DNA of 64,000 nt from the NCBI GenBank assembly GCA_036268875.1, contig DATATI010000072.1, positions 1-64,000 on the forward strand, read 5' to 3'. This document shows, one piece after another, positions 1 to 64,000 of this stretch. Position 1 is the first letter of the stretch, and each line of letters starts with the position of its first letter. The notes beneath the pieces are model-generated. The model saw only the letters and a list, made by a program, of their open reading frames with translations. It did not search any database and had not been told where the DNA came from. This DNA is from Polyangia bacterium. GTDB taxonomy: Bacteria; Myxococcota_A; Polyangia; Fen-1088. The translations under genes were made by a program, and so were the position numbers.

Positions 1-91
1 CTCACCACGTGTACTTGATCCATCCTCAGCATCCTCCAGCGGGACGCCCAGTCTGCCGACCGAGCAAATTCCGCGATTTGGACCCCTGGGG

Positions 92-135
92 TGGATCAGT
101 TTCCGAGCGGCGTTTGGATCACTTTCCGAGCGGCG
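92..135. repeat. Tandem 21-bp repeats resembling IS21-family end repeats
   Basis: Two near-identical 21-base copies (92-112 and 115-135, one mismatch) begin with TGGATCA and end with CCGAGCGGCG; a third, partial TGGATCAGG copy starts at 206. Closely spaced TGGATCAxTTT repeats are typical of the ends of IS21-family elements (general knowledge). No transposase is readable in this window, so this is at most the edge of an element lying to the left or a decayed remnant. Confidence 0.4.
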
Positions 136-484
136 CGATCATCGTTCGCGCGCACCGAATTCACGTCCCCTGTCCAGCCCGGAAGTGATCGCCCACCTCC
201 CCAATTGGATCAGGTGCCCAGAGCCGCTCAAGCGTTGCCGCAACCTGCCGACCGGCAAACCGCGCAGGTCGATCGGCAAATCGGGGTTGGATGCGACGAT
301 AGAGTCGCAGCAGCCAGCGTCAACAAGCAGAAGGGCAATGGTGGGGTTTGGGATTTAGTGTTTGGAGACGAATAGACGACACGATCTTCGTGCTGCTGGC
401 TCGAGAACTTCCTGCGTCGATTTGGCGGCCGAGCGTCTTCGCACCCTAATAGTCATTGGCTGCTACGGCTATCACAGGACGTAT
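136..484. other. Intergenic, no supported gene
   Basis: Short open frames cross this stretch, but none has a ribosome binding site, a recognisable product or a clean coding pattern. It lies between the IS21-like repeats and the 3' end of an unknown secreted protein gene, and probably holds decayed accessory DNA. Confidence 0.4.
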
Positions 485-1147
485 TTATCGGAACGTCGAG
501 CTCGACTTCGCGCAACCGAAAGAACCGCGTGCGTTCTCCCGGATGTCATCGCAGATTGCCTTCATGAGGCTCGACTTTAGTGCGGGTGTAGCCAGGCGGC
601 CGCCGAAGGCCAGTGTTCTAACAGCGGCCATCGTCGCCGGGCCTTGTGCAAGTCTCATGATCGCTGATCCCATCCTCACAGGTTCTCCCATCGGCGTCGT
701 GGATGCTGCAAGCTCTTGCAACAAGTGCCCAATGCTCGCCTGTGAGCATTTCCCCGCCGCTGACGGAAAATCGTTAGCTTCTCCGCTCGAGTCGAAAACT
801 TTGGTGTCCTCGCCCCAGACCGGCTCGTACTCCCCGGTCGACATGTCGTAGCGGGCAGCCAGGCAGCCGGGCTGTTCTTTGATACTGTCCTTGAACTTGG
901 TTCCGTCGAAGAAGCAAACCACGTCGCCGTTCAAAACCGTATTCCTTCCTGCATCGTCGCGGATCGCCGCAAACCATAGGACGCACGGCTTCTTCTTCGC
1001 GAGGAAAGCAGTCGCCCGCTCGACCGAAATGTCCTCGGCGAACGAAGTGGCCGGCAAGGCAAGCACCAGGGCCAGGCTGAGCCAAGGATGGGGCCGGCGC
1101 TCGGTCCTCGTCACCCATCCGACGGCAGCGCTCATCTTGCTTTGCAT
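485..1147 (-). CDS. Hypothetical secreted protein
   Basis: A 220-residue protein that I do not recognise. The frame stays open further upstream, but the hydrophobic stretch WLSLALVLALPATSFA after RTERRPHP looks like a signal peptide cut before EDISVERA. This puts the start at ATG 1147 or ATG 1135; neither has a strong Shine-Dalgarno. The mature part contains about six Cys residues (PCVLW, VVCFF, GCLAA, GKCSQ, AICDD, FGCAK), which could form disulfides in the periplasm. It is isolated, transcribed away from the XRE gene, and lies in an accessory-looking patch next to IS-like repeats. Confidence 0.55.
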   Translation of the reverse strand: MQSKMSAAVGWVTRTERRPHPWLSLALVLALPATSFAEDISVERATAFLAKKKPCVLWFAAIRDDAGRNTVLNGDVVCFFDGTKFKDSIKEQPGCLAARYDMSTGEYEPVWGEDTKVFDSSGEANDFPSAAGKCSQASIGHLLQELAASTTPMGEPVRMGSAIMRLAQGPATMAAVRTLAFGGRLATPALKSSLMKAICDDIRENARGSFGCAKSSSTFR

Positions 1148-1350
1148 GCGTCGTGAAGGCGCATTTGTGAGCGTTGGTGGCCTCAGCACCGATCGCAGGC
1201 TGCCGGCAATTCGGTTGATGGTGGGCACGCGCATAACGAGATCCCGCCGAATTCGCCCATCCGATTGCAACGCCGATTGGTCAGAAGCTAACATGCACCG
1301 TATTTTAATACGGTGGCAGCCCGCAGCGCTAGAGGCGACCGTCGGCGCCG

Positions 1351-1608
1351 GTGGCGGGCCGGTCCAGGCTTCTCAGCGCGCAGCGCGCGCGTGTTCAGAA
1401 AGAAATCGGCGACGCGATTCGCGCCGCTCGGGTTGCCGCTGGCCTTACCCAAGAGGACGCAGCTTCTGAGGCAGGAATCGATTACAAGCGGTTCCAACGA
1501 CTCGAGGCTGGTCAGGTCAATCCGACGATCGGCACGCTGGTTAGGGTCGCTGTCGCCACGAAAACCGATTTCTGGGCTGTGTTTAGGTCGCGAGCCGACA
1601 GAGGGTGA
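1351..1608 (+). CDS. XRE-family helix-turn-helix regulator
   Basis: An 85-residue protein that is almost entirely a Cro/C1-type HTH. Residues about 17-70 show IGDAIRAARVAAGLTQED, then AGIDYKRFQRLEAG and NPTIGTLVRVAVAT, the usual helix pattern of XRE DNA-binding domains. The start used is GTG at 1351, which has no good ribosome binding site, so the first 15 residues are uncertain. Single-domain XRE proteins usually control mobile elements, toxin-antitoxin or restriction loci. No partner gene is identifiable here apart from a possible 54-residue ORF downstream, so its target is unknown. Confidence 0.75.
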   Translation: MAGRSRLLSAQRARVQKEIGDAIRAARVAAGLTQEDAASEAGIDYKRFQRLEAGQVNPTIGTLVRVAVATKTDFWAVFRSRADRG

Positions 1609-1624
1609 TCGCGACGCGGGTTAA

Positions 1625-1789
1625 ATGACCCGGAAGGCTGCGACGGCGCTGAGAGCAGTCCACCTCGCGGCTCAAATCGCTGCCCTCGAAGGCGCCCATA
1701 TGGGGACGTCGTCCGTCGTCAGGTGGGTCGGCGGCATCATGGCGACCGCCATCGCGCCGATCGTCGCGGCCCACTTCGGGGCCAAGTAG
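1625..1789 (+). CDS. Possible small C-terminally anchored membrane protein
   Basis: A 54-residue ATG-initiated frame 16 bases after the XRE gene. It starts MTRKAATALRAVHLAAQI and ends with a hydrophobic segment (WVGGIMATAIAPIVAAHF) followed by GAK. That arrangement would suit a small tail-anchored protein, but length, start context and coding pattern are all weak evidence. It is listed because it could be co-transcribed with the regulator. Confidence 0.25.
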   Translation: MTRKAATALRAVHLAAQIAALEGAHMGTSSVVRWVGGIMATAIAPIVAAHFGAK

Positions 1790-1968
1790 CCGTGCGCGCG
1801 CTGCTTAAACGGGTGAACTGCCGGGACTGCGGCGCCGACCGCGTCCGGGAGCAGGTTCTGCCTTATGTCTGCCTTATTGGGCCTACGGGTGGCTATTCCA
1901 GGTATCCACCAGTTATCAGCGGCACCGGTTCCGCGACAGAAAAACCCTTGTTTTACGCGAAAAACCGG

Positions 1969-2040
<72 letters not shown>

Positions 2041-2113
2041 GAACGTTTGGCTTGGGGTACTTACGCCAACCATACCGCCCTCGTCAACCGTGGCGGAAAC
2101 GGGCCGCCAGCGT

Positions 2114-3721
2114 TCAGTGAGCGGACCTCGCGCGGGGTGGTTCCCAGTCGGCGTGCACCAACGCGGTGGCCTGCGCTTCGCCGGCGCTGGGCTTGCGTCC
2201 GTAACGAGCCAGCGGCAGCAGGAACATCACCGCGACCAGCAGGGCCAGCGCGAGATGACCCAGCCACCGCCGCGCGCGGCCGGCCCCGACGGTGGCCACG
2301 CCCAACGACAGCGCCGCCAGCACCGCCAGCGCAACCGGCACCACCGACCAGGAACCGGGCAAGCGCAACAGCCAGCCGATGCTGTACGGGACATAACCGT
2401 CGCCCAGCAGCGGGAATGCCAGATCGAAGACGGGGTTATTGAACTGCTCGGGATAGTGCGGGTAGACGATGGCCGACGTCGCGTTCAGCACCACCGACGG
2501 GATCAGCAAACCGGCGGTCAGCGTGGCCAGCAGCGGCCGGGCCGTCGCGCGCCGCCACACGTAGGCCAACGCCGCCACGAGAAACGGCGCCACCGTGACG
2601 ATATAGCGCGGACCCACGCACCACCCGGCGCGCCAGTTGCTCATGCCTGAAAGAAAAAGGAACATCGTCGCGCACACGACCAGCACCACCACCCCTTCCC
2701 GGCGCGGACCGCGGACCACCAGGTAAAGCGCGCACGCCGCTCCCAACGCCAGCAGCGGTGAAAAGGCGAACAGACCGTAGTCGGCCGAGAACAGGAACGT
2801 CCCGAAGGCGGCGAATTTGGGGACGGACAGCCCGTGAAAACCGGCGGCGTGCGCGGTGCGGGCAAAATATTCGTTCTCGATGTACCCGAACGGCAAACGC
2901 CAGGGGCGGCCAAAGGCGGCAGTGTGAAACGCGCCCAACGCCGCCGCGGGCGGGACCGCGCCCAGCAGCAGCGGCCAGGTCCGCCACCGGTAACGACCGA
3001 AGGCGTACAGCGCCAGGATGGCGGCCACCAGCACCGCCTGGTATTCGAACAGCACGCACAGGCCGGCCCAGAGCCCGGCCCAGAAAAACTGACGCGGCGA
3101 GACCGACGCCGGTGCACCCGGCGCCTCGGCTTCGGGCGGCGCCAACAACATGTACGCGGCGAACGCGCACGCTGCCGCCAACGAATGCCCGACGAAGATG
3201 ACCGCGTAAGGGAAGACGATGCTGCCCAGAGCCAGCCCCGCCGTCAAAAGATCGCGCGCGGCCGCCGAGCGGGTGATGCGTTCGATATAGCGGGCGAAGA
3301 AAAACAGGAAAACACACATCGGCAGCTGCACCACGCACAGGCGCAGCCAATAGACCGTCGCCTTCTTGCCGGGCGACGACCAGCCGAGCAAATGGCGCAG
3401 CTTGGTGTGGACGAACAGCACCGGCACACCGAAGAACGACGCGCCGGGCGCCTTCGACGAATAGACATGGCCGGCGTTCGCCGCCTTATCGTTGACCCAG
3501 CCCCATTCTTTTTGCACCTGGTCCAGGTTCAGGACGTGGTGCTCGACGATGGCCCGGGTCATCCACACGCGGGCGTTCTCGTTCGGATTGTTCAAGCGTT
3601 CGTAGTACGGAAAGACGGACAGATACGCGATCGCCGCCAGCAGGCAGACCGCGTGCCGCCGCCAGAACGATGGCGCGGGCGATGGCGATGCCACTTCTGC
3701 TCGCGCACTTCGGTCGCTCAT
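2114..3721 (-). CDS. Multi-pass membrane protein, GT-C glycosyltransferase-like
   Basis: A 535-residue protein with a short cytoplasmic N-terminus, a first membrane helix near residues 22-40 and about ten further hydrophobic helices. The first extracytoplasmic loop holds acidic/polar residues (NNPNENARVWMTRAIVEHH), placed where GT-C enzymes of the GT39/ArnT type keep their catalytic acidic residue. This suggests a polyprenyl-phosphate-sugar-dependent glycosyltransferase, but no diagnostic motif is certain, so the substrate is left open. It is transcribed toward tRNA-Thr and stands alone. A start at ATG 3721 fits the topology, though no strong Shine-Dalgarno is visible. Confidence 0.7.
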   Translation of the reverse strand: MSDRSARAEVASPSPAPSFWRRHAVCLLAAIAYLSVFPYYERLNNPNENARVWMTRAIVEHHVLNLDQVQKEWGWVNDKAANAGHVYSSKAPGASFFGVPVLFVHTKLRHLLGWSSPGKKATVYWLRLCVVQLPMCVFLFFFARYIERITRSAAARDLLTAGLALGSIVFPYAVIFVGHSLAAACAFAAYMLLAPPEAEAPGAPASVSPRQFFWAGLWAGLCVLFEYQAVLVAAILALYAFGRYRWRTWPLLLGAVPPAAALGAFHTAAFGRPWRLPFGYIENEYFARTAHAAGFHGLSVPKFAAFGTFLFSADYGLFAFSPLLALGAACALYLVVRGPRREGVVVLVVCATMFLFLSGMSNWRAGWCVGPRYIVTVAPFLVAALAYVWRRATARPLLATLTAGLLIPSVVLNATSAIVYPHYPEQFNNPVFDLAFPLLGDGYVPYSIGWLLRLPGSWSVVPVALAVLAALSLGVATVGAGRARRWLGHLALALLVAVMFLLPLARYGRKPSAGEAQATALVHADWEPPRARSAH

Positions 3722-3810
3722 CGATCAGCGGGGGCAATATACGCGGTTTCGCCCGCGCTTCCAGCGACCGCCCTTCGCGACGATGCGCCCAACCGCCGGC
3801 GCGAACCCGA

Positions 3811-4743
3811 TCACTGGACGAGGCAGCGGATCGGCAGCTGACAGCGGCCGTTGCAACACGTCTCGCGCAGCGGACAGATCCCGCAGCTGACGCGCTGGCC
3901 GCAAGCATCGACGACGGTCCCGCACTGCAGGTTGCGGCAGGCCCGCCCCATGTCCTGGCAAGGAACGCAAATGTTGGGCATGCCCGTGCCGCCGCACATG
4001 TCGCCGGCGCTGGCACAGCCGCCGCAGTGGACGGTCTGATCGCAGTTATTGGTGACGTCGGTGTTGCAGCGCTCCCCGCACGTGCGCGTAACCGGATCGG
4101 TTTCGCACGGGACGTCCGGCGGTGCGACCACGTCAGGCGGAGCGTCCGGCTCGCCCGTGTCGACGCCGGCGTCGGGCTCGCCGCCGCTGCCCATCGCGCC
4201 GCCGCTGCCCATCGCCCCGCCGCTGCCCATCGCGCCGCCGCTGCCCATCGCGCCGCCGCTGCCCTCGCCGCCGCTGCCCTCGCCGCCGGTGCCCCCGGCA
4301 TCAACGCTGACGCCGCCCGTACCACCAGCGCCGGCATCGCCGACCGCCACGCAGTCTTCACTGTTCAAGGTGAGGTTGACGGTCACCGACGCGCCCGAGG
4401 CCACGTCGCCGCTGGTGACCTCACCGACGCCGATCTCGCACGCGCCCATGATGGCGGCGCCACGAACCACCACCGCGCCGTGCATGCTGGACGGCAAATA
4501 AAGCCCCACCCCCAGCGGCGTGCCGCCGGCCAACGGCACCGTCACCGACGGATATTCGCCCCGCACCACTGCTTGCTCTGTGTTTCCCGTGGCCTGAAGC
4601 GACAGCGTGACGTTGGTGAAGGCGCGATCGCCGCTGACGAACACGCGCAACAGCGAACGCGGGTTTCCGCAGCCCGCGCTGGCCACCGCCAGCAACGCCA
4701 GCGCCGAAAGGCCCAAGCGCCAATGGCCGCCGGTCAGCGGCAT
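3811..4743 (-). CDS. Lipoprotein with Gly-rich linker and Cys-rich C-terminus
   Basis: A 310-residue lipoprotein. Its signal peptide ends in lipobox ASAGC (Cys 25). A beta-rich domain (residues about 26-130) starts CGNPRSLLRVFVSGDRA. Next comes a Gly/Ser linker with tandem GSGGAM repeats, an Asp/Pro-rich stretch, and a C-terminal region of about 110 residues with many Cys pairs (CGERCNTD, CGGCASAGDMCGG, CGICPLRETCC). The frame is open far upstream, but the start at 4743 gives the signal peptide and overlaps the upstream TPR gene by 10 bases, indicating translational coupling. The N-terminal domain resembles that of the lipoprotein at 28212-29141 (CSSPRSLVQL). Function unknown; probably envelope-anchored. 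Confidence 0.75.
   Translation of the reverse strand: MPLTGGHWRLGLSALALLAVASAGCGNPRSLLRVFVSGDRAFTNVTLSLQATGNTEQAVVRGEYPSVTVPLAGGTPLGVGLYLPSSMHGAVVVRGAAIMGACEIGVGEVTSGDVASGASVTVNLTLNSEDCVAVGDAGAGGTGGVSVDAGGTGGEGSGGEGSGGAMGSGGAMGSGGAMGSGGAMGSGGEPDAGVDTGEPDAPPDVVAPPDVPCETDPVTRTCGERCNTDVTNNCDQTVHCGGCASAGDMCGGTGMPNICVPCQDMGRACRNLQCGTVVDACGQRVSCGICPLRETCCNGRCQLPIRCLVQ
4181..4289. repeat. 18-bp tandem repeat inside a lipoprotein gene
   Basis: Four near-perfect copies of an 18-base unit (GCTGCCCATCGCGCCGCC on the + strand) followed by shortened GCTGCCCTCGCCGCC copies. They encode the GSGGAM/GSGGEG linker of the lipoprotein. Such in-frame repeats can change copy number by slippage and alter linker length without breaking the reading frame. 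Confidence 0.8.
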
Positions 4744-5525
4744 GAAGCCAGGCCCTGGCACGAGGGATCGCTTTTGTGGCCGGCTGCGACGCCAATGACC
4801 ACCACGCTGGCGACCACCACGCCAATTGCGGTCCAAAACCACCACTTCTTGTAGACGGGTCGATCCTCGTCGTTGTTCCGCGACCCGGGGCTGCCGTCGG
4901 CGCGAAGCAGGTTCGACGCGCCCGGCTCGTGGGCCATAGCCAGCGATTGTGGCGGCAGCGGAAGCGGTGCCACCGGCGGCGGCGACGTCGATCCCAGGGC
5001 CACCGCGGCAGGATGAGCGCCGACCGCCCCGGACGCGCCGGGTTGGCCGTACGCCACGGCTGACACCGACGCGGAAGCTGGCGACGGCGCGACGACGAAC
5101 CCCTTGCGCATCGACGGTTGCGGCGGCGGCGCGGTCACCGCCGGTGCGGGTCCCGGTGGCGGCGCGGTCGCTCCCGTCGCCTCGGCCGCTTCCAGATCGC
5201 GAATGTGCTGTTGAACCACGGTCAAATTCGGCGGGTTGGGCCGCTCGATCAAAAAGCGGCGGTAGAAACGCAGCGCATCGCCGCGGTTTCCCATCAGCCG
5301 CTCGCACTGGCCCATGTTGAAAAGCAGATTCGGTTCGGGCTTGGACAGGTACGCCTCTTGGTATTCGGTGAGGGCGTCGGCGAAACGTTCGATCTTGTAC
5401 AGCTGCTGCGCCTTTGCGAAGTGCTCCTTCGCGCGCTTGATGTCGACCTCCGCCCGCGCCGTGACCGAAAAAAACGTCACGACTGCCAGGAGAGCCCAAC
5501 TGCTGGCTCGGCCGCGCATCACCAT
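4734..5525 (-). CDS. TPR protein with C-terminal membrane helix
   Basis: A 263-residue protein. A signal peptide or N-terminal anchor (WALLAVVTFFSVTARA) is followed by TPR-type helices at about 28-110 (KEHFAKAQQLYKIERFADAL, NLLFNMGQCERLMGNRGDAL), a long Pro/Ala linker (about 115-220) and a helix beginning KKWWFWTAIGVVVASVVV. A short tail follows, DPSCQGLASC. The same plan and tail (KRWWFW, DPACTENC) recur in the protein at 31753-32397. The gene overlaps the downstream lipoprotein gene by 10 bases, so the two products are probably made together. Role unknown; the family tends to accompany Ser/Thr kinases and lipoproteins in this window. Confidence 0.75.
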   Translation of the reverse strand: MVMRGRASSWALLAVVTFFSVTARAEVDIKRAKEHFAKAQQLYKIERFADALTEYQEAYLSKPEPNLLFNMGQCERLMGNRGDALRFYRRFLIERPNPPNLTVVQQHIRDLEAAEATGATAPPPGPAPAVTAPPPQPSMRKGFVVAPSPASASVSAVAYGQPGASGAVGAHPAAVALGSTSPPPVAPLPLPPQSLAMAHEPGASNLLRADGSPGSRNNDEDRPVYKKWWFWTAIGVVVASVVVIGVAAGHKSDPSCQGLASCR

Positions 5526-5585
5526 AAATTTAGGCGCGCGGTTTCACGGAAGTCAATGGCGCAATCCGGCACCTACCCCGGTTTT

Positions 5586-6326
5586 TCACTTGGAAAAGAC
5601 CCGAAGCAGGCGCTTCACCGGATCGTAGAAGCGATCGACGACGCGCTCTTTCAACGGGATGATGGCGTTGTCGGTGATGGTGATGTTCTCCGGGCAGACC
5701 TTGGTGCAGCACTTGGTGATGTTGCAGTAACCGATGCCGTGGGCCTTGCGCAGATCGTCCACGCGATCTTCCACGTCCAGCGGGTGCATCTCCAGCGCGG
5801 CGGCGTAGACCAAGAAGCGCGGACCGATGAACTCGTCATGCTTGTGGTGGTCGCGCAGGACGTGGCAGACGTCCTGGCAAAGGAAGCACTCGATGCACTT
5901 GCGAAACTCCTGCACGCGCTCGATGTCTTCTTGCTGCATGCGCCAGGTGCCGTCGGGGGCATCCGGCGCGCGAGGACGAAACGGCTTGATCTCCTTCTTC
6001 ACCCGAAAATTCCACGACACGTCCGTGACCAGATCGCGGATCGAAGGAAAGGCGTGCAGCGGCTGGATGGTCACCGGTTCAGCGAGGTTGATATCCGAAA
6101 GCCGGGTCATGCACATCAGGCGCGGCATGCCGTTGACCTCCGCCGAGCACGACCCGCACTTGCCGGCCTTGCAGTTCCAGCGCACCGCCAGGTCGTTGGC
6201 CTGGTCGGCTTGAATCTGGTGCACGGCGTCCAGCACCACCATGCCTTCGGAGACGTCGGTCTTGTAGTCCTTGAAGTCCCCTTGGCCTTTTTCTCCGCGC
6301 CAGATCCGAAACGTCGCGCTGGCCAT
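5586..6326 (-). CDS. sdhB: Succinate dehydrogenase iron-sulfur subunit
   Basis: A 246-residue SdhB. An N-terminal ferredoxin-type domain carries the [2Fe-2S] ligands CKAGKCGSC and a later MPRLMC. The C-terminal domain carries CIECFLCQDVC and CCTKVCP for the [4Fe-4S] and [3Fe-4S] clusters. It passes electrons from SdhA to the membrane quinone site. The start is ATG 6326, overlapping the sdhA stop (TAATG) with GAGGAG just upstream. Earlier in-frame starts would run into sdhA and are rejected. It is the last gene of sdhCAB. The cluster ligands look complete. Confidence 0.95.
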   Translation of the reverse strand: MASATFRIWRGEKGQGDFKDYKTDVSEGMVVLDAVHQIQADQANDLAVRWNCKAGKCGSCSAEVNGMPRLMCMTRLSDINLAEPVTIQPLHAFPSIRDLVTDVSWNFRVKKEIKPFRPRAPDAPDGTWRMQQEDIERVQEFRKCIECFLCQDVCHVLRDHHKHDEFIGPRFLVYAAALEMHPLDVEDRVDDLRKAHGIGYCNITKCCTKVCPENITITDNAIIPLKERVVDRFYDPVKRLLRVFSK

Positions 6327-8152
6327 TATTTGTTCTCCTCGACAATCTGTTTGAGATCGGCGCGCATTTCGCTGATGGGCTCGCGTCGCAACTGCGGACG
6401 ACCGTCGCCACCCTTTCTGACGACGAGGTTGAACTTCGCGTACGCCGGATCCTTGTCCGGGAAATCGTCGCGAAAGTGGCCGCCCCGACTCTCCTTGCGC
6501 TCGAGGGCGCACATGGCGATGGCCTGCGAACAGATCAGCATGTTGTGCAGATCCAGCGCCGTATGCCAGCCCGGGTTGTACTCACGATTGCCGATCACGC
6601 CGACGCTGGCGGCGCGTTTTTTCAGGACCTCGATCTCGTCCAGCGCCTTTTTGATTTCGTCCTCGCGGCGGACGATGCCCACGTTGTTCTGCATGCAGTC
6701 CTGCAGGGCGTATTGAATCTTGTACGGGCCCTCCGGATCGCCGCCGCCAGCGGCGCCGCGCTCGAACGGGGCCAGCGCCGCGCGGGCCGCTGCTTCCAGC
6801 TGTCCGGCATCGATCTGCACGGCGCCGTGGTCCTGAGCGTACTTCGCCGCGTGCTCGCCGGCGCGCTTGCCGAAGACGACCAGATCCGAAAGCGAATTGC
6901 CGCCCAGGCGGTTGGCGCCGTGCAAACCGGCCGCGCACTCGCCGGCGGCGAACAGGCCCGGCACGTTGGTCATCTGGGTGTCACCGTCGACGCGAATGCC
7001 GCCCATGATGTAATGGGTGGTCGGCCCGACCTCCATCGGCACGGCGGTGATGTCGATGTCCGCCAGCTGCTTGAACTGGTGGTACATGCTGGGCAGTTTT
7101 TTCTTGATGTGCTCGGCACCGCCCGGCACGCGCGATTTGATCCAGGCGATGTCCAGGAAAACGCCGCCGTGCGGGCTGCCGCGGCCGGCTTTTACCTCGA
7201 TGTTGATCTTGCGCGCCACGTGATCGCGGGTCAAAAGCTCGGGCGGGCGCCGCGAGTTCTTGTCGCCCTGGGTGTACTTCCAGCCTTCTTCCTCGCTGTC
7301 GGCGGTCTGCGCTTTGTAGTTCTCCGGGATGTCGTCGAACATGAAGCGCCGGCCGTCCTTGTTCCGTAGGACGCCGCCCTCGCCGCGCACGCCCTCGGTG
7401 ACCAGGATGCCTTTGACGCTGGGCGGCCACACCATGCCGGTCGGATGGAACTGCACGAACTCCATGTCCTGCAGCTCGGCACCGGCTTCGTATGCCAGCG
7501 ACTGTCCGTCGCCGGTGTACTCCCAGCTGTTGCTGGTGATCTTGAAGGCACGGCCCACGCCGCCGGTGGCGAACACCACCGCCTTGGCCTTGAAGACACG
7601 CAGGTAGCCGCGCTCGCGGTCATAGCCGAGGGCGCCGGCCACGCGGTCGCCGTCCTTCAACAACCGGGTGACGGCGCACTCCATGTACACCTTGATGCCC
7701 TGGTGCACGCCGTGATCTTGCAGCGTGCGGATCATCTCCAGGCCGGTGCGATCGCCGACGTGGGCCAGCCGCGGATAGCGATGGCCGCCGAAATTTCGCT
7801 GCAGGATGCGGCCGTCCTTCGTGCGATCGAAGACCGCCCCCCAGGCTTCCAGCTCGCGCACCCGATCGGGCGCCTCCTTGGCGTGTAGCTCGACCATGCG
7901 CCAGTTGCTCAGGTATTGGCCGCCGCGCATGGTGTCGGCGAAGTGCACCTGCCAGCTGTCGCGGTCGTCGACGTTGGCCATCGCCGCCGCCATCCCGCCC
8001 TCCGCCATCACCGTGTGCGCCTTGCCGAGCAGCGACTTGCAGACCAGGCCGACCGACACGCCAGCCGCCGACGCCTCGATGGCGGCGCGCAGTCCGGCGC
8101 CGCCCGCACCGATCACCAGGACGTCGTGCTCGTGTGTCTCGTACTCGGCCAT
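6326..8152 (-). CDS. sdhA: Succinate dehydrogenase flavoprotein subunit
   Basis: A 608-residue SdhA that oxidises succinate to fumarate with covalently bound FAD. Visible features are the dinucleotide-binding VLVIGAGGAGLRAA (residues 11-24), the flavinylation region KAHTVMAEGG with His 46, and the late active-site segment HGANRLGGNSLSDLVVFG. Its start abuts the sdhC stop (TAAATG) and its stop overlaps the sdhB start, so the three subunits are translationally coupled. Length and motifs fit a functional enzyme. Fumarate reductase is the alternative, but the operon layout and cytochrome b type favour aerobic succinate oxidation. Confidence 0.95.
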   Translation of the reverse strand: MAEYETHEHDVLVIGAGGAGLRAAIEASAAGVSVGLVCKSLLGKAHTVMAEGGMAAAMANVDDRDSWQVHFADTMRGGQYLSNWRMVELHAKEAPDRVRELEAWGAVFDRTKDGRILQRNFGGHRYPRLAHVGDRTGLEMIRTLQDHGVHQGIKVYMECAVTRLLKDGDRVAGALGYDRERGYLRVFKAKAVVFATGGVGRAFKITSNSWEYTGDGQSLAYEAGAELQDMEFVQFHPTGMVWPPSVKGILVTEGVRGEGGVLRNKDGRRFMFDDIPENYKAQTADSEEEGWKYTQGDKNSRRPPELLTRDHVARKINIEVKAGRGSPHGGVFLDIAWIKSRVPGGAEHIKKKLPSMYHQFKQLADIDITAVPMEVGPTTHYIMGGIRVDGDTQMTNVPGLFAAGECAAGLHGANRLGGNSLSDLVVFGKRAGEHAAKYAQDHGAVQIDAGQLEAAARAALAPFERGAAGGGDPEGPYKIQYALQDCMQNNVGIVRREDEIKKALDEIEVLKKRAASVGVIGNREYNPGWHTALDLHNMLICSQAIAMCALERKESRGGHFRDDFPDKDPAYAKFNLVVRKGGDGRPQLRREPISEMRADLKQIVEENK

Positions 8153-8956
8153 TTAGAAAATTCTCCAGTCGGTGATCACGCCCATCGAACACAGTCGGAC
8201 ATAGACGTCGGTCAGGCCGACGCAGAACAAGCTGCACCAGGCCCATTTGGGGTGCTGCCGGTTCAAGCAGCTCACGCAGTCATAGGCCTTCTTGCGGACC
8301 GGATGCCCGGACAGCCGATCCATCACGCCGCCGACCAGATGCCGAAACGAATGACAGCCCAGCGTGTACCCGCCCAATAACACCGCGTTCAACGTCAGCA
8401 CCAACGTACCCACGCCGATGCCGAATTTCTCGTGACCGTTCGTCGGATCGTTGAACCACATCGCCCGCCAGGCGTCGTGGGTCAAGAGCACGATGAAGAT
8501 CAGGGCGAAGTACAGGGCATAGCGGTGCAGGTTCTGAATTAGCAGCGGCCACTTCGCTTCGCCGCGGTATTCGTCGCGTGGTTCGCCGACCGCGCAGGCC
8601 ACCGGATCAGCCCAGAACGCTTTGTAATAAGCGCCGCGGTAGTAGTAGCAGGTCATGCGGAACGCCAGCGGGAACACCAGGATCAACATCGCCGGCGAGT
8701 AGCGAATGAACGACGGCCAGGGCCAGCGCCACGGCCCGAACCAGGCGTGCGGCGAATTTCCGAACAGCTCCGGCGAGTAGAACGGCGACAGGTAATTGCC
8801 GTAGTGGTAGTGCTCGCCCTGAAACAGCGCCCAGGTGGTGTAGACGATGAATGACGTGAACACCACGAAGGTCACAAGCGGCATCAGCCACCACGTATCC
8901 TTGCGGGCGGTGTGCCCGAACCTGACCCTCTTGAGCGGAACATCAACGGACGCCAT
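8153..8956 (-). CDS. sdhC: Succinate dehydrogenase cytochrome b subunit, five-helix type
   Basis: A 267-residue membrane anchor with about five hydrophobic helices (for example WWLMPLVTFVVFTSFIVY, YALYFALIFIVLLTHDAW and LVLTLNAVLLGGYTLGCH) and several His residues able to bind heme b. A single large anchor followed by sdhA and sdhB, with no separate sdhD, resembles actinobacterial Sdh1-type enzymes. A longer frame exists, but ATG 8956 is preceded by a strong AGGAGAG site seven bases upstream, so it is chosen. A Cys-rich region, CVSCLNRQHPKWAWCSLFC, near the C-terminus is unusual for SdhC and of unknown meaning. Confidence 0.85.
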   Translation of the reverse strand: MASVDVPLKRVRFGHTARKDTWWLMPLVTFVVFTSFIVYTTWALFQGEHYHYGNYLSPFYSPELFGNSPHAWFGPWRWPWPSFIRYSPAMLILVFPLAFRMTCYYYRGAYYKAFWADPVACAVGEPRDEYRGEAKWPLLIQNLHRYALYFALIFIVLLTHDAWRAMWFNDPTNGHEKFGIGVGTLVLTLNAVLLGGYTLGCHSFRHLVGGVMDRLSGHPVRKKAYDCVSCLNRQHPKWAWCSLFCVGLTDVYVRLCSMGVITDWRIF

Positions 8957-9211
8957 TTCGTCTCTCTCCTGCGCCGTCCCGGGGCGACGCGGCCACAGCA
9001 TATTCAGCCGGGCACAAGTTTCAACAACGACGACGCGAGACATGACCCTTTCTGGCGCGGAGATTGCTGCTCGCGAGGTGGGGCTTAACCATTTGCGATC
9101 GTTGCTTTCGTGACATTGCTCGTCACCCACATCACAAAGAATTGCTCCTTTTTTCAATAAGGACCTGCCGCCGATGGTACTAATAAAGCTGGTTCACCTC
9201 GGAGGTCCCTC

Positions 9212-9394
9212 ATGCCATACGCGAGGTCGCTGTACTGGATTGGCGGGGGACTGGGGGTCGTCGGTGGTTGCACGGCCGGAGTCAACATGAGTGGTGACTC
9301 TGGACGCGGGAGCGGTGGCAGGGTCGGCGTCGGCGCAACCGGAAACGGCAGCGACAATCTGCGCCCGGGCCCGACGCAGCCGTGTGCGGAATGA
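9212..9394 (+). pseudogene. N-terminal fragment of frameshifted VWA lipoprotein
   Basis: A 60-codon frame with a good site (GGAGG, 6-base spacing). It encodes a lipoprotein signal (IGGGLGVVGGC) and a Gly/Ser linker ending GPTQPC before TGA at 9392. The intact paralogue at 10287 continues from the matching point (GPTCGMKTF) straight into its VWA domain. Here the continuation (CGMMTF) lies in another frame starting at 9382. A one-base shift around 9380-9384 would join the two into GPTQPVCGMMTF. Either this is a real frameshift (inactivating or programmed) or a sequence error. Confidence 0.65.
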
Positions 9395-10260
9395 TGACCT
9401 TCAACCTCGAACGCCTGACGCCCGATCTGCTGGTCGTTCTCGATCGGTCCGGGTCGATGAATGAAGCCGTGGCCGGGAACCAATCAACGTCGAAGTGGCA
9501 AGACATGACCGCCGCCATCAACCAGGTGGTCTCCCAGACCGAGACCGCCATTCATTGGGGCCTGAAGTATTCCCCCACCGACGAGTTCTGCACCGTCAGC
9601 GACGGAACAGCCGTGCCGGTGGCGGCGACGAACGCCGCCCTGATCAACACATCGATTCTGAACACCATGCCCGGGGGGCGGACGCCCACACGCGTGGCGG
9701 TGCAAAACGGGGTCACCTATCTGGCGGCGCTGCCCGACGGAAATCCCAAGTACATCCTGCTCGCCACTGATGGAGAACCGAACTGCCTCGATCCCGGAGC
9801 GGGAATGTCGGTCCCCGACGACGCCGGATCGATCCAGGCGGTGGCGGCGGCAGCGGCGCAAGGGATCCCGACCTTCGTCATCGGCATCGCCACCTCCGGC
9901 GATCAATCCAACGTGACGCTGTCGCAGATGGCCATCGCCGGCCTGCGTCCGCGCGCCGCTGACCCGCGGTATTTCCCGGTCAACAACAAGGACGATCTGG
10001 TGACGACGTTGACCGCCATCGGCGGCGAGATCGCCACCTGCTCATTCGCCCTTGCCGCGCGCCCACCCGATCCCACTAATATTGCGGTGATCGTCGACGG
10101 CGCCCGGCTGATGAAGGATCCCGGCCATTCCGACGGTTGGGATTATGGGGGAGGGGATTCGTCCATCCAGCTTTTTGGTAGCTGGTGTGACAAGGCGAAG
10201 GCTGGGATGATTATGAACGTCAAGGCCACCTTTGGCTGTCCGGGCGTGGTGATTCAGTAG
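9382..10260 (+). CDS. VWA-domain protein, body of frameshifted gene
   Basis: A 292-residue frame, apparently beginning GTG TGC GGA, that carries a von Willebrand factor A domain. MIDAS residues are in LDRSGSM near the start and in LLATDGEPNC. A conserved C-terminal region (PPDPTNIAVIVDGARLMKDP, LFGSWCDKAKAG, FGCPGVVIQ) follows. It is about 45-50% identical by eye to the downstream paralogue. Without the fragment at 9212-9394 it lacks the export signal, so on its own it would stay in the cytoplasm. No ribosome binding site precedes the GTG, so expression probably depends on the upstream start and a shift of frame. Confidence 0.7.
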   Translation: MCGMMTFNLERLTPDLLVVLDRSGSMNEAVAGNQSTSKWQDMTAAINQVVSQTETAIHWGLKYSPTDEFCTVSDGTAVPVAATNAALINTSILNTMPGGRTPTRVAVQNGVTYLAALPDGNPKYILLATDGEPNCLDPGAGMSVPDDAGSIQAVAAAAAQGIPTFVIGIATSGDQSNVTLSQMAIAGLRPRAADPRYFPVNNKDDLVTTLTAIGGEIATCSFALAARPPDPTNIAVIVDGARLMKDPGHSDGWDYGGGDSSIQLFGSWCDKAKAGMIMNVKATFGCPGVVIQ

Positions 10261-10286
10261 CATTCGCAATCAACTCTGGAGGACAC

Positions 10287-11390
10287 ATGCGGCGCACGAC
10301 TAGCGTGTTATGGCTGACAGCGACCCTCGCGCTGGGCTGTACCACGAGCGGAATCAAACCCGGCGGCAGCGGCACCGGCAACAGTGGCGGCGGCAACACC
10401 TCGGGCGGCGGCGGCAACAGCGGCGCCGGCGGGATGGTCAAGGATCCGACCGGACCGACCTGCGGCATGAAGACGTTCGGACTGCAGAAGGGTATCCCGG
10501 ACCTGATGCTGGTCCAGGACAAGTCCGGGTCGATGGCAGACATGCCCGATGGCACGAGCTGCGCGGCCGGCCGCGGACGCAATCCGGTCCCGCCGCCCGC
10601 GGGCTGCGCGGCGATGGCGAAATGGCCGCAGATGACCGCGGCCATCAACCAGGTGGTCACGCAAACGCAAACCACCATCCGCTGGGGTTTGAAGTTCTTC
10701 CCCGACATGGGCAACGATCAGTGCGCCGTCACCGCCGCGCCCGAGGTGCCCATCGCCGATATGAACGCAGCCGCCATCACCGCGCAGATCGCCGCCACCA
10801 TGCCCAACGGTGGAACGCCCACCCGCACGGCCGTCGCTGCCGCCAGCATGAACCTTGCGATGCTGCCTGACACCAACCCGAAGTTCATCCTGCTGGCCAC
10901 CGACGGGCTTCCGAACTGCATCCCGGGCGGCGGCTCGCAAGCCTCCGACGCTGACGGCGCCATCCAGGCGGTCACTGACAGCTTCAAGAACGGGATCCCG
11001 GTGTTCGTGGTCGGCATCGGCTCCGTGGCCGAGGCCGACGCCACGCTGACCGCGATGGCGGTCGCCGGCGGCGAACCGCAGACGGCGGATCCGAAATACT
11101 ATCCGGTGAGCAGCACCGCCGATCTGGTGACCGTTCTGGGCACCATCGGCGGCATGATCGGCTCGTGCTCGTTCCCTCTCGGCAGCGTGCCGCCCGATCC
11201 GACCAACATCGCGATCACCGCCAACGGCGCCAAGATCCCGAACGATCCGACACACAAGAACGGCTGGGACTACAGCAGCCCCGCCCAAACGTCGGTGCAG
11301 TTGTTCGGCAGCTACTGCGACGACGCCAAGGCCGGCAAGCTGGCCAACGTGCAGGCCATCTTCGGCTGCCCGGGCAAGATCATTCCATAA
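10287..11390 (+). CDS. VWA-domain lipoprotein
   Basis: A 367-residue lipoprotein. The signal peptide ends ATLALGC (Cys 18), a Gly/Ser/Asn linker runs to about residue 50, and a VWA domain spans about 68-260 with MIDAS DKSGS at 78-82 and LLATDGLPNC later. The C-terminal block (PPDPTNIAITANGAKIPNDP, LFGSYCDDAKAG, FGCPGKIIP) is shared with the frameshifted paralogue just upstream. A GGAGG site lies 26 bases after the previous stop, so the two form a tandem duplication in one transcript. VWA domains bind proteins through a metal ion; the ligand is unknown. Confidence 0.8.
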   Translation: MRRTTSVLWLTATLALGCTTSGIKPGGSGTGNSGGGNTSGGGGNSGAGGMVKDPTGPTCGMKTFGLQKGIPDLMLVQDKSGSMADMPDGTSCAAGRGRNPVPPPAGCAAMAKWPQMTAAINQVVTQTQTTIRWGLKFFPDMGNDQCAVTAAPEVPIADMNAAAITAQIAATMPNGGTPTRTAVAAASMNLAMLPDTNPKFILLATDGLPNCIPGGGSQASDADGAIQAVTDSFKNGIPVFVVGIGSVAEADATLTAMAVAGGEPQTADPKYYPVSSTADLVTVLGTIGGMIGSCSFPLGSVPPDPTNIAITANGAKIPNDPTHKNGWDYSSPAQTSVQLFGSYCDDAKAGKLANVQAIFGCPGKIIP

Positions 11391-11417
11391 GGGCGGGTCG
11401 CATTACGAACGCCCGCC

Positions 11418-14400
11418 TCAGCTGACAAGGCGGGCTTCGCGTTCCCACTGGTCGGAGAGCGAGAGGACGCGGGCGTTCGGAGGAACGTCGGTGAGGAAGC
11501 GCTGGCGCCAGGCGGCTTCGCCGATGCGAGCGGCGCGAGCCAGGAGGCGCGTGCGGGCGGTGACGATGGCGGCGATGGCGGCGGCTTGCGCACCACGCGC
11601 CGCCAGGCACTCGGCGTGGATGAGGCGCACGCTGGATTCGCCTTCCTCGACGTCGCCCAGTGCCTCCAGCGCGGCGATGGCCTCCGACGCCAGCGCCAGC
11701 GCCGTTTCGGTCCGTCCTTGACCGAGCAGCGCGCGGGCCCGGATCGCTTGCGCGACCACACGCAGAGCCGGCGCGACGGTCAGCATGTCGACCGCGGCAG
11801 ACGCCTCGCGATCGGCGCTGGCGAAGTCGCCGGCGGCGACGAAGATCTCCGCCAGATAGACGCGCGACACGCCTTCCAGGCGCGGATCGCCCTGCTGCCC
11901 GAAGCTCTCGATGGCCTTGATCTCCAGCGCCTTCGCCTCGTCGAGAAAGCCGCGCAGGCCTAACACCCGACCCAGGTTGTGCAGAATTGCCGCGCCCAGT
12001 TCGCGCAGCCCCATGCGATCGGCGGCGGACAGCGCCTGCCGCAGCGCCGTGTCCGCGCGATCGAAATCGCCAAGCTCGCTGTAAACGTAACCCATGTTCG
12101 CCCGCATGGTGCAGGCGTTGCGCAGATCGCCGCCTTGTTCAAAGGCCAGCAGCGCCGACTCCATGCCCCCCAAACACGCCCCCAGATCGCCCGCCACCGA
12201 CGCGCGCACCGACCGCACCTGGTGCACCAGCGCCACCGCCTGCAGATCAATTTCCGATAGATCGCCCGCCAGCTCGGCGATGTTGGCGATCAATTCGTCG
12301 GCGGCTTTGTACCGCCCGCCGAAGATCAAATAATTCGCCGCCCACGACAGACACATCACCTGCGCGCTGCGCGCTCCGAATTCCGGGATGGCCTCGCGCA
12401 CCGCCCGCACCCGCTCCTCGATGTGTTCCAGTTGTCCGTGCTTGGCGGCGGCGACGATGGCCTGCCCCTGCGCGCGCAGCCACGCCGCGCTGCCGGGCGC
12501 CAGATCCAGCGACGCGTCCTGCGCGCGTTGCTCGGCCAGCAGATACTCGCCGCGCCAGACGTGGCCTTCGGCCTGAATCAAGCGCAGGCCGCCCGCCACC
12601 TCGCCGACGGCGCCGCAGGTCAAGCCCAGCTCGGCACGCTCGATGGCCGCCGATAGATCGTTGGCCTTCAGCGCTTGCTCGGCCGCCAGCTGGTACCAGC
12701 GGATCGATCGGTGCAGCTCTTCGCCGCGACGGAAGTGCTCGGCCAGCGCCATGGCGTCGCTGGAACCGGCCTGCTCCAGCCAATCGCCCGCCAGCCGGTG
12801 GCCCAAGGCGCGATCGTCGTCGGTCAACATCGCATAGGCCGCCTCGCGCACCAGGGCGTGCGAGAAGGTGTACTCCTCCTCGCCCCGCCGCTCGGCGGTC
12901 GCCGCCCGCGCCACCAGCTCGCGCGCGCCCAGGTGAACCAGCCAGTGGTCGACGTCGCCCGCCGCCGCTTCGCCGCCCAACAGCGCCGCCACCCCGGTCT
13001 TCGAGAAACGCTCGCCGAACACGCTGGCCGCTCGCAGCACCCGCTTGGCGTCGCCGCCCTCGGCGTCAAGACGTGCCTGCACCATGCCGATCACCGAATC
13101 AGGCAGCGACTCGCAGCGGCCATCGGCAGCGGCGCGGATCAATTCTTCCAGATAGAACGCGTTTCCGTCGGCGCGCGTGACCAGCTGAGCCACCAGCGCG
13201 TCGCTGATGTCCGGACCCAGCGCCTCGCGCACCAGCTTCTCGCTGGCTCGCCGGTTCAGCGGCGCCAGGCGCAGCGTCTGCATCTCGCGCCCTTCCCACA
13301 GATTCGGAAAGCGCGTGGTGACGTCGGGGCGGGCCATGGCCAGCACCATGAATGGCTGTTCGCGCAGGTTGCGAAGAGCGGCATCGATGAAGCTGACCGT
13401 CCCGAGATCACCCCAGTGCAGATCTTCCAGGACGATCAGCACCGGCTGCTGCGCGCACTCGGCCGCCAGCCAGTCTTCGAAGGCGCGACGCATGCTGTCG
13501 CCCATGAGCTGCGGATTCTGGCGCGCCACCCGCAACGATTCGTGGTCGTCGTCGGAGAACGGCACATTGGCGATCTCGCCCAGGAACGCCATCACCCGCG
13601 CCGACGATTCGCGCGCCACCGCCCGCCCCACCCGCTCGGAAAGTTTGCGCCGCCGGCTCTCCAGCGGTTCGCCTTCCTGAATGCCGGCGGCGCGACGGAT
13701 CGCCCGACCCAGCATGGCGAACGGAGACCCGGCACCCAGCGAATCGCCGGCCCCGAACAAGACCTCCGTGCGCTGCGGCCGGCGCTGCACCCACTCGAGA
13801 AATTCCTGGCGCAGGCGTGACTTGCCGACGCCGGCGGCACCCGTCACCAGCACCGCGGACGCCATCGACTCGGTGACGGCGCCGGCCAGCTGGTTGGTCA
13901 GCATCGAGATCTCGCGGCCGCGTCCCACGAAGTCCGTCGCCTTGCCGAGGAGGTTGCGTTTGGCCTCGAAGACGTCGCGCTCGCCGCGCAGGAAGAACGT
14001 GTTGCCGTCGCGGATGATGTCAAAGCGCGCGTCCAAAAGGCCAGCCGCCATGTCGTCGATGCGCGTGAGCCCGGGAGGCGTGCAGCGCAAAAGCCGCATG
14101 CCGCTGTCGATCACCTCGCCCACCACCGACCAGGCGGAGAAACGCCCCGGCCCCGTCGATACCACCAGCGGCACGTCGGGGATCGCCGCCCGCACGGCCA
14201 ACGCGCAGCGGGCGGCGCGCGCCGCTTGATCGGTCGCCTTGCCGGCGTCGGACAACGTCAGCACCATCGAACCGTCGGGCAGCGGGTGCACGCGCGCGCC
14301 GTGAATGCGCACCAGGTCCGCCTCCAGCGCGTCGAAGCGCGACGGGGGATCGGGCGACGGCGGCGCGACGCCCAGCTCGGGCTTGGCCACCATCATGGTC

Positions 14401-15344
14401 TCACCGCGCCAGCGCCGCTCGGCCGTCGACGACCGACCGGCGATCACCACGCAGGCGATGCGCTGCTCGCTGGCCGTCAGCGCCGGGCGCAGCCGGCGGC
14501 GATTGATCGGAGCGACGCCTTCATCGATGGCGCCCAGGCTGTCCAGCGCGTCGATCACCTGTTGCGCGTTGCCGAGGCGCTTGCGCGGATCCTTGGCCAG
14601 CATCGAGGCCACCACGCGGTCCAGGTTGTCCGGCAGGTGCGGCGCCACCTCGCGCACGTGCGGGGCGTCCTGCAGCAGGATCTTCGCCAGCAGCGCCGTC
14701 GCCTCCTCGGCTTCGAACACCGGCCGGCCGGTCAGGCACTGGAACAGCACGCAGCCCAGCGAGAACACGTCGGCGGCCGGGGTGATGTCGCGCTCGCCGC
14801 GCACCAATTCGGGTGCCATGTACCCGGGCGTGCCGATCACCGAACCGGTCATGGTCAGCTTGCGGCCGCCTTGGGTCAGGCGGGCGATGCCGAAGTCCAG
14901 CACCTTGAGGCGCGCGATGTCGCCGCCGGGCAGAAACAAGTTCTCCGGCTTGATGTCCCGATGGATGATGCCGCGCGGGTGGGCGTAAGCCAGCGCCTCG
15001 GCGGTGCGGCGGGCGACGAACACGCTCTCGACCATCGACAGCGGGTCGCGATCAAGTCGCCCGGCGAGGTCGGTGCCTTCCAACCACTCCATGGCCAGAT
15101 AGCGATCACCAGCTTCGGCGACGCCGTGGGCGATGTAGCGGACGATCGCCGGATGAACCAGCTCCGCCAGGATCGACGCCTCGAGATCGAAGCGCTGGAT
15201 GTCGCGCATCTCCTGGCCGTGGAGGATCTTGACCGCCACCGGCGTCCCGTCGGTGAGATCGCGGGCGCGGTAAACCGTGCCCATTCCTCCGGCGCCGGCC
15301 TCGCGCCCCAGCTCGAAACGGCCTGCGACGATGCGAGCGCTCAC
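11418..15344 (-). CDS. Ser/Thr kinase with degenerate cyclase-like, AAA ATPase and TPR regions
   Basis: A 1308-residue multidomain protein. The kinase at about 8-270 has AGAGGMGTVY, Lys 39, HRDIKPEN (128-135) and LDFG (149-152). At about 290-465 a region resembling a class III nucleotidyl cyclase (CVVIAGRSS, HPLPDGSMVLTL, AARCALAVRAA, VVGEVIDSGMRLL) lacks obvious catalytic Asp pairs, so it is probably a sensor. An AAA ATPase follows, with Walker A GAAGVGKSRL near 501 and Walker B VLIVLEDLHWGD near 638. The last 500 residues are alpha-helical TPR-like repeats. It lies six bases after the stop of the ALTAN-repeat lipoprotein gene, so the two are probably co-expressed. No membrane helix; likely cytoplasmic. 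Confidence 0.85.
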   Translation of the reverse strand: MSARIVAGRFELGREAGAGGMGTVYRARDLTDGTPVAVKILHGQEMRDIQRFDLEASILAELVHPAIVRYIAHGVAEAGDRYLAMEWLEGTDLAGRLDRDPLSMVESVFVARRTAEALAYAHPRGIIHRDIKPENLFLPGGDIARLKVLDFGIARLTQGGRKLTMTGSVIGTPGYMAPELVRGERDITPAADVFSLGCVLFQCLTGRPVFEAEEATALLAKILLQDAPHVREVAPHLPDNLDRVVASMLAKDPRKRLGNAQQVIDALDSLGAIDEGVAPINRRRLRPALTASEQRIACVVIAGRSSTAERRWRGETMMVAKPELGVAPPSPDPPSRFDALEADLVRIHGARVHPLPDGSMVLTLSDAGKATDQAARAARCALAVRAAIPDVPLVVSTGPGRFSAWSVVGEVIDSGMRLLRCTPPGLTRIDDMAAGLLDARFDIIRDGNTFFLRGERDVFEAKRNLLGKATDFVGRGREISMLTNQLAGAVTESMASAVLVTGAAGVGKSRLRQEFLEWVQRRPQRTEVLFGAGDSLGAGSPFAMLGRAIRRAAGIQEGEPLESRRRKLSERVGRAVARESSARVMAFLGEIANVPFSDDDHESLRVARQNPQLMGDSMRRAFEDWLAAECAQQPVLIVLEDLHWGDLGTVSFIDAALRNLREQPFMVLAMARPDVTTRFPNLWEGREMQTLRLAPLNRRASEKLVREALGPDISDALVAQLVTRADGNAFYLEELIRAAADGRCESLPDSVIGMVQARLDAEGGDAKRVLRAASVFGERFSKTGVAALLGGEAAAGDVDHWLVHLGARELVARAATAERRGEEEYTFSHALVREAAYAMLTDDDRALGHRLAGDWLEQAGSSDAMALAEHFRRGEELHRSIRWYQLAAEQALKANDLSAAIERAELGLTCGAVGEVAGGLRLIQAEGHVWRGEYLLAEQRAQDASLDLAPGSAAWLRAQGQAIVAAAKHGQLEHIEERVRAVREAIPEFGARSAQVMCLSWAANYLIFGGRYKAADELIANIAELAGDLSEIDLQAVALVHQVRSVRASVAGDLGACLGGMESALLAFEQGGDLRNACTMRANMGYVYSELGDFDRADTALRQALSAADRMGLRELGAAILHNLGRVLGLRGFLDEAKALEIKAIESFGQQGDPRLEGVSRVYLAEIFVAAGDFASADREASAAVDMLTVAPALRVVAQAIRARALLGQGRTETALALASEAIAALEALGDVEEGESSVRLIHAECLAARGAQAAAIAAIVTARTRLLARAARIGEAAWRQRFLTDVPPNARVLSLSDQWEREARLVS

Positions 15345-15350
15345 ATTAGC

Positions 15351-16151
15351 TTACTGAGGCAAAAAGACGGTGACCGTCTCGTGGTAAGTGGGCGCGTTGT
15401 GACCGTGGGCGGCGGTCTGGCAGTCGGCGAAGCTGCGGAAGGCGCCGTTGTCGCAGACGTCATCGCACGAGCCGACCACCGTCATCGGACAATCCTTCAG
15501 CGAGTCGCCGCAGACGCGCTGGTCTTCCTTGCTGCCGGGGTTCACGCACAAGAAGCGCGGCTGGCCGTCGACGAACAGGTTGCCGAAGTACGCGCCCTCA
15601 CGCACCGGGTAGTCGCGCAGCTCGCGCGGCTGTGGCTTGAGGGCGGCGATGTCACCGCGCACGGAGATCTCGCGTTCGACGCCGGCGGCGTCCACGCGCG
15701 CCAGCATGCAGGCCGACACCCAGCGCTGGCACTCGCCATCGCACGAGCCGTGACGCTCGCCCCACTGTGGCGCCAGGCCCAGCTGACCGGGATAGGAATA
15801 CTGCTGATGGTCGACGGTGATGGTGACCGTCTCATCAACCGGCAGTGCGCACGACACCGCGTACTTCAGGAACATGCGGGCCAGCGGATCCTTGAGACCG
15901 TTCGCCGTCAGCGCATTCGCCGTCAGCGCGTTCGCCGTCAATGCGTTCGCTGTCAGCGCATTTGCCGTCAGGGCGTTCGCCGTCAGCGCGTTCGCCGTCA
16001 ATGCGTTCGCTGTCAGCGCATTCTCCGTCAGCTCGGCCGACTGCGCCTGGCCGAACGCGCCGTTTTCATCTTGGATCGAGCCGCCGCAGCCGACGACCGC
16101 CACCGAGGCCAGAAAAAAACCCAGGACCCGCCGATCGCTTTTTGCACCCAT
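15351..16151 (-). CDS. Lipoprotein with tandem ALTAN repeats
   Basis: A 266-residue lipoprotein. Its signal ends VAVVGC (Cys 22), followed by ELTEN and eight perfect ALTAN pentapeptides (about 40-85), then a globular domain of about 180 residues with many Cys (CDGECQRW, CGDSLKDC, CDDVCDNG). Similar Asn/Leu/Thr/Ala repeats occur in myxobacterial surface proteins (general knowledge); they may form a regular coil that spaces the domain from the membrane. The gene lies six bases upstream of the giant kinase gene and is probably the first gene of that operon. The upstream 78 bases are AT-rich and probably hold the promoter. Function unknown. Confidence 0.8.
   Translation of the reverse strand: MGAKSDRRVLGFFLASVAVVGCGGSIQDENGAFGQAQSAELTENALTANALTANALTANALTANALTANALTANALTANALTANGLKDPLARMFLKYAVSCALPVDETVTITVDHQQYSYPGQLGLAPQWGERHGSCDGECQRWVSACMLARVDAAGVEREISVRGDIAALKPQPRELRDYPVREGAYFGNLFVDGQPRFLCVNPGSKEDQRVCGDSLKDCPMTVVGSCDDVCDNGAFRSFADCQTAAHGHNAPTYHETVTVFLPQ
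15901..16035. repeat. 15-bp tandem repeats coding ALTAN, within a 60-bp duplication
   Basis: Nine consecutive 15-base units (consensus TTCGCCGTCAGCGCG on the + strand) at 15901-16035. Units 2-4 (15916-15960) are identical to units 6-8 (15976-16020), and unit 1 differs from unit 5 at three positions, so the array grew by duplicating a 60-base block. All units stay in frame. Confidence 0.9.
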
Positions 16152-16229
16152 GTTTGATGCATCGTCGGCTCATCGCAAGTACTTAAGCGTAGTTACGATA
16201 TTTCGATGCGTCAAATAATGTATTAACAG
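16152..16229. promoter_or_regulatory. AT-rich gap, probable promoter for the ALTAN lipoprotein/kinase operon
   Basis: The 78 bases between the leuA stop and the lipoprotein start are far richer in A/T than the neighbours (stretches such as TCAAATAATGTATTAACAG). No exact -35/-10 pair is claimed. The position upstream of a two-gene operon on the minus strand makes promoter activity likely. Confidence 0.35.
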
Positions 16230-17432
16230 TTACGCTATTTTACGACTATGATTTTGGCGACTGCCCACCACCAGCTCTCGGATCTCCTCGTCCAGGATCC
16301 CTTTTTTGGTGTCAGCCAGCAGCGTGAAGCGACGATAGACGTCGTCCAATTCTGCCTTGGTCAAGGTCAATCCCAGCGCCTCACAGCGCGACTTCAGGGC
16401 ATGACGGCCGCTGTGCTTTCCCAGGACCAAACGGCTCTCGGGAACGCCGACCGATTTCGGATCGATGATCTCGTAGGTGGTGCGTTCCTTGAGAAAGCCG
16501 TCCTGATGAATGCCGGCCTCGTGCGCAAAAGCGTTGCGCCCGACGATGGCCTTGTTCGGCTGCACGCCGACGCCGATGATCGACGTCAGGAGCTGGCTGG
16601 CCGGATAAAGCTGATCGGTCCTGATACTCGTTTCATAAGGCAAGCGATCACGGCGCGTGCGGATGGCCATCACCACTTCTTCGAGCGAGCAGTTGCCGGC
16701 GCGCTCGCCGATGCCGTTCACCGTGCACTCGACCTGACGGGCGCCGTTTTGGACCGCGGCCAGCGAGTTGGCGACGGCCAGGCCGAGATCATCGTGGCAG
16801 TGCACGCTGACGATCCCGGTCGAGCCCAGCGCTTTGGCCACCCGGCCGATGATGGCGCCGTATTCTTCGGGGATCGAATAGCCGACGGTGTCGGGGATGT
16901 TCACCGTGCCGGCCCCGGCGGCGACCACCGCCTTGGCCACCGTCTCCAGATACTCAGGCGCGGTGCGGGCGCCGTCCTCGGCCGAGAACTCGACGTCATC
17001 GACGTACTTGCGCGCCTGCTCGACGGCCCGCACCGCTTCTTCCAGCACCTGCTCTTGCGTCTTCTTGAGCTTGTACTTGAGGTGAATCTCGCTGGTGGCG
17101 ATGAACGTGTGAATGCGGGCGGGGCCCCTCGCGCCTTCCAGGGACTGGGCCGCGCGCTCGATGTCCGCCGGCGTGCAGCGGGCCAGCGCCGCGATCTTCA
17201 CGCTCACTTCGCGGCCCACCGCCCGCACCGCTTCGAAGTCGCCTTCGGAGGCGATGGGAAAGCCGGCCTCTAAAATGTCCACGCCCAGCTCGGCCAGTTT
17301 GTGCGCCATGCGCACCTTCTCGGAGACAGTCATGCTGCAACCGGGAGCCTGCTCCCCGTCGCGCAAGGTGGTGTCGAAGATATAGACGCGATCGTCGGTG
17401 CCGGATTTGGTGTTGGCAGTGTTTGCGCTCAT
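16230..17432 (-). CDS. leuA: 2-isopropylmalate synthase lacking the C-terminal regulatory domain
   Basis: A 400-residue enzyme of the LeuA/homocitrate synthase family. It condenses acetyl-CoA with 2-oxoisovalerate in leucine synthesis. Visible are [13 protein letters not shown] with catalytic Arg 24, the metal-binding HCHDDLG near 209, the NGIGERAGN loop and the LeuA-type segments [19 protein letters not shown] and [10 protein letters not shown]. It stops after [15 protein letters not shown], just where full-length LeuA (about 510 residues) would enter its allosteric LeuA_dimer domain. The next 78 bases do not encode that domain in any frame. It is divergent from a LysR-type gene. Homocitrate or citramalate synthase remain possible. 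Confidence 0.8.
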
Positions 17433-17525
17433 TGGTGAAACCTAATCTGCTTCGCCCCGCCCGATGCGGCAAATTTATAATTATCGACTTGATCATAAGT
17501 TTTTCTTATTTAATAACCACCCGCC
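17433..17525. promoter_or_regulatory. Divergent leuA/lysR promoter region with LysR-like dyads
   Basis: This 93-base gap between two divergent genes is very AT-rich from 17470 to 17515. It contains the perfect palindrome ATAATTAT (17477-17484) and the partial dyad CTTGATCATAAG (17488-17499). AT-rich interrupted palindromes between a LysR gene and its divergent target are the usual operator arrangement, so autoregulation and control of leuA are likely. Confidence 0.5.
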
Positions 17526-18404
17526 ATGGAGCTGTACGCGCTGCAGGTATTCGCTTCGGTCGTCGCCGAGGGCAGCTTCTCGCGTGCCGCCGAGAAATTG
17601 TTCCGCACCCAGCCCGCCATCTCGCTGGCCGTGCAGCGTCTGGAGGCCGAACTGGGCGAAAAGCTGATCGACCGCTCGGGTAAGGATCTGGTCCTCACCG
17701 ACATCGGGCGCGCCGTGCTGGATTATTCCCGTCGCTTCGAGAACCTGCGCCAAGAAATGCAAAACACCATCGCCGAGTTGCGCGGCAAATCAGCCGGCCG
17801 GCTGATCGTCGGCGCCAACGAATCGTCGACGCTGTACCTGCTGCCCCATATCGAACGTTACCGGCACCTTTACCCGAAGGTGAAGGTCCAGGTCCGCCGC
17901 AGTCAATCCAGCAAGATTCCGGCCGAGCTTCTGGACGGCAATCTGGAGCTCGGCGTGGTCAGCTATGATCCGACCGACGAACGACTGGTCAGCAAGATCA
18001 TCTACACCGACGCCCTGGCGTTCGTCGTCTCGCCCAAGCACCGCTTTGCTCGGCGCAAGGTGGTGTCCATCGCCGATCTGGGAATGGAGACGTTCATCGC
18101 CCACAACGTGCTGTCGCCTTATCGGGAACTTGTCTTGCGCGAGTTCCGCCGCCACAAGGTCCCGCTGAACATGGACGTGGAGATGCCGACGCTGGAGACC
18201 ATCCGCAAGCTGGTGCAAAGCAACGAAGGCGTGGCCTTCCTTCCGCGCATGTGCGTGCGTCCGGAGCTGGATGCCAAGACTCTGCGCGAAGTGAAGGTCA
18301 AGGAGCTACACGTCGAACGGATGGTGCGGCTGGTGTACGCCAAGGCGCGCTCACTGAGCCACGCCGCCCAGGCTTTTCTGGACGTCATCGCCGGGCGGCC
18401 CTAA
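17526..18404 (+). CDS. LysR-family transcriptional regulator
   Basis: A 292-residue protein with a winged HTH at about 2-60 (YALQVFASVVAEGSFSRAAE, QPAISLAVQRLEAELGEKL) and a type 2 periplasmic-binding-fold effector domain from about 90 to 290 (RLIVGANESSTLYLLPHIER and onward). Complete and of normal length. It is transcribed away from leuA across a 93-base shared control region, suggesting that it regulates leuA. The effector domain has a CysB/CbbR-like look, but the ligand cannot be named. Confidence 0.9.
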   Translation: MELYALQVFASVVAEGSFSRAAEKLFRTQPAISLAVQRLEAELGEKLIDRSGKDLVLTDIGRAVLDYSRRFENLRQEMQNTIAELRGKSAGRLIVGANESSTLYLLPHIERYRHLYPKVKVQVRRSQSSKIPAELLDGNLELGVVSYDPTDERLVSKIIYTDALAFVVSPKHRFARRKVVSIADLGMETFIAHNVLSPYRELVLREFRRHKVPLNMDVEMPTLETIRKLVQSNEGVAFLPRMCVRPELDAKTLREVKVKELHVERMVRLVYAKARSLSHAAQAFLDVIAGRP

Positions 18405-18467
18405 GCGGTGAACGCGCGCAAACCCGGATGCGCCGGCGCTCCCGTCGCGCTAGACTGAGGACCGTTC

Positions 18468-19526
18468 GTGTCGCGCGCACCATCCACCGTCGATCAGGCC
18501 GCCGCCTATGCCGCACGCATGGCAGCGAAACAAGCGCACGCGACGTCGCGACCGACGCAGGCCGCGCGCCGCTACCGAATCAAGCTGCGCCGGTTCGCCG
18601 GGCCGGTGGCTTACGCCGATCAGATCAGCCACCTGCGCATCGCCCACCTCACCGATCAACACGTCGGCCGCGTGACGCCGATGGAAGTGCAGCGCGCCGC
18701 CGTCGAGCTGGCCAATGGCGAAAAGCCCGACCTCATCCTGCTGTCCGGCGATTTCGTCTGCCACAGCCAGCTTTACCTGGACCAACTGACGGAAGTGGTG
18801 CGAGGCTTTCAAGCGCCCGCCATCGCGGTGCTGGGCAACCACGACCACTGGTCGGGCGCCGATGAAGTGCGGCTGGCGCTGGAACGAGGCGGCGTCGAGG
18901 TGCTGCGCAACCGCAACACCATCATCACCGTGCGCAACGAACGCCTGCAGGTGGTGGGCCTGGACGACGCGTACACCGGCCACGCCCGCCGCGACGAGGC
19001 GGTGAAAGGTCTGCGCCCCGACTTACCAGCCATTGGCATCTCGCACATCGCCGAGGAGGCCGACGGTTTGTGGCAGCACGGGATCCCTCTGGTGCTGTCG
19101 GGCCACACCCATGGCGGTCAGGTGACGCTGGCCCGGTTGCACGAGCTGGCCGTCGGCATGATCGGCGGGCACAAATACGTGCACGGCCTTTACGGCACGC
19201 GCGAAAGTCAGCCGCCGACCAACGGACACGACGACAAAAAGGGCGGCCGCAACCATCACGGCAAACCCGAACCGGCGGGCGCGGTCTACGTCGGCGCGGG
19301 CATCGGCGCCGCCGTGGTCCCCTTGCGGCTGGGAGATCGCGGCAAGCGCGAGGTGACCATCTTCGAGCTTGGCTGCCAGCCCGGCGATTTCGTCGAACAC
19401 CACAGTGAGCAGGAGGCCCTGCGCGGGCGGAAACCGACCGCCAAGTTGATCGCCCGACGCGCCGCCGCCGTGGTCCGCAAGCGGCTCGACCGCGAAATCG
19501 GCAGCGAGATTCCGCGGAAACGCTGA
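18468..19526 (+). CDS. Metallophosphoesterase
   Basis: A 352-residue calcineurin-like phosphoesterase. Metal-site motifs appear in order: LTDQH (an Asp-x-His variant), LLSGDFV, VLGNHDHW and LSGHTHGGQ. The layout resembles YaeI/YkuE-type enzymes, some of which act on lipids such as UDP-2,3-diacylglucosamine, but the substrate here is unknown. An insertion rich in His/Lys/Gly (NGHDDKKGGRNHHGK) interrupts the C-terminal part. The start is GTG 18468. No signal peptide is evident. It stands 63 bases after lysR and 65 bases before the superoxide dismutase gene, so loose co-transcription is possible. Confidence 0.8.
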   Translation: MSRAPSTVDQAAAYAARMAAKQAHATSRPTQAARRYRIKLRRFAGPVAYADQISHLRIAHLTDQHVGRVTPMEVQRAAVELANGEKPDLILLSGDFVCHSQLYLDQLTEVVRGFQAPAIAVLGNHDHWSGADEVRLALERGGVEVLRNRNTIITVRNERLQVVGLDDAYTGHARRDEAVKGLRPDLPAIGISHIAEEADGLWQHGIPLVLSGHTHGGQVTLARLHELAVGMIGGHKYVHGLYGTRESQPPTNGHDDKKGGRNHHGKPEPAGAVYVGAGIGAAVVPLRLGDRGKREVTIFELGCQPGDFVEHHSEQEALRGRKPTAKLIARRAAAVVRKRLDREIGSEIPRKR

Positions 19527-19591
19527 GGCGGCGGCCCCGTTCTTTCGGCAGGCCTTGTCCTTGGACTGGCGGGATTCATATTGCCAGCGCC

Positions 19592-20224
19592 ATGAACAAA
19601 TACACCCTGCCGGATCTCGACTACGACTTCGGGGCGCTGGAGCCCCACATCTCTGGGCGAATCATGGAACTTCACCATGAAAAGCACCACGCCGCGTATG
19701 TGAAGGGCGCCAACGAAGCCACCGAAGCGCTGTTCGAGGCGCGCGAAAAAAACGACTTCACCAAGATCGCCTCGCTGCAGCGGGCGCTGGCCTTCAATCT
19801 ATCGGGTCATGTGCTGCATTCGATCTTCTGGAAGAACCTGGCGCCCAAACGCGGCGGTCAGCCGAGCGGACCGCTGGCCACCGCCATCGACAGCGCCTTC
19901 GGAAACTTCGATCATTTCAAATCCCAGTTGGTCGAGGCCGCGATGACCACCAGCGGGTCGGGATGGGCCGCGCTTTCGTGGGAGCCACTCGGACAGCGAC
20001 TGATCACCACGCAGATTCATGATCACCAGTCCGAATTCACCGCCGGCAGCAGCCCACTGCTGGTCCTGGACGCCTGGGAGCACGCCTACTATCTACAGTA
20101 TGGCCCTGACAAGAAAAGCTTCTTCCAGGGCGTCTTCAATCTTTGGAATTGGGACGACGTCGCCGCGCGCTTTGAATCCGCGCGGGCCTTGAACCTGGGC
20201 CTGGGCGGCAAAAAATCTCGCTAA
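19592..20224 (+). CDS. Superoxide dismutase (Fe/Mn family)
   Basis: A 210-residue enzyme that converts superoxide to oxygen and peroxide. The four metal ligands are visible: His 28 in MELHHEKHH, His 76 in GHVLHSIFW, and Asp 160 and His 164 in LDAWEHAYYLQY. The segment IHDHQSEFTAGSSPLLVLD carries His where E. coli Mn- and Fe-enzymes carry Gln, a feature of mycobacterial/actinobacterial superoxide dismutases, so Fe or Mn use cannot be decided. No signal peptide; cytoplasmic. Complete. Confidence 0.95.
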   Translation: MNKYTLPDLDYDFGALEPHISGRIMELHHEKHHAAYVKGANEATEALFEAREKNDFTKIASLQRALAFNLSGHVLHSIFWKNLAPKRGGQPSGPLATAIDSAFGNFDHFKSQLVEAAMTTSGSGWAALSWEPLGQRLITTQIHDHQSEFTAGSSPLLVLDAWEHAYYLQYGPDKKSFFQGVFNLWNWDDVAARFESARALNLGLGGKKSR

Positions 20225-20351
20225 AAGCGACCTAGATCACGCTTGGAGGGGCGGGGCCAGCCCCAAACTTTGCTTTCCAGAACTGATGAGCTATCGTCCG
20301 GCAAAATCGCGACGCATTTCGTCGGCCTATCCGACCTAACCCAAGGAGCTA

Positions 20352-20927
20352 ATGATGTTTAAGAAGCTTGCAATCCCCTTCCTCACATTGACCCTCGTGT
20401 CGTTCGGCGCCTGTAGCAGCAACAACAGCGGCGGCGGCACTGGCGGCGCGGGTACTGGTGGCGCAGGCACCGGCGGCGCCACCGGCACCGGCGGCGCGGG
20501 CACCGGCACTGGCGGCACAGGCACTGGCGGCACGGCCACGGGCACTGGCGGCGAAGCCACTGACGCTCCGGTTGATATGTCGACCACCGAGACCGGAACC
20601 GATACGGGCGCCGACACGATGACAGAGGCCGGTGGCGACACGGCGCCGAAAACCGCGGCCCAGCTGTGCACCACGAATCCGATGCTCACGGCCGCGACGC
20701 CGGCATTTTCTGCCGCTGACTTCTGCAATATCTACTGGGCGACCTGCAATCACACCACGACCGGTTATACGACGGAAGCGGAATGTGTCACCTCGTATAC
20801 GACCGCAATGGCGAATGCGACTAATGGGTCCTGTCGTTCCTATCACCTTTGCAACGCGGCTGTATATGACTCTGGAAATGCAGTCACTCACTGCGGCCAC
20901 GCCCGCGGCGAGAGCATCTGCATGTAG
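20352..20927 (+). CDS. Small lipoprotein with Gly/Thr-rich linker
   Basis: A 191-residue lipoprotein. The signal ends VSFGAC (Cys 21), followed by about 50 residues of GGAGTGG-type repeats, a short acidic/Thr stretch and a C-terminal domain of about 90 residues with eight Cys (LCTTN, DFCNIYWATCNH, ECVTSY, SCRSYHLC, HCGHARGESIC). Linker plus Cys-rich domain is a common plan for myxobacterial surface lipoproteins. AAGGAG lies before the ATG, and a strong terminator follows, so it is a single-gene unit. Function unknown. Confidence 0.75.
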   Translation: MMFKKLAIPFLTLTLVSFGACSSNNSGGGTGGAGTGGAGTGGATGTGGAGTGTGGTGTGGTATGTGGEATDAPVDMSTTETGTDTGADTMTEAGGDTAPKTAAQLCTTNPMLTAATPAFSAADFCNIYWATCNHTTTGYTTEAECVTSYTTAMANATNGSCRSYHLCNAAVYDSGNAVTHCGHARGESICM

Positions 20928-20950
20928 CTGGACCCAATTCCATTCCCAAA

Positions 20951-20981
20951 GGGCGTCCGCCTATGGCGGGCGCCCTTTTTT
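20951..20981 (+). terminator. Rho-independent terminator
   Basis: An 11-bp stem GGGCGTCCGCC / GGCGGGCGCCC (one T-G pair) around a TAT loop is followed directly by six T residues. It lies 24 bases after the stop of the lipoprotein gene. Confidence 0.9.
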
Positions 20982-21163
20982 GCGTCCCGGTCAGTGCGTC
21001 TGCATTAGTTCATCGACTCGTCGCCACTCGCTTTCAAAAATACAGTCTCGATCCTTCCCGCCTCGCGCGGTTTCCCCGAACTGAACGAAAAACGAGTAAT
21101 CGCGCGTTCTAGAATACGGTACGACGAGCACGCCGATCTCGCACTGCTGGAATCGGGCCCTTG

Positions 21164-21658
21164 TTAGCGCTGCCGCGCTCTTTCGTCCCTTTCGCGTTCG
21201 AGATCGGTGCAGAGAGTACGAAATGGTTGGCCATTCGCCAAAATAAGGCCAGCGAGATTGGCGGCCAAAGCCAACAAGATAAATACGGCGCCCCCGACAT
21301 GTTCAGGAAACAGGAAGGGAATCTGAACAGTGATTGCGACCGCGGTGATAATCATCCAGATGGCCAAGGCGCGGCGCGAGCGAGGGAGCCTTAATACCAG
21401 GACCGTCGCCACGGCGGGGAACGGCAACGACAACATCAACCGAAGCACGACCAACTCAGGCGGAACTCTTCGGAGAAGGTTAGGGCCACCCCATTGTCCA
21501 ATCTGGAAAAGTAAAAGAACCGACAGAGCAGCGCTGCTCAGTAAAGCGGCTCCCGTGACCATCTTTGCTTGTGCGAACCCATAGCGCTTTTCAGGAGCAA
21601 GATGAGGCTTGGCCGCCAATATTCGCGGATCCCGCCGCTTTGAATTATCTGGTGACAA
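21164..21658 (-). CDS. Four-helix membrane protein, unknown (possible immunity partner)
   Basis: A 164-residue protein with four hydrophobic segments: TGAALLSSAALSVLLLF, VLRLMLSLPFPAVATVLVL, ALAIWMIITAVAITVQIPFL and AVFILLALAANLAGLILA. It has a charged N-terminus and a basic tail (ERERDERARQR). Not recognised. Its start is two bases after the stop of the upstream 285-residue gene, so the two are translationally coupled. Both lie in a stretch with visibly lower GC than the window. A small multi-pass protein following a hydrophobic-core protein is a common toxin/immunity arrangement, but nothing here proves it. Confidence 0.6.
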   Translation of the reverse strand: MSPDNSKRRDPRILAAKPHLAPEKRYGFAQAKMVTGAALLSSAALSVLLLFQIGQWGGPNLLRRVPPELVVLRLMLSLPFPAVATVLVLRLPRSRRALAIWMIITAVAITVQIPFLFPEHVGGAVFILLALAANLAGLILANGQPFRTLCTDLERERDERARQR

Positions 21659-21660
21659 GA

Positions 21661-22518
21661 TTACTCCTGATAAATGTGGACATAAAGATAGTGAAGCCCA
21701 CCTGCCGCACCGCTGCTACCAAATGAAAGGCTGGCCGAAATGGCGTCTTTCAATTGAGTGAAAATTCGTTTCGAAATCTCCGCGGCTTGGAGCCGTGCTG
21801 GGAATTGACCGATCCGTATCAGTTCCTTCACGCCCGAATTAGAAATCCCCGGATAGTCGAGACGAATCAATTCCTGGACCAGCCGCTTCCGCTCGGCCCG
21901 ACTCATTTGTTTCAGGATCTGCAATGATGACCTTCCCGTGGCATTTCGAATCGCCTTGGCTGCTCGAATCGCCGCCGATGTGGATGCCGCGACCCCCAGC
22001 AATGAAATCCCATCCAACGCATATGAAGCCCAACTATAGAACTCCTGCGAGTCGAGCCATCGTGTCCAGCGGCCGTCGTTTAAACCGACGTCAATCGACC
22101 GAATAATCGACACGCCACATTGGACCGTCGTCGCGCGCACTGCCGCCCAGGCGATCAGAGATAGAGGAATTGCTGCTCCGGCGCTGCCGGCCGATGCCAG
22201 GGCCACACCTCCCATCGCGCTCCAGGCCAACACGGCTCCGACACAATTGAGCCCCGCGCCAACCAATTCCAGAGCCAGGCTGGGCTCTTGAATCTCCGCG
22301 GCCGTCGGCAGGTCGCCTTCGATATCCTGCTCGTCGAGCAAAACCCAGGTATCCAAGCCGCTGGAGTGCTGCGAATCGCGGAGGACGACGCAGTTTCCGT
22401 CGCCCAGAAAGCCGATGCCTGCACCTTTCAGTTCGGCAATTTGATCAACCCGAATCTTCAGCTCTTGCAGTTGCCTTGCATTCATCCCAGGCATTAGTTC
22501 CTCCGAAATCTTCGCCAT
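21661..22518 (-). CDS. Unknown protein with hydrophobic core (possible effector)
   Basis: A 285-residue protein from ATG 22518. ATG 22494 (277 residues) has a better site, GGAGGAACTAATG, and may be the true start. The N-terminal 90 residues look soluble (AGIGFLGDGNCVVLRDS). Then come hydrophobic stretches (LVGAGLNCVGAVLAWSAMGGVALASAGSAG, in two parts) and a later basic helical region (QMSRAERKRLVQELIRL, ISNSGVKELIRIGQFP). I recall similar proteins in proteobacteria annotated loosely, some of them near secretion loci, but cannot confirm this. Lower GC than its neighbours suggests transfer. Coupled to a small membrane protein gene. Confidence 0.6.
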   Translation of the reverse strand: MAKISEELMPGMNARQLQELKIRVDQIAELKGAGIGFLGDGNCVVLRDSQHSSGLDTWVLLDEQDIEGDLPTAAEIQEPSLALELVGAGLNCVGAVLAWSAMGGVALASAGSAGAAIPLSLIAWAAVRATTVQCGVSIIRSIDVGLNDGRWTRWLDSQEFYSWASYALDGISLLGVAASTSAAIRAAKAIRNATGRSSLQILKQMSRAERKRLVQELIRLDYPGISNSGVKELIRIGQFPARLQAAEISKRIFTQLKDAISASLSFGSSGAAGGLHYLYVHIYQE

Positions 22519-22596
22519 CCGTTCTCTGACGAAATCGCGAAAAAATCATCGTCGATTGAAAGAAAATGTTTCCTCATCAGCGAGCCCGCCTTGTGA

Positions 22597-24891
22597 CTAG
22601 TAGAAATTCTGCTCGCAGTACGTATTGCTGCAGCCAGGATCCCCTGCTGGACACTGCACGTTCGCGCAATACTCGCCCGCTGACTTGACGCAGAACGGGT
22701 AGGCAGGATCGTTGCAGATGCGCCCCGGACAACAGACCGCAAACTGGGCTCCACACGGCTGGCACCTCATATTGATATCGTACGGACTTCCGTCCGGCAA
22801 TGTGGCCTTCGATCGCAAGCCACTGACAATACAGCCGCCGTTGTTGCTGCATACCTGCCCCGTCGGACAGCTGTTGATCCCGCCAAAGCTGCAGATCCCG
22901 TTCATGCAGATCTTCGCCGGGCAGTTGTTGGGACCGCAGCTCACCCCGTCGCTCTTGTTCTTCGGGACGCAGTCGCCGTTGCAATCGTAGGTGCCGGTCT
23001 GGCAGTCGCTGCCTCCTGCAGGCGTGCAGCTTTGGCCCATCCTTGAATCGCAGCACTGGCCGCCGGTGCAGGTCTTGCCGCTGGGGCAGTTGTTCTTGCA
23101 GGTGCTGCCCTGGCAGGTCTCGCACGATTGACAAGCGTGGCCGCAGCTACCGCAGTTTTTCGAATCCTGGCTGGTCTGGGTCTCGCAATCCGGATTGCTG
23201 CTGTTGCAGTTGGCGAATCCGTTGTTGCACACCGGCGTCGTACACGAACCGCCGGCACACGACGACGCGGCATTGGCGACGGCGCAGCTCTTTCCGCAAA
23301 CGCCGCAGTTTTGCGGGTCGCTGCTGAGCGGCGTCTCGCAGCCGGGCTGGGCGTTGCAGTCGCCGAAGCCGTCCTTGCAGGTGAACTTGCAACCGCTGTT
23401 CACGCACGAAGCGTTCGAGTTGGGCGACGAGCAGCCCGTCCCGCACATCCCGCAATTGTTCGGATCGCTGGTGGTGTTCACGCAAACCGAACCGCACTTG
23501 GTCGGTGTCGACGCTGCGCAATCGGAGACGCAGGTCGGCTTGCCGGTCGAGCTTGAACAAAGCGGCGTCGGGTTGCTGCACGTCGTGCCGCAAGCGCCGC
23601 AGTGATCCGGCGTGTTGACCACGGTCTCGCAGCCGGGAGCGCCGTCGCAGTCGCCAAAGCCGTTGTTGCAAACCGGCGTCGTGCACTTGGTGCCGTCGCA
23701 CGACGAGGTGGCGTTGGCGAAGGAACAAGCGTCATTGCAACGCGCACAATTGGATGCGGTGCCGAGCGGGGTCTCGCAGCCGGGCTGGTTGTTGCAATCG
23801 GCGAAGCCGGTCTTGCACGTGCCCATCACGCACTGACCGTTCGCGCAGGAAGCGACGGCGTTGGGAAAACTGCAGACGGTGCCGCATTGCCCGCAATTGT
23901 TGACGTCGGTGCCGGTGGCGGCGCACTTGTTGCCGCACTTCATGGGCGCCGACGTCGGGCAGTCCGAGACGCAGGTCTGTTTGCCGGCTACGTTGGAACA
24001 AAGAGGAGTGGCGCCGCTGCAGACCGTACCACAGGCGCCGCAGTGCGCTTCGGTGGTCAGCGCGGCCTCGCAGTCGGGGTTGCTGGTGTCGCAGTTTCCA
24101 TACCCAGGGTCGCAGGTGACCGGTCCGCAGGTCCCGCCCACGCACGCAGCGCCGCCGTGGTCCACGCCGCAGGCTTTGCCACAAGCGCCACAATTGTTGG
24201 TGGTGACAAGTGGGGTCTCGCAGCCAGCGGCCGCTGTGCAGTCGCCGAAGCCGTCGTGGCATTTGCCCATCGTGCAGACGCCCTTCACGCAAGTGGCATC
24301 GGCGTTCGGGAAGGAGCAAACAGTGCCGCAGGCGCCACAGTTGTTCACGTCCGATTGGAGGTCTACACAGTTGGCGGCGCACTTGTCCGCGGTGGGCGCC
24401 GCGCAGGTCGACACGCACGACTGCTTGTTCCCGGTGCTGGCGCACAGCGGAGCGTCGGCCTTGCACGCGCTGGTGCAGCTGCCGCAGGTCTCCGGGCGGC
24501 TGATGCTGGTCTCGCAGCCCTCGGTGGGATCGGAGCTGCAGTGGGCGAATCCGTCGGCGCACCCGGTGGGTGGAATCCAGCAAACACCGGTTCGGCACTC
24601 CACGGCGGCGCCGGTGCTGACATTGCGAAGCAACGAACAATCGTGACCACAGGCGCCGCAATTTTTTGGATCGGTCATCACCGCGCACGTCTGCGACTGA
24701 TCGGCGGCGACGTCCGGTCCGGGCGTCACCGCGACATCGCCGACCGGCGTGTCCATCGCTGCCGCGTCTTTTCCTGGCTTATCGGCCGAGCCGTCGGCAC
24801 CGCCGGCATCCGGGTGCGGCGCGTGAAACGGCGTACAGCCAAACGCGACCACGAACACCGTGGGAAGCCAAATTCGCCGAACGTTTTTCAT
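22597..24891 (-). CDS. Cys-rich repeat lipoprotein
   Basis: A 764-residue lipoprotein. The signal ends FVVAFGC (Cys 19), an Asp/Gly/Pro-rich linker follows, then about eleven repeats of 50-60 residues built on NNCGACGTVC and GFGDCNxxxGCET patterns. The C-terminus is a Cys-dense tail (SCETCQGSTC, CCDSRMGQSC, CSNTYC). Conserved Cys spacing implies disulfide-bonded modules outside the cytoplasm; such proteins are frequent in myxobacteria and of unknown role. A longer frame exists, but ATG 24891 has AAGGAG upstream and gives the signal peptide. It follows the PEGA/TPR gene by 26 bases on the same strand, so the two form an operon. Confidence 0.8.
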   Translation of the reverse strand: MKNVRRIWLPTVFVVAFGCTPFHAPHPDAGGADGSADKPGKDAAAMDTPVGDVAVTPGPDVAADQSQTCAVMTDPKNCGACGHDCSLLRNVSTGAAVECRTGVCWIPPTGCADGFAHCSSDPTEGCETSISRPETCGSCTSACKADAPLCASTGNKQSCVSTCAAPTADKCAANCVDLQSDVNNCGACGTVCSFPNADATCVKGVCTMGKCHDGFGDCTAAAGCETPLVTTNNCGACGKACGVDHGGAACVGGTCGPVTCDPGYGNCDTSNPDCEAALTTEAHCGACGTVCSGATPLCSNVAGKQTCVSDCPTSAPMKCGNKCAATGTDVNNCGQCGTVCSFPNAVASCANGQCVMGTCKTGFADCNNQPGCETPLGTASNCARCNDACSFANATSSCDGTKCTTPVCNNGFGDCDGAPGCETVVNTPDHCGACGTTCSNPTPLCSSSTGKPTCVSDCAASTPTKCGSVCVNTTSDPNNCGMCGTGCSSPNSNASCVNSGCKFTCKDGFGDCNAQPGCETPLSSDPQNCGVCGKSCAVANAASSCAGGSCTTPVCNNGFANCNSSNPDCETQTSQDSKNCGSCGHACQSCETCQGSTCKNNCPSGKTCTGGQCCDSRMGQSCTPAGGSDCQTGTYDCNGDCVPKNKSDGVSCGPNNCPAKICMNGICSFGGINSCPTGQVCSNNGGCIVSGLRSKATLPDGSPYDINMRCQPCGAQFAVCCPGRICNDPAYPFCVKSAGEYCANVQCPAGDPGCSNTYCEQNFY

Positions 24892-24917
24892 CTGCTCTCC
24901 TTGCTCAACCGCCGCGC

Positions 24918-25967
24918 TCAAAACTGCGCCACGCAGGCGACGCCATGGCCACCGGCGGTCGGCGCGCACGCCAGGCCCACCGTCGAGCTTGGTGCGCCAT
25001 TGCCTGCCGGTGGCGAGGTCAGAAACAAAATGGTGGCGCCCGCCGCCAATAGGCCGGCGCCGACGAAGGTCCCGACCGCCAGCTTGATGGCCGTCTGCCC
25101 GCTTTGATAGGCGTCATTGCAGCCAGCGCCTCCTCGGTTGATCGCGTTTTCGTCGCAGCCGTGGGAGGCATCCACGAACCACTCGGCCTTTGATTCGCGC
25201 ACCAGCAACGCGGCGACTCCACCGGCGACGAACAAACCTGCGCCGGCCACGCCTACCCAGGCCAGGCGGCGGCGATTTGTCAGGCTGGCCGATGAGGCCT
25301 CGGGTGCCTGGCCGCTGTCGCCGCCGCCAGACAGTACCTCCGGCGTGCGAGTCGCTTCCGCTGGGGACGCCACGAGAGGCGCCACCGGCTGCAACACGAT
25401 CGTCTCGCGCGTTAACTCGTTGGGCGTAATCAGCACCGTCCGGGTGATGGTGAGAAAACCAGCGGCGCGCACCTCGACCGATGCCGTTCCCGCGGTGGCG
25501 TGGATTCGCCGGGTCAGCGGCAGCTTCCCTTGCGGCCGTCCGTCGACGCGGATCTCGGCGCCCGCCGGCTCGCCCAAGATCTCCAGCTCGCCGACGTGCT
25601 TGCGGATGGTGGTCAGCGACGATTCCAGCACCGAGCGGTTCTTCGCAATCCAAGCGTCCGCCGGTACCTGCAGCGCCGCATCGACGTGCTCGTAGGCGTC
25701 GGTCCATCGCCCCAGCGCCTGCTCGGCGAAACCCATCTGCGCCAGCACGCGTGGCGTCGGCGCCAGCGCGTGCGCCTTTTGAAACGACTCCAGCGCGTCC
25801 AGGTCGCGGCCTTCCCGGCGAAGCTCGATGCCCTTGCGAATCAGGTCATCGGCTTGGTCCGCCCGGGCGGACGCCGGCAACACCAGGGCTGTGATGGCGA
25901 GCACTCCCGCCAGCGAAAGAACAAATCGAGGAAAAAAGAAGGCCTTCACGCGGACGGACCATCGCAT
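24918..25967 (-). CDS. TPR and PEGA-domain membrane protein
   Basis: A 349-residue protein. A signal peptide or anchor ends LVLPASARA. TPR-like helices span about 38-110 (IRKGIELRREGRDLDALESF, PRVLAQMGFAEQALGRW). A PEGA domain at about 125-190 has GELEILGEPAGAEIRVDG, GKLPLTRRI and VEVRAAGF. Two membrane helices lie near 235-258 and 290-315. PEGA domains are extracytoplasmic beta modules common in surface proteins. First gene of a probable operon with the Cys-repeat lipoprotein, 26 bases apart. Related in plan to the TPR proteins at 4734 and 31753, but with the added PEGA domain. Confidence 0.75.
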   Translation of the reverse strand: MRWSVRVKAFFFPRFVLSLAGVLAITALVLPASARADQADDLIRKGIELRREGRDLDALESFQKAHALAPTPRVLAQMGFAEQALGRWTDAYEHVDAALQVPADAWIAKNRSVLESSLTTIRKHVGELEILGEPAGAEIRVDGRPQGKLPLTRRIHATAGTASVEVRAAGFLTITRTVLITPNELTRETIVLQPVAPLVASPAEATRTPEVLSGGGDSGQAPEASSASLTNRRRLAWVGVAGAGLFVAGGVAALLVRESKAEWFVDASHGCDENAINRGGAGCNDAYQSGQTAIKLAVGTFVGAGLLAAGATILFLTSPPAGNGAPSSTVGLACAPTAGGHGVACVAQF

Positions 25968-26118
25968 ATTTGCAGTGAGTCGCGTCGGTTTTCTGGCCCT
26001 GCGAGACGCTCCGCAGGCGAACGTAAACGGCTCAAATTCTTGCCGCCATCGCGGATCGCGGATAACGTGAGACGGCTATTTTTCTCACGCCTGACTTTCA
26101 CGCATAGGAGCGGAACGC

Positions 26119-26472
26119 ATGTCGAGCAAGCTTGCGGTTGGCCTGTTGATGCTGTCGCTGTCGATGGAGTTCGCCTGCACGGACAACAGCGGGAACCCTC
26201 CGCCGGGCGGCAATCCGACCAACAAAGACAGCGGCGCCGACAGCGCCGGCAATGACGTGGCGCCGGATGAAGCGGCGGACATTGCAACCGACGCAGGGGA
26301 GGACGTCGCGGCTGATACGGCGGTCGATGCGGGCGCTGACAGCACGCCTAGCGATGCCGACGCCGGCTCCGACGGCGATGCAGACGCAATTGACGTCGGC
26401 ACCGATGCCACTGACACCGGCACTGACGCCACCGACGTTGGCGGCGACGACGCCGACGGAGCGACCGGCTAG
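26119..26472 (+). CDS. Small Asp-rich lipoprotein
   Basis: A 117-residue protein. The lipoprotein signal ends MEFAC (Cys 20). The rest is a low-complexity chain of Asp/Ala/Gly/Thr (for example TDATDTGTDATDVGGDDADG) with no globular domain. It resembles the linker of larger lipoproteins in this window without their C-terminal domain, so it may be a truncated relative or a true acidic surface polymer. AGGAG lies before the ATG. It ends 17 bases before the converging kinase gene. Confidence 0.6.
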   Translation: MSSKLAVGLLMLSLSMEFACTDNSGNPPPGGNPTNKDSGADSAGNDVAPDEAADIATDAGEDVAADTAVDAGADSTPSDADAGSDGDADAIDVGTDATDTGTDATDVGGDDADGATG

Positions 26473-26489
26473 CGAACGTCACAACATCG

Positions 26490-28097
26490 CTATTCAACGA
26501 TGGGCGCGGCGTTCGGAGTATTTCGCGGGCCCGCATCCGACCGCGCGCCCGGCACCGCCGTTTGCTCGACAGGCGGCGGAACTGGCGGCGGAACGAGCTT
26601 TCCTGGGTCGCCGACAGCCGGCGGGGCGACATTGAAGGCGGGCGGCGGAAAGATGCGCCCCTTCGGCGACAGCGCGGCGGGATCGGGACCCGCGCTGTTG
26701 ATCGACGGCGCGGGCGGCAGGGTCGGCCGCGGAGGAACGCGCGTCGTCGTTGATGGGTCGCTCGCCGACGGGACGCCCGACGGCGCCTCCTGTTGTTCGT
26801 CTGGCTGACGCGCGCGCGCCAACCACAGGCCCACGCCGGCCGCCGCCAGGGCCGCGACCACCGCGACCAGCGCCACTCGCCACCACGCCGCCGCCGACGC
26901 GCGCGTCACCGGCCGACCACCCGATGCCCGCGCTGGCGACGCCCGCCGCGTCGGCTGGGTGGACGTCCGCACCGACGACCGATCGGGCGCCTCGCGGCCG
27001 ATGGCCACGCCCGGCCGCACCGAGCGCGTGCCCGAATCACGCGCCGGCGTTTTCCGCGGGGGCAGCATGGTTTGGGTGTCGGGCAGAGCGTCGGGAATCG
27101 GCGCGCGCAAATTGGAGGGCGTCACCAGCGGCCCGGTGGCGGGAAAATCTGTCTGCGTGAGGAACAACCGTTTGACCAGATTGCCCAGCGGCACGCCATC
27201 GCCGCTGTATCCGGGCAAGGCCAGCACGGCTGACAGAGCGTCTGTCGTGGTCTCGAAGCGATCTTCCATCTGCCGTTGCAGCATCCGCCGCACCACCGAT
27301 TCAACCGCCGGCGCGAGGTCGCGGGTGGCGGGCAGCGACGAGAACGGCGGAATCTGGCAGCGGCTGACCTTGGTCATCACGTCCAGCTCGTCGGTGCCTT
27401 CGAACAGGCGGCGCCCGGCCAGGAGCTCCCACAGCGTCACGCCCAAGGCGAACTGATCGGTGCGATGGTCGAGCGGACGATCGTCTAGCTGCTCGGGCGA
27501 GGCATAGGCCAGCTTGCCGCGGACGTTGCCGGTGCGCGCGCCCGACGTGCTGTGCGCGCGCGCCTTGGCGATGCCGAAGTCGGACAGCTTCACTTCGCCG
27601 GTGTAACTGACCAGCACGTTGTGCGGCGAAACGTCGCGGTGGATGAGCCCCAGCGGCCGCCGCCCTTCGCGCCGTTCGTGGACATAGCGCAGACCCTTCA
27701 AGACCTCGCCGGCCACGTGCAGGGCCAGCGGCCGGGGAAATGCCTGGCCGGCGCCCAGCGTGCCCAGCGCCAGCTGCCGCAAGTCGCGGCCCTCGACGCG
27801 TTCCATGACGATGTAGTAACGGCCTTGCAGCCCGCCGCCATGCTCGGGGCCGACCTTGTCAAAGTCGAAGATCGAGACGATGTTGGCGTGCTGGAGCTGT
27901 GCGGCCACCCGGGCTTCGTTGACGAACAAACGTTCCAGTTCGGGATCGCCGGCAAAGGATTCCAGCATGAACTTCAGCGCCAGCGACTTGACGAAGCCAC
28001 GGGGACCTTCCACCCGCGCCGCCCATACCTCGGCCATTCCGCCAATCGCGATTCGCTCGCCCAGGACGTATTTGCCGATGCGCTGTCCCGGCTGCAC
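26490..28097 (-). CDS. Membrane-anchored Ser/Thr protein kinase
   Basis: A 535-residue kinase. The catalytic domain at about 8-290 has LGERIAIGGMAEVW, ALKFM, HRDVSPHNVLV and LSDFGIAKA; Val-Ser-Pro-His in place of Leu/Ile-Lys-Pro-Glu is a known myxobacterial variant. A Pro/Arg-rich juxtamembrane stretch, one membrane helix (WWRVALVAVVAALAAAGVGLW, near residue 430) and a Pro-rich extracytoplasmic tail follow. The frame extends 92 codons upstream, but GTG 28097 has AGGAAAAAG before it and starts at the kinase domain. It is divergent from the lipoprotein gene at 28212 across 114 bases, suggesting shared control. Confidence 0.85.
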   Translation of the reverse strand: MQPGQRIGKYVLGERIAIGGMAEVWAARVEGPRGFVKSLALKFMLESFAGDPELERLFVNEARVAAQLQHANIVSIFDFDKVGPEHGGGLQGRYYIVMERVEGRDLRQLALGTLGAGQAFPRPLALHVAGEVLKGLRYVHERREGRRPLGLIHRDVSPHNVLVSYTGEVKLSDFGIAKARAHSTSGARTGNVRGKLAYASPEQLDDRPLDHRTDQFALGVTLWELLAGRRLFEGTDELDVMTKVSRCQIPPFSSLPATRDLAPAVESVVRRMLQRQMEDRFETTTDALSAVLALPGYSGDGVPLGNLVKRLFLTQTDFPATGPLVTPSNLRAPIPDALPDTQTMLPPRKTPARDSGTRSVRPGVAIGREAPDRSSVRTSTQPTRRASPARASGGRPVTRASAAAWWRVALVAVVAALAAAGVGLWLARARQPDEQQEAPSGVPSASDPSTTTRVPPRPTLPPAPSINSAGPDPAALSPKGRIFPPPAFNVAPPAVGDPGKLVPPPVPPPVEQTAVPGARSDAGPRNTPNAAPIVE

Positions 28098-28211
28098 CTT
28101 TTTCCTATACGACGAAGCGGCGCTGCCCGGCCAGCCGGCTGGCCACGGAAAAGGACTTTCCCGCCGCCAAACCCGCAAATTGCCCAAGCATTTTGAAAAT
28201 CGGAGAGTCTG

Positions 28212-29141
28212 GTGATTTTTTCTGGAACACGGAGATTGGCTGTGCGTTTGATCGAATGCATGGAAGCGGGCAACCAAAGGCTGGCAGTTCTGGGGGCGAC
28301 CGTCCTTGCGGCGGCGGTGGCGGGTGGGTGTTCGTCGCCACGCTCGCTGGTTCAGCTGGATATGGACGTGCAATCAACGGACACCGCGGCATTGTCGACG
28401 GATCTGTCCAAAGCCAGGCTGCACATCGACATCAAGCAGGAGCAGCGGACGGTTCACACCGTCGATCGGCCATTCGACGAGTTAACCAGCGTTCCCCGGG
28501 CATCAGGCGACAATCTGAAAATCGGGATCTTCCTGGATGCTGACGTCTCGGGCTCGGTCACCGTGTCCGTTTCGGTGATCGACCAGTTCAACTGCCCGAT
28601 TGGCACAGCGGACGATATCTCTGTCATGGTCAAATCCGGTGCGGCGACTCCGACGCAAAATATCGTCATCAGCGTCAGCGTGTCGTCCTGCCCGTCCGGC
28701 AGCACCGACGGCGGCGCGCCGTCCCCCGACGGCGACGATACGGCTGAGACCAATCCGACTGGCCCCGACGCCGGCAGCACCGACGACACCGGCACGGGCA
28801 ACACCGACGACGTCAGCGCAGGCGATGCCGGCGACAACGACAGCGCCGCTGTCGACGCCTATTGCCCGCCGGAGACCGGGCCCGAGGTGGAGTCGCCGCC
28901 GACCTGCAAAGAGTTCTGCGACTTGGCGGCGAAGAACTGCTCGATGTACTACCCCGACCCCGATCAGTGCCTGGCCTTCTGCCAGAACTGGGCCCCGGGC
29001 GAGCGCGTGACCGCGACGCAGCCTCTGGTCCCCGGCAACACCATCGCCTGCCGCCTGCAGTTTCTACACGGCACGGTGCCCAGCATGCAGGGACTCACGT
29101 GCCCCAGCGCCAGCCCTGAGAGCGCGATCTGTCACGACTGA
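28212..29141 (+). CDS. Lipoprotein with Asp-rich linker
   Basis: A 309-residue lipoprotein. GTG 28212 has GGAGAG upstream and places the lipobox VAGGC at Cys 40; ATG 28260 would shorten the signal and also works. A beta-rich domain (about 41-180) starts CSSPRSLVQLDMDVQ, like CGNPRSLLRVFVSG of the lipoprotein at 3811-4743. An acidic Thr/Asp linker (about 185-235) and a C-terminal Cys-containing domain (CKEFCDLAAKNCSMYY) follow. Divergently paired with the kinase at 26490-28097. This pairing, and the TPR partner of its paralogue, suggest a common envelope signalling module. Function unknown. Confidence 0.7.
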   Translation: MIFSGTRRLAVRLIECMEAGNQRLAVLGATVLAAAVAGGCSSPRSLVQLDMDVQSTDTAALSTDLSKARLHIDIKQEQRTVHTVDRPFDELTSVPRASGDNLKIGIFLDADVSGSVTVSVSVIDQFNCPIGTADDISVMVKSGAATPTQNIVISVSVSSCPSGSTDGGAPSPDGDDTAETNPTGPDAGSTDDTGTGNTDDVSAGDAGDNDSAAVDAYCPPETGPEVESPPTCKEFCDLAAKNCSMYYPDPDQCLAFCQNWAPGERVTATQPLVPGNTIACRLQFLHGTVPSMQGLTCPSASPESAICHD

Positions 29142-29248
29142 GAGTCGCGCGCGTCCCGGAAGCAACCCGCGCTCAAACGCGCGGAATTTGACGCATCCAG
29201 GCGTCCATGATACGGGACACACTCACCACCAATCTATTGGGAGATCAC

Positions 29249-29623
29249 ATGAGACGACTCCACATCCAGCTTTTGGCAGCAGTGATTGCCGTCGGATTAA
29301 TGGCCAGTCCCGCCTTCGCCGGTCCGGTGCAGGTCTTCACCGACTGGGCCCGCGGCGACATGGGCACCGCCCATAACGCCACCAACGGTCAGTACATCGG
29401 CTGCTGGCTGGACAGCGACACCGTCGGCCCGCCGCTGCTTTACTGCGAGGCCTACGATGCCACCCAGGTCAGCTTTTGTTTTTCGACCAACAGCAACCTC
29501 ATCACCGTTTCCTCGACAATGACCTCCCTCTCGGACATCGAGTTCGGCTGGAACGACGACCACACCTGTTCGTTCCTGATGATCAACACCTTCTCGCAAC
29601 CGCCCGGCCGCCGTTTCCCATAG
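29249..29623 (+). CDS. Small secreted protein
   Basis: A 124-residue protein. The signal peptide cuts after LMASPAFA, and a compact domain follows with VFTDWARGDMGTAHNATNG, QYIGCWLD and Cys residues at CWLD, YCEAY, SFCFS and TCSF. Small exported proteins with an ARGxxGxAxNxxxxxQYIGC-like core recur in myxobacteria (from memory, no function known). The start at ATG 29249 has TTGGGAG upstream; the earlier in-frame ATG at 29207 would precede the signal peptide. It is 16 bases before the next gene and probably co-transcribed with it. Confidence 0.65.
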   Translation: MRRLHIQLLAAVIAVGLMASPAFAGPVQVFTDWARGDMGTAHNATNGQYIGCWLDSDTVGPPLLYCEAYDATQVSFCFSTNSNLITVSSTMTSLSDIEFGWNDDHTCSFLMINTFSQPPGRRFP

Positions 29624-29639
29624 GAAAGACGAGGATCCC

Positions 29640-29978
29640 ATGACGCGTACAAAATTGGGTTTGCTGACGGTTGGGTTTGCTCTGGCGGGCGTGCTGATCG
29701 GCGCGCGCGTGGCGGTTTCGCAGAAGGCGGCGCCGTCCGTTGCTCCCACACGCACGAGCCCGGTCTGTGAAAAGTGCGCTGCGATGGCCCTGGAAAAAGC
29801 GCACAAGGCCGTCGACCTGGTGGTCGAGACCGGTCACTGGACCAAGGCTGACCATGACAAGGTCGGCCCCCTCTTCCACACCTTGCACACCGACCAAAAG
29901 ATCGAGCTTTTGCGCAAGATCGGCGGCCTCATCGATCAAAAGAAGTTGGTCGTCGATAAGGGCGCGCGCCTCTTCTAG
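29640..29978 (+). CDS. Small exported or membrane-anchored protein
   Basis: A 112-residue protein with an N-terminal hydrophobic segment (LGLLTVGFALAGVLIGARV), a CEKC pair and a helical C-terminus (KAHKAVDLVVETGHWTKADH, IELLRKIGGLIDQKKL). The Cys pair could bind metal or form a disulfide. Not recognised. It follows the small secreted protein gene and is followed by a GC-rich hairpin at 29991-30015. Confidence 0.55.
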   Translation: MTRTKLGLLTVGFALAGVLIGARVAVSQKAAPSVAPTRTSPVCEKCAAMALEKAHKAVDLVVETGHWTKADHDKVGPLFHTLHTDQKIELLRKIGGLIDQKKLVVDKGARLF

Positions 29979-29990
29979 TCGCCGAGCGGT

Positions 29991-30015
29991 CGGGCCGCGA
30001 ATCATCAGCGGCCCG
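29991..30015. terminator. GC-rich hairpin, possible terminator
   Basis: A perfect 8-bp inverted repeat CGGGCCGC / GCGGCCCG with a 9-base loop, 12 bases after the stop of the small exported protein gene. No T run follows, so intrinsic termination is uncertain. Confidence 0.35.
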
Positions 30016-30089
30016 CTGCCAACCCGGCCCTTCACCGTCACCGCCGCCATCACCGTGGCCCGTCCTGGAGAAAGCGGGATGGAAAACGT

Positions 30090-31766
30090 ATGATGGGGCG
30101 CGCAAACGTGGACGAAGCGTGCCTCGGCGACGATACGTTGCTCGACTTTGTGGCGGGTCGGTTGCCCGACGATCGCCGCGGCGTGGTCGAACGCCATCTG
30201 GCCGGCTGCACGATCTGCACGCGCCTGGTCTCGGCAGCCGAAGGTTCGGCGCGAGAGACGGTGCCGGCACCCAACCAGACCCGCGGCCTTCCCCGAACGG
30301 GCGAGCTTGACGTCCGCGAGCGCCAGCCCAGCCTGAATCCCGGCACGCTGCTGGCCGAGACGTACAAGATTGTCCGGCTGATCGGCACTGGGGGAATGGG
30401 CGAGGTCTATGAAGCCTCGCACACCCGGCTGACCGGCCGCTATGCGGTGAAGGTGCTGCACCACCACTGGGCGGGCGATCCACGGGCCATCGTGCGCTTC
30501 GGTCGCGAGGCGCAGATAACCTCGGGCCTGCGCCACCCCAACATCGTGGCCATCATCGACTTCGATTACACGCCGGCCGGCGCGCCATACCTGGTGATGG
30601 AGTTCATCGACGGCGTCGAGCTGGCCGCCGTCATCGCCGCCGAGGCGCCGTTGCAGCCGGCGCGCGTGGTGCGCATTGTCGACCAGATCGCTTCGGCGCT
30701 GACGGCGGTGCACGCGCGCAACATCGTCCACCGCGATCTGAAACCGCAGAACATCTTCCTGGTGCCGGGCGAGCGGCCGGGCGACGAACGGGTCAAGCTG
30801 GTGGACTTCGGCATCTCCAAGGTGCGGGCAGCCTCGGTGGCCTTGACCGGCGAGCGGGCCGTGCTCGGCACGCCGCAATACATGGCGCCCGAACAGGCGC
30901 AGGCCGCCGGTGAGGTCGACGGCCGCGCCGATCAATTCGCGCTGGCTGCCATCGTGTACGAGATGCTCACCGGCCGCATGGCCTTCCCGGGCGACCGCGT
31001 GGAGATCGTCGTCTATCGCATCTCGCACGAAGAGCCGCGGCCACTGGGACCGGCCTGGGGACCGGGGCTGGCGTCGGTGATCATGCGCGCGCTGGCCAAG
31101 AATCCAGCTCAGCGTTATCCATCGACGGACGACTTCGCAGCAGCGTTGCGTGCGGCGGTGGAGGGTGATCGCCTGGTGCGCACGCCGTCGTCGGAGACGC
31201 GCATCACCCAGCGCCAGCCGTCGCAGGACAGCCCGCCACCGCTGGGACCGGAAACGCGCGAGCGGCACATCGGCCATCGCTGGACCGTGGTGGGCGGAGT
31301 CAGCGCAGGCCTGGCGTTGGCGGCGGTGCTGGCGGTGCCGCTGATGCGGCGGCCTGCGCGCCACGACAGCGCCACCAGTCTGACCGGCGCGGCGCCCGTG
31401 CCCGCGGCGACAACCGCCACCGCCAACGGCGAGTTGCCGCCGCCACCCAAACCAGCGGCGGCCGCCAGCACCGATATGGAGCCACCGCATCCGGAAGTGA
31501 CCACCACGGCAGCCAAGGAGACGCCGCCCGTCGCCGCGACGGCGGTGGCTTTTCCCGCGGCGGGTGAACGGCGCCACCGGTTGCGCGCGCACGCGGCGAC
31601 CAACAAGGCCCGCGCTGCCAGCGACCAAGCTGCGGCCGTGACGGCACCAGCGTCCACCGCCAGCCAGGCACCACCGCCTGACGCCGCGGCGCCGCCGGCG
31701 CTGGGAAAATCTGCCGGCACGTCCACCCGCGGTTCAAAGTTGGGGAGCTTGATTGACAAGCTTTGA
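30090..31766 (+). CDS. Ser/Thr kinase with N-terminal anti-sigma-type zinc motif
   Basis: A 558-residue kinase. Residues 11-50 form a short domain with HLAGCTIC (His 36, Cys 40, Cys 43), the Hx3Cx2C signature of zinc-binding anti-sigma (ZAS) domains. The kinase domain at about 90-360 has IGTGGMGEVY, AVKVLHHH, HRDLKPQN and LVDFGISKV. One membrane helix lies near 400-420 (VVGGVSAGLALAAVLAVPL), and a long Ala/Pro/Thr-rich tail follows. The gene overlaps the downstream TPR gene by 14 bases (TTG start with GGGGAG), so the two are coupled. ZAS motif plus kinase suggests a membrane kinase that could also hold a sigma-factor-like partner; this is inference. Confidence 0.85.
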   Translation: MMGRANVDEACLGDDTLLDFVAGRLPDDRRGVVERHLAGCTICTRLVSAAEGSARETVPAPNQTRGLPRTGELDVRERQPSLNPGTLLAETYKIVRLIGTGGMGEVYEASHTRLTGRYAVKVLHHHWAGDPRAIVRFGREAQITSGLRHPNIVAIIDFDYTPAGAPYLVMEFIDGVELAAVIAAEAPLQPARVVRIVDQIASALTAVHARNIVHRDLKPQNIFLVPGERPGDERVKLVDFGISKVRAASVALTGERAVLGTPQYMAPEQAQAAGEVDGRADQFALAAIVYEMLTGRMAFPGDRVEIVVYRISHEEPRPLGPAWGPGLASVIMRALAKNPAQRYPSTDDFAAALRAAVEGDRLVRTPSSETRITQRQPSQDSPPPLGPETRERHIGHRWTVVGGVSAGLALAAVLAVPLMRRPARHDSATSLTGAAPVPAATTATANGELPPPPKPAAAASTDMEPPHPEVTTTAAKETPPVAATAVAFPAAGERRHRLRAHAATNKARAASDQAAAVTAPASTASQAPPPDAAAPPALGKSAGTSTRGSKLGSLIDKL

Positions 31767-32397
31767 TCGCGCCGGCGCTCGGACCATCGCCGTTGCTCTC
31801 GGACTGCTGGCCCTGCTGGCAGCGGGGCGTCCGGCCCACGCGCAGATCGGCCCTGAAAGTGACGCCCGCACGCAAGCCCAGGCACACCTGAGCCGCGGCA
31901 ACGATCTGTTCACCGTCGACAAATTTCGCGACGCCCTGACCGAGTTCCAGGCGGCGTTCGCCGCCTTCCCCAGCCCCAAGCTGCACTTCAACATCGGGCA
32001 ATGTCAGCGCGCCCTCGGCAACCAGCCCGAAGCGCTGGCGGAATTTCAGCGCTTCGTCGACGAGGCGCAGGACGTCTCGCCCGAGCTGCGGCGCGAAGCG
32101 GAAAATTACATCGTCGAATTGAAGACCGCCACGAATCGCGCCCCCCCTCCGCCCACGACGGTCGTGGCCGCGCCGATAGCGCCGGTGTTGATCCCACCGC
32201 CGCCGTCAGCGATCACGCCCGCAGCGCCGCTGATCGACGCTGCCCCGCCCGCCGCCGCCAACATCGACAACGAACGGCCGCTGTACAAACGATGGTGGTT
32301 CTGGGCCACCGTGGGCGTGATCGCGGCGGGAGCCGCGGTGGGTGTCGTGTTTTTGACGCGTCCACGTGATCCGGCTTGCACCGAGAACTGCTTCTAA
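31753..32397 (+). CDS. TPR protein with C-terminal membrane helix
   Basis: A 214-residue protein. A signal or anchor (ALGLLALLAAGRPAHA) precedes TPR helices at about 38-115 (QAHLSRGNDLFTVDKFRDAL, LHFNIGQCQRALGNQPEAL), a Pro/Ala linker, a helix starting KRWWFWATVGVIAAGAAVG and the tail DPACTENC. It is a clear paralogue of the protein at 4734-5525. The TTG start at 31753 overlaps the kinase gene by 14 bases, with GGGGAG five bases upstream. Direct coupling to a kinase suggests it is the kinase's partner or substrate in the envelope. Confidence 0.75.
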   Translation: MTSFDRAGARTIAVALGLLALLAAGRPAHAQIGPESDARTQAQAHLSRGNDLFTVDKFRDALTEFQAAFAAFPSPKLHFNIGQCQRALGNQPEALAEFQRFVDEAQDVSPELRREAENYIVELKTATNRAPPPPTTVVAAPIAPVLIPPPPSAITPAAPLIDAAPPAAANIDNERPLYKRWWFWATVGVIAAGAAVGVVFLTRPRDPACTENCF

Positions 32398-32492
32398 TAA
32401 CGACGCGGCAAAACCCCCGCGGGGACTTCCGGGTCTTCCTTACGCAACGATGGCCAGGGTGGCCCTCGACGAAAGGAAAATAGGAGAGCGTC

Positions 32493-33023
32493 ATGAACAC
32501 CGGATCCCCCACCACCAAAGACCCAGAAACCCTTGCGCGGCCGAGCTGGCATTTTGGCCGCCGCACCGCCCTGCTGCTGGCAGTCCCCCTGCTGCTCGTG
32601 GGCGGCGTTTCACTGAGGGCGGTCGCGCATGAAGGCGGCCCGGATGGCGGCATGCACGGAGGCGGGATGCGCCACCGCATGCTTCACATGCTGGAGATCG
32701 CCGGCGCCACCGACGCCCAGAAGGCCCAGATCAAGGCGGTCTGGGAGCCGCTGCGCCCGCAGCTACGCTCGGTCGCCGAGGAGCACATGAAAGTGCGCCA
32801 GAACATCCGGCAGGCGCTGGCCGCTGCGACGATTGATCCGTCGGCCATTGAAAAGCTGCGGCAGAGTTCGGTCCAGTTGATGGACAAACGATCAACTCTC
32901 GTTACCCAGGGCATGGTGGCCACCGCCCAGATCCTCAGCGCTGATCAGCGGCAAAAAATCGCCACCGAAATCGCCAAGCACGCCGGCGAACACCACGGTT
33001 TTGGCGAGGGCGCGGCGCCATAG
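32493..33023 (+). CDS. Spy/CpxP-like periplasmic protein
   Basis: A 176-residue exported protein. A signal with RR (FGRRTALLLAVPLLLVGG) precedes a His/Gly/Met-rich segment and an all-helical domain (TDAQKAQIKAVWEPLRPQL, IDPSAIEKLRQSS and LSADQRQKIATEIAKH). The last of these fits the LTxxQ-type repeat of Spy/CpxP proteins, which act as periplasmic chaperones or metal/envelope-stress sensors. AGGAGAG lies before the ATG. It sits 80 bases upstream of the RND pump genes on the same strand, so it may be part of that stress or efflux unit. The Met/His-rich start hints at metal binding, which is inference. Confidence 0.75.
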   Translation: MNTGSPTTKDPETLARPSWHFGRRTALLLAVPLLLVGGVSLRAVAHEGGPDGGMHGGGMRHRMLHMLEIAGATDAQKAQIKAVWEPLRPQLRSVAEEHMKVRQNIRQALAAATIDPSAIEKLRQSSVQLMDKRSTLVTQGMVATAQILSADQRQKIATEIAKHAGEHHGFGEGAAP

Positions 33024-33103
33024 TCGGGAAGTCTGGTCCGGCGCCCTTGTGCTAGCCTTGGGCGCCGGTTGCGCATGATTTGCAATAAAGTTTCCGCCCC
33101 GCC

Positions 33104-36100
33104 ATGTGGATAGTCCGCCTCGCGCTGAAGCGGCCGTACACCTTCGTGGTGATGGCCATGCTGATCGTCATCTTGGGCGTTCTCAGCATCGCCCGCATGC
33201 CGGCGGACATCTTTCCGGACATCGACATCCCCGTCATCTCCGTGGTGTGGAATTACGGCGGCCTGTCGCCCGAGGAGATGGAGCGGCGGATCGTCAGCAA
33301 CTTTGAACGCGGCCTCACCACCACCGTCAACGACATCGAACACGTCGAGAGCCAGTCGCTGACCGGCGTCTCGGTGATCAAAGTTTTCTTCCAACAAGGC
33401 GCGGCGCTGGAAGCGGCCACCGCGCAAATCACCGCCATCGCCCAGACGTCAGTCCGGCAGATGCCCCCCGGCACCACGCCGCCGCTGATCATCCGTTACA
33501 GCGCCTCCAACGTCCCGATCATGCAGGCGGCGTTGGAAAGCGAAACGCTGGGCGAGCAGCAGCTGTTCGATTACGGCGTGAATTTCATCCGGGCGGACCT
33601 GGCCACCATCCCCGGCGCGCAGATCCCCTGGCCGTACGGCGGCAAGCAGCGGCAGATCATGGTGGATATCGATCCGGCGCGCCTGTTCGCCTGGGGCCTT
33701 TCGCCGCGCGACGTGGCCACCGCGGTCAGCGCGCAGAACCTGATCCTGCCGACGGGAACGGCCAAGATGGGCAACGGCGAATATCCTATCGTCGTCAACA
33801 GCAGCCCTGAGACACTGGAACAGATCGGCCTCCTGCCGATCAAGACCGTGCGCGGAACGTCAGTGTTGATCCGCGATGTGGCCAGTGTGCGCGACGGCAA
33901 CACCCCTCAGACCAGCATCGTTCATGTCGAGGGCCGCAAGTCGGTGTTGCTCACGCTGCTGAAGTCGGGGGCCGCCAGCACGCTGGACGTCACCTCGCGC
34001 ATCCGATCGATGATGCCGGGGATCCTGTCGCGGCTGCCGAAAGAGCTGAAGGTGTCGCTGCTGTTCGATCAGTCGGTGTTCGTGCGCGGCGCGGTCAGCG
34101 GCGTGGTCAAAGAAGCGGCCACCGCCGCCGGGTTGACCGCGCTTTTGATCCTGCTGTTCTTGGGCAGCTGGCGCAGCACGCTTATCGTCGTGCTGTCCAT
34201 CCCGCTTTCGATCCTCATGTCGATCATCGTTCTAAGCGCGGTCGGACAGACGTTGAATGTCATGACGCTGGGCGGGATGTCGCTGGCGGTGGGAATTCTG
34301 GTCGACGACGCCACCGTCGAGATCGAAAACATCCATCGCAACATTGCCAAGAAGAAACCGCTGGTGGTGGCCATCCTCGACGGCGCGCGCGAGATCGCCG
34401 TGCCGGCTTTTGTCTCCACCCTGTGCATCTGCATTGTCTTCGTGCCGGTGGCGTTCATCACCGGGTCGGCGCGCTCGCTGTTCGTGCCGCTGGCCCTGGC
34501 GGTGGTCTTCGCCATGCTGACGTCGTATCTGCTTTCCCGCACGCTGGTTCCGACCATGGTGTGCTTCCTGCTGGCGCCCGAGGTGGCCGCCCACGAAAGC
34601 GGACACGGCCGGCGATCACGGCTGGCTGATGGTTTTGATCGCTGGTTTGATCGACTGCGACAGGCCTACGGTGCCTGGCTGGCCTGGGCGCTGTCGCGGC
34701 GGCGCACGGTGATTGGTTTGTTCCTGGGCTTCGTGGCGCTGTCGCTGGGGTTGTTCCCACTGCTCGGCCAGGATTTCTTTCCCAGCGTCGATGCGGGCCT
34801 CATCAAGCTGCACGTCCGCGGCACGCCCGGCACCCGCATCGAGGAGACCGAACACCTGTTCGCCTTGATCGAAGCGAAGATCCGCACGCTGATCCCGGCG
34901 CAGGAGATCGAGACGCTGCTGGACAACATGGGCGTTCCGGCCAGCGGCATCAACCTGTCGCTGTCGGAGGGCGCGCTGATTTCGCCCGCTGACGGACAGA
35001 TCTTGATCGCCCTCAAACCTCACCACGCCCCGACCGAGATCTACGTGCGCCGCATCCGGCAGATGGTGCACGCTAACTTCCCCGAGGCGACGTTCTTCTT
35101 TCTGGCGCCCGACATCTCGACCCAGGTGCTGAACTTCGGTCTGCCGGCGCCGATCGACCTGCAGATCTCGGGCGGCGTGGGCAACGAAGAACAGACCTTC
35201 GCGGTGGCGGAAAAACTGGCGGCGCGCCTGTCGCGCGTTCCCGGCGCCGCCGACGTCCACCTGGCCCAGGTGCGACGCGTGCCCCAGTTGCGCGTCGACG
35301 TCGATCGCGGCATGGCCGCCGAGGCCGGCCTGACCCAGCGAGACGTGGCCAGTGATTTGATGGTGTCGCTGTCGTCAAGCTCGATGGTCTCGCCCAGCTA
35401 TTGGCTGGACGCCAAGCGCGGCGTGCAATATCCGGTGTCGATCCAGACACCGCAGTACCGCATCAAGGACATCGAATCGGTACAGAACACGCCGCTGTCG
35501 ACGGGGCCCGATGGCCAGCCGCAGCTGCTGTCCAACGTGGCGGCGGTGTCGCGTACCTTCGGTCCGGCGAACATCACCCACTTCAACGCCCGTCGCGTCT
35601 TCGACGTGCAAGCCAACGTGGACGGCACCGACCTGGGCACGATGGCCACCGCCATCGACCGCATCTTGAAAGACCTCGCCCCCGAGCTGCCGCGCGGGAC
35701 GGCGGTCCGCGTGAAGGGCCAGCTTGAAAGCATGCAGTCGTCTTTCCGCGGTCTCAGCTATGGTCTCTTCTTTGCCGTCTTGCTGGTCTATCTTTTGATG
35801 GTGGTGAACTTTCAATCGTGGCTGGATCCACTGATCATCTTGATGGCCCTGCCGGGCGCGCTGGCGGGGATCGCCTGGATCTTGTTTCTCACCCACACGA
35901 CGCTCAGCGTGCCGGCCTTGATGGGCGCCATCATGTGCGTCGGCGTGGCCACGTCCAACAGCATCCTGGTCGTCACCTTCGCCAATGATCAGCGCAAGAA
36001 CGGCTTCGACGCCACGCGGGCCGCGCTGGTCTCGGGGATGACCCGACTGCGCCCGGTGATCATGACCGCGCTGGCCATGGTGATCGGCATGCTGCCGATG

Positions 36101-36265
36101 TCCCTGGGCATCGGCGAGGGCGGCGAACAAAATGCCCCCCTCGGCCGGGCGGTCATCGGTGGATTGCTGCTGGCGACGGTGACCACGCTATTCTTCGTGC
36201 CGGTGATGTACAGCGTCTTGCGAGGAAAGGCGCCCGGGCTCGATCCGGCGCTGGAGGAATTATGA
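33104..36265 (+). CDS. RND efflux pump permease, HAE type
   Basis: A 1053-residue AcrB/MexB-like inner-membrane transporter with the typical duplicated plan: helix 1 at about 12-30, a large periplasmic loop, helices 2-6, a second loop, and helices 8-12. Helix 4 carries GILVDDATVEIENI with the paired Asp residues of the proton relay. Loop segments such as NVPIMQAALES and QTSIVHVEGRK are standard. The stop overlaps the adaptor start (ATGA). It is complete and normal in length. No TolC-type outer-membrane gene lies in the window, so the pump must use one encoded elsewhere. Substrate unknown. Confidence 0.9.
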   Translation: MWIVRLALKRPYTFVVMAMLIVILGVLSIARMPADIFPDIDIPVISVVWNYGGLSPEEMERRIVSNFERGLTTTVNDIEHVESQSLTGVSVIKVFFQQGAALEAATAQITAIAQTSVRQMPPGTTPPLIIRYSASNVPIMQAALESETLGEQQLFDYGVNFIRADLATIPGAQIPWPYGGKQRQIMVDIDPARLFAWGLSPRDVATAVSAQNLILPTGTAKMGNGEYPIVVNSSPETLEQIGLLPIKTVRGTSVLIRDVASVRDGNTPQTSIVHVEGRKSVLLTLLKSGAASTLDVTSRIRSMMPGILSRLPKELKVSLLFDQSVFVRGAVSGVVKEAATAAGLTALLILLFLGSWRSTLIVVLSIPLSILMSIIVLSAVGQTLNVMTLGGMSLAVGILVDDATVEIENIHRNIAKKKPLVVAILDGAREIAVPAFVSTLCICIVFVPVAFITGSARSLFVPLALAVVFAMLTSYLLSRTLVPTMVCFLLAPEVAAHESGHGRRSRLADGFDRWFDRLRQAYGAWLAWALSRRRTVIGLFLGFVALSLGLFPLLGQDFFPSVDAGLIKLHVRGTPGTRIEETEHLFALIEAKIRTLIPAQEIETLLDNMGVPASGINLSLSEGALISPADGQILIALKPHHAPTEIYVRRIRQMVHANFPEATFFFLAPDISTQVLNFGLPAPIDLQISGGVGNEEQTFAVAEKLAARLSRVPGAADVHLAQVRRVPQLRVDVDRGMAAEAGLTQRDVASDLMVSLSSSSMVSPSYWLDAKRGVQYPVSIQTPQYRIKDIESVQNTPLSTGPDGQPQLLSNVAAVSRTFGPANITHFNARRVFDVQANVDGTDLGTMATAIDRILKDLAPELPRGTAVRVKGQLESMQSSFRGLSYGLFFAVLLVYLLMVVNFQSWLDPLIILMALPGALAGIAWILFLTHTTLSVPALMGAIMCVGVATSNSILVVTFANDQRKNGFDATRAALVSGMTRLRPVIMTALAMVIGMLPMSLGIGEGGEQNAPLGRAVIGGLLLATVTTLFFVPVMYSVLRGKAPGLDPALEEL

Positions 36266-37512
36266 GCGTGCCGTCCGACCTTTCCAACGAGACTCGCCGA
36301 CAAGCGGAGACCGATCTCGGTTTCGTCCTGCCCGCGCCAGCACGGGTAGGACGAACACGGGCCGGCGCCCTGGTCGCCGTCGCGCTGGTGGTGGTCGGGG
36401 CGGCGTTCCTGCTTGGGTACCTGCCGAAAGAGAAAGCGCGCGCAGTCCTGGAAGAAAGCAGCCGCCGCGCCGAGGACGCGCCCGCCCGGGTCAGCGTGCT
36501 GACCGCCAAGCTGGCTGTCAGCGCCGGCGCGATCACCCTGCCCGGCAGCATCCAGCCGCTGCAAGAGACCATGGTGTACTCGCGCGCCAATGGTTATCTG
36601 CGCCGCTGGCTGGTGGACATCGGCGACAAGGTCGACGAGGGACAGCTGCTGGCCGAGATCGACACGCCGGAGCTGGATCAAGAGCTGGTGGCGGCGCGCG
36701 CGCAGCTGGCCCAGGCCCAGGCGTCGATCGCGCAGGCGAAAGCCAACCGCGACTTCGCCAAGACGTCGCTGGAGCGGGTCAAACGCCTGGCCCCGACCGG
36801 CGTGACGTCGCAACAAGAGTTCGAACAGGCCCAGGCGCAAGAAGCGGTGGCGGAGGCGAACCTCAACGTCTCGCAGGCCAACGCGGGCGCGCAGCAGGCG
36901 AACATTGAACGGCTGTCCAAGTTGAAATCGTTCGCCCGGGTGACCGCGCCGTTCGGCGGCGTCATCACGCAGCGATCGATCGATCGCGGCGCGCTGGTGA
37001 CGGCGGGAAACGGCACGCCGCTGTTCAAGATCGCCACCAACGATCCCGTGCGCGTGCTGCTGCAGATCCCGCAGAACGTGGCCCCCAGCATCCGCACCCA
37101 CCTGCCCGCCAAGATTGCCGTGCGCGAGTACCCGAACCGCATCTTCGCCGGCGACGTCACCCGGGCGTCCGGCGCGCTGGATCCGGTCCTGCGCACGATG
37201 ACCACCGAGATCCGCCTGCCCAATCCCAAGGGCGCGCTTTTGACCGGAATGTACGCCGAGGTGTCCATCTCGCTTCCTTCGCCGCACCAGGTGTTCGAGA
37301 TCCCAGCCACCAGCTTGCTCAGCGATGCCAAGGGCGTGCGGGTGCTGGTGGTCGACGGTGAGAACCGAGCCCACGCCCGCACCGTGGTGGTCGAGCGCGA
37401 CACCGGCGCGACGGTGCAGATCGCCAGCGGACTGCACGGCGACGAGCGCATCGTCAAGCTGGCCACTGCCGAACTGCAAGACGGCCAGACCGTCGACGTC
37501 GCGCCCCCGTAA
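36262..37512 (+). CDS. RND efflux periplasmic adaptor (membrane fusion protein)
   Basis: A 416-residue HlyD/AcrA-type adaptor. One N-terminal membrane helix (GALVAVALVVVGAAFLLGYL) is followed by a lipoyl half-motif (YLRRWLVDIGDKVDEGQLLA), a coiled-coil hairpin of about 90 residues (ARAQLAQAQASIAQAKANRD, then EFEQAQAQEAVAEANLN), the second lipoyl half (FARVTAPFGGVITQRSIDRG) and beta-barrel/proximal domains. It bridges the RND permease to an outer-membrane channel. It starts inside the permease stop (ATGA). The permease-then-adaptor order is the reverse of most RND operons. Confidence 0.9.
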   Translation: MSVPSDLSNETRRQAETDLGFVLPAPARVGRTRAGALVAVALVVVGAAFLLGYLPKEKARAVLEESSRRAEDAPARVSVLTAKLAVSAGAITLPGSIQPLQETMVYSRANGYLRRWLVDIGDKVDEGQLLAEIDTPELDQELVAARAQLAQAQASIAQAKANRDFAKTSLERVKRLAPTGVTSQQEFEQAQAQEAVAEANLNVSQANAGAQQANIERLSKLKSFARVTAPFGGVITQRSIDRGALVTAGNGTPLFKIATNDPVRVLLQIPQNVAPSIRTHLPAKIAVREYPNRIFAGDVTRASGALDPVLRTMTTEIRLPNPKGALLTGMYAEVSISLPSPHQVFEIPATSLLSDAKGVRVLVVDGENRAHARTVVVERDTGATVQIASGLHGDERIVKLATAELQDGQTVDVAPP

Positions 37513-37535
37513 CGATCGTCGATCGCGTGGGCGGA

Positions 37536-37593
37536 GACGGCTTCGCCGTCGCAGCCCTTCGCGGGAGAGCGTGGGAACCCTGCCAGGGTTCCC
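37536..37593. promoter_or_regulatory. Two hairpins in the gap after the RND operon
   Basis: A short hairpin GACGGC-TTC-GCCGTC (37536-37550) is followed by a perfect dyad GGGAACCC-TGCCA-GGGTTCCC (37573-37593). An 11-base word, TTGACGGTGGC, recurs at about 37606 and 37660. No T run follows either hairpin. They could end the pump transcript or form a leader of the downstream sigma factor gene. Confidence 0.35.
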
Positions 37594-37737
37594 CCTGTCA
37601 GCCGATTGACGGTGGCGCTTCTGGCGAAACCGTCAGGCGAATGACGGACAGACCATTTGACGGTGGCTCCGACCGCGATTCGTCGCGCTCAACACGGAGT
37701 CAGAATCCTGGCACGCGGCCTGCTGAAGCAAGGCCGC

Positions 37738-38505
37738 ATGAACAGCACACAGACGACAACCAACGGGCGCGGCAAGAAGACGAACAAGCGAACCGCGCAA
37801 AGCACCGCGCGCCGGAACGAGTTCGTCACCAAACACTTCCCGCTGGTGGAAAAGGTCGCCCGTCGAATGGCCCGCCGTCTGCCCCGGTACGTCGATGTCG
37901 CTGATCTGGTTTCCGCCGGGACCATCGGCCTCATCGAGGCGGCCGAGCGCTTCGACGCCGCCCGCTGCGATAGATTCGAGCCGTTCGCCGAGATTCGCAT
38001 CCGCGGCGCCATCCTGGATGATCTGCGCGCCCGCGACACCTTGAGCCGTGACATGCGCCGCCTCTCGAACGAACTTGGCCGCGCCGCGGCCGACCTGGCC
38101 AATCAACTGGGCCGCACACCGGACGACGGCGAGGTCGCCGATCACCTTGGTGTGGCGGTGAAGGATCTTTACCGCCGTCGGGCCAAGCTGTCGGGTGCGT
38201 CGGTGGTCGGCCTGGAAGATGTCGATCCGGAGTTTTTGGATCACGCCGCCGACAACACCTGCGACAACCCGGAAGAAGAGACCGCGCGCCGCGAGATGTT
38301 CTCGCACCTGGTCGATCAGATCATGACGCTGCCGTCGAACATGCAGCAGGTGCTGTCGCTGTATTACTGCGAGTCGCTGAATTTGAAGGAGATCGGCACC
38401 GTGCTCGGCGTGTCGGAGTCGCGCATTTGCCAGATTCACACCGAGGCCACCCGTCGTCTGCGCGGCATCCTGGGTGATTCTTTTTTCCACCAAGCCGCCG
38501 CGTAG
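37738..38505 (+). CDS. Sigma factor of the FliA/WhiG (sigma-28) family
   Basis: A 255-residue group 3 sigma factor. Region 2 is in LPRYVDVADLVSAGTIGLIE and ERFEPFAEIRIRGAI-like sequence, region 3 in LGRTPDDGEVADHLGV, and region 4 in LNLKEIGTVLGVSESRICQI followed by HTEATRRLR. The start is ATG 37738, reached after an open but unlikely extension. In other bacteria this family drives flagellar or developmental genes. No flagellar genes lie here. The next gene on the same strand is an enhancer-binding-type regulator, so a regulatory role in the neighbouring kinase system is possible. Confidence 0.9.
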   Translation: MNSTQTTTNGRGKKTNKRTAQSTARRNEFVTKHFPLVEKVARRMARRLPRYVDVADLVSAGTIGLIEAAERFDAARCDRFEPFAEIRIRGAILDDLRARDTLSRDMRRLSNELGRAAADLANQLGRTPDDGEVADHLGVAVKDLYRRRAKLSGASVVGLEDVDPEFLDHAADNTCDNPEEETARREMFSHLVDQIMTLPSNMQQVLSLYYCESLNLKEIGTVLGVSESRICQIHTEATRRLRGILGDSFFHQAAA

Positions 38506-38665
38506 TCTCCACTGTCGGCCAGCACTCCAGTGTGAAAAAATAGACGCACGCGCGGCCGCGATCATCGCGCCCGGCGTGGCCCGCCAGCGACGGGCAACGC
38601 AATGAATCACTACCCTTTTCGCTAGTGCCCGTCCGCGCGCTGCCGTACTCTTCTGCGCTGAGGTA

Positions 38666-40210
38666 ATGGTTTTGAGGTGCTTGGAAGGTGCGGCTGAGGT
38701 GGAGACCGACATCGAGCATGTGCGCCGCGAACGCGATCTCTATCGCGCCCTCCTGGATCTCGGGGTGGCCGAGAAGATCGACACATTCCTGGAACAGGCG
38801 CTGAGCCTGATCGTCAATGTCACCGGCGCGCGCCGCGGGTACATCGAGCTCACCGAAGAAGCGAGCGGCCAGCCGCGCTGGTGGTGCGCCCACGATTGCT
38901 CGGGCGATCAGGTGCAGGCGATCCGCTCGGCGTTTTCGCGCGGCGTGATTGCCGAAGCCCTGGCCACCGGAAAAACCGTGGCCACCGCGTCGGCGCTGGA
39001 CGATCCCCGCTTCCGCGATCTCGGCAGCGTGCGCAAGAACCGCATCGAAGCCGTGCTGTGCGCGCCCATCGGGGCGTCGCCGCCGATGGGGATTTTGTAC
39101 CTGCAAGATCGCCTGCAGCCCGGCCCCTTCGCCGAGGAAGATCGACAGGACGCCGAGGTCTTCGCTCGTCACCTGGCCACGCTGGCCGATCGCATCTTGA
39201 TCCGGCAGCGTCAGGCCACCGAGACCGATCCCACCGGCGAGTTTCGTCGCAGCTTGCACGTCGAAGGATTGGTGGGCCACAGCCCGGCGATGGCCAGCGT
39301 CCTGCGCCACGTCTCCCTGGTGGCGCCCATCGATGTCAGCGTCCTCATCACCGGACCGTCGGGCACGGGCAAGACGCAGCTGGCGCGCATCATCCACGAA
39401 AACGGCCCGCGCGCCGCCGGACCCTTCGTCGAGCTGAACTGCGCCGCGCTGCCCGAGACGCTGATCGAAAGCGAGCTCTTCGGCGCGGTGCCGGGCGCGC
39501 ACTCGACGGCGTCGCGACGAGTGGAAGGCAAGGTGGCCTCCGCCGAGGGCGGCACGTTGTTCCTGGACGAGATCGGCGAGCTGCCGCCGCCGGCGCAGTC
39601 CAAGCTGCTGCAGCTACTGCACTCGAAAGAATATTTTCCGCTGGGCGCGCCCCGCCCGATACGCGCCGACATCCGCATCATCGCCGCCACCAACAGTGAT
39701 CTGAAAAAAGCGGTCGCCGAGAAACTGTTCCGTGAGGATCTCTTCTATCGCCTACAAGTGTTGCCGGTGCGGATGCCGTCGCTGGCGGAACGCCGTGAGG
39801 ACATCCCGCAGCTCTTGTCTCATTTCTGCAGCCGTGCCCGCGCCAGCCACCAACTGCCCGAGCTGCGCCTGTCCGTCGGCGCCACCCAGGCGGCGCTGGC
39901 CGCCGAATGGCCGGGCAACCTCCGCGAGCTGGCCCACGCGGTCGAGGCCGCCTCCATCCGCGCCGCCGCGCAAGGCGTGTTGACGATTGAACGCACGCAC
40001 CTGTTTCCCGATCTCGAGCCATCGGAGAGCGAGGTGCGTGGGTCGATGACCTTCCAGCAGGCCACGCGCCTGTTCCAGGGCGAGCTTCTGCGCCGCACCC
40101 TGGAAGAAACCGGTTGGAATGTCGTCGAGGCGGCGAGCCGTCTGGATCTCGCCCGCTCGCACATCTACAACCTCATCCGCGCACACGGGCTCGAACGCAA
40201 AACGGCATGA
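38666..40210 (+). CDS. Enhancer-binding-type AAA+ regulator with GAF domain and altered GAFTGA loop
   Basis: A 514-residue NtrC-like regulator. A GAF sensor spans about 20-165, and an AAA+ domain about 190-420 with Walker A TGPSGTGKT near 231 and Walker B GGTLFLDEIGEL near 295. A Fis-type HTH is at the C-terminus (VVEAASRLDLARSHIYNLIR). The sigma54-contact loop, normally GAFTGA after ESELFG, reads GAHSTA (ESELFGAVPGAHSTA), so classical sigma54 activation is doubtful although ATP binding looks intact. The start is ATG 38666; GTG 38699 is an alternative. Its stop overlaps the start of the 1239-residue kinase gene (ATGA), so regulator and kinase are made together. Confidence 0.85.
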   Translation: MVLRCLEGAAEVETDIEHVRRERDLYRALLDLGVAEKIDTFLEQALSLIVNVTGARRGYIELTEEASGQPRWWCAHDCSGDQVQAIRSAFSRGVIAEALATGKTVATASALDDPRFRDLGSVRKNRIEAVLCAPIGASPPMGILYLQDRLQPGPFAEEDRQDAEVFARHLATLADRILIRQRQATETDPTGEFRRSLHVEGLVGHSPAMASVLRHVSLVAPIDVSVLITGPSGTGKTQLARIIHENGPRAAGPFVELNCAALPETLIESELFGAVPGAHSTASRRVEGKVASAEGGTLFLDEIGELPPPAQSKLLQLLHSKEYFPLGAPRPIRADIRIIAATNSDLKKAVAEKLFREDLFYRLQVLPVRMPSLAERREDIPQLLSHFCSRARASHQLPELRLSVGATQAALAAEWPGNLRELAHAVEAASIRAAAQGVLTIERTHLFPDLEPSESEVRGSMTFQQATRLFQGELLRRTLEETGWNVVEAASRLDLARSHIYNLIRAHGLERKTA

Positions 40211-43200
40211 CCGCCAGCGCGCCCTTCCCGCGCAGCGGACGGTTTCGCGCAAGGAACATACTGGGGCAAGGATCGATGGGCACGGTGTACCGCGCCCTGG
40301 ACGAAGAGACCGGCCGTGAGGTGGCGCTGAAGGCCCTGCGCGAGCCGGGTTCGACCGCGCTCTATCATTTGAAGGGCGAATTCCGCTCGCTGCGCGACAT
40401 CGCCCATCCCAACCTGGTCGAGCTTCACGATCTGGTGGTCGGCGACGAGCAAGCCTTCTTCACCATGGAGCTGGTCGACGGCGTCACGTTCCTGGAACAC
40501 GTCGCGCTCGGCGATCAAAACGGCGGCGCCGACGATCGCCAGGCCCAGCTGCGTCGGCTGGAGATCGCTGTGGCGCAGTTGAACCGCGGCATCAGCACGC
40601 TGCACGCGGCGGGGAAACTGCACCGGGACATCAAGCCACCGAACATTCTGGTCACCCGCGCTGGCCGCGTGGTCCTGCTGGATTTTGGTCTGGCGACCTC
40701 GTGGACCGAACGCGATCGCGCCGCCGAAAACAGCGAGCTGGCGGGATCGCTGCCGTACATGCCACCCGAACAGATCTGGGGCAAACCACTGCGGCCGTCC
40801 GCCGACTGGTACAGCGTCGGCGTCCTCATCTACGAATCCCTGACCGGATGCCTGCCGTTCCCCGACGCGCCGAACGAGATGCTGGCGCGTAAAGAACGCG
40901 GCGACGCGCCACCGCCCGGACGCCTGGCCCCCGACGTGCCGGCCAGCCTGGACGCGCTGGTGATGGCCTTGCTTGATCCCGATCCGACGCGCCGGCCGGG
41001 CGGCGACCAAATCGAACGGGCGTTCGCCGCCGCGGGCCTGGGCGGTGGCGGCGTGCCGCTGGGCATCGATCCGGCGGCCATGCAATCGACCGGCGAAGTG
41101 TTCGTGGGCCGCACGCGCGAGCTTGGTCAACTGGGCGACGCCTTCGCCACGCTGGAGATGGGACGGCCGACGTTGGTGCGCATCAGCGGCGTGTCCGGCA
41201 TTGGCAAGACCGAGCTTGGCAATCATTTCACCGAACGCCTGCGCGAACGCGCCGACGCATTCATCTTCAACACCCGCTGCCACCCGCAGGAATCGGTGTC
41301 ATTCAACGCCTTCGACGGCATCATCGATCAGCTAAGCCAGCACCTGACGCAGCTGCCACCAGCGCGCGCGGCAGCGCTGGAGCCGCCGTCGTCGGCGGCG
41401 CTGGTGCGCCTGTTCCCGGTGCTGGGGCGCGTCTCCGCCTGGAAAAAAGCCGACGCCGAGATTGACACCATGGAACCGCGCCTGGTGCGCAACCGCGCGC
41501 TTTCCGCGCTGCGCTGGTTGCTGGACGCGCTGGGCGCGGAGAAGCCCGTTCTGCTGTGGATCGACGACCAACAATGGAGCGATCCCGACAGCCTGGTGTT
41601 GTTGGATGAGATCCTGCAGCCGCGCACACGCGGCCGCCTGATGCTGCTTCTGACTTGCCGAACCGACACGGGTGTCGCGCCGGTAGCGGCCTCGGCCGAC
41701 GACGCCACCGGCGGGCCGGCCACCCATCGTCTGCTGGAAATCGCCTGTGAACCGCTGGACGAAGCGGAGGCGCGCCTTTTGGCGGTGCGCTTGTTGAAAC
41801 GCGCGGGCGACGGCGCACACCCCGATCATCTACAGACCATCGTCGGTGAATCGGGTGGCTCGCCGTTCTTCATCGGGCAGCTCGCCTATCACCCGATCGT
41901 CGCCTCAACTTTCGCCGCCGCCGGCAACGCCGGACCCGCTCTATTCACCGAAGTCATCCGCAACCGGGTCGCCCGCCTGTCCGACGTCGAACGGCGCATC
42001 GTGGAGATCGTGGCGATGGCTGGCGGCCCCATCGATCGCACCGTCGCGCTGCGCGCCGCCGGCGTGGGCGAGGCCGGACGCACGGACGTGGTCCGCCTGG
42101 CGCGCCACAATCTGATCAAGACCGCCGACCGCAACGGCGGCCCAGCCGTCGAGAGTTATCACGACCGTATTCGCGAGGCGATCGCCGCTTCGGTCGACGC
42201 GCCCACGCGCACGCAGCGCCACCTGGCCATCGCGCAGGCGCTGGAGGTGGCCGCCACCGGCGATTCAGAAGCGCTGTATCGACACTGGCTGGCGGCCGGC
42301 GATCACCCGCGCGCGGCGGTTCACGCGCTGGATGCGGGGCGCAAGGCTTCGGCCGCCTTCGCCTTCGGTCAAGCCGCCGAGCTGTTCGATCGCGCCGCCG
42401 GGCTGCAAGCCAACGACGCCGCTGCCGTGGCTGTGGCGCGCGCGCTGCAAGCCGACGCACTGGTGAACGCCGGCCGCTGCGCCGAGGCGGCGCCGCTCTA
42501 TCTCGCCTCCGCCGACGCCGGCGCGGGTGCCCATTCCGCTGACGCCGCCGCCGAGCTACGCCGCCGCGCCGCCGAAAGCTTCCTCATCAGCGGCCACATC
42601 GACCAGGGCGTGGCGGTGCTGGCCAAGAGCCTGCCCAGCGTGGGCGTGAATTTTCCGGCCACCCCGCGCGCCGCTCTGCTGTCCGTGCTGCGCGGGCTTG
42701 CGTGGCTGCGCTTTGGCAAGCTGGATTTTCGCCCCCGCCCCGCCGGCGAGGTGACGGCGATCGAACGCCTTCGCGTCGACATGTGCCTGTCGGCGTCGAA
42801 AGGATTGATGCTGGTCGATTCGCTGCGCGGAGCGGCCTTCGCCTTCGACAGCCTCCGGCATGCCCTGGCGGTGGGCGAACCATTGCGCGTGGGCGAAGCG
42901 CTGGTTCTGGTGGGCGGCGGCTTGCTGGCGCCGGCCGGCGGCTGGATGGCCAGCCTGGGTAACCGCATGCTGGGCCGCGCGGCGGAGATCGCCACGCAAT
43001 GGCAGAGCCCGCGCCTGTCCGGCATGACCCAAACCATGTCCGGCCAGACGATGATCTTCGCCGGTCAGTGGCGGGACGCCCTGCGCACGTGCGACGCCGG
43101 CATCGACGAGCTGACCGCGCGCTGCCGGGGTGTGGCCTGGGAGACCAATGCCGGCTACATGGGCGCGATCCGCGCCGTCGAAGAGCTGGGACACTTGAAC

Positions 43201-43926
43201 GACTACCGCCGGCGCTGCCAGCAGCTCTTGGACGACGCCGACGCGCGCGGCGACGTGTATGCGCGGCTGACCGCCATCCTGTACGAAGCACTGGCGCACC
43301 TGGCGGCCGGCCGGCCGTCGCTGGTACGGCAGCAAGTTCGCACCAGCATGCGCGTGTGGACCCAGTCGGCGTTCAGCGTGCAGCACCTTTACGCCATTCG
43401 GCTGGAAGCGATGAGCGACGTCTACGAAGAGCGCCCCGCGGAGGCGTGGGCGCGCCTTGAACACGCGTGGCCCGCGCTCAAGCGCTCGGGCTTGCTGCGC
43501 GTCCCCATCATGCGCATCGACGCCTTGGCCTTGCGAGCGCGGGTGGCCTTGGCATTGGCATCCGCCGATCCGATCGCCGCCGATCGCTGGCTGGCCGCAT
43601 CGACGCGCGATCGTCGCGCACTGGCCAAAGAGCGGCGGCCGGACACGCCCGCTCACGCCTGTCTTTTACAAGCGGGGCAAGAGATCGGCCGCGTCGGCCG
43701 CACCAAAACCCTGCGCAGCCTGGGCGACGCCATCGCCATCTACAACCAGGGCGGCATGGCGCTGTGGAGCCACTATGCGTGCCACCGCAAAGGCCAGGTC
43801 ATCGGCGACACTGAGGGCCGTGTGCTGTGCGACGACGCCGCCACCGCGATGCGCGCCGAAGGGATCGCCGATCCGCTGCGCTGGCTTGCCGTGGTCGCGC
43901 CCGGCCGCTGGCCGGCGCTCTCCTGA
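40207..43926 (+). CDS. Giant Ser/Thr kinase with AAA ATPase and TPR-like regions
   Basis: A 1239-residue protein. The kinase at about 15-285 has LGQGSMGTVY, Lys 42 in VALKAL, HRDIKPPNIL near 138 and LLDFGLATS near 160. An AAA_16-type ATPase has Walker A SGVSGIGKTEL near 330 and Walker B VLLWIDDQQWSD near 451. The long helical TPR-like C-terminal half begins at about 690. No membrane helix. The start at ATG 40207 overlaps the regulator stop; an earlier in-frame ATG would lie inside the regulator. Kinases of this plan are STAND-like signalling proteins found mostly in myxobacteria. The coupled AAA+ regulator is the obvious candidate substrate. Confidence 0.85.
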   Translation: MTASAPFPRSGRFRARNILGQGSMGTVYRALDEETGREVALKALREPGSTALYHLKGEFRSLRDIAHPNLVELHDLVVGDEQAFFTMELVDGVTFLEHVALGDQNGGADDRQAQLRRLEIAVAQLNRGISTLHAAGKLHRDIKPPNILVTRAGRVVLLDFGLATSWTERDRAAENSELAGSLPYMPPEQIWGKPLRPSADWYSVGVLIYESLTGCLPFPDAPNEMLARKERGDAPPPGRLAPDVPASLDALVMALLDPDPTRRPGGDQIERAFAAAGLGGGGVPLGIDPAAMQSTGEVFVGRTRELGQLGDAFATLEMGRPTLVRISGVSGIGKTELGNHFTERLRERADAFIFNTRCHPQESVSFNAFDGIIDQLSQHLTQLPPARAAALEPPSSAALVRLFPVLGRVSAWKKADAEIDTMEPRLVRNRALSALRWLLDALGAEKPVLLWIDDQQWSDPDSLVLLDEILQPRTRGRLMLLLTCRTDTGVAPVAASADDATGGPATHRLLEIACEPLDEAEARLLAVRLLKRAGDGAHPDHLQTIVGESGGSPFFIGQLAYHPIVASTFAAAGNAGPALFTEVIRNRVARLSDVERRIVEIVAMAGGPIDRTVALRAAGVGEAGRTDVVRLARHNLIKTADRNGGPAVESYHDRIREAIAASVDAPTRTQRHLAIAQALEVAATGDSEALYRHWLAAGDHPRAAVHALDAGRKASAAFAFGQAAELFDRAAGLQANDAAAVAVARALQADALVNAGRCAEAAPLYLASADAGAGAHSADAAAELRRRAAESFLISGHIDQGVAVLAKSLPSVGVNFPATPRAALLSVLRGLAWLRFGKLDFRPRPAGEVTAIERLRVDMCLSASKGLMLVDSLRGAAFAFDSLRHALAVGEPLRVGEALVLVGGGLLAPAGGWMASLGNRMLGRAAEIATQWQSPRLSGMTQTMSGQTMIFAGQWRDALRTCDAGIDELTARCRGVAWETNAGYMGAIRAVEELGHLNDYRRRCQQLLDDADARGDVYARLTAILYEALAHLAAGRPSLVRQQVRTSMRVWTQSAFSVQHLYAIRLEAMSDVYEERPAEAWARLEHAWPALKRSGLLRVPIMRIDALALRARVALALASADPIAADRWLAASTRDRRALAKERRPDTPAHACLLQAGQEIGRVGRTKTLRSLGDAIAIYNQGGMALWSHYACHRKGQVIGDTEGRVLCDDAATAMRAEGIADPLRWLAVVAPGRWPALS

Positions 43927-43946
43927 TCGCGGCGCCCGCCCCGGCC

Positions 43947-45014
43947 TCACGCCACGGCAGCGAAGCGACGCGTGACCCACAGATAGACTTTTGCTTCGAT
44001 CGGCCGCGGCGGTTCCAGCACGATCTTCACGTGGCTGATGAGACGCACCGCTTGACTGGGCCAGCGCCCGGCCACCGCCACCGGCGCGCCCGTCCCCGGC
44101 CAACGCTCCAGCGCTTCCGCCTGCTCACGCGCGCACAGCCCGAAGGTCTGCAAGCGATCGCCGATGGTCCCCCATTCGTCGCCGGTCTTTTTGGACAATG
44201 CCGGCGACAGCTCGACGCCGATGCGCCGACCGACGGACGCGCTGACATCGATCTGCAACGAGACCTGCGCGCTGGCAGGAAAAAGCGCGTGCAACACGCC
44301 GGGCAGTTGCGCCGCTTCGTCAGCCCAGCCAAGGGCGTCCAGATAACCGGACAGCCGCGCCCGCGGCACCGAAATGAAAAGCCGCACCGCCATCTGCTGG
44401 CGCGGCAGCATCACCGCCACGTCAATCACCCGCCCGCCGAGCGGCAGCGCGCGGAACACCGCGCTCAGCTGTACGCGGGTGGCCGCGTCCACCGGCTGAC
44501 CTAGCAGCGTGTGGGCCAGCTCGTCGACCACCGGTGCGGCCTGCGCCCATTGTTGCGCGCCGTCGCCGATGGCAGCGTCGACGCGGGCGAAGATCGACGG
44601 CGGCCGCGCGGCGGTGAAAGGCGCATCGAACTCGAGAAACACCATTTCGATAGGCGTGTGCAACGACGACGACGGATCGGCCCAGCGCGCGGCGAAGGCG
44701 CCCACCCGCTGCCAGGCCCGGGTGTCGGCGGGCGAGGCGTCCGCAATCATGGCGGGCGCCCGCCCCCAGATCTCGCGCCCACCGCCCCGCGCCGCCACGC
44801 TGGTGTAAAAATCGACCGCGGCGAGGTGTGGTTGCAGGCGCAGCTCGAACCCGAAGCCGTGCATGGCCTCGGGCAGCCGGCGGGCCAGCGCCGCCACGCC
44901 CGTCCGCGCGTCAGCCGGGATGAGAGCGAGAGCTGCCGGATCCTGCAGCACCTCATCCACCGTGCTGAAAAGCGGACAGATCATGTCGCGCTGGCCAATC
45001 GCCGCTTTCTTCAT
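43947..45014 (-). CDS. Unknown protein of the subtilase cluster
   Basis: A 355-residue protein with no signal peptide or membrane helix. Motif-like segments include GFELRLQPHLAAVDFYT, MVFLEFDAPF, GRRIGVELSPALSKKTGDEW, WPGTGAPVAVAGRW and HVKIVLEPPRPIEAKVYLWV. The alternation of strands and helices suggests a repeated alpha/beta fold. I recall the pattern from uncharacterised proteins near modified-peptide genes but cannot name a family. It lies 13 bases after the LigA-like/IPT-like gene, last in a three-gene minus-strand unit with a cytoplasmic subtilase, which points to a shared intracellular process. Confidence 0.6.
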   Translation of the reverse strand: MKKAAIGQRDMICPLFSTVDEVLQDPAALALIPADARTGVAALARRLPEAMHGFGFELRLQPHLAAVDFYTSVAARGGGREIWGRAPAMIADASPADTRAWQRVGAFAARWADPSSSLHTPIEMVFLEFDAPFTAARPPSIFARVDAAIGDGAQQWAQAAPVVDELAHTLLGQPVDAATRVQLSAVFRALPLGGRVIDVAVMLPRQQMAVRLFISVPRARLSGYLDALGWADEAAQLPGVLHALFPASAQVSLQIDVSASVGRRIGVELSPALSKKTGDEWGTIGDRLQTFGLCAREQAEALERWPGTGAPVAVAGRWPSQAVRLISHVKIVLEPPRPIEAKVYLWVTRRFAAVA

Positions 45015-45027
45015 TGCGCGTTCGCCG

Positions 45028-45576
45028 TTACTGCACCTTGAAGAACGGGCCGTTCTTCCACGACCGCAGTGGCGGCACGTCCTCGCCGTTGATCACCTCG
45101 ATCCGGTATTCACCAGCCGTGGCGCCCGACAGATCGAATGTCGCGCGCATCTCCGCCTCGCGGAAGGTGCCGCTGACGCCGGCGACCGCCCCCGCGACCG
45201 TCGCCCCACTGTCGGCAGACCGCGGGATCAACCGCACCGCCGCCGTCGGCAACAAGCCTTCGCCACGAATGGTCAGCGCCACCAGCGCGCCCGGCGCCGC
45301 CGCCCGCGGCTCAAAGCTGCGCACCTGAGGATCGGGAACCGGCCAGTCCGGCAACACCGGCGCGCCGCCCTGCAAAGGCGCGTTGGCGGTGAACTCCTCG
45401 CGGATGAACTCGCCGATCCGGGGCGCGCTCATCGAATAGAAGATCGACCGCTGATGATCGCTCAGTCCATAGCTGTTCATCACGCTCTCGGGATTCTCGA
45501 CAAAGGCGCCTTGCTTGCCTGCGTCGCGCATGAGATCCGCCACCATGTACAGCAACAACCCATTCTCATTCGCCAT
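45028..45576 (-). CDS. LigA-like helical domain fused to IPT-like beta domain
   Basis: A 182-residue protein. Residues 1-55 (LLYMVADLMRDAGKQGAF, ENPESVMNSYGLSDHQRSIF) look like the small helical LigA/Nif11-type domain used as a leader in some modified peptides or as the dioxygenase alpha subunit. Residues about 80-182 look like an IPT/TIG immunoglobulin-type fold (PDPQVRSFEPRAAAPGALVA, TAGEYRIEVING). No signal peptide and no obvious core peptide or GG cut site. It sits between the subtilase gene (95 bases) and the 355-residue gene (13 bases). It may be the subtilase substrate or a carrier protein; this is inference. Confidence 0.6.
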   Translation of the reverse strand: MANENGLLLYMVADLMRDAGKQGAFVENPESVMNSYGLSDHQRSIFYSMSAPRIGEFIREEFTANAPLQGGAPVLPDWPVPDPQVRSFEPRAAAPGALVALTIRGEGLLPTAAVRLIPRSADSGATVAGAVAGVSGTFREAEMRATFDLSGATAGEYRIEVINGEDVPPLRSWKNGPFFKVQ

Positions 45577-45671
45577 CTAACGCCTCCCTGTCTGTGGTTT
45601 TGCGGCGGACGGGTACCGTCGGGGCAGAGGAAGGCCGCCGCACGCAGCCTCGACCCGGGCTTTGGACTTTT

Positions 45672-47156
45672 TTATCGTCGCGGGCGCAAATCGACCGTCG
45701 GCTCCCGGTGCAACCAATCGGGTGGTCGATAGTTCGCGGGGGGCGCGGTCAACGCTTCGGCGATGGCCGCCGCATCGATGACGCCCCAGCCACTGTCGTG
45801 ATCAAATCCTTGCGAACCGATGTGGCGCGCTTGCTTCTTGATGATCGCGCGCAGCGCCGCCGGCGACGTTTCGGGACGGCGCGGATCATAGGGAAAACCA
45901 GAGCGCACGGCGGCGATCACCCCGGCGGCCAGCGCGCAGGCCGCCGACGTGCCGTCGTCGGGAACGCTGCCGCCCATGATCGCCGAGCCGGCAAAGCGCG
46001 CGAAGGCCGCCACGTCCGGTTTCTCCGAAAAAAAAACCCCCGGGCCGGGCCGCGAGATGGGCAACCGTTGCGATTCGACGTCGACCGCTCCCACGGTCAG
46101 TACCGACGGGTGTGAGTTGGCACCGCTGATCGGGCGAGGCGCGTTCTCACGTTCGTCGGATGAGGTGTTTCCGGCCGAAAAAACGATGTCCGCGCCCAGC
46201 AGGGCCAGCTGGCCAACCAACTTGTTCAACGCGTGGTCGGGGTTCGAGCCATAGTTCGATGAGCTGTCGGGCGGATGATCGTGCGCGATGTCCACTTCCC
46301 AGCTGCACGACACCACCAGCGAGCGCAGACGTCCTTGCTTGGCGTTGGTCACCATCAGCTCGCACAGGTGCCCGAAGGCACGAATCGCGTCGCTGAGCAT
46401 GACGTCCAGCGGCCCAGCGTCGTCGTTGGGATGCGGCTGATAGGGACGAAAGGCCGCCACGTCGAGGACGGTGCATACCGGCGCCGCCACCGCCACATCG
46501 AATGCGCACATCGTGCCGTGCCCGACGGGAAAGGTATACGGGCGCGTCTTTTCGCCCGCCGACCAGCTGATCGCTTCGTCAAATTGAATGCGAGCGGCGC
46601 CGCGCTCGAGGAACGGGCGATTGATTCCCGCGTCGATAACGGCGACGAAAACGCCCGCGCCGTTGAAGCCGTTCGCCGCCAGCACGTCGGTGCCCAGCAG
46701 ATGACGAACCGTGTCCAGCTGTCCGGTGGCAGCGGTCCGTCGCTCCAGCGACGAAAATGAAATCGGAAGGTCGGCCGAAACAGCCGCCACTGCGCCATCG
46801 CGGTTCGCCGCTTCTGCCAACCCTTTGCGCGCCGCCGGTTCGGTCCAGGCGCGGGCGATGAACGCGCTGGCCTCCATTGCCGGATCGATCGCCCAGCGCG
46901 GTTCCAGATCGACCGCCGCGTGGGGGCCCGGACGGCGATGCGGCGACCGCAGCGGGATCAGCGCGAACGAACCATCCCATTCCACGCCGTCCAGGCGGGG
47001 CAGCACGCCGACGTCGACGTCACGGCGTCCCTCCGCGGCCATCTCCGCGAGACGGCGCGAGTACCGCAACTCGACCAGCACCGGCTCGACAGTGCGAACC
47101 AAGGACAGCCGGTGTTCTCGACCTCGGCTGATCTCGTCGTGGTTCGCGTTCGTCAC
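45672..47156 (-). CDS. Cytoplasmic subtilisin-like (S8) peptidase
   Basis: A 494-residue S8 family serine peptidase. Catalytic residues are visible as Asp in VAVIDAGIN, His in PVGHGTMCAFDV and Ser in DDGTSAACALAAG, with the oxyanion Asn in FSAGNTSSD. The N-terminal 150 residues are not a classical I9 propeptide, and there is no signal peptide, so the enzyme should act inside the cell. GTG start at 47156. First gene of the three-gene unit; a dyad at 47262-47279 and a hairpin at 47220-47243 lie upstream. Intracellular subtilases beside small leader-like proteins often process modified peptides, which is the favoured but unproven role. Confidence 0.85.
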   Translation of the reverse strand: MTNANHDEISRGREHRLSLVRTVEPVLVELRYSRRLAEMAAEGRRDVDVGVLPRLDGVEWDGSFALIPLRSPHRRPGPHAAVDLEPRWAIDPAMEASAFIARAWTEPAARKGLAEAANRDGAVAAVSADLPISFSSLERRTAATGQLDTVRHLLGTDVLAANGFNGAGVFVAVIDAGINRPFLERGAARIQFDEAISWSAGEKTRPYTFPVGHGTMCAFDVAVAAPVCTVLDVAAFRPYQPHPNDDAGPLDVMLSDAIRAFGHLCELMVTNAKQGRLRSLVVSCSWEVDIAHDHPPDSSSNYGSNPDHALNKLVGQLALLGADIVFSAGNTSSDERENAPRPISGANSHPSVLTVGAVDVESQRLPISRPGPGVFFSEKPDVAAFARFAGSAIMGGSVPDDGTSAACALAAGVIAAVRSGFPYDPRRPETSPAALRAIIKKQARHIGSQGFDHDSGWGVIDAAAIAEALTAPPANYRPPDWLHREPTVDLRPRR

Positions 47157-47561
47157 GTCCGTTCGTCAGTGCAACCGCCAAACCACTACCGCACCGCATC
47201 CGGCATTCCCCCATTTTTCGGCCGAATTTCGACGAAATCGGCCCACTGCCTGCCGCGATTGTGTCTGATTAGTCAGACAAAAACGCCAGATCGGCCTCCT
47301 TCAGTGTCCAAGAAACCATACATACCGAACATTGTGCTTGTACCATCCTGGAGGCTACTGCCCTGGCCCTCGCTGGACCCTAAGTTTGGCCGAGGCAAGC
47401 CGTCAGTGCGCCCGCTATTCGCCCGCCGTCTCCGCAAGGGCGCTCGGGCATTGCTCGCACGGCCGGCACCGCTTCAATGACGGAGGCCCGGTCTTCGCCG
47501 CGGCTGCTCAACCCCACTCCGATCCCCGCGCGGGGGTCTCGTCGGGGGGGCGTCCCGGCCC
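47157..47561. other. Intergenic, with leader of the subtilase operon
   Basis: 405 bases without a convincing gene. The part next to the subtilase start contains the hairpin and dyad described separately. The rest (47290-47561) holds only short frames without ribosome binding sites or recognisable products. Confidence 0.5.
47220..47279 (-). promoter_or_regulatory. Dyad and hairpin upstream of the subtilase operon
   Basis: A perfect 7-bp inverted repeat TGTCTGA-TTAG-TCAGACA lies at 47262-47279 and has the size and spacing of a dimeric repressor or activator site. Nearer the gene, GGCCGAATTTCG-A-CGAAATCGGCC (47220-47243) forms an 11-bp hairpin with one bulged base. Both are within 125 bases of the subtilase start codon. 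Confidence 0.5.
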
Positions 47562-48860
47562 CTACGCTGCTAGATCGTCCAGCGTGCCTTCGTAGCCCTT
47601 GGCGCCGAAGCTGGTCAAGGTCATGCCCATGGCGTTGCCCAGGGTGGCCAGCAAGCGGTTGTGCGGAATCTTGCTGTACTTGACCATGCGACCGGTCTTG
47701 AAGTAACCGCCGCAGCTTCCGATCAACACGAACGGGATGTTGCCGATGTAATGATTGGCGCCGTTGTCCATGTCGGTGGCGGTCAGAACCACGCTGTGAT
47801 CCAGAACCGTGCCGCCCGCTTCCATGGCGCCATCGAGCTGCTTGATCATCCCGGCGACCTGGGTGAACAGCCAGTTGTCGATCTTTGTCTTCTCGACCGA
47901 GGCGCTTTGGTCGTGCGCCACGGTGTGGTAATCGCGGGTTGATCCAGCCTGCGGGAACGAGTTGCCGTCACCCCCGCCGTCGCAGAACAGATCGAACGTG
48001 GCCACCCGGGTGACGTCGCAAATCAAGGCCACCGACGTCAGGTCGAACATCGATTTGATCAGCGTCGGGTTGTCCTTGATGCCCGTCGCGGGCTGGGCAG
48101 GCGGCATGCAGGTGGTCGGCATGGTCGTCGCCGTCTGCAGCTCCATCTCCAGCTCACGCACCGACGCCTGGTGCGCCTGAATCTTCGTGCGATCGTCGGT
48201 GCCCAAGCGCGCGCTGAACGAGGTGAGATCCTTGCTCAGATAGTCCAGCACGCTTTGCCGCCGCAGGCGCAACGTATCGACCTGCATGGTCGGCATCGCG
48301 GCGCTGCTGAACAGCGTGGTGAACAACCGATTGGGATCGGTCTCTGGCGCGTTCTTTTGCATGGCCGCCCGCCAGGTGCTGGGCTGGCCACCCGGACTGG
48401 ACTTCACGCCCAGGTGCAACGCTGGAACGGTCAAGGTGACGCCTTTGGTCCGAAGGTCATCCGAGATAACCTGATCCAGCGACGGCCCCATCCCGTTGGT
48501 GCTCTCGGACTTGTTCTCGGCGGTGCCAGTCAGCAGCGTCGGATAGCTGAAGTGCCCGTCGTACTGCCGGTTGTAATCAAGCAGGATCTTCATGTCCAGA
48601 CCCTGCGTGACGATCATCTTGGACTTCCATTGCTCAAGCGGCGACAACGTCCCCAGCAGCGGCGCCGTCGTCAGATCGGGCGACGTGGGAAAGAACGTGC
48701 TGCCAATGATGCCATTGGTCCACACGACGCTGACGAACCGCTTTGGGAAGCCGTCGGCCGTCGCGCCCTTCGCGCGCTCGGCATGAAGCAGCGGCACCAT
48801 GGCCGCGCTGGCGCCCATTCGCTTGATAAATGCCCGGCGCGAGAATCGTTGATGGTTCAT
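47562..48860 (-). CDS. DUF1552 protein with Tat-type signal
   Basis: A 432-residue protein of the DUF1552 family. The N-terminus has a twin-arginine motif (FSRRAFIKRMGASAAMVPLL), so it is probably exported folded. Family-like segments follow: FPKRFVSVVWTNGIIG, GHFSYPTLLTGTAENKS, FDLFCDGGGDGNSFP and DMDNGANHYIGNIPFVLIG. Such proteins are paired with DUF1592 proteins in planctomycetes and myxobacteria, and no biochemical role is established. Its start overlaps the stop of the DUF1592 gene (ATGA), so the two are co-translated. Confidence 0.9.
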   Translation of the reverse strand: MNHQRFSRRAFIKRMGASAAMVPLLHAERAKGATADGFPKRFVSVVWTNGIIGSTFFPTSPDLTTAPLLGTLSPLEQWKSKMIVTQGLDMKILLDYNRQYDGHFSYPTLLTGTAENKSESTNGMGPSLDQVISDDLRTKGVTLTVPALHLGVKSSPGGQPSTWRAAMQKNAPETDPNRLFTTLFSSAAMPTMQVDTLRLRRQSVLDYLSKDLTSFSARLGTDDRTKIQAHQASVRELEMELQTATTMPTTCMPPAQPATGIKDNPTLIKSMFDLTSVALICDVTRVATFDLFCDGGGDGNSFPQAGSTRDYHTVAHDQSASVEKTKIDNWLFTQVAGMIKQLDGAMEAGGTVLDHSVVLTATDMDNGANHYIGNIPFVLIGSCGGYFKTGRMVKYSKIPHNRLLATLGNAMGMTLTSFGAKGYEGTLDDLAA

Positions 48861-50593
48861 TGGTTCATCTCCCCAGCGGCCAGGCTTCGGTATCGGAAAG
48901 AACGCGATCCCGCCACACCCACCAGCAGGCTGCGAACGGCATCGCCGCCTTTGTTGAACTCGCCGACGGCACCGTCAATCGACGCCCGGTCGGCGTCGGT
49001 GTCCACGCGCTTGTATGCGAACCGCGCCACCTGGGTGGCGAAGCAGTTGCGAACGTCGTTGCTGTTGGCCAGCAGCTGCGTCAGCCCGATCGCGTCGTTG
49101 AACGTCTTCTTGCCGCCATCCAATTGAATCGATCCGCTTGAATCGACCGGCAGGTTGTTGTCCGTCGTTCGATAGCCGCCGATGCCGTCGTAGTGCTCGA
49201 AGGCAAAGCCGATCGGATCCATGTTGCTGTGGCAGGCAATCGCGCACGCGTTGCTGTCGTGATCCTTGTAGCGATCGCGCGTGGTGCCGCCGGCCGATGC
49301 TGGCTTGGCCGGCGGAACGTTCGCCGGCGGCGGCGGCAGAACGCCGCACAAGAAGCGCTCGTAGACCTTGTGGCCACGCTTGACGGGATCTGAGCCGTTG
49401 GTGGCGCCGGTCAAGCTGAGAAAGCCGAGCTGGGTCAGGATACCCGCCCGCTGCGTTGAATCCAGCGACGTGCGCGCGGCGGTGGTGCCGCTGACGCCGC
49501 TGACGCCGTAGACCCCCGCCGACGACGCCTCGAGATAAGAGTAGTTCGCCGTCAGCAAGGACTTGAGGAGACCGTCGCCGTCGAAGACAACGTTGCTGAC
49601 GAAGGCGTTAGCCTCGTCATTCATGGCGGTCTTGAGAGCGTCGTTGAATTGCGGATAGACCATCATGTCCTTCGGTCGATCCGAGACCTGGTCGAGGCTC
49701 ATCCACTCCTGCACGAACTCCTGGACGGTGGCGCGCGCCTTGTTGTCGGCCAGCATCCGCGTGGCCTGCGCTTCCAGATCGGCTTGCGCGCTGAGCTTGC
49801 CCATGGCGGCAGCGTCAAATAGCGCCTGGTCCGGCATAGAGCCCCAGATGAAGTACGACAGTCGAGAGGCGTTTTCGTACGAGCCCAGCTTGACCACGCT
49901 TCCTTCCATCGTCGGTTTGTTCGGCCCCAGCTCCCAGTGGTAGAGGAACTCCGGCGCCTGCAGCATTGCCTCCAGCAGCAGGCTGACCCCACTGGTCACC
50001 GTCAGCGACAGCGTGGTGCGGCCGGTCTGGTAAAGCGCCATCAGCGCATCGGCCTCCGCGGCGGCGACCGGGCGACGGTAGATCTTCAGGCCGAAGTTCT
50101 GCACGAAGCTGCGGATGCAGGTCTGTTCGTTGGCGGCCGAGGTGTCGCAGGGAACCATCGTGGCGAAGTTGTTCTTCACGGCGTTGGCGGCGACCGCTTC
50201 GGCGGCGTCGCGCAGCGTGGTCGCATCCTGCGAGGTCACGATCCCGAACCGACGATAAAGGAAGTCACCGTCGTGATCATCGGGAAGCGCGTTGGCCGGA
50301 TTGGTGTTGTCGTTGAAGAGATCGGAAACCGTGTTGTTGTACTCGCGGCGCGTAAGGCGCGTCAGCGGCATGGGCCCGGCCGCGTTGGGGTCCGCCGGCG
50401 TGCTGGTCGAGGGATTGCCGCCCGTGGTTGAACCCGGACCGGTGGTACTCCCCGGCCCGCCCGGGTTATTCGAAGAACCCGGCCCGCCGTTGGGACCGCC
50501 CGGTTCTGAACCGCCGGGTGTTCCGATCGAGCCCTGACAGCCGCCGACGGCAATCGACACCGCGGCCAGGGACACGAGAGACAGTTTCTTCAT
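48857..50593 (-). CDS. DUF1592-family lipoprotein with c-type-heme-like motif
   Basis: A 578-residue lipoprotein. The signal ends SIAVGGC (Cys 19), then a Gly/Pro/Ser linker, then DUF1587-like (MPLTRLTRREYNNTVSDLF), DUF1595-like (YRRPVAAAEADALMALYQTG), DUF1592 (SYENASRLSYFIWGSMPDQ), DUF1588 (DPVKRGHKVYERFLC) and DUF1585 segments. The heme-like motif reads CAIACH (three residues between the Cys, not two), followed by SNMDPIGFAFEHYDG as in the family. ATG 50593 was chosen because it gives the signal peptide; AAAGG lies ten bases upstream. It is coupled to DUF1552. Suspected to be an extracytoplasmic redox protein; substrate unknown. Confidence 0.85.
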   Translation of the reverse strand: MKKLSLVSLAAVSIAVGGCQGSIGTPGGSEPGGPNGGPGSSNNPGGPGSTTGPGSTTGGNPSTSTPADPNAAGPMPLTRLTRREYNNTVSDLFNDNTNPANALPDDHDGDFLYRRFGIVTSQDATTLRDAAEAVAANAVKNNFATMVPCDTSAANEQTCIRSFVQNFGLKIYRRPVAAAEADALMALYQTGRTTLSLTVTSGVSLLLEAMLQAPEFLYHWELGPNKPTMEGSVVKLGSYENASRLSYFIWGSMPDQALFDAAAMGKLSAQADLEAQATRMLADNKARATVQEFVQEWMSLDQVSDRPKDMMVYPQFNDALKTAMNDEANAFVSNVVFDGDGLLKSLLTANYSYLEASSAGVYGVSGVSGTTAARTSLDSTQRAGILTQLGFLSLTGATNGSDPVKRGHKVYERFLCGVLPPPPANVPPAKPASAGGTTRDRYKDHDSNACAIACHSNMDPIGFAFEHYDGIGGYRTTDNNLPVDSSGSIQLDGGKKTFNDAIGLTQLLANSNDVRNCFATQVARFAYKRVDTDADRASIDGAVGEFNKGGDAVRSLLVGVAGSRSFRYRSLAAGEMNQ

Positions 50594-50977
50594 GGTGGTC
50601 TTGGCCTTTCGCAGCCGGGAAATCGCAACCCAGTTCTGGCCTCCCAACCGGTCCACCCACATCATGCCCCGACTTAGACTAGTGGAGGTGCACGGAAGGA
50701 AGCGATCAAGAAAGTCGCACATGAGTTATCTGAGTAAAACTGTTCGTGAATCTCTCTGCAAAGGCGGTTGTCTTCAAATCTTGGTACCCCATCGACTTTC
50801 GTCCTCAAACGCCGCGCCGCGCCGGTGGCGCCCACTTCCGACCTGAAGGCCTTTGACCAGGCACCGCAATGGGCAATGGAGCGGGAAGGAGCAAACCTTC
50901 AAGCAAGAACGGACATTTCTTTGCTAGTCTTTCGGCCGCGGCGCAATCGACTCTGCGCAACGTTCATGCGATAGGTC
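50594..50977. other. Intergenic, divergent promoter region
   Basis: 384 bases between the DUF1592 gene and the outer-membrane-type gene at 50978. The part 50690-50800 is less GC-rich than its surroundings (CATGAGTTATCTGAGTAAAA) and probably contains the divergent promoters. No RNA gene or protein gene is supported. Confidence 0.4.
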
Positions 50978-51988
50978 TTGCCGGGGTCAGTTCGAGACGT
51001 GACAAGCGTTCGACGGATTCGAAACGTGGCAGGTCCGCGAGCGGTCCGCATTTTTCGACTGGTCTCGTGGCTACTGCTGTTGCTGGCGTGGCCGGCGCGC
51101 GCAGAAGCGGCTCGTGCGTTGCGGGTGATCGCGGGAGGCAGTTGTCCGGCTGGGCCAGACGTGGCCGACGAGCTACGCCGCCTGCTGCCCGCGTTCGATG
51201 TGTCGACGGCCAGCGTCGGGGCCGCCACCGATCAGGACGCGGTGCTGACCGAGGAAGCCAAAGGGGTCACTGCGGCCATCGGCGGTCAGGTTCGCTACTT
51301 TGAAGATCCCGGCGCGCGCTGCGCGGAACGAGGACGAATGGTGGCGGTGTTCATTGCTGTGGTGCTGGATCCGCCACGTTTTGCGCTGCCGCCGCCTCCG
51401 CCCGCACCGCCGCCATCCGAGCCGCCCGTCCTTGCGGTGGCGCCGGCCGCGCCCGTCGCACGCTCGGATCGCCACCTCGATATCGAGTTCGGCCCGACAT
51501 CGCAAGCAGCGACGGCCGACGGCTTAGAGAATGTTCCGTTGACAGCAGGCGCGACTCTCCGCCTCCTGTGGGGCCGCACGCTGCGCTTGTCGGTGGGTGT
51601 CAGCGGACAGTCAGCGGCCACCTTACTTTTTGGTCGTGCCAATGTGCGCGGTCAATGGATTCCCGTCGACGCCGGCCTGCGGTGGACGCGCGCCAACGCC
51701 CGCTGGGACGGCGGCGGCGAGCTGTCACTGGCGGTGGCGCCTGTTCACTTGATCGGCCAGGGCCAGAACCTCAGCCCGGCGGAAGGTGGCTGGCGGGTCG
51801 ACCTGGGCGCACGGCTGGCCGCGTCGGTGCGATACTGGATGACCTCGCGTTTCGGCATTTTCCTGGCCCCGGATGCCCTGATCTTTCCCCGGCCCTATAA
51901 TCTGTCGGTCGGGTCTTTAGGGATTGTCGGTGAAACGCCGAAGCTGTGGCTGGGATTACAGCTAGGCCTCGCTGTCAGGCTGCGTTGA
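50978..51988 (+). CDS. Predicted outer-membrane beta-barrel protein
   Basis: A 336-residue protein. A signal peptide (IFRLVSWLLLLLAWPARAEA) is followed by an N-terminal domain of about 90 residues (LRVIAGGSCPAGPDVADELR), a Pro-rich linker (LPPPPPAPPPSEPP) and a C-terminal half of amphipathic strands (LDIEFGPTSQAATADG, ATLRLLWGRTLRLSVGVSG, WLGLQLGLAVRLR), the look of a small beta-barrel. It starts at TTG 50978, or at a GTG 21 bases later; neither site is strong. It lies 28 bases before the ECF sigma factor gene on the same strand and is probably part of its regulon or operon. Confidence 0.65.
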   Translation: MPGSVRDVTSVRRIRNVAGPRAVRIFRLVSWLLLLLAWPARAEAARALRVIAGGSCPAGPDVADELRRLLPAFDVSTASVGAATDQDAVLTEEAKGVTAAIGGQVRYFEDPGARCAERGRMVAVFIAVVLDPPRFALPPPPPAPPPSEPPVLAVAPAAPVARSDRHLDIEFGPTSQAATADGLENVPLTAGATLRLLWGRTLRLSVGVSGQSAATLLFGRANVRGQWIPVDAGLRWTRANARWDGGGELSLAVAPVHLIGQGQNLSPAEGGWRVDLGARLAASVRYWMTSRFGIFLAPDALIFPRPYNLSVGSLGIVGETPKLWLGLQLGLAVRLR

Positions 51989-52016
51989 CAGCCTTCCTCG
52001 TCGCTGAAGGTTTTGC

Positions 52017-52637
52017 ATGACTCCGCCCGTTAACAAGGTGATTTTGACGGTGGAGAAAATGGCAGCCGTGGGTGAGCCCCCCGCGGCCGAAGTGACGAGG
52101 CTGCTGACGTTCGAAGAGATCTATTCGCAGTGGTTTCACGACGTGTCGCGGTGGGTGCGGGCCCTGGGGGGGATGAATGCGGATCTCGATGACCTTACGC
52201 AGGAGGTCTTTCTTGTTGTTCGAAGGAAGCTCTCGCGCTTTGACGGTCGAAACCTGGCGGGGTGGCTTTACAGCATCGCCAAGCACCAGGTGCGAGATTA
52301 CCGGCGGCGCGCCTGGGTGCGCCGGTTCGTCAAAGGACCGGAGCGTGAGCCGGAGATCAACAATGATTCGCCGATCTTTTTGGTCCAGCCGACGCCCGAT
52401 CCCGGCGAGGCCCTGCAGCGAAAAGAAGTCGAGCGTTTCCTCACCCAGACGCTGGCCAAGATGAGCGAAATGCAGCGCACAGCGTTCGTTCTCTTCGAGA
52501 TCGAAGGGTACAGCGGCGAAGAGATTGCCGAGCTGGAACAGATTCCGGTGAACACCGTGTGGACGCGGCTGCATCATGCCCGCAAACGATTTTTCGAACT
52601 GGTGGATGAGGCTAGGGTGGAAGGGAGATTGCCGTGA
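52017..52637 (+). CDS. ECF sigma factor
   Basis: A 206-residue ECF-type sigma factor. Region 2 has FHDVSRWVRALGGMNADLDD, LTQEVFLVVRRKL and GWLYSIAKHQVRDYRRR. Region 4 has MSEMQRTAFVLFEIEGYSGE, EIAELEQIPVNTVWTRLHHA and RKRF. GAAGG lies six bases before the ATG. The stop overlaps the next start (GTGA), so it is coupled to a membrane protein that stands where an anti-sigma factor is usually found. The surrounding exported proteins suggest it controls envelope functions. Confidence 0.9.
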   Translation: MTPPVNKVILTVEKMAAVGEPPAAEVTRLLTFEEIYSQWFHDVSRWVRALGGMNADLDDLTQEVFLVVRRKLSRFDGRNLAGWLYSIAKHQVRDYRRRAWVRRFVKGPEREPEINNDSPIFLVQPTPDPGEALQRKEVERFLTQTLAKMSEMQRTAFVLFEIEGYSGEEIAELEQIPVNTVWTRLHHARKRFFELVDEARVEGRLP

Positions 52638-53551
52638 AGAGGTTACGAGACGAGCTTAACGCGACGGATCCGCGGTTGCGGATGGCAGCAGAGGTGATGC
52701 GACGGATAAATCCGTTGCCGCCAGACATGCAGCGCCAGCGACGGGTTCGCTTGATGCTGGGTTCGCCGCACCGGCGCCGGCAAGCGTTCCTCATCGCCCG
52801 ACCGGCGATGGCGCTGGGAATTTTGCTGGCCAGTGTGGCCGGCGCCAGCGCCATGGTGGGCGGCGGCTGGCAGTACGCCCGCGCGCACATCACCTGGTTC
52901 GCGCTGCAGTCGCCGAACAGCGCGCGCGCGCGAACGACCGCGCACGCGACAACGGCCCGTGCCACCGACAGGAACGAATCGCCGACGCCTCCGATGACGG
53001 TGGCCGCCGCAGATCCGACGCCCGCTCCGGTCAACGCCGCTGCCCTGCCTGTCGCCGTCCCGACACCGGCCGTCGTCGCTGTCGAAGAGCCGGCGCCGGT
53101 TGAGTCGCCCTTGGTGAGGGCGCCCAGCTTCGAACGACAGCGTCACACCCGCCGCGCCGAAGCCAAACGTCGGGTGGCTCGGGTAACTCGGGTGGCAATG
53201 ACAAACAACCGTGAGAAGCCGGCCGCCGCGGACGCTGCGGCCGCACCCGCGCGCGAACCGTCGACCGCGGTTGCGCTGCCAGCCGGCCCGGGTGCCGAGT
53301 TGCTGATCGAAGCGATGGAGGCTCGTCGCGAGGGCAGCATGACCCGCGCGGCCCGCCTGCTGGCGGAATACCGCGACCGCTATCCGAACGGCGCGCTTCA
53401 AGAAGAGGCGCTGGCCTTGTCGCTGGAAGCAGCGGCCGTGCGCGGTGACAGCGACGCGGCCTATGACTTCGCGCAAGAATATCTGCGTCGGTTCCCGGGC
53501 GGCCGTTTCCGCGAGCGCGTCCGCCAGGTGCTGAAGACACTGCCGCGCTGA
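52634..53551 (+). CDS. Membrane protein with TPR-like C-terminus, candidate anti-sigma factor
   Basis: A 305-residue protein. The N-terminal 50 residues are cytoplasmic (RMAAEVMRRINPLPPDMQRQ), one membrane helix spans about 52-75 (PAMALGILLASVAGASAM), a long Ala/Pro/Arg linker follows, and a helical TPR-like domain covers about 220-305 (AELLIEAMEARREGSMTRAA, ALSLEAAAVRGDSDAAYDFA). Position directly after, and overlapping, an ECF sigma gene is the standard place for an anti-sigma factor, but there is no zinc (Hx3Cx2C) motif, so the assignment rests on context. GTG start with GAAGGGAG upstream. Confidence 0.7.
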   Translation: MKRLRDELNATDPRLRMAAEVMRRINPLPPDMQRQRRVRLMLGSPHRRRQAFLIARPAMALGILLASVAGASAMVGGGWQYARAHITWFALQSPNSARARTTAHATTARATDRNESPTPPMTVAAADPTPAPVNAAALPVAVPTPAVVAVEEPAPVESPLVRAPSFERQRHTRRAEAKRRVARVTRVAMTNNREKPAAADAAAAPAREPSTAVALPAGPGAELLIEAMEARREGSMTRAARLLAEYRDRYPNGALQEEALALSLEAAAVRGDSDAAYDFAQEYLRRFPGGRFRERVRQVLKTLPR

Positions 53552-53558
53552 TGTCTTG

Positions 53559-54440
53559 ATGTCTTTCGGCCGCACTTGTGTTCTGGGCCTTTGTGCCTGG
53601 AGCCTTGCGGCTTGCGATCGCACTCTGGAGATCGGCAAGAGCGCCGCCATCGTGCCCGGCAATGACGCCGGCATCGACGTCATTGCTCCCGTCGACGTCG
53701 GCTTGCCGCCGCCGGTCGACAGCGGGCCGCCAGCGGACAGCGGCCACGATCAAGTGACGGCGGAAACGCCACCGCAAACGTTGCTGTGGAAAAGCGATCT
53801 CGAGACCGACGACTTCTCCGAATGGACCCAAGGCGGTCCGACCATGGGCGGCCACTACAAAAACAATGACATCACGGCGACGCTGTCGACCGAGCAGGCA
53901 CATTCCGGAACGCACGCCATCAAGATCAGCTTCGACACCTCGGACGGCGCCGCCGATCACCAAGCCGAGTTCTACCGCCAGGTCGAATCAACCCCGGCGT
54001 ACTACAGCGCATGGTTCTATATCGACGGACCCCACACGCCGGCGACTTACTGGTCGATCTTTTTCTTCTTCTACTCTCCGCCGGGGACCAATCCAACGCC
54101 GGGCCACGGACTGTGGGACGTCAACCTGAATACCAAGATGACGCCGGAGTTTTTCAACGAGACCAACATGGACACCATCCATTCGATGCCGGCGATGGCC
54201 TACCCCATCGGCACCTGGTTCCAGCTGGAGGCCTACTATTCTCACTTGCCGTCGAGCAATGGGCAGCTTCAGGTCTGGATGAACGGAATCCCGATCCTGA
54301 ACATTCCCGATCTGGGCACCACTCCCAGCGACAACAACCTCTACTGGGCCATCGGCAGCGACAACGATTCGATGACGCCGTCGAAGTGCACGATGTACAT
54401 CGACGATGCCAAGATCTCGACCACGCGGGTCGGACCCTAG
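53559..54440 (+). CDS. Lipoprotein with polysaccharide-lyase-like jelly-roll domain
   Basis: A 293-residue lipoprotein. The signal ends WSLAAC (Cys 19), an Asp/Pro linker runs to about residue 70, and a domain resembling heparin-lyase/concanavalin-type jelly rolls follows (LETDDFSEWTQGG, EQAHSGTHAIKISFDTS, YYSAWFYIDGP, YWAIGSDNDSM). Catalytic residues cannot be assigned, so binding to a polysaccharide is as likely as cleavage. It begins eight bases after the membrane TPR gene and is probably the last gene of the sigma factor operon. It may be exported to the surface or to the outer membrane inner leaflet. Confidence 0.6.
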   Translation: MSFGRTCVLGLCAWSLAACDRTLEIGKSAAIVPGNDAGIDVIAPVDVGLPPPVDSGPPADSGHDQVTAETPPQTLLWKSDLETDDFSEWTQGGPTMGGHYKNNDITATLSTEQAHSGTHAIKISFDTSDGAADHQAEFYRQVESTPAYYSAWFYIDGPHTPATYWSIFFFFYSPPGTNPTPGHGLWDVNLNTKMTPEFFNETNMDTIHSMPAMAYPIGTWFQLEAYYSHLPSSNGQLQVWMNGIPILNIPDLGTTPSDNNLYWAIGSDNDSMTPSKCTMYIDDAKISTTRVGP

Positions 54441-54498
54441 TTACCCGCGCCAGCGCTTGACGACTTTCAAGCCTTGGGCGCAGTCTTTCGCTTACAGC

Positions 54499-55653
54499 AT
54501 GAAAGCGACAGCAGCAGGTTTGTTGGGACGCTGCGGACGCGGGGGCTTCGGGACCGTGTGGGCGGCGATCGCGGCGATGACGGTAGCCACGCCGACCCTG
54601 GGCAGCCTTGGCTGCAGCAGCCAACTTCACGCGTCGACGGACGACGGCGGCACCGGTACGGGTGGCGCTGGCGCGACTGGCGGTGACGATGCGGCGGCGC
54701 CTTCCGACGCCAGCAATGGCGGCGACGGACCGCCGATGAACGGCACGCCCGGACACTGGGACACGCTGCCGGCCGTGCCTCGTCCGCGCTTTTACACCGG
54801 CGTGGGAGCGGCCGGCGGCAAGATCTACGTCGTCGGCGGAACCCTGGGTGGAACCGCCTTCGACACCGCCGCCGAACGCTTTTCCGTCGAGGTCTTCGAT
54901 CCCCCCACCGGCGCCTGGAGCGCGCTGCCGAATCTCCCCAACGCGTTCATCATTCCCAACGTCACCGGCGTGGGCGATCAGCTCTTCATCCTGGGCAGCT
55001 TGGACACCAATCTCGTCTATACCTACGACGCCACCGCCAACGCCTGGGTGGCCAAGCACTCGCTGCCAATTACGGGTGGCCGGGGCGGCGCCGCGGTTGG
55101 CGTTTCGGGCACGACCATCTACCTCGCTGGCGGCGTGGTCCGCGGCCTGTCGGCGAATATGCTGGACACCGGCGTGCGCCAGTCGACCCTGCTGGCCTAT
55201 GACACCACCTCCGACACCTGGCAGACCCTGCCCGAGCTTCCGCTGGCCGTCGGCTATGCCACCGGCGCGGTGGTGAACAACCAGCTTTGGGTGATGGGCG
55301 GCAGCACCGACTTCGCGCGCACCGATCAGGTGCTGTCCTTCGACCTCGCCAAGCAACAGTGGGCCGCCCAGGCGCCGCTGCCGGTCGGCCTCAGCAGCGC
55401 CACCGGCGCGGCGATCGGCCAGCACATCTTCTTGATCGGCGGCATCGCCACCGCCATTGGCCGCATCAACGGCGACACGCTGCAGATCGATCTGGCCACG
55501 TCGGCCTGGTCGACATTGGCGCCGCTGCCCACGCCGCGCTTCGCGATGGGTGCCGCCGTCGTGGGCGGCAAGATCTATGTCCCCACCGGCGAGGCCAGCA
55601 CCGGCGACAACGTGTTCGGCCCGTCGGACGCCTTCGAAGTCTTCACCCCATAA
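54499..55653 (+). CDS. Kelch-repeat lipoprotein
   Basis: A 384-residue protein. A lipoprotein-type signal (TVATPTLGSLGC) and a Gly/Thr/Asp linker precede about five Kelch repeats (GKIYVVGG, QLFILGS, TIYLAGG, QLWVMGGS, HIFLIGGIA, GKIYVPTGEA), which should form a beta-propeller. The last repeat lacks the usual double Gly. Kelch propellers bind proteins or sugars, or act as galactose-oxidase-like enzymes; no copper-site pattern is evident. ATG 54499 is preferred over an upstream extension because it gives the signal. It follows the lyase-like gene by 58 bases. Confidence 0.75.
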   Translation: MKATAAGLLGRCGRGGFGTVWAAIAAMTVATPTLGSLGCSSQLHASTDDGGTGTGGAGATGGDDAAAPSDASNGGDGPPMNGTPGHWDTLPAVPRPRFYTGVGAAGGKIYVVGGTLGGTAFDTAAERFSVEVFDPPTGAWSALPNLPNAFIIPNVTGVGDQLFILGSLDTNLVYTYDATANAWVAKHSLPITGGRGGAAVGVSGTTIYLAGGVVRGLSANMLDTGVRQSTLLAYDTTSDTWQTLPELPLAVGYATGAVVNNQLWVMGGSTDFARTDQVLSFDLAKQQWAAQAPLPVGLSSATGAAIGQHIFLIGGIATAIGRINGDTLQIDLATSAWSTLAPLPTPRFAMGAAVVGGKIYVPTGEASTGDNVFGPSDAFEVFTP

Positions 55654-55673
55654 GCGCGGCGGCGGCGCCGTGG

Positions 55674-56267
55674 TTACTTCGCGGCGCGGATGAACACGTT
55701 GTCGTCCACCGCCATGCTGTGGCAGTCGTTGCCACAGGTCGCGGTCGGCGATTTGTCGTCGCCGATCCCGTCGGCCACCGGCTGCAGGGTGGCCAGCCGA
55801 CCGATGCGTTCGTACCAGTACCAGGTGTTTGCGGCGGTCCCGGGCGCCACCTTCACGGCGACGGCATAGCCATACGGTCCGTCGTTGGCGTCGAACAGCT
55901 CCTTGACCGATGCCGCGCCGACCGGATACGGCACGGTGTTACTGGCCAGCAGTAGATCGTTCGTGCAGATGCGGTGCCGCCCGTGCGTGCCGATCAGCGT
56001 GGGCATCGCTGGAGCGGCCCGCGGGCTGGAGATCTGTTTTTCGCAGGTCCACGCCTTGTACGTCCCGGCGGCCAGCCAGGGTTCAAGCTTGGCCTGTCCC
56101 AGCGGCGGCACCTGATCGGACGGCGGCGGTGGCCCCGTTGGGCTGTCCACGCCGCCGCTGTCGACGGCCCCCGGAGGCGGCGACTTCGCGCCCGCGCTGC
56201 AAGCAGCGGCGACGACCGCGCAGGCGATCACGGCGGCGCTACGGAACCAATTTGTACCCGGTGCCAT
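55674..56267 (-). CDS. Cytochrome P460-like lipoprotein
   Basis: A 197-residue protein from ATG 56267. The lipoprotein signal ends VVAAAC (Cys 23). The P460-type body has [37 protein letters not shown] and NTWYWYERI, and a C-terminal heme-attachment-like CGNDCHSM. The motif has three residues between the Cys, not the usual two. P460-family proteins oxidise hydroxylamine or similar small molecules, but most homologues outside ammonia oxidisers are uncharacterised. The start overlaps the end of the response regulator gene by 29 bases, so it may be read from the same mRNA as the two-component system. Confidence 0.7.
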
Positions 56268-56946
56268 AGATGGTGACGATGTGGCGCGGTTTGGCGGCGT
56301 TCTCCTCGATCTTGCGGCGCAGCTTGACCACAAAGTTATCCACGCTGCGGGTGGAGGCGTTGCCCGAGACGCCCCAGATCTTGTCCAGGATCTCCTCGCG
56401 CGTGACCGGCTCGCCGGCGCGTTCGTGCAGCAGGCGCACCAGCTCGACCTCGTAGAACGACAGCGGGACGGTCTTGCCCTTGCGCAAAAGCTCGTGCTTG
56501 CGCGGGAAGATCACCGCGCCGCCGATCTCGATCTGATCGTCGACGGTGGCGGCGCGATAGAGGCGCCGAAAGATGGCGTTGATGCGCGCCACCAGCTCGC
56601 CGATGGAGAACGGCTTGGTGACGTAATCGTCGGCCCCGACGTCCAGCCCCCGGATCTTGTCCGTCTCCTGCGAGCGCGCGGTCAGCATGATGATGGGCAG
56701 CACCCGGTTGACGCTGCGGATCTCCTCGCACACCGAAAAGCCGTTGATGTCGGGCAACATCAGATCCAGCAGCACCAGGTCGGGCGCCCGCTCGCGCGCC
56801 AGTCGGACGCCGTCACGGCCAAGGCCGCTGGTGATGATCTCGAAGCCTTCGAACTCCAGCGCGTCGCGCAGGCCGCGCACCAGATCCGGCTCGTCTTCCA
56901 CGATCAGAATGCGGCGGCGTCCCGCCGCGCCCGTGCTGGCTGTCAT
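56239..56946 (-). CDS. OmpR-family response regulator
   Basis: A 235-residue two-component regulator. The receiver domain (about 10-125) has the acidic pair in ILIVEDEPD, phospho-acceptor Asp in [10 protein letters not shown], Thr in IMLTAR and Lys in DYVTKPF. A winged-helix Trans_reg_C domain follows ([39 protein letters not shown]). The start is nine bases after the histidine kinase stop with GAGAGG in front, so it is the kinase's cognate partner. Target genes unknown; the P460-like gene is the nearest candidate. Confidence 0.95.
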
Positions 56947-56955
56947 CGCCTCTCG

Positions 56956-58647
56956 TCAGCTCCCTTGAATTTCCTTGGCGTCCACCGGCTCGACGGCCGT
57001 CTTGTCATATTCGCCGGCGTTCGTCGACGGCGGCGATGCGCCAGGGTCTGCCGCGGCCGCCGCGCGGTTCAGCAGCGGTGACGGCGTGGCCAGAGGGGCC
57101 GCCGGCACGAACACCGTGAAGGTGGCGCCTTGTCCGGCGCTGCTGGTCACCGTCACGCGTCCACCGTGCGCCTCGGCGATGTGCTGCACCAGCGAAAGGC
57201 CGATGCCGCTGCCGCGCACGTTGCCGACGCGCGCGTTGCTCGCCCGATAGAAGCGCTCGAAGATTCGCTCCTGCTCCTCCTTGGCGATGCCGGGGCCGCG
57301 ATCTTGCACCGCCAGGGCCACGCCGCCCGGCGCGCGTCCGAGGCGCACAAAAACCTCGCGGCCGTCGCTGGCGTACTTGACGGCGTTGTCCACCAGGTTC
57401 AGCAGCACCAGCGTCATGGCGTCGTCGTCCATGCGCACCAGCGGCAGCTCGGGATCGATCTCGGTGCGCAGGGCGATCTTCTCTTTTTCCAGGCGATAGC
57501 GGCAGACGTCCAAGGCCCGCTCGACCACCTCGTCCATCCGGCCCTCGTGAAAGCTGTAGCTGGCCTTTCCCCGTTCCAGCCGGGCAAAGTCCAGCACGTT
57601 GTCGATGAGGTGAGACAGACGCTCTGATTCGCGGGTGATGATGCCGGCGTACTCGCGCGCCATGCCCGGTCCCTTGTGTTTGCCGGTGGCCAAAAGCTCG
57701 CCGAACATGCGAATCAGCGACAGCGGCGTCTTCAGCTCGTGCGACACGTTGGCGATGAAATCGCTTTTCAGCTGCGACGCCCGCCGCTCGGCGCGCACCG
57801 ACAGCCACACCACGCCCAGACCCACGGCGATGATCACCGTCGACACCGGAATCAGGAGCACGCCCAAGAGGCGCTCGGTCTCGGCCTGAGCGCGCAGCTC
57901 GTCGACGTTGCGCGGAGCGATCTGCACCCGCCAGGCGTACAGGGTCTTGCCGAAGGACGCGTCGTACAAGAACCGCGTGTCCTGGGCGGGCAGCGGCTGG
58001 CCCACCACTGATCGCGCCACCTCGTCCAGCACGGCGATGCGTCGCTTGCCCGACAGCGCCTCGACCTCTTCCGGCAGCCATTCCTTGATGACCAGCGGCA
58101 GGTTGATCCGCGCCGCCACGTAATAGTCGCCGCCCGCCTCGGTCTTCTTGCTGGCATAGGCGATCAGCACCGACTTGCCTTCGAACAGCTGGTGCAGGTG
58201 GCGAAAGTTACCGGGCTGGGTCGGCGTCCACGGTTTCAGCGACTTCCACTCCAGGCCCTTGACGTAATTTTGCCAGCGGTCGAGCTCGGCTTTGCGGTGG
58301 CGCGGATCGGGCGCCGGCGACAGCGCGCGGATGCGCAGGTTGCCGTCAAGAATGACGAAGGATTCGACCGCCACCGGCGGATCGGCCGGCGCCGGAACAT
58401 CGGCCTGGCTGTCCGTCCATTCGATGCCCTGGAACAGATCGAAATCGACCTGGTCGATGCGATCCTGGATGCGGCCGATCAGCAGCTGCGCCAGCTCTTG
58501 GTTGCCCTCCATCAGCGACGCCTTGCTGCGCACCGAGGCCGCCACCGCGTAGCGATAGCCGTAATAAGCCAGGGCGACGGCTGCGACGATGATGGCCGGA
58601 AAAACCAGCGCCAGAATCAAGGACACGCGGGAGTCTCGTCGCAGCAC
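56956..58647 (-). CDS. Membrane sensor histidine kinase
   Basis: A 563-residue sensor kinase. One N-terminal helix (LILALVFPAIIVAAVALAYY), an extracytoplasmic sensor of about 240 residues, and a second helix near 285 (LLGVLLIPVSTVIIAVGLGV) come first. HisKA follows with phospho-acceptor His in NVSHELKTPLSLIRMF, then HATPase_c with N box LLNLVDNAVKYA, DRGPGIA, F box IFERFYR and GSGIGLSLV. The C-terminal 50 residues are Ala/Pro-rich. No HAMP domain is obvious. Paired with the OmpR-type regulator nine bases downstream. Signal unknown. Confidence 0.95.
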   Translation of the reverse strand: MLRRDSRVSLILALVFPAIIVAAVALAYYGYRYAVAASVRSKASLMEGNQELAQLLIGRIQDRIDQVDFDLFQGIEWTDSQADVPAPADPPVAVESFVILDGNLRIRALSPAPDPRHRKAELDRWQNYVKGLEWKSLKPWTPTQPGNFRHLHQLFEGKSVLIAYASKKTEAGGDYYVAARINLPLVIKEWLPEEVEALSGKRRIAVLDEVARSVVGQPLPAQDTRFLYDASFGKTLYAWRVQIAPRNVDELRAQAETERLLGVLLIPVSTVIIAVGLGVVWLSVRAERRASQLKSDFIANVSHELKTPLSLIRMFGELLATGKHKGPGMAREYAGIITRESERLSHLIDNVLDFARLERGKASYSFHEGRMDEVVERALDVCRYRLEKEKIALRTEIDPELPLVRMDDDAMTLVLLNLVDNAVKYASDGREVFVRLGRAPGGVALAVQDRGPGIAKEEQERIFERFYRASNARVGNVRGSGIGLSLVQHIAEAHGGRVTVTSSAGQGATFTVFVPAAPLATPSPLLNRAAAAADPGASPPSTNAGEYDKTAVEPVDAKEIQGS

Positions 58648-58706
58648 GCGTCTTTAGCATTGCACAACCGCCGACAGCCGGACCAGGAAACCACTAGACT
58701 GCCGCC

Positions 58707-59195
58707 ATGATTCCCCGAAGGCTTCCTCGCACGATGCGCCAGCGCTCGAAGTTCGGGCGTCTTCTCGAACGATGGTCGTACCAAGTGACGCTTTGGACCG
58801 GCAGCTCGACGGCGTTTGCCCTGGCGGTGCTGGTGATCGTGGGCTGGCTGGTGACCGGGCCGATCTTTCGTTTCTCCGACACCTGGCAGCTGGTCATCAA
58901 TACAGGCACCACCATCGTGACGTTCCTGATGGTGTTCCTGATCCAGCGCTCGCAGAACAAGGATTCGCTGGCCATCCAGCTCAAGCTCAACGAGCTGGTG
59001 GCCGCCATGCAAGGGGCCAGCAATCACCTCATCGACGTCGAAGATCTGACCGAACAGGAGCTGCGCGCTTTGCACCGTCACTATCGCAAGCTGGCGCAGA
59101 TAGCCCGCCAGTCGGGCGACGTGCTGGCTTCGCACTCGATCGAGGAAGCAGCCCAGCGGGCACGACGAAAGCACCAGGCGCCCCCCGGTCTTTAA
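58707..59195 (+). CDS. Low-affinity iron permease family protein
   Basis: A 162-residue membrane protein matching the small bacterial low-affinity iron permease family. It has two helices (AFALAVLVIVGWLVTGPIF and LVINTGTTIVTFLMVFLIQR) followed by the characteristic QNKDSLAIQLKLNELV and a soluble helical tail. The bacterial members are shorter than yeast Fet4, and their transport role is not proven. It stands alone between the histidine kinase (divergent) and a kinase gene. Complete. Confidence 0.85.
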   Translation: MIPRRLPRTMRQRSKFGRLLERWSYQVTLWTGSSTAFALAVLVIVGWLVTGPIFRFSDTWQLVINTGTTIVTFLMVFLIQRSQNKDSLAIQLKLNELVAAMQGASNHLIDVEDLTEQELRALHRHYRKLAQIARQSGDVLASHSIEEAAQRARRKHQAPPGL

Positions 59196-59290
59196 AGTCG
59201 AGGCGCGCGCCGCGCCCGGTCTCACCAGCTGGCTGACCGGACGAAATCGGCCGGTTTGGCGCTTTTCAAGGCAGCCGGCCGATCTGCCGA

Positions 59291-61882
59291 TTGCCGGCCA
59301 CAGTCGTGTGTCCGTCCGCCCTAACCCACACCAGCCCGCCCGCGGGTGACGATCGCGTGCTCGAGCGCGGGGCGGCCATCGGGCGCTTCTTCGTCCTGGG
59401 CTTGCTGGGCAAAGGCGGCATGGGCGAGGTCTACGCCGCCCACGATCCGGAGCTGGATCGCAAGGTGGCGATCAAACTTCTGCGCGCCGGCGCGGCCAGC
59501 GAATCGCCCGAGGGCCGCCTGCGCCTGATGCGCGAAGCGCAGGCCATCGCCCGGGTCTCGCACCCGAGCGTGGTGGTGGTTTACGACGTCGGCATGTTCG
59601 GCGAGCGCGTGTTCATCGCCATGGAGTTGGTCGAAGGGCACACGCTGCGCTTCTGGGCACACGCCCAGCATCGGCCGTGGCCCGCGGTGGTTGACGTGTT
59701 CGCTGCCGCCGGTCGGGGACTGGCCGCCGCCCACGAACGCGATCTGGTCCACCGTGATTTCAAGCCCGACAACGTGATGATCACCGCCGACGGCAAGGTG
59801 CGGGTCATGGACTTTGGTCTGGTGCAGATGCGCGGCGATCGCACCGGCGCGACACCCCTGCCGACGGCGGCGGCCGAGGCGCGCCGCACGCCCAGCGGCT
59901 TTCCGGCCGCGCGCCCCAGCCTCGAGATGACCGAAGAGGATTTGCTGGTCACCCGGCCGTCCATCCTCGCCACGACGACCCCGTCTTCGCAGCCAGGCGG
60001 CGCCATTGGCCTCGAGCTGACCCGCGATGGAACGAGCATGGGAACGCCCGCATACATGTCGCCCGAGCAGTTTCGTAACCAGCCCACCGACGCGCGCACT
60101 GATCAGTTCAGCTTCTGCGTGTCCCTCTACGAGACCATCTACAGCGAAAGGCCCTTCGCCGGAACCAACGAGGCCGCGCTGGCCGACGCCGTGATCAACG
60201 AACACGTGCGTTCGGCGCCGCCCGGCAGCGATGTCCCCGACTGGGTTCGCGCGGCGTTGCTGCGCGGACTGCGCGCCGATCCCGACCAGCGCTGGCCGTC
60301 GATGAACGCCCTGCTGGACACGCTGGACAAGCACCCCGCCATCGAGAGCCGCCGCCGTTTTCTGGCCGCCGCCACCGACAAGTTGGCCGGCGTCTGGCAC
60401 CTGCCGGGTGGCGCTGCCCTGGACACGCTGGCCCGCCGCGAGATGCGGCGGGCGTTCCTGGCCAGCGGGCGATCCTATGCCGGCACGGCGTTCGACCACG
60501 CCTGCGCCATCCTGGATCGTTATGCTCAGCGCTGGGCGCAGCTTTACGTCGAATCGTGCGAGGCCACCCACGTGCGCGCCGAGCAATCAGCCGAGGTGCT
60601 GGATCTGCGCATGGCTTGTCTGCAGGAAGGACTGCAGGATCTGGCGGCGCTGGTGCGGATGTTTCGCCAGGCCACCGCCGCCGCCGTCGACAATGCCGTC
60701 AACGCCGCCAACGCCCTGGGCAACCTCGAGCGCTGCGAGAACATCGAGCTTCTGCGCGCCGTCGTCCGTCCGCCCACCGACGCCGCCACCCGCGAACGGG
60801 TCGAAAGCCTGCGCCAGCGACTGGCCGACGTGCGCGCCCGGGGCCGCGTTGGCCGCATCGCCGAAGCCCTGACTGCGATGGCGCCGCTTGCGACCGAGGC
60901 GCGCGCCATCGGGTATGGGCCCCTTCTGGCCGACGTGCTGCACGCCTGCGCGCGGTTGCACGAAGATCAAGGCGCCACCGAAGAGGCCGCGCGCTTCAGC
61001 GAGGAGGCGTTCGGCATCGCCGTCGCTTGCCGGCACGACGAGGCGGCGGCGGAGATTGCCACGCTGATGGTGGGTTACACCCAGTTGCGGCCCATCGCCG
61101 CCGATACCTGGACCGTGGTGGCCGAAGCACTGCTGCGCCGGATCGGCGGACACGATCAATTGTGGGGCTGGTTCTACAACAACCGCGGCATCGTTCGCAG
61201 CCTTCAGGGGCGACCGGAAGAAAGCCTCGAGGACCAGTACCTGGCCCTGCGCGCCAAGGAGAAGGTTCTGCAGCCCGATCACCCGGACATCGCCGTCACC
61301 GTGTGCAACATCGCCATCCGTCTGGACGATGCGGGGCGGCTGGACGAAGCGATCGAGCTCGGCCGGCGCGCGGTGGAGATCGGCGAGGCCGGCTTTGGTG
61401 GTGACCATCCACGCACGGCGCTTTTCCTGGCCAACTACAGCGAGCTTCTGGCGCACAGCGGGCGCGGCGCCGACAGCGCGCTGGCCGCCGCGCGTGCTCT
61501 GGACATCGTCGAACGGCAAGTTAATCCCGACAGCGTCCTGGTCTTCGTGGCCTTGACCTCGCTGGGCATCGCCCGGTTGATGGAAGGCAAGAACACCGAG
61601 GCGCTGGCGGCCCTCGAGCGCGCCGATCGGCTGGCTGATTCTGTCGCGCCATCGTCCGCGTACCGGGCGCAGGTGCGTTTCGCTTTGGGCCGCGCGCTGT
61701 GGGAAAGCGGCCGCGATCGCGCCAAGGCGCTGGCCCTGGCAGCGACGGCACGGCAGGACTACGAAGCCGCGGCGACCAGCGTGGTGGTCAGGCAGGAACT
61801 GGGTCAGATCGCGGCCTGGCTGGCCGAACGGGCGGCCGCGCCGATCGCCGCCCGACCGCCGCTGGTCGCTTCCAAACGTTGA
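59291..61882 (+). CDS. Ser/Thr kinase with kinesin-light-chain-type TPRs
   Basis: An 863-residue protein. The kinase domain at about 30-350 has LGKGGMGEVY, VAIKLLRAG, HRDFKPDNVMI and VMDFGLVQM. About 60 extra residues rich in Thr/Pro/Ala lie between DFG and the GTPAYMSPEQ segment. The C-terminal half has TPR repeats of the kinesin-light-chain type (HPDIAVTVCNIAIRLDDAGR, EAIELGRRAVEIGE). No membrane helix. TTG start at 59291; GTG 59306 is an alternative. Such kinase-TPR proteins are typical of myxobacteria; substrates unknown. Confidence 0.85.
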   Translation: MPATVVCPSALTHTSPPAGDDRVLERGAAIGRFFVLGLLGKGGMGEVYAAHDPELDRKVAIKLLRAGAASESPEGRLRLMREAQAIARVSHPSVVVVYDVGMFGERVFIAMELVEGHTLRFWAHAQHRPWPAVVDVFAAAGRGLAAAHERDLVHRDFKPDNVMITADGKVRVMDFGLVQMRGDRTGATPLPTAAAEARRTPSGFPAARPSLEMTEEDLLVTRPSILATTTPSSQPGGAIGLELTRDGTSMGTPAYMSPEQFRNQPTDARTDQFSFCVSLYETIYSERPFAGTNEAALADAVINEHVRSAPPGSDVPDWVRAALLRGLRADPDQRWPSMNALLDTLDKHPAIESRRRFLAAATDKLAGVWHLPGGAALDTLARREMRRAFLASGRSYAGTAFDHACAILDRYAQRWAQLYVESCEATHVRAEQSAEVLDLRMACLQEGLQDLAALVRMFRQATAAAVDNAVNAANALGNLERCENIELLRAVVRPPTDAATRERVESLRQRLADVRARGRVGRIAEALTAMAPLATEARAIGYGPLLADVLHACARLHEDQGATEEAARFSEEAFGIAVACRHDEAAAEIATLMVGYTQLRPIAADTWTVVAEALLRRIGGHDQLWGWFYNNRGIVRSLQGRPEESLEDQYLALRAKEKVLQPDHPDIAVTVCNIAIRLDDAGRLDEAIELGRRAVEIGEAGFGGDHPRTALFLANYSELLAHSGRGADSALAAARALDIVERQVNPDSVLVFVALTSLGIARLMEGKNTEALAALERADRLADSVAPSSAYRAQVRFALGRALWESGRDRAKALALAATARQDYEAAATSVVVRQELGQIAAWLAERAAAPIAARPPLVASKR

Positions 61883-61893
61883 ACGTCAGGCGA

Positions 61894-61919
61894 CCGCGGG
61901 CGCGGCTCTAGACCCGCGG
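61894..61919. terminator. Hairpin between converging genes
   Basis: A perfect 7-bp repeat CCGCGGG / CCCGCGG with a 12-base loop spans the gap between the kinase stop and the end of the GNAT gene. It may act as a terminator in both directions, but no T run is present. Confidence 0.35.
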
Positions 61920-62390
61920 GCGGCCTTTTCGCAGCAGCACCTCGACCCGGCCGGGCTTGAGCAGATCCGGCAGAGCGCCCACCCGCACGAATCCCTGCCG
62001 ACGGTAGAACCGGCGCGCTGCCTGATTGTCGCGATCGAATGAAACATACAGCCAGCGGCGCGACGCAAGGGCGCGCGCCTCGATGTGGGCCATGAGCGCG
62101 CGCCCCACCCCGCGCCCGGCGGCCGACGAACGCACCGCCAAAAGCGCGATGAACGACCCCAGCAGAAAATTGCCCTGCACGACGACGATCCCTTGCACCG
62201 GGCCGCGCATCCTTGCCCGCGCCAGCCAGATCTCGTCGCTGTTCTGCGAGGCTACCCGCGCCAGCCAGCGGCCCAGCGCCGGCGCGCGATAGCCAAGGCC
62301 GCGCCAGGGATCCATCGCCGCGATCCAGCCGGCCTGCGCGCGGGCCACCGGGGCGCGGGCGCGGGCGACGAGCGGCGGGCGATCAGTCAC
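61908..62390 (-). CDS. GNAT-family N-acetyltransferase
   Basis: A 160-residue acetyltransferase. The acetyl-CoA-binding core is in LLAVRSSAAGRGVGRALMAH (R/Q-x-x-G-x-G/A pattern), followed by YVSFDRDNQAARRFYRRQGF, typical of the family. Substrate unknown. GTG 62390 overlaps the deacetylase stop by eight bases and is preferred; ATG 62408 is possible. Last gene of a minus-strand unit engB-rimI-deacetylase-GNAT. A second GNAT (rimI) lies two genes upstream. Confidence 0.8.
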   Translation of the reverse strand: MTDRPPLVARARAPVARAQAGWIAAMDPWRGLGYRAPALGRWLARVASQNSDEIWLARARMRGPVQGIVVVQGNFLLGSFIALLAVRSSAAGRGVGRALMAHIEARALASRRWLYVSFDRDNQAARRFYRRQGFVRVGALPDLLKPGRVEVLLRKGRPRV

Positions 62391-63168
62391 CGGCCAAGCT
62401 GGTGCCATCCATCGACAGCGGCATCGGATCGTCGGGACCAAGCTCCGGCGCCACCGCCGGCGGCGGGGCCGCCAAAAGCTCGGACAGATGCACGAAGCGC
62501 AGGCCGCGCGCACGCAGCTCGCGCAAGATTCCCGGCAGCGCTTCGGCGGTGCGACGGGCGCGGCCGTTGATGTGGAAGATGACGATCGATCCGGGCTTGG
62601 TCTTGCGCAAGACGGTGCGGGTCATCTCCTCCGCCGTCACGGTGGCGCTGGGATCCCCGGACACCACGTCCCACAACACCGCCGGCAGCTTGCGATCCTG
62701 CAGCACGCCCAGCACGCGCGCGCTCCATTCGCCGAAGGGAGGGCGAAAGGCCACGCTCTTTTTTCCGTAACGCAACAGCGCCGCTTCCGTCTGATCGATC
62801 TCCTCGCCGATGCGGGCGGCGTTCAGGCGGCGCATGTGCGGGTGGTCGTACGAGTGATCGCCGAACTCGATCAGCGCCTCGGCGGCCAGCGCATCCATGG
62901 CCTCGGGATGCGTCTCCACCCAGCGGCCCGAAACGAAGATCGTGGCCGGCACGTTCTCGGCGCGCAGCAGATCGAAGATGGCCTGATCGAAGCCATTGTC
63001 CTGCGTGCGCGTGGCGCACGCGTCAAACGTGATCGCCACCGTCGGCTGATCGGTCGCCACGTGGGTGATGGGCGCGCGCAGGGCGTGGGCCGGCGGCAAG
63101 GGCCGAGCCGCCGGATCGATCGCCAATTGCGTGACGAAGGCGATCCCGAAAGAAATGGTTAGGGACAT
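62383..63168 (-). CDS. Polysaccharide deacetylase (NodB homology)
   Basis: A 261-residue protein with an N-terminal signal/anchor (SLTISFGIAFVTQLAI) and a NodB domain: ITFDACATRT, FVSGRWVETHPEA, HSYDHPHM (metal His pair), RPPFGEWS and IVIFHING. The usual TFDD reads TFDAC, so the second, metal-binding Asp is missing. This occurs in a known subset of deacetylase-like proteins whose activity may differ. It probably acts on envelope or peptidoglycan sugars. Start ATG 63168, six bases after the rimI stop; a longer frame upstream belongs to shadow sequence. Confidence 0.8.
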   Translation of the reverse strand: MSLTISFGIAFVTQLAIDPAARPLPPAHALRAPITHVATDQPTVAITFDACATRTQDNGFDQAIFDLLRAENVPATIFVSGRWVETHPEAMDALAAEALIEFGDHSYDHPHMRRLNAARIGEEIDQTEAALLRYGKKSVAFRPPFGEWSARVLGVLQDRKLPAVLWDVVSGDPSATVTAEEMTRTVLRKTKPGSIVIFHINGRARRTAEALPGILRELRARGLRFVHLSELLAAPPPAVAPELGPDDPMPLSMDGTSLAGD

Positions 63169-63173
63169 GCGAG

Positions 63174-63644
63174 CTAGCCCAAGTCCAGAAGCATGACGAT
63201 CGCATCTTCCTGGTCCTCTGCATAGTAGTTCGGGCGCACGCCGATGGCGCGGAAGGCAAATCGCCGGTAAAGCCGCAGCGCCGCGCCGTTCGAACGGCGC
63301 ACCTCCAGGGTCACGTACCGACACAGCTCGCGACGCGCAAAGTCGATCATGTGCGCCATCATCCGCGAAGCGTGGCCGGCGCGGCGGGCCTGCGGATGCG
63401 TGGCCAGGTTCAGCACGTGCACCTCGTCGGCCACCAGCCAGTAGTTGGCGAAGCCGACCACGTCGCCGCTCTGCACCTCGCGTACGATGTCGACGTGCGC
63501 CCAGTCGCGCGTCAGCTCCTCGAGGAAAACCTGGCGCGACCACGGAGAACGGAACGACACCCGTTCGATCTCCATCACCGCGTCGAGATCGGCCGCCTTC
63601 ATCGGCTCGATCAGAAACGGCTGGGGGGCCTTGTTCAGCGCCAT
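63174..63644 (-). CDS. rimI: Ribosomal protein alanine N-acetyltransferase RimI
   Basis: A 156-residue GNAT protein of the RimI type. It has MKAADLDAVMEIERVSF and PWSRQVFLEELTR at the N-terminus, the acetyl-CoA motif LATHPQARRAGHASRMM and the C-terminal LEVRRSNGAALRLYRRFAF and RPNYYAEDQEDAIVM, all standard. It acetylates the N-terminal Ala of ribosomal protein S18. It follows engB by 30 bases. The Q/R-x-x-G-x-G position reads ARRAGHA, with Ala-Gly-His-Ala in place of Gly-x-Gly, a mild variation. Confidence 0.9.
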   Translation of the reverse strand: MALNKAPQPFLIEPMKAADLDAVMEIERVSFRSPWSRQVFLEELTRDWAHVDIVREVQSGDVVGFANYWLVADEVHVLNLATHPQARRAGHASRMMAHMIDFARRELCRYVTLEVRRSNGAALRLYRRFAFRAIGVRPNYYAEDQEDAIVMLLDLG

Positions 63645-63674
63645 GACAACTCTAGAGCTCGGGCGGCGCCGACG

Positions 63675-64000
63675 TTATTCGGGGCCGTCCTCCGCCGCAA
63701 CTTTGGCGGCGGGGACAGACGACGACGCCGCCGCGTGGGCGCGCGCCGCGGCCAGGATGGCCGCCCACAGACGCCCGACGTTTTCTCCCGAATCGGCCGA
63801 CACCAGCAGCGGCGCCGCCCGCCCGGGCGCCGGCGCGCCGAACCACTCGCGGCAGCGGGTGCGCAAGGCCTGCTGCTCGCGGGCGTTCAGCTTGTCGACC
63901 TTGGTGAAGACCACCTGTGCCGGCACGCGCTCGGTGCCCAGCCAGTCGTAAAGCTGCCGCTCCTCGTCTTCGATCCCGCGGCGCGCGTCCATCAGGATCA
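63675..64000 (-). CDS. engB: Ribosome biogenesis GTPase EngB/YsxC, C-terminal part
   Basis: The last 105 or more residues of EngB; the 5' part lies beyond the window. MDARRGIEDEERQLYDWL is the conserved stretch after the G3 region, and VFTKVDKLN carries the G4 motif TKxD; SADSGENV serves as G5. The GTPase acts in assembly of the large ribosomal subunit. The C-terminal tail (AAARAHAAASSSVPAAKVAA) is longer and more Ala-rich than in most homologues. It heads a minus-strand unit with rimI downstream. Confidence 0.85.
   Translation of the reverse strand, partial: ILMDARRGIEDEERQLYDWLGTERVPAQVVFTKVDKLNAREQQALRTRCREWFGAPAPGRAAPLLVSADSGENVGRLWAAILAAARAHAAASSSVPAAKVAAEDGPE

Follow-up and report, generated by a model that had tools for sequence, protein, structure and literature searches.

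Gene content of the locus

The locus lies in a stretch of 64,000 nucleotides from a Polyangia bacterium, which was analysed as a whole and is referred to here as the window. Three real open reading frames on the minus strand encode proteins of 494, 182 and 355 amino acids (Table 1), as described in an earlier note on this DNA that was made from the sequence alone; the cluster end given there, 47279, takes in about 120 bases of non-coding sequence upstream of the subtilase gene. The gene for the 355-aa protein is convergent with that of a Ser/Thr kinase-AAA protein, the start codon of which overlaps the stop codon of a GAF-sigma54 regulator gene (ATGA). A promoter scan yielded nothing. At another locus (G061) a GAF/sigma54-type ORF is present too, as judged by eye.

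Table 1. Genes and functional elements of the locus, in coordinates of the window.
Feature	Position	Strand	Basis
GAF - sigma54 activator - HTH regulator	38666..40210	+	ORF reading, Pfam
Ser/Thr kinase - AAA_16 protein, about 1,239 aa	40207..43926	+	Pfam, neighbourhoods
ABBA-fold prenyltransferase-like protein, 355 aa	43947..45014	-	AlphaFold2 model, PDB structure matches
Codons 330-344 with invariant Lys330, Lys342, Tyr344 (strands 9 and 10), candidate diphosphate-binding	43983..44027	-	model, homologues
Invariant Glu57 codon (strand 1), candidate catalytic Glu	44844..44846	-	model, homologue alignment
LigA-helical + linker Trp + IPT protein, 182 aa, proposed substrate/adaptor	45028..45576	-	profiles, model
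IPT/TIG-like beta sandwich, residues 84-181	45034..45327	-	profiles, model, structure matches
Trp78 codon in linker, proposed prenylation site	45343..45345	-	family conservation
Five-helix LigA/NHLP-clan leader-like domain, residues 6-65, homologous to SonA leader	45382..45561	-	profiles, model
S8 subtilase, 494 aa, GTG start	45672..47156	-	PF00082 match
Catalytic Ser404 codon (DGTSAA)	45945..45947	-	sequence, alignment with relatives
Catalytic His213 codon (VGHGT)	46518..46520	-	sequence, alignment with relatives
Catalytic Asp175 codon (VIDAGIN)	46632..46634	-	sequence, alignment with relatives

The 494-aa protein matches PF00082 (E 4e-22) and has the features of an S8 subtilase, i.e. the Asp/His/Ser triad and the oxyanion Asn. 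In an alignment with 12 relatives D175, H213, N330 and S404 are invariant, and its N-terminus has no hydrophobic signal peptide, so that the description as an intact peptidase lacking a signal peptide stands.

For the 182-aa protein, the LigA match of the single sequence is suggestive at best (E 0.12). At the family level all nine members match LigA (best 3.8e-7), eight of the nine match IniB_NTERM, and four match the RiPP model Os1348 of the NHLP clan. When compared with the PDB, the family profile retrieved SonA, a split-borosin precursor (E 2.6e-7), the leader of which is a five-helix bundle (PMC8429565). The predicted model likewise has five helices, followed by a beta sandwich with IPT/TIG domains of NFAT and EBF1 among its best PDB matches. 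Both domains proposed in the note, LigA-like helices and an IPT-like beta domain, are thus upheld, the former at the family level. Its remark that there is no core peptide needs qualification: Trp78 in the linker is kept in 26 of 27 family members (12/13 non-redundant), is the joint most conserved residue, and is a plausible site of modification.

No match to Pfam or NCBIfam was obtained for the 355-aa protein, and to this extent the statement that it belongs to no known family is correct. Its fold, however, can be recognized. The AlphaFold2 model (pLDDT 84.9, pTM 0.86) shows five alpha-beta-beta-alpha units that form the ten-stranded antiparallel barrel of ABBA prenyltransferases, and the best 50 of 618 Foldseek matches in the PDB are all ABBA aromatic or indole prenyltransferases, with a best E of 2.2e-5 and moderate TM scores of about 0.45-0.56. 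Four residues (E57, K330, K342 and Y344) are invariant in 24 of 24 non-redundant homologues; ABBA enzymes use acidic, basic and tyrosine residues of this sort. The likeness is one of fold alone, since profile searches of the family against PDB and Pfam sequences revealed neither a prenyltransferase match nor a sequence-level link to solved structures, and a barrel of this type can be retained merely for binding. A GPP34 match of one member (0.012) was discarded as chance. The kinship to modified-peptide systems suspected in the note nevertheless emerges strengthened, through the SonA homology and the predicted fold of the 355-aa protein, which is that of RiPP-type aromatic prenyltransferases.

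A recurrent pair and a variable third gene

The three genes do not form a conserved unit, as the note had assumed. Relatives of the subtilase (165 candidates confirmed by tblastn) are widespread across many phyla, and in the best 80 of the 165 loci, the neighbourhoods of which were examined, no LigA-domain protein was detected nearby. Their usual neighbour in these 80 loci is an unrelated protein of about 80 aa that has no Pfam family. This companion, possibly propeptide-like, was considered as a missing part and rejected, because it occurs neither in the window nor in the rest of the genome (best E 0.33). Conversely, the 182-aa/355-aa pair recurs in related genomes without the subtilase, and only in this genome, among those searched, does the subtilase stand beside the pair. 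Because the subtilase relatives have a different small neighbour and the pair recurs without them, we rejected the trio as a unit. Independent occurrence of the homologues, which the note had named as evidence against its proposal, applies to the subtilase but not to the pair.

The recurrent unit rather consists of the ABBA-fold protein and a partner protein, mostly beside a gene for a kinase-AAA homologue. We found 39 copies; since several loci are close relatives, this and the following counts overstate independence. In 36 of the copies the partner bears a Trp, either in the linker that joins the helices to the IPT domain, at the N-terminus as M(x)W, or at the C-terminus; no such partner was found in three (L121, L153 and L154). 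This pattern was written down beforehand, and all 19 loci fetched subsequently fit it, with ORFs or starts in two of them (L231, L234) set by hand after looking. N-terminal M(x)W partners with a Shine-Dalgarno-like stretch occur in L120, L122, L123, L234 and L235, and partners ending in W in L151, L152, L226, L232 and L233, against a background of 6 C-terminal W among 505 other genes. The simplest of the W-ending partners are those of L152 (75 aa) and L151 (91 aa). The Trp position follows the phylogeny of the enzyme, requiring 6 label changes compared with 12.5 after shuffling (none of 200 shuffles was as low), and the C-terminal-W class is one clade of the enzyme tree. The branch of the window's enzyme in this tree is long and adjoins that of L154. 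A LigA domain is undetectable in the N-terminal-W partners and in the C-terminal-W partners of L232 and L233; therefore, recognition through LigA cannot be general.

The third position of the cluster is variable. The subtilase takes it here, and at other loci it holds an M28 or trypsin-like peptidase, an FG-GAP propeller or a peroxidase; in G061 its occupant is a peptidase other than the subtilase, as it is in the five genomes from which L217-L221 derive. In L121 the LigA-IPT module is fused to the M28 peptidase, and in L143 and L224 to a propeller. As the subtilase is seen in this slot in one genome only, its role rests on analogy.

A putative tryptophan-modifying cassette and its alternatives

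We propose, at what we regard as an even chance, that the locus encodes a RiPP-like cassette: the ABBA-fold enzyme would attach a prenyl group to Trp78 of the LigA-IPT protein and so yield an adaptor for the slot protein. The 355-aa protein would represent a new family of ABBA-fold prenyltransferases and would recognize the 182-aa protein via its LigA-type helical domain, as SonM does SonA. An isoprenyl group from the presumed prenyl donor would be transferred to Trp78, the putative acceptor in the flexible linker ahead of the IPT domain, and the product, lipidated or sticky, may serve the variable-slot protein, here the subtilase, as an adaptor. The kinase-AAA neighbour is a likely regulator. 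This proposal draws on the domain pair of the 182-aa family and its homology to SonA, the ABBA fold predicted for the 355-aa protein, the near-invariant Trp, the co-variation of Trp position and enzyme clade, the recurrent linkage, and the occurrence of two slot proteins as fusions with the LigA-IPT module. By analogy with the other slot proteins, the subtilase is best read as cargo or effector, and less probably as a leader protease.

In the latter role, the subtilase would sever the LigA helices from the IPT domain after modification of Trp78, so that the mature IPT protein would carry the modified Trp close to its N-terminus, comparable to the division of labour between cyanobactin PatA/PatG and PatF. 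The leaderless relatives beside the enzyme begin at M(x)W, just ahead of the beta domain, as expected for such a product; S8, S1 and M28 peptidases share the slot, and leader removal by S8 proteases is known from the cyanobactin and nisin pathways (PMC10885120). Yet in most loci the slot holds a propeller or a peroxidase and no peptidase, the LigA domain is internal to the fusions in L121, L143 and L224 instead of N-terminal, and no cleavage motif was found. Moreover, M28 enzymes are typically aminopeptidases. We consider this RiPP-type maturation unlikely, if still a serious contender.

The kinase-AAA neighbours and the three unrelated peptidase families among the slot proteins would also suit a system in which the kinase-AAA protein, on sensing stress or attack, licenses the subtilase as a toxic effector, with the LigA-IPT and ABBA-fold proteins as a binding scaffold devoid of chemistry; in multicellular bacteria, NTP-dependent conflict systems include trypsin and S8 peptidases (PMC7159879). 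We regard this as improbable, as the remaining slot proteins, FG-GAP propellers and peroxidases, would be atypical effectors, and as binding alone poorly explains a near-invariant Trp together with an invariant Glu/Lys/Lys/Tyr set. PADLOC, which compares proteins with described anti-phage systems, gave only weak matches for the subtilase and none for the 182-aa and 355-aa proteins. A toxin-antitoxin or known defence system was rejected, since PADLOC lends it no support. Finally, the pair and the kinase could belong together and the subtilase be an unrelated insertion, which would agree with the wide distribution of its family, the lack of detected LigA-domain neighbours in the best 80 of 165 loci, its presence beside the pair in this genome only among those searched, and the gap of 95 bp between it and the 182-aa gene. 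A chance neighbourhood nonetheless appears quite improbable to us, because the subtilase is closely spaced on the same strand as the pair, other peptidases fill the slot elsewhere, and fusions with the LigA-IPT module occur elsewhere for two kinds of slot protein.

Comparison with known systems

Prenylation of bacterial polypeptides has been described for enzymes of the cyanobactin F-family and for trans-IDS-like enzymes, both acting on small peptides (2026 review, PMC13290415). In the literature searched we found nothing relevant on a LigA leader combined with a prenyltransferase in myxobacteria. We tentatively suggest, at somewhat below an even chance, a third group among these enzymes, of ABBA fold and with no detectable sequence similarity to the described ones, that prenylates a tail or linker Trp on folded proteins with borosin-type leaders, and so links peptidases, propellers and peroxidases of Myxococcota into lipid-modified complexes. 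If confirmed, protein prenylation of this form would be new: an ABBA-fold family unrelated in sequence that acts on folded proteins by way of a RiPP leader would carry the logic of RiPPs over to whole proteins, give a family outside Pfam and NCBIfam a testable function, and offer a Trp-selective enzyme for protein labelling. The prediction is concrete, with a single enzyme, a single residue and a single mass shift.

With the ABBA aromatic prenyltransferases (NphB/Orf2, EpzP, IptA/DMATS, PriB, CymD) the 355-aa family shares the predicted five-fold alpha-beta-beta-alpha barrel, but no detectable sequence similarity, and its gene is tied to a folded protein partner instead of small-molecule biosynthesis. 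Cyanobactin pathways (PatE, PatA/PatG, PatF-family) likewise combine a subtilisin-like protease, a leader-bearing precursor and a prenyltransferase of alpha-beta-beta-alpha fold (PatF family; PMC13290415) in one locus. Here, however, the precursor is of the LigA type, with a folded IPT domain at its end in place of a short core; no PatE-type model is among the NCBIfam matches of the 182-aa protein, and the subtilase reaches 12.4 bits (E 0.049) with the PatA/PatG-family model TIGR03895, the cut-off of which is 421. Also unlike cyanobactins, the locus has a kinase-AAA gene, and neither a heterocyclase nor a macrocyclase is found among the adjacent genes. In multicellular bacteria, kinase/ATPase regulators are similarly joined with peptidases of the S8 or trypsin-like type in the NTP-dependent conflict systems (Aravind group), for which PMC7159879 mentions no prenyltransferase, LigA or IPT component. 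As in RiPPs with NHLP/LigA leaders, the 182-aa family has the helical leader domain (9/9 LigA, 4/9 Os1348), but it is followed by the folded IPT domain and not by a short core that becomes modified and is released from the leader.

A precedent comes from Paenibacillus, where a cluster of three genes encodes PalX, an NHLP-type precursor in which a terminal Trp is conserved, the Trp prenyltransferase PalQ and the histidine kinase PalP (PMC10853753). Among the loci of the present family, L151, L152 and L226, with their C-terminal W, are nearest to it in appearance. PalQ has an isoprene-synthase fold as opposed to the ABBA fold of the 355-aa protein, PalX lacks the IPT domain of the 182-aa protein, and PalP is a histidine kinase, not a Ser/Thr kinase-AAA protein. 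In split borosins (SonA/SonM), the modifying enzyme is an alpha-N-methyltransferase, whereas the genes adjacent to the 182-aa gene encode the subtilase, the ABBA-fold protein, the kinase and the sigma54 activator, and include no such enzyme; the LigA/BBD-type five-helix leader, by which the 182-aa family matches SonA, is common to both.

A predicted prenyltransferase and its LigA-IPT partner

The three ORFs reported in the earlier note are present. P0003 (355 aa), described there as belonging to no known family, indeed has no Pfam or NCBIfam match. An ABBA fold was suggested by sequence repeats ahead of modelling, and the model built with seventeen aligned homologues (pLDDT 84.9, pTM 0.86) has ten strands in five alpha-beta-beta-alpha units; its 50 best Foldseek matches are ABBA aromatic prenyltransferases. 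E57, K330, K342 and Y344 are identical across all 24 non-redundant P0003 sequences, and E128, D130, D68 and W111 in 23 of 24. Such residues would fit diphosphate binding and an indole-directed glutamate.

The LigA-like N-terminus proposed for P0002 (182 aa) stays sub-threshold in the single sequence but emerges at family level, where 9/9 members match LigA (best 3.8e-7), 8/9 IniB_NTERM, 4/9 NHLP-clan Os1348 and 2/9 TIG. In a PDB search, the family profile matched the split-borosin precursor SonA along its helical stretch (2.6e-7). Five helices are modelled, at 6-17, 19-27, 29-35, 40-48 and 51-65, and the strands begin at residue 84; the beta part resembles the IPT/TIG domains of NFAT and EBF1, in agreement with the note.

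Most P0003 relatives have two kinds of neighbour: a gene for a Ser/Thr kinase-AAA protein and one for a P0002-like or beta-domain protein. In the window, the stop of a GAF-sigma54 activator gene overlaps the kinase-AAA start (ATGA).

Coordinates of features in the window and in other loci (L numbers)
Feature	Locus	Position	Remark
P0001, S8 subtilase	window	45672-47156 (-)
P0002, LigA-IPT	window	45028-45576 (-)
P0003, ABBA-like	window	43947-45014 (-)
Ser/Thr kinase-AAA	window	40207-43926	convergent with P0003
Two DUF1552/DUF1588-like ORFs	window	47562-50722 (-)	upstream of P0001, by eye
~80-aa companion	L028	8777-9037	set L025-L104
~80-aa companion	L081	8064-8297	set L025-L104
~80-aa companion	L038	6728-6982	set L025-L104
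FAD-dependent oxidoreductase	L121	9730-10794	weakly tryptophan-halogenase-like
P0003 relative and neighbours	L154	5225-7635	divergent relative
LigA-leader repeat protein	L173	3-485	PAAIYASQ; VVYAAG (L173, L174)
LigA-leader repeat protein	L174	5568-6497
Short LigA-leader protein	L175	6407-6604	APWNCP / SPWSCP (L175, L176, L179)
Short LigA-leader protein	L176	6456-6653
Short LigA-leader protein	L179	6363-6875
FHA protein, trypsin-like peptidase	L217	3081-5762	extra N-terminal region on peptidase; between kinase gene and LigA-IPT/ABBA pair

Tryptophan in the partner proteins

The linker between helices and IPT domain is variable in P0002 relatives apart from a single tryptophan (W78), present in 26 of 27 family members (12 of 13 at 60% non-redundancy) and ranking with one proline and one leucine among the most conserved columns. 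LigA-less beta proteins beside P0003 relatives start with M(x)W (MTWS, L120; MGWS, L123; MWS twice, L122; MVWT, L234; MAWL, L235) after a purine-rich Shine-Dalgarno-like stretch. At five loci the partner ends in tryptophan (GRDFW, GGPNW, PPIW, AFCW, PPWW), as do only 6 of 505 other genes. Once the tryptophan hypothesis had been set down, all 19 P0003 loci gathered later had a Trp-bearing partner, many being close relatives and L231 and L234 having a hand-called ORF or start. Overall, 36 of 39 P0003 copies have one (exceptions L121, L153, L154), counting the L152 partner ~5 kb away.

In a tree built from 38 P0003 sequences, those of the C-terminal-W class group in a single clade (93/85), and a second clade (100/99) unites four of the five members of the N-terminal-W class. 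The Trp-class labels need 6 changes versus 12.5 when shuffled (0/200 shuffles as low), a distribution, inflated by near-copies, that would be expected from enzyme-substrate co-evolution.

The subtilase and the third slot

P0001 (494 aa) is a subtilase, as had been proposed, with a good S8 peptidase match, conserved D175, H213, N330 and S404, and no hydrophobic signal peptide in its N-terminus; a genome search found two PF00082 genes only. Its relatives span Acidobacteria, Nitrospira, alphaproteobacteria, actinomycetes, cyanobacteria and others. The supposed unit of subtilase, P0002 and P0003 did not hold up: among the best 80 of 165 tblastn-confirmed loci, no LigA-domain protein was found near P0001 relatives, most of which are instead immediately adjoined by an ~80-aa protein. 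This companion of a widespread S8 family (..LGLxEEEVDTGYGLVxIDPxxGLYxLRV..GPYSDPxIEPYGPP) matched no Pfam family, was absent from this genome in a genome search, and may be a stand-alone propeptide-like inhibitor. It is weakly similar to the N-terminal region of its own subtilase. By eye, the two ORFs upstream of P0001 resemble the DUF1552/DUF1588 pair, which is common in Planctomycetes and Myxococcota.

Beside the P0002/P0003 pair lies a variable third slot, held by P0001 in the window. Elsewhere it holds an in-frame fusion of an M28 peptidase with LigA-IPT (L121), trypsin-like peptidases (the five genomes behind L217-L221; four are Trypsin_2, L220 by near-identical sequence), Dyp or haem peroxidases (L232, L233) and, at many loci, FG-GAP propellers (Pfam: L148, L120; by similarity: L223, L225, L227-L231; by eye: L144, L146, L147, L149, L150, L234), fused to LigA-IPT in L143 and L224. 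The slot therefore swaps unrelated proteins, two kinds of which are fused to the LigA module, and this favours a cargo or effector role for the slot protein, in association with the modified module. P0001 could possibly be a leader protease, a role that leaves the propeller and peroxidase loci unexplained. In L121, an oxidoreductase directly adjoins the M28 fusion; because the LigA protein there lacks the linker tryptophan, this enzyme could be another modifying enzyme.

Proposed mechanism and known systems

Computation supports the domains, folds, near-invariant tryptophan, linkage, fusions and co-variation. Most likely, P0003 would bind the LigA domain of P0002 and prenylate W78, and the lipidated IPT protein would join the membrane or the slot protein, with the kinase-AAA protein regulating the system. 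Here we infer catalysis, donor, acceptor and kinase input, as well as the role of the subtilase in the cassette.

The L154 neighbours also point to RiPP chemistry: they comprise a leader protein of the Nif11 type, a PqqD-like protein of the lasso type and an HprK-related kinase. In L173 and L174 a LigA leader precedes many tandem repeats beside large ORFs, making these proteins candidate multi-core RiPP precursors; L174 also has a kinase-FGE fusion as neighbour, and tetrapyrrole-methylase-type (borosin-like) and ferritin-like genes. Ser/Thr kinase-type genes lie near the short LigA proteins of L175, L176 and L179 (Pkinase-TPR confirmed for L175 and L179), near which no ABBA-fold gene was detected.

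PalX/PalQ/PalP combine a leader with terminal tryptophan, a prenyltransferase and a kinase (PMC10853753), and cyanobactins a subtilisin and an alpha-beta-beta-alpha prenyltransferase (PMC10885120, PMC13290415). Because the PalQ fold differs from the predicted ABBA fold of P0003, the PatA/PatG model fails on P0001 and the window cassette has no short core of RiPP type, the cassette lies outside both systems, which are its nearest functional parallels.
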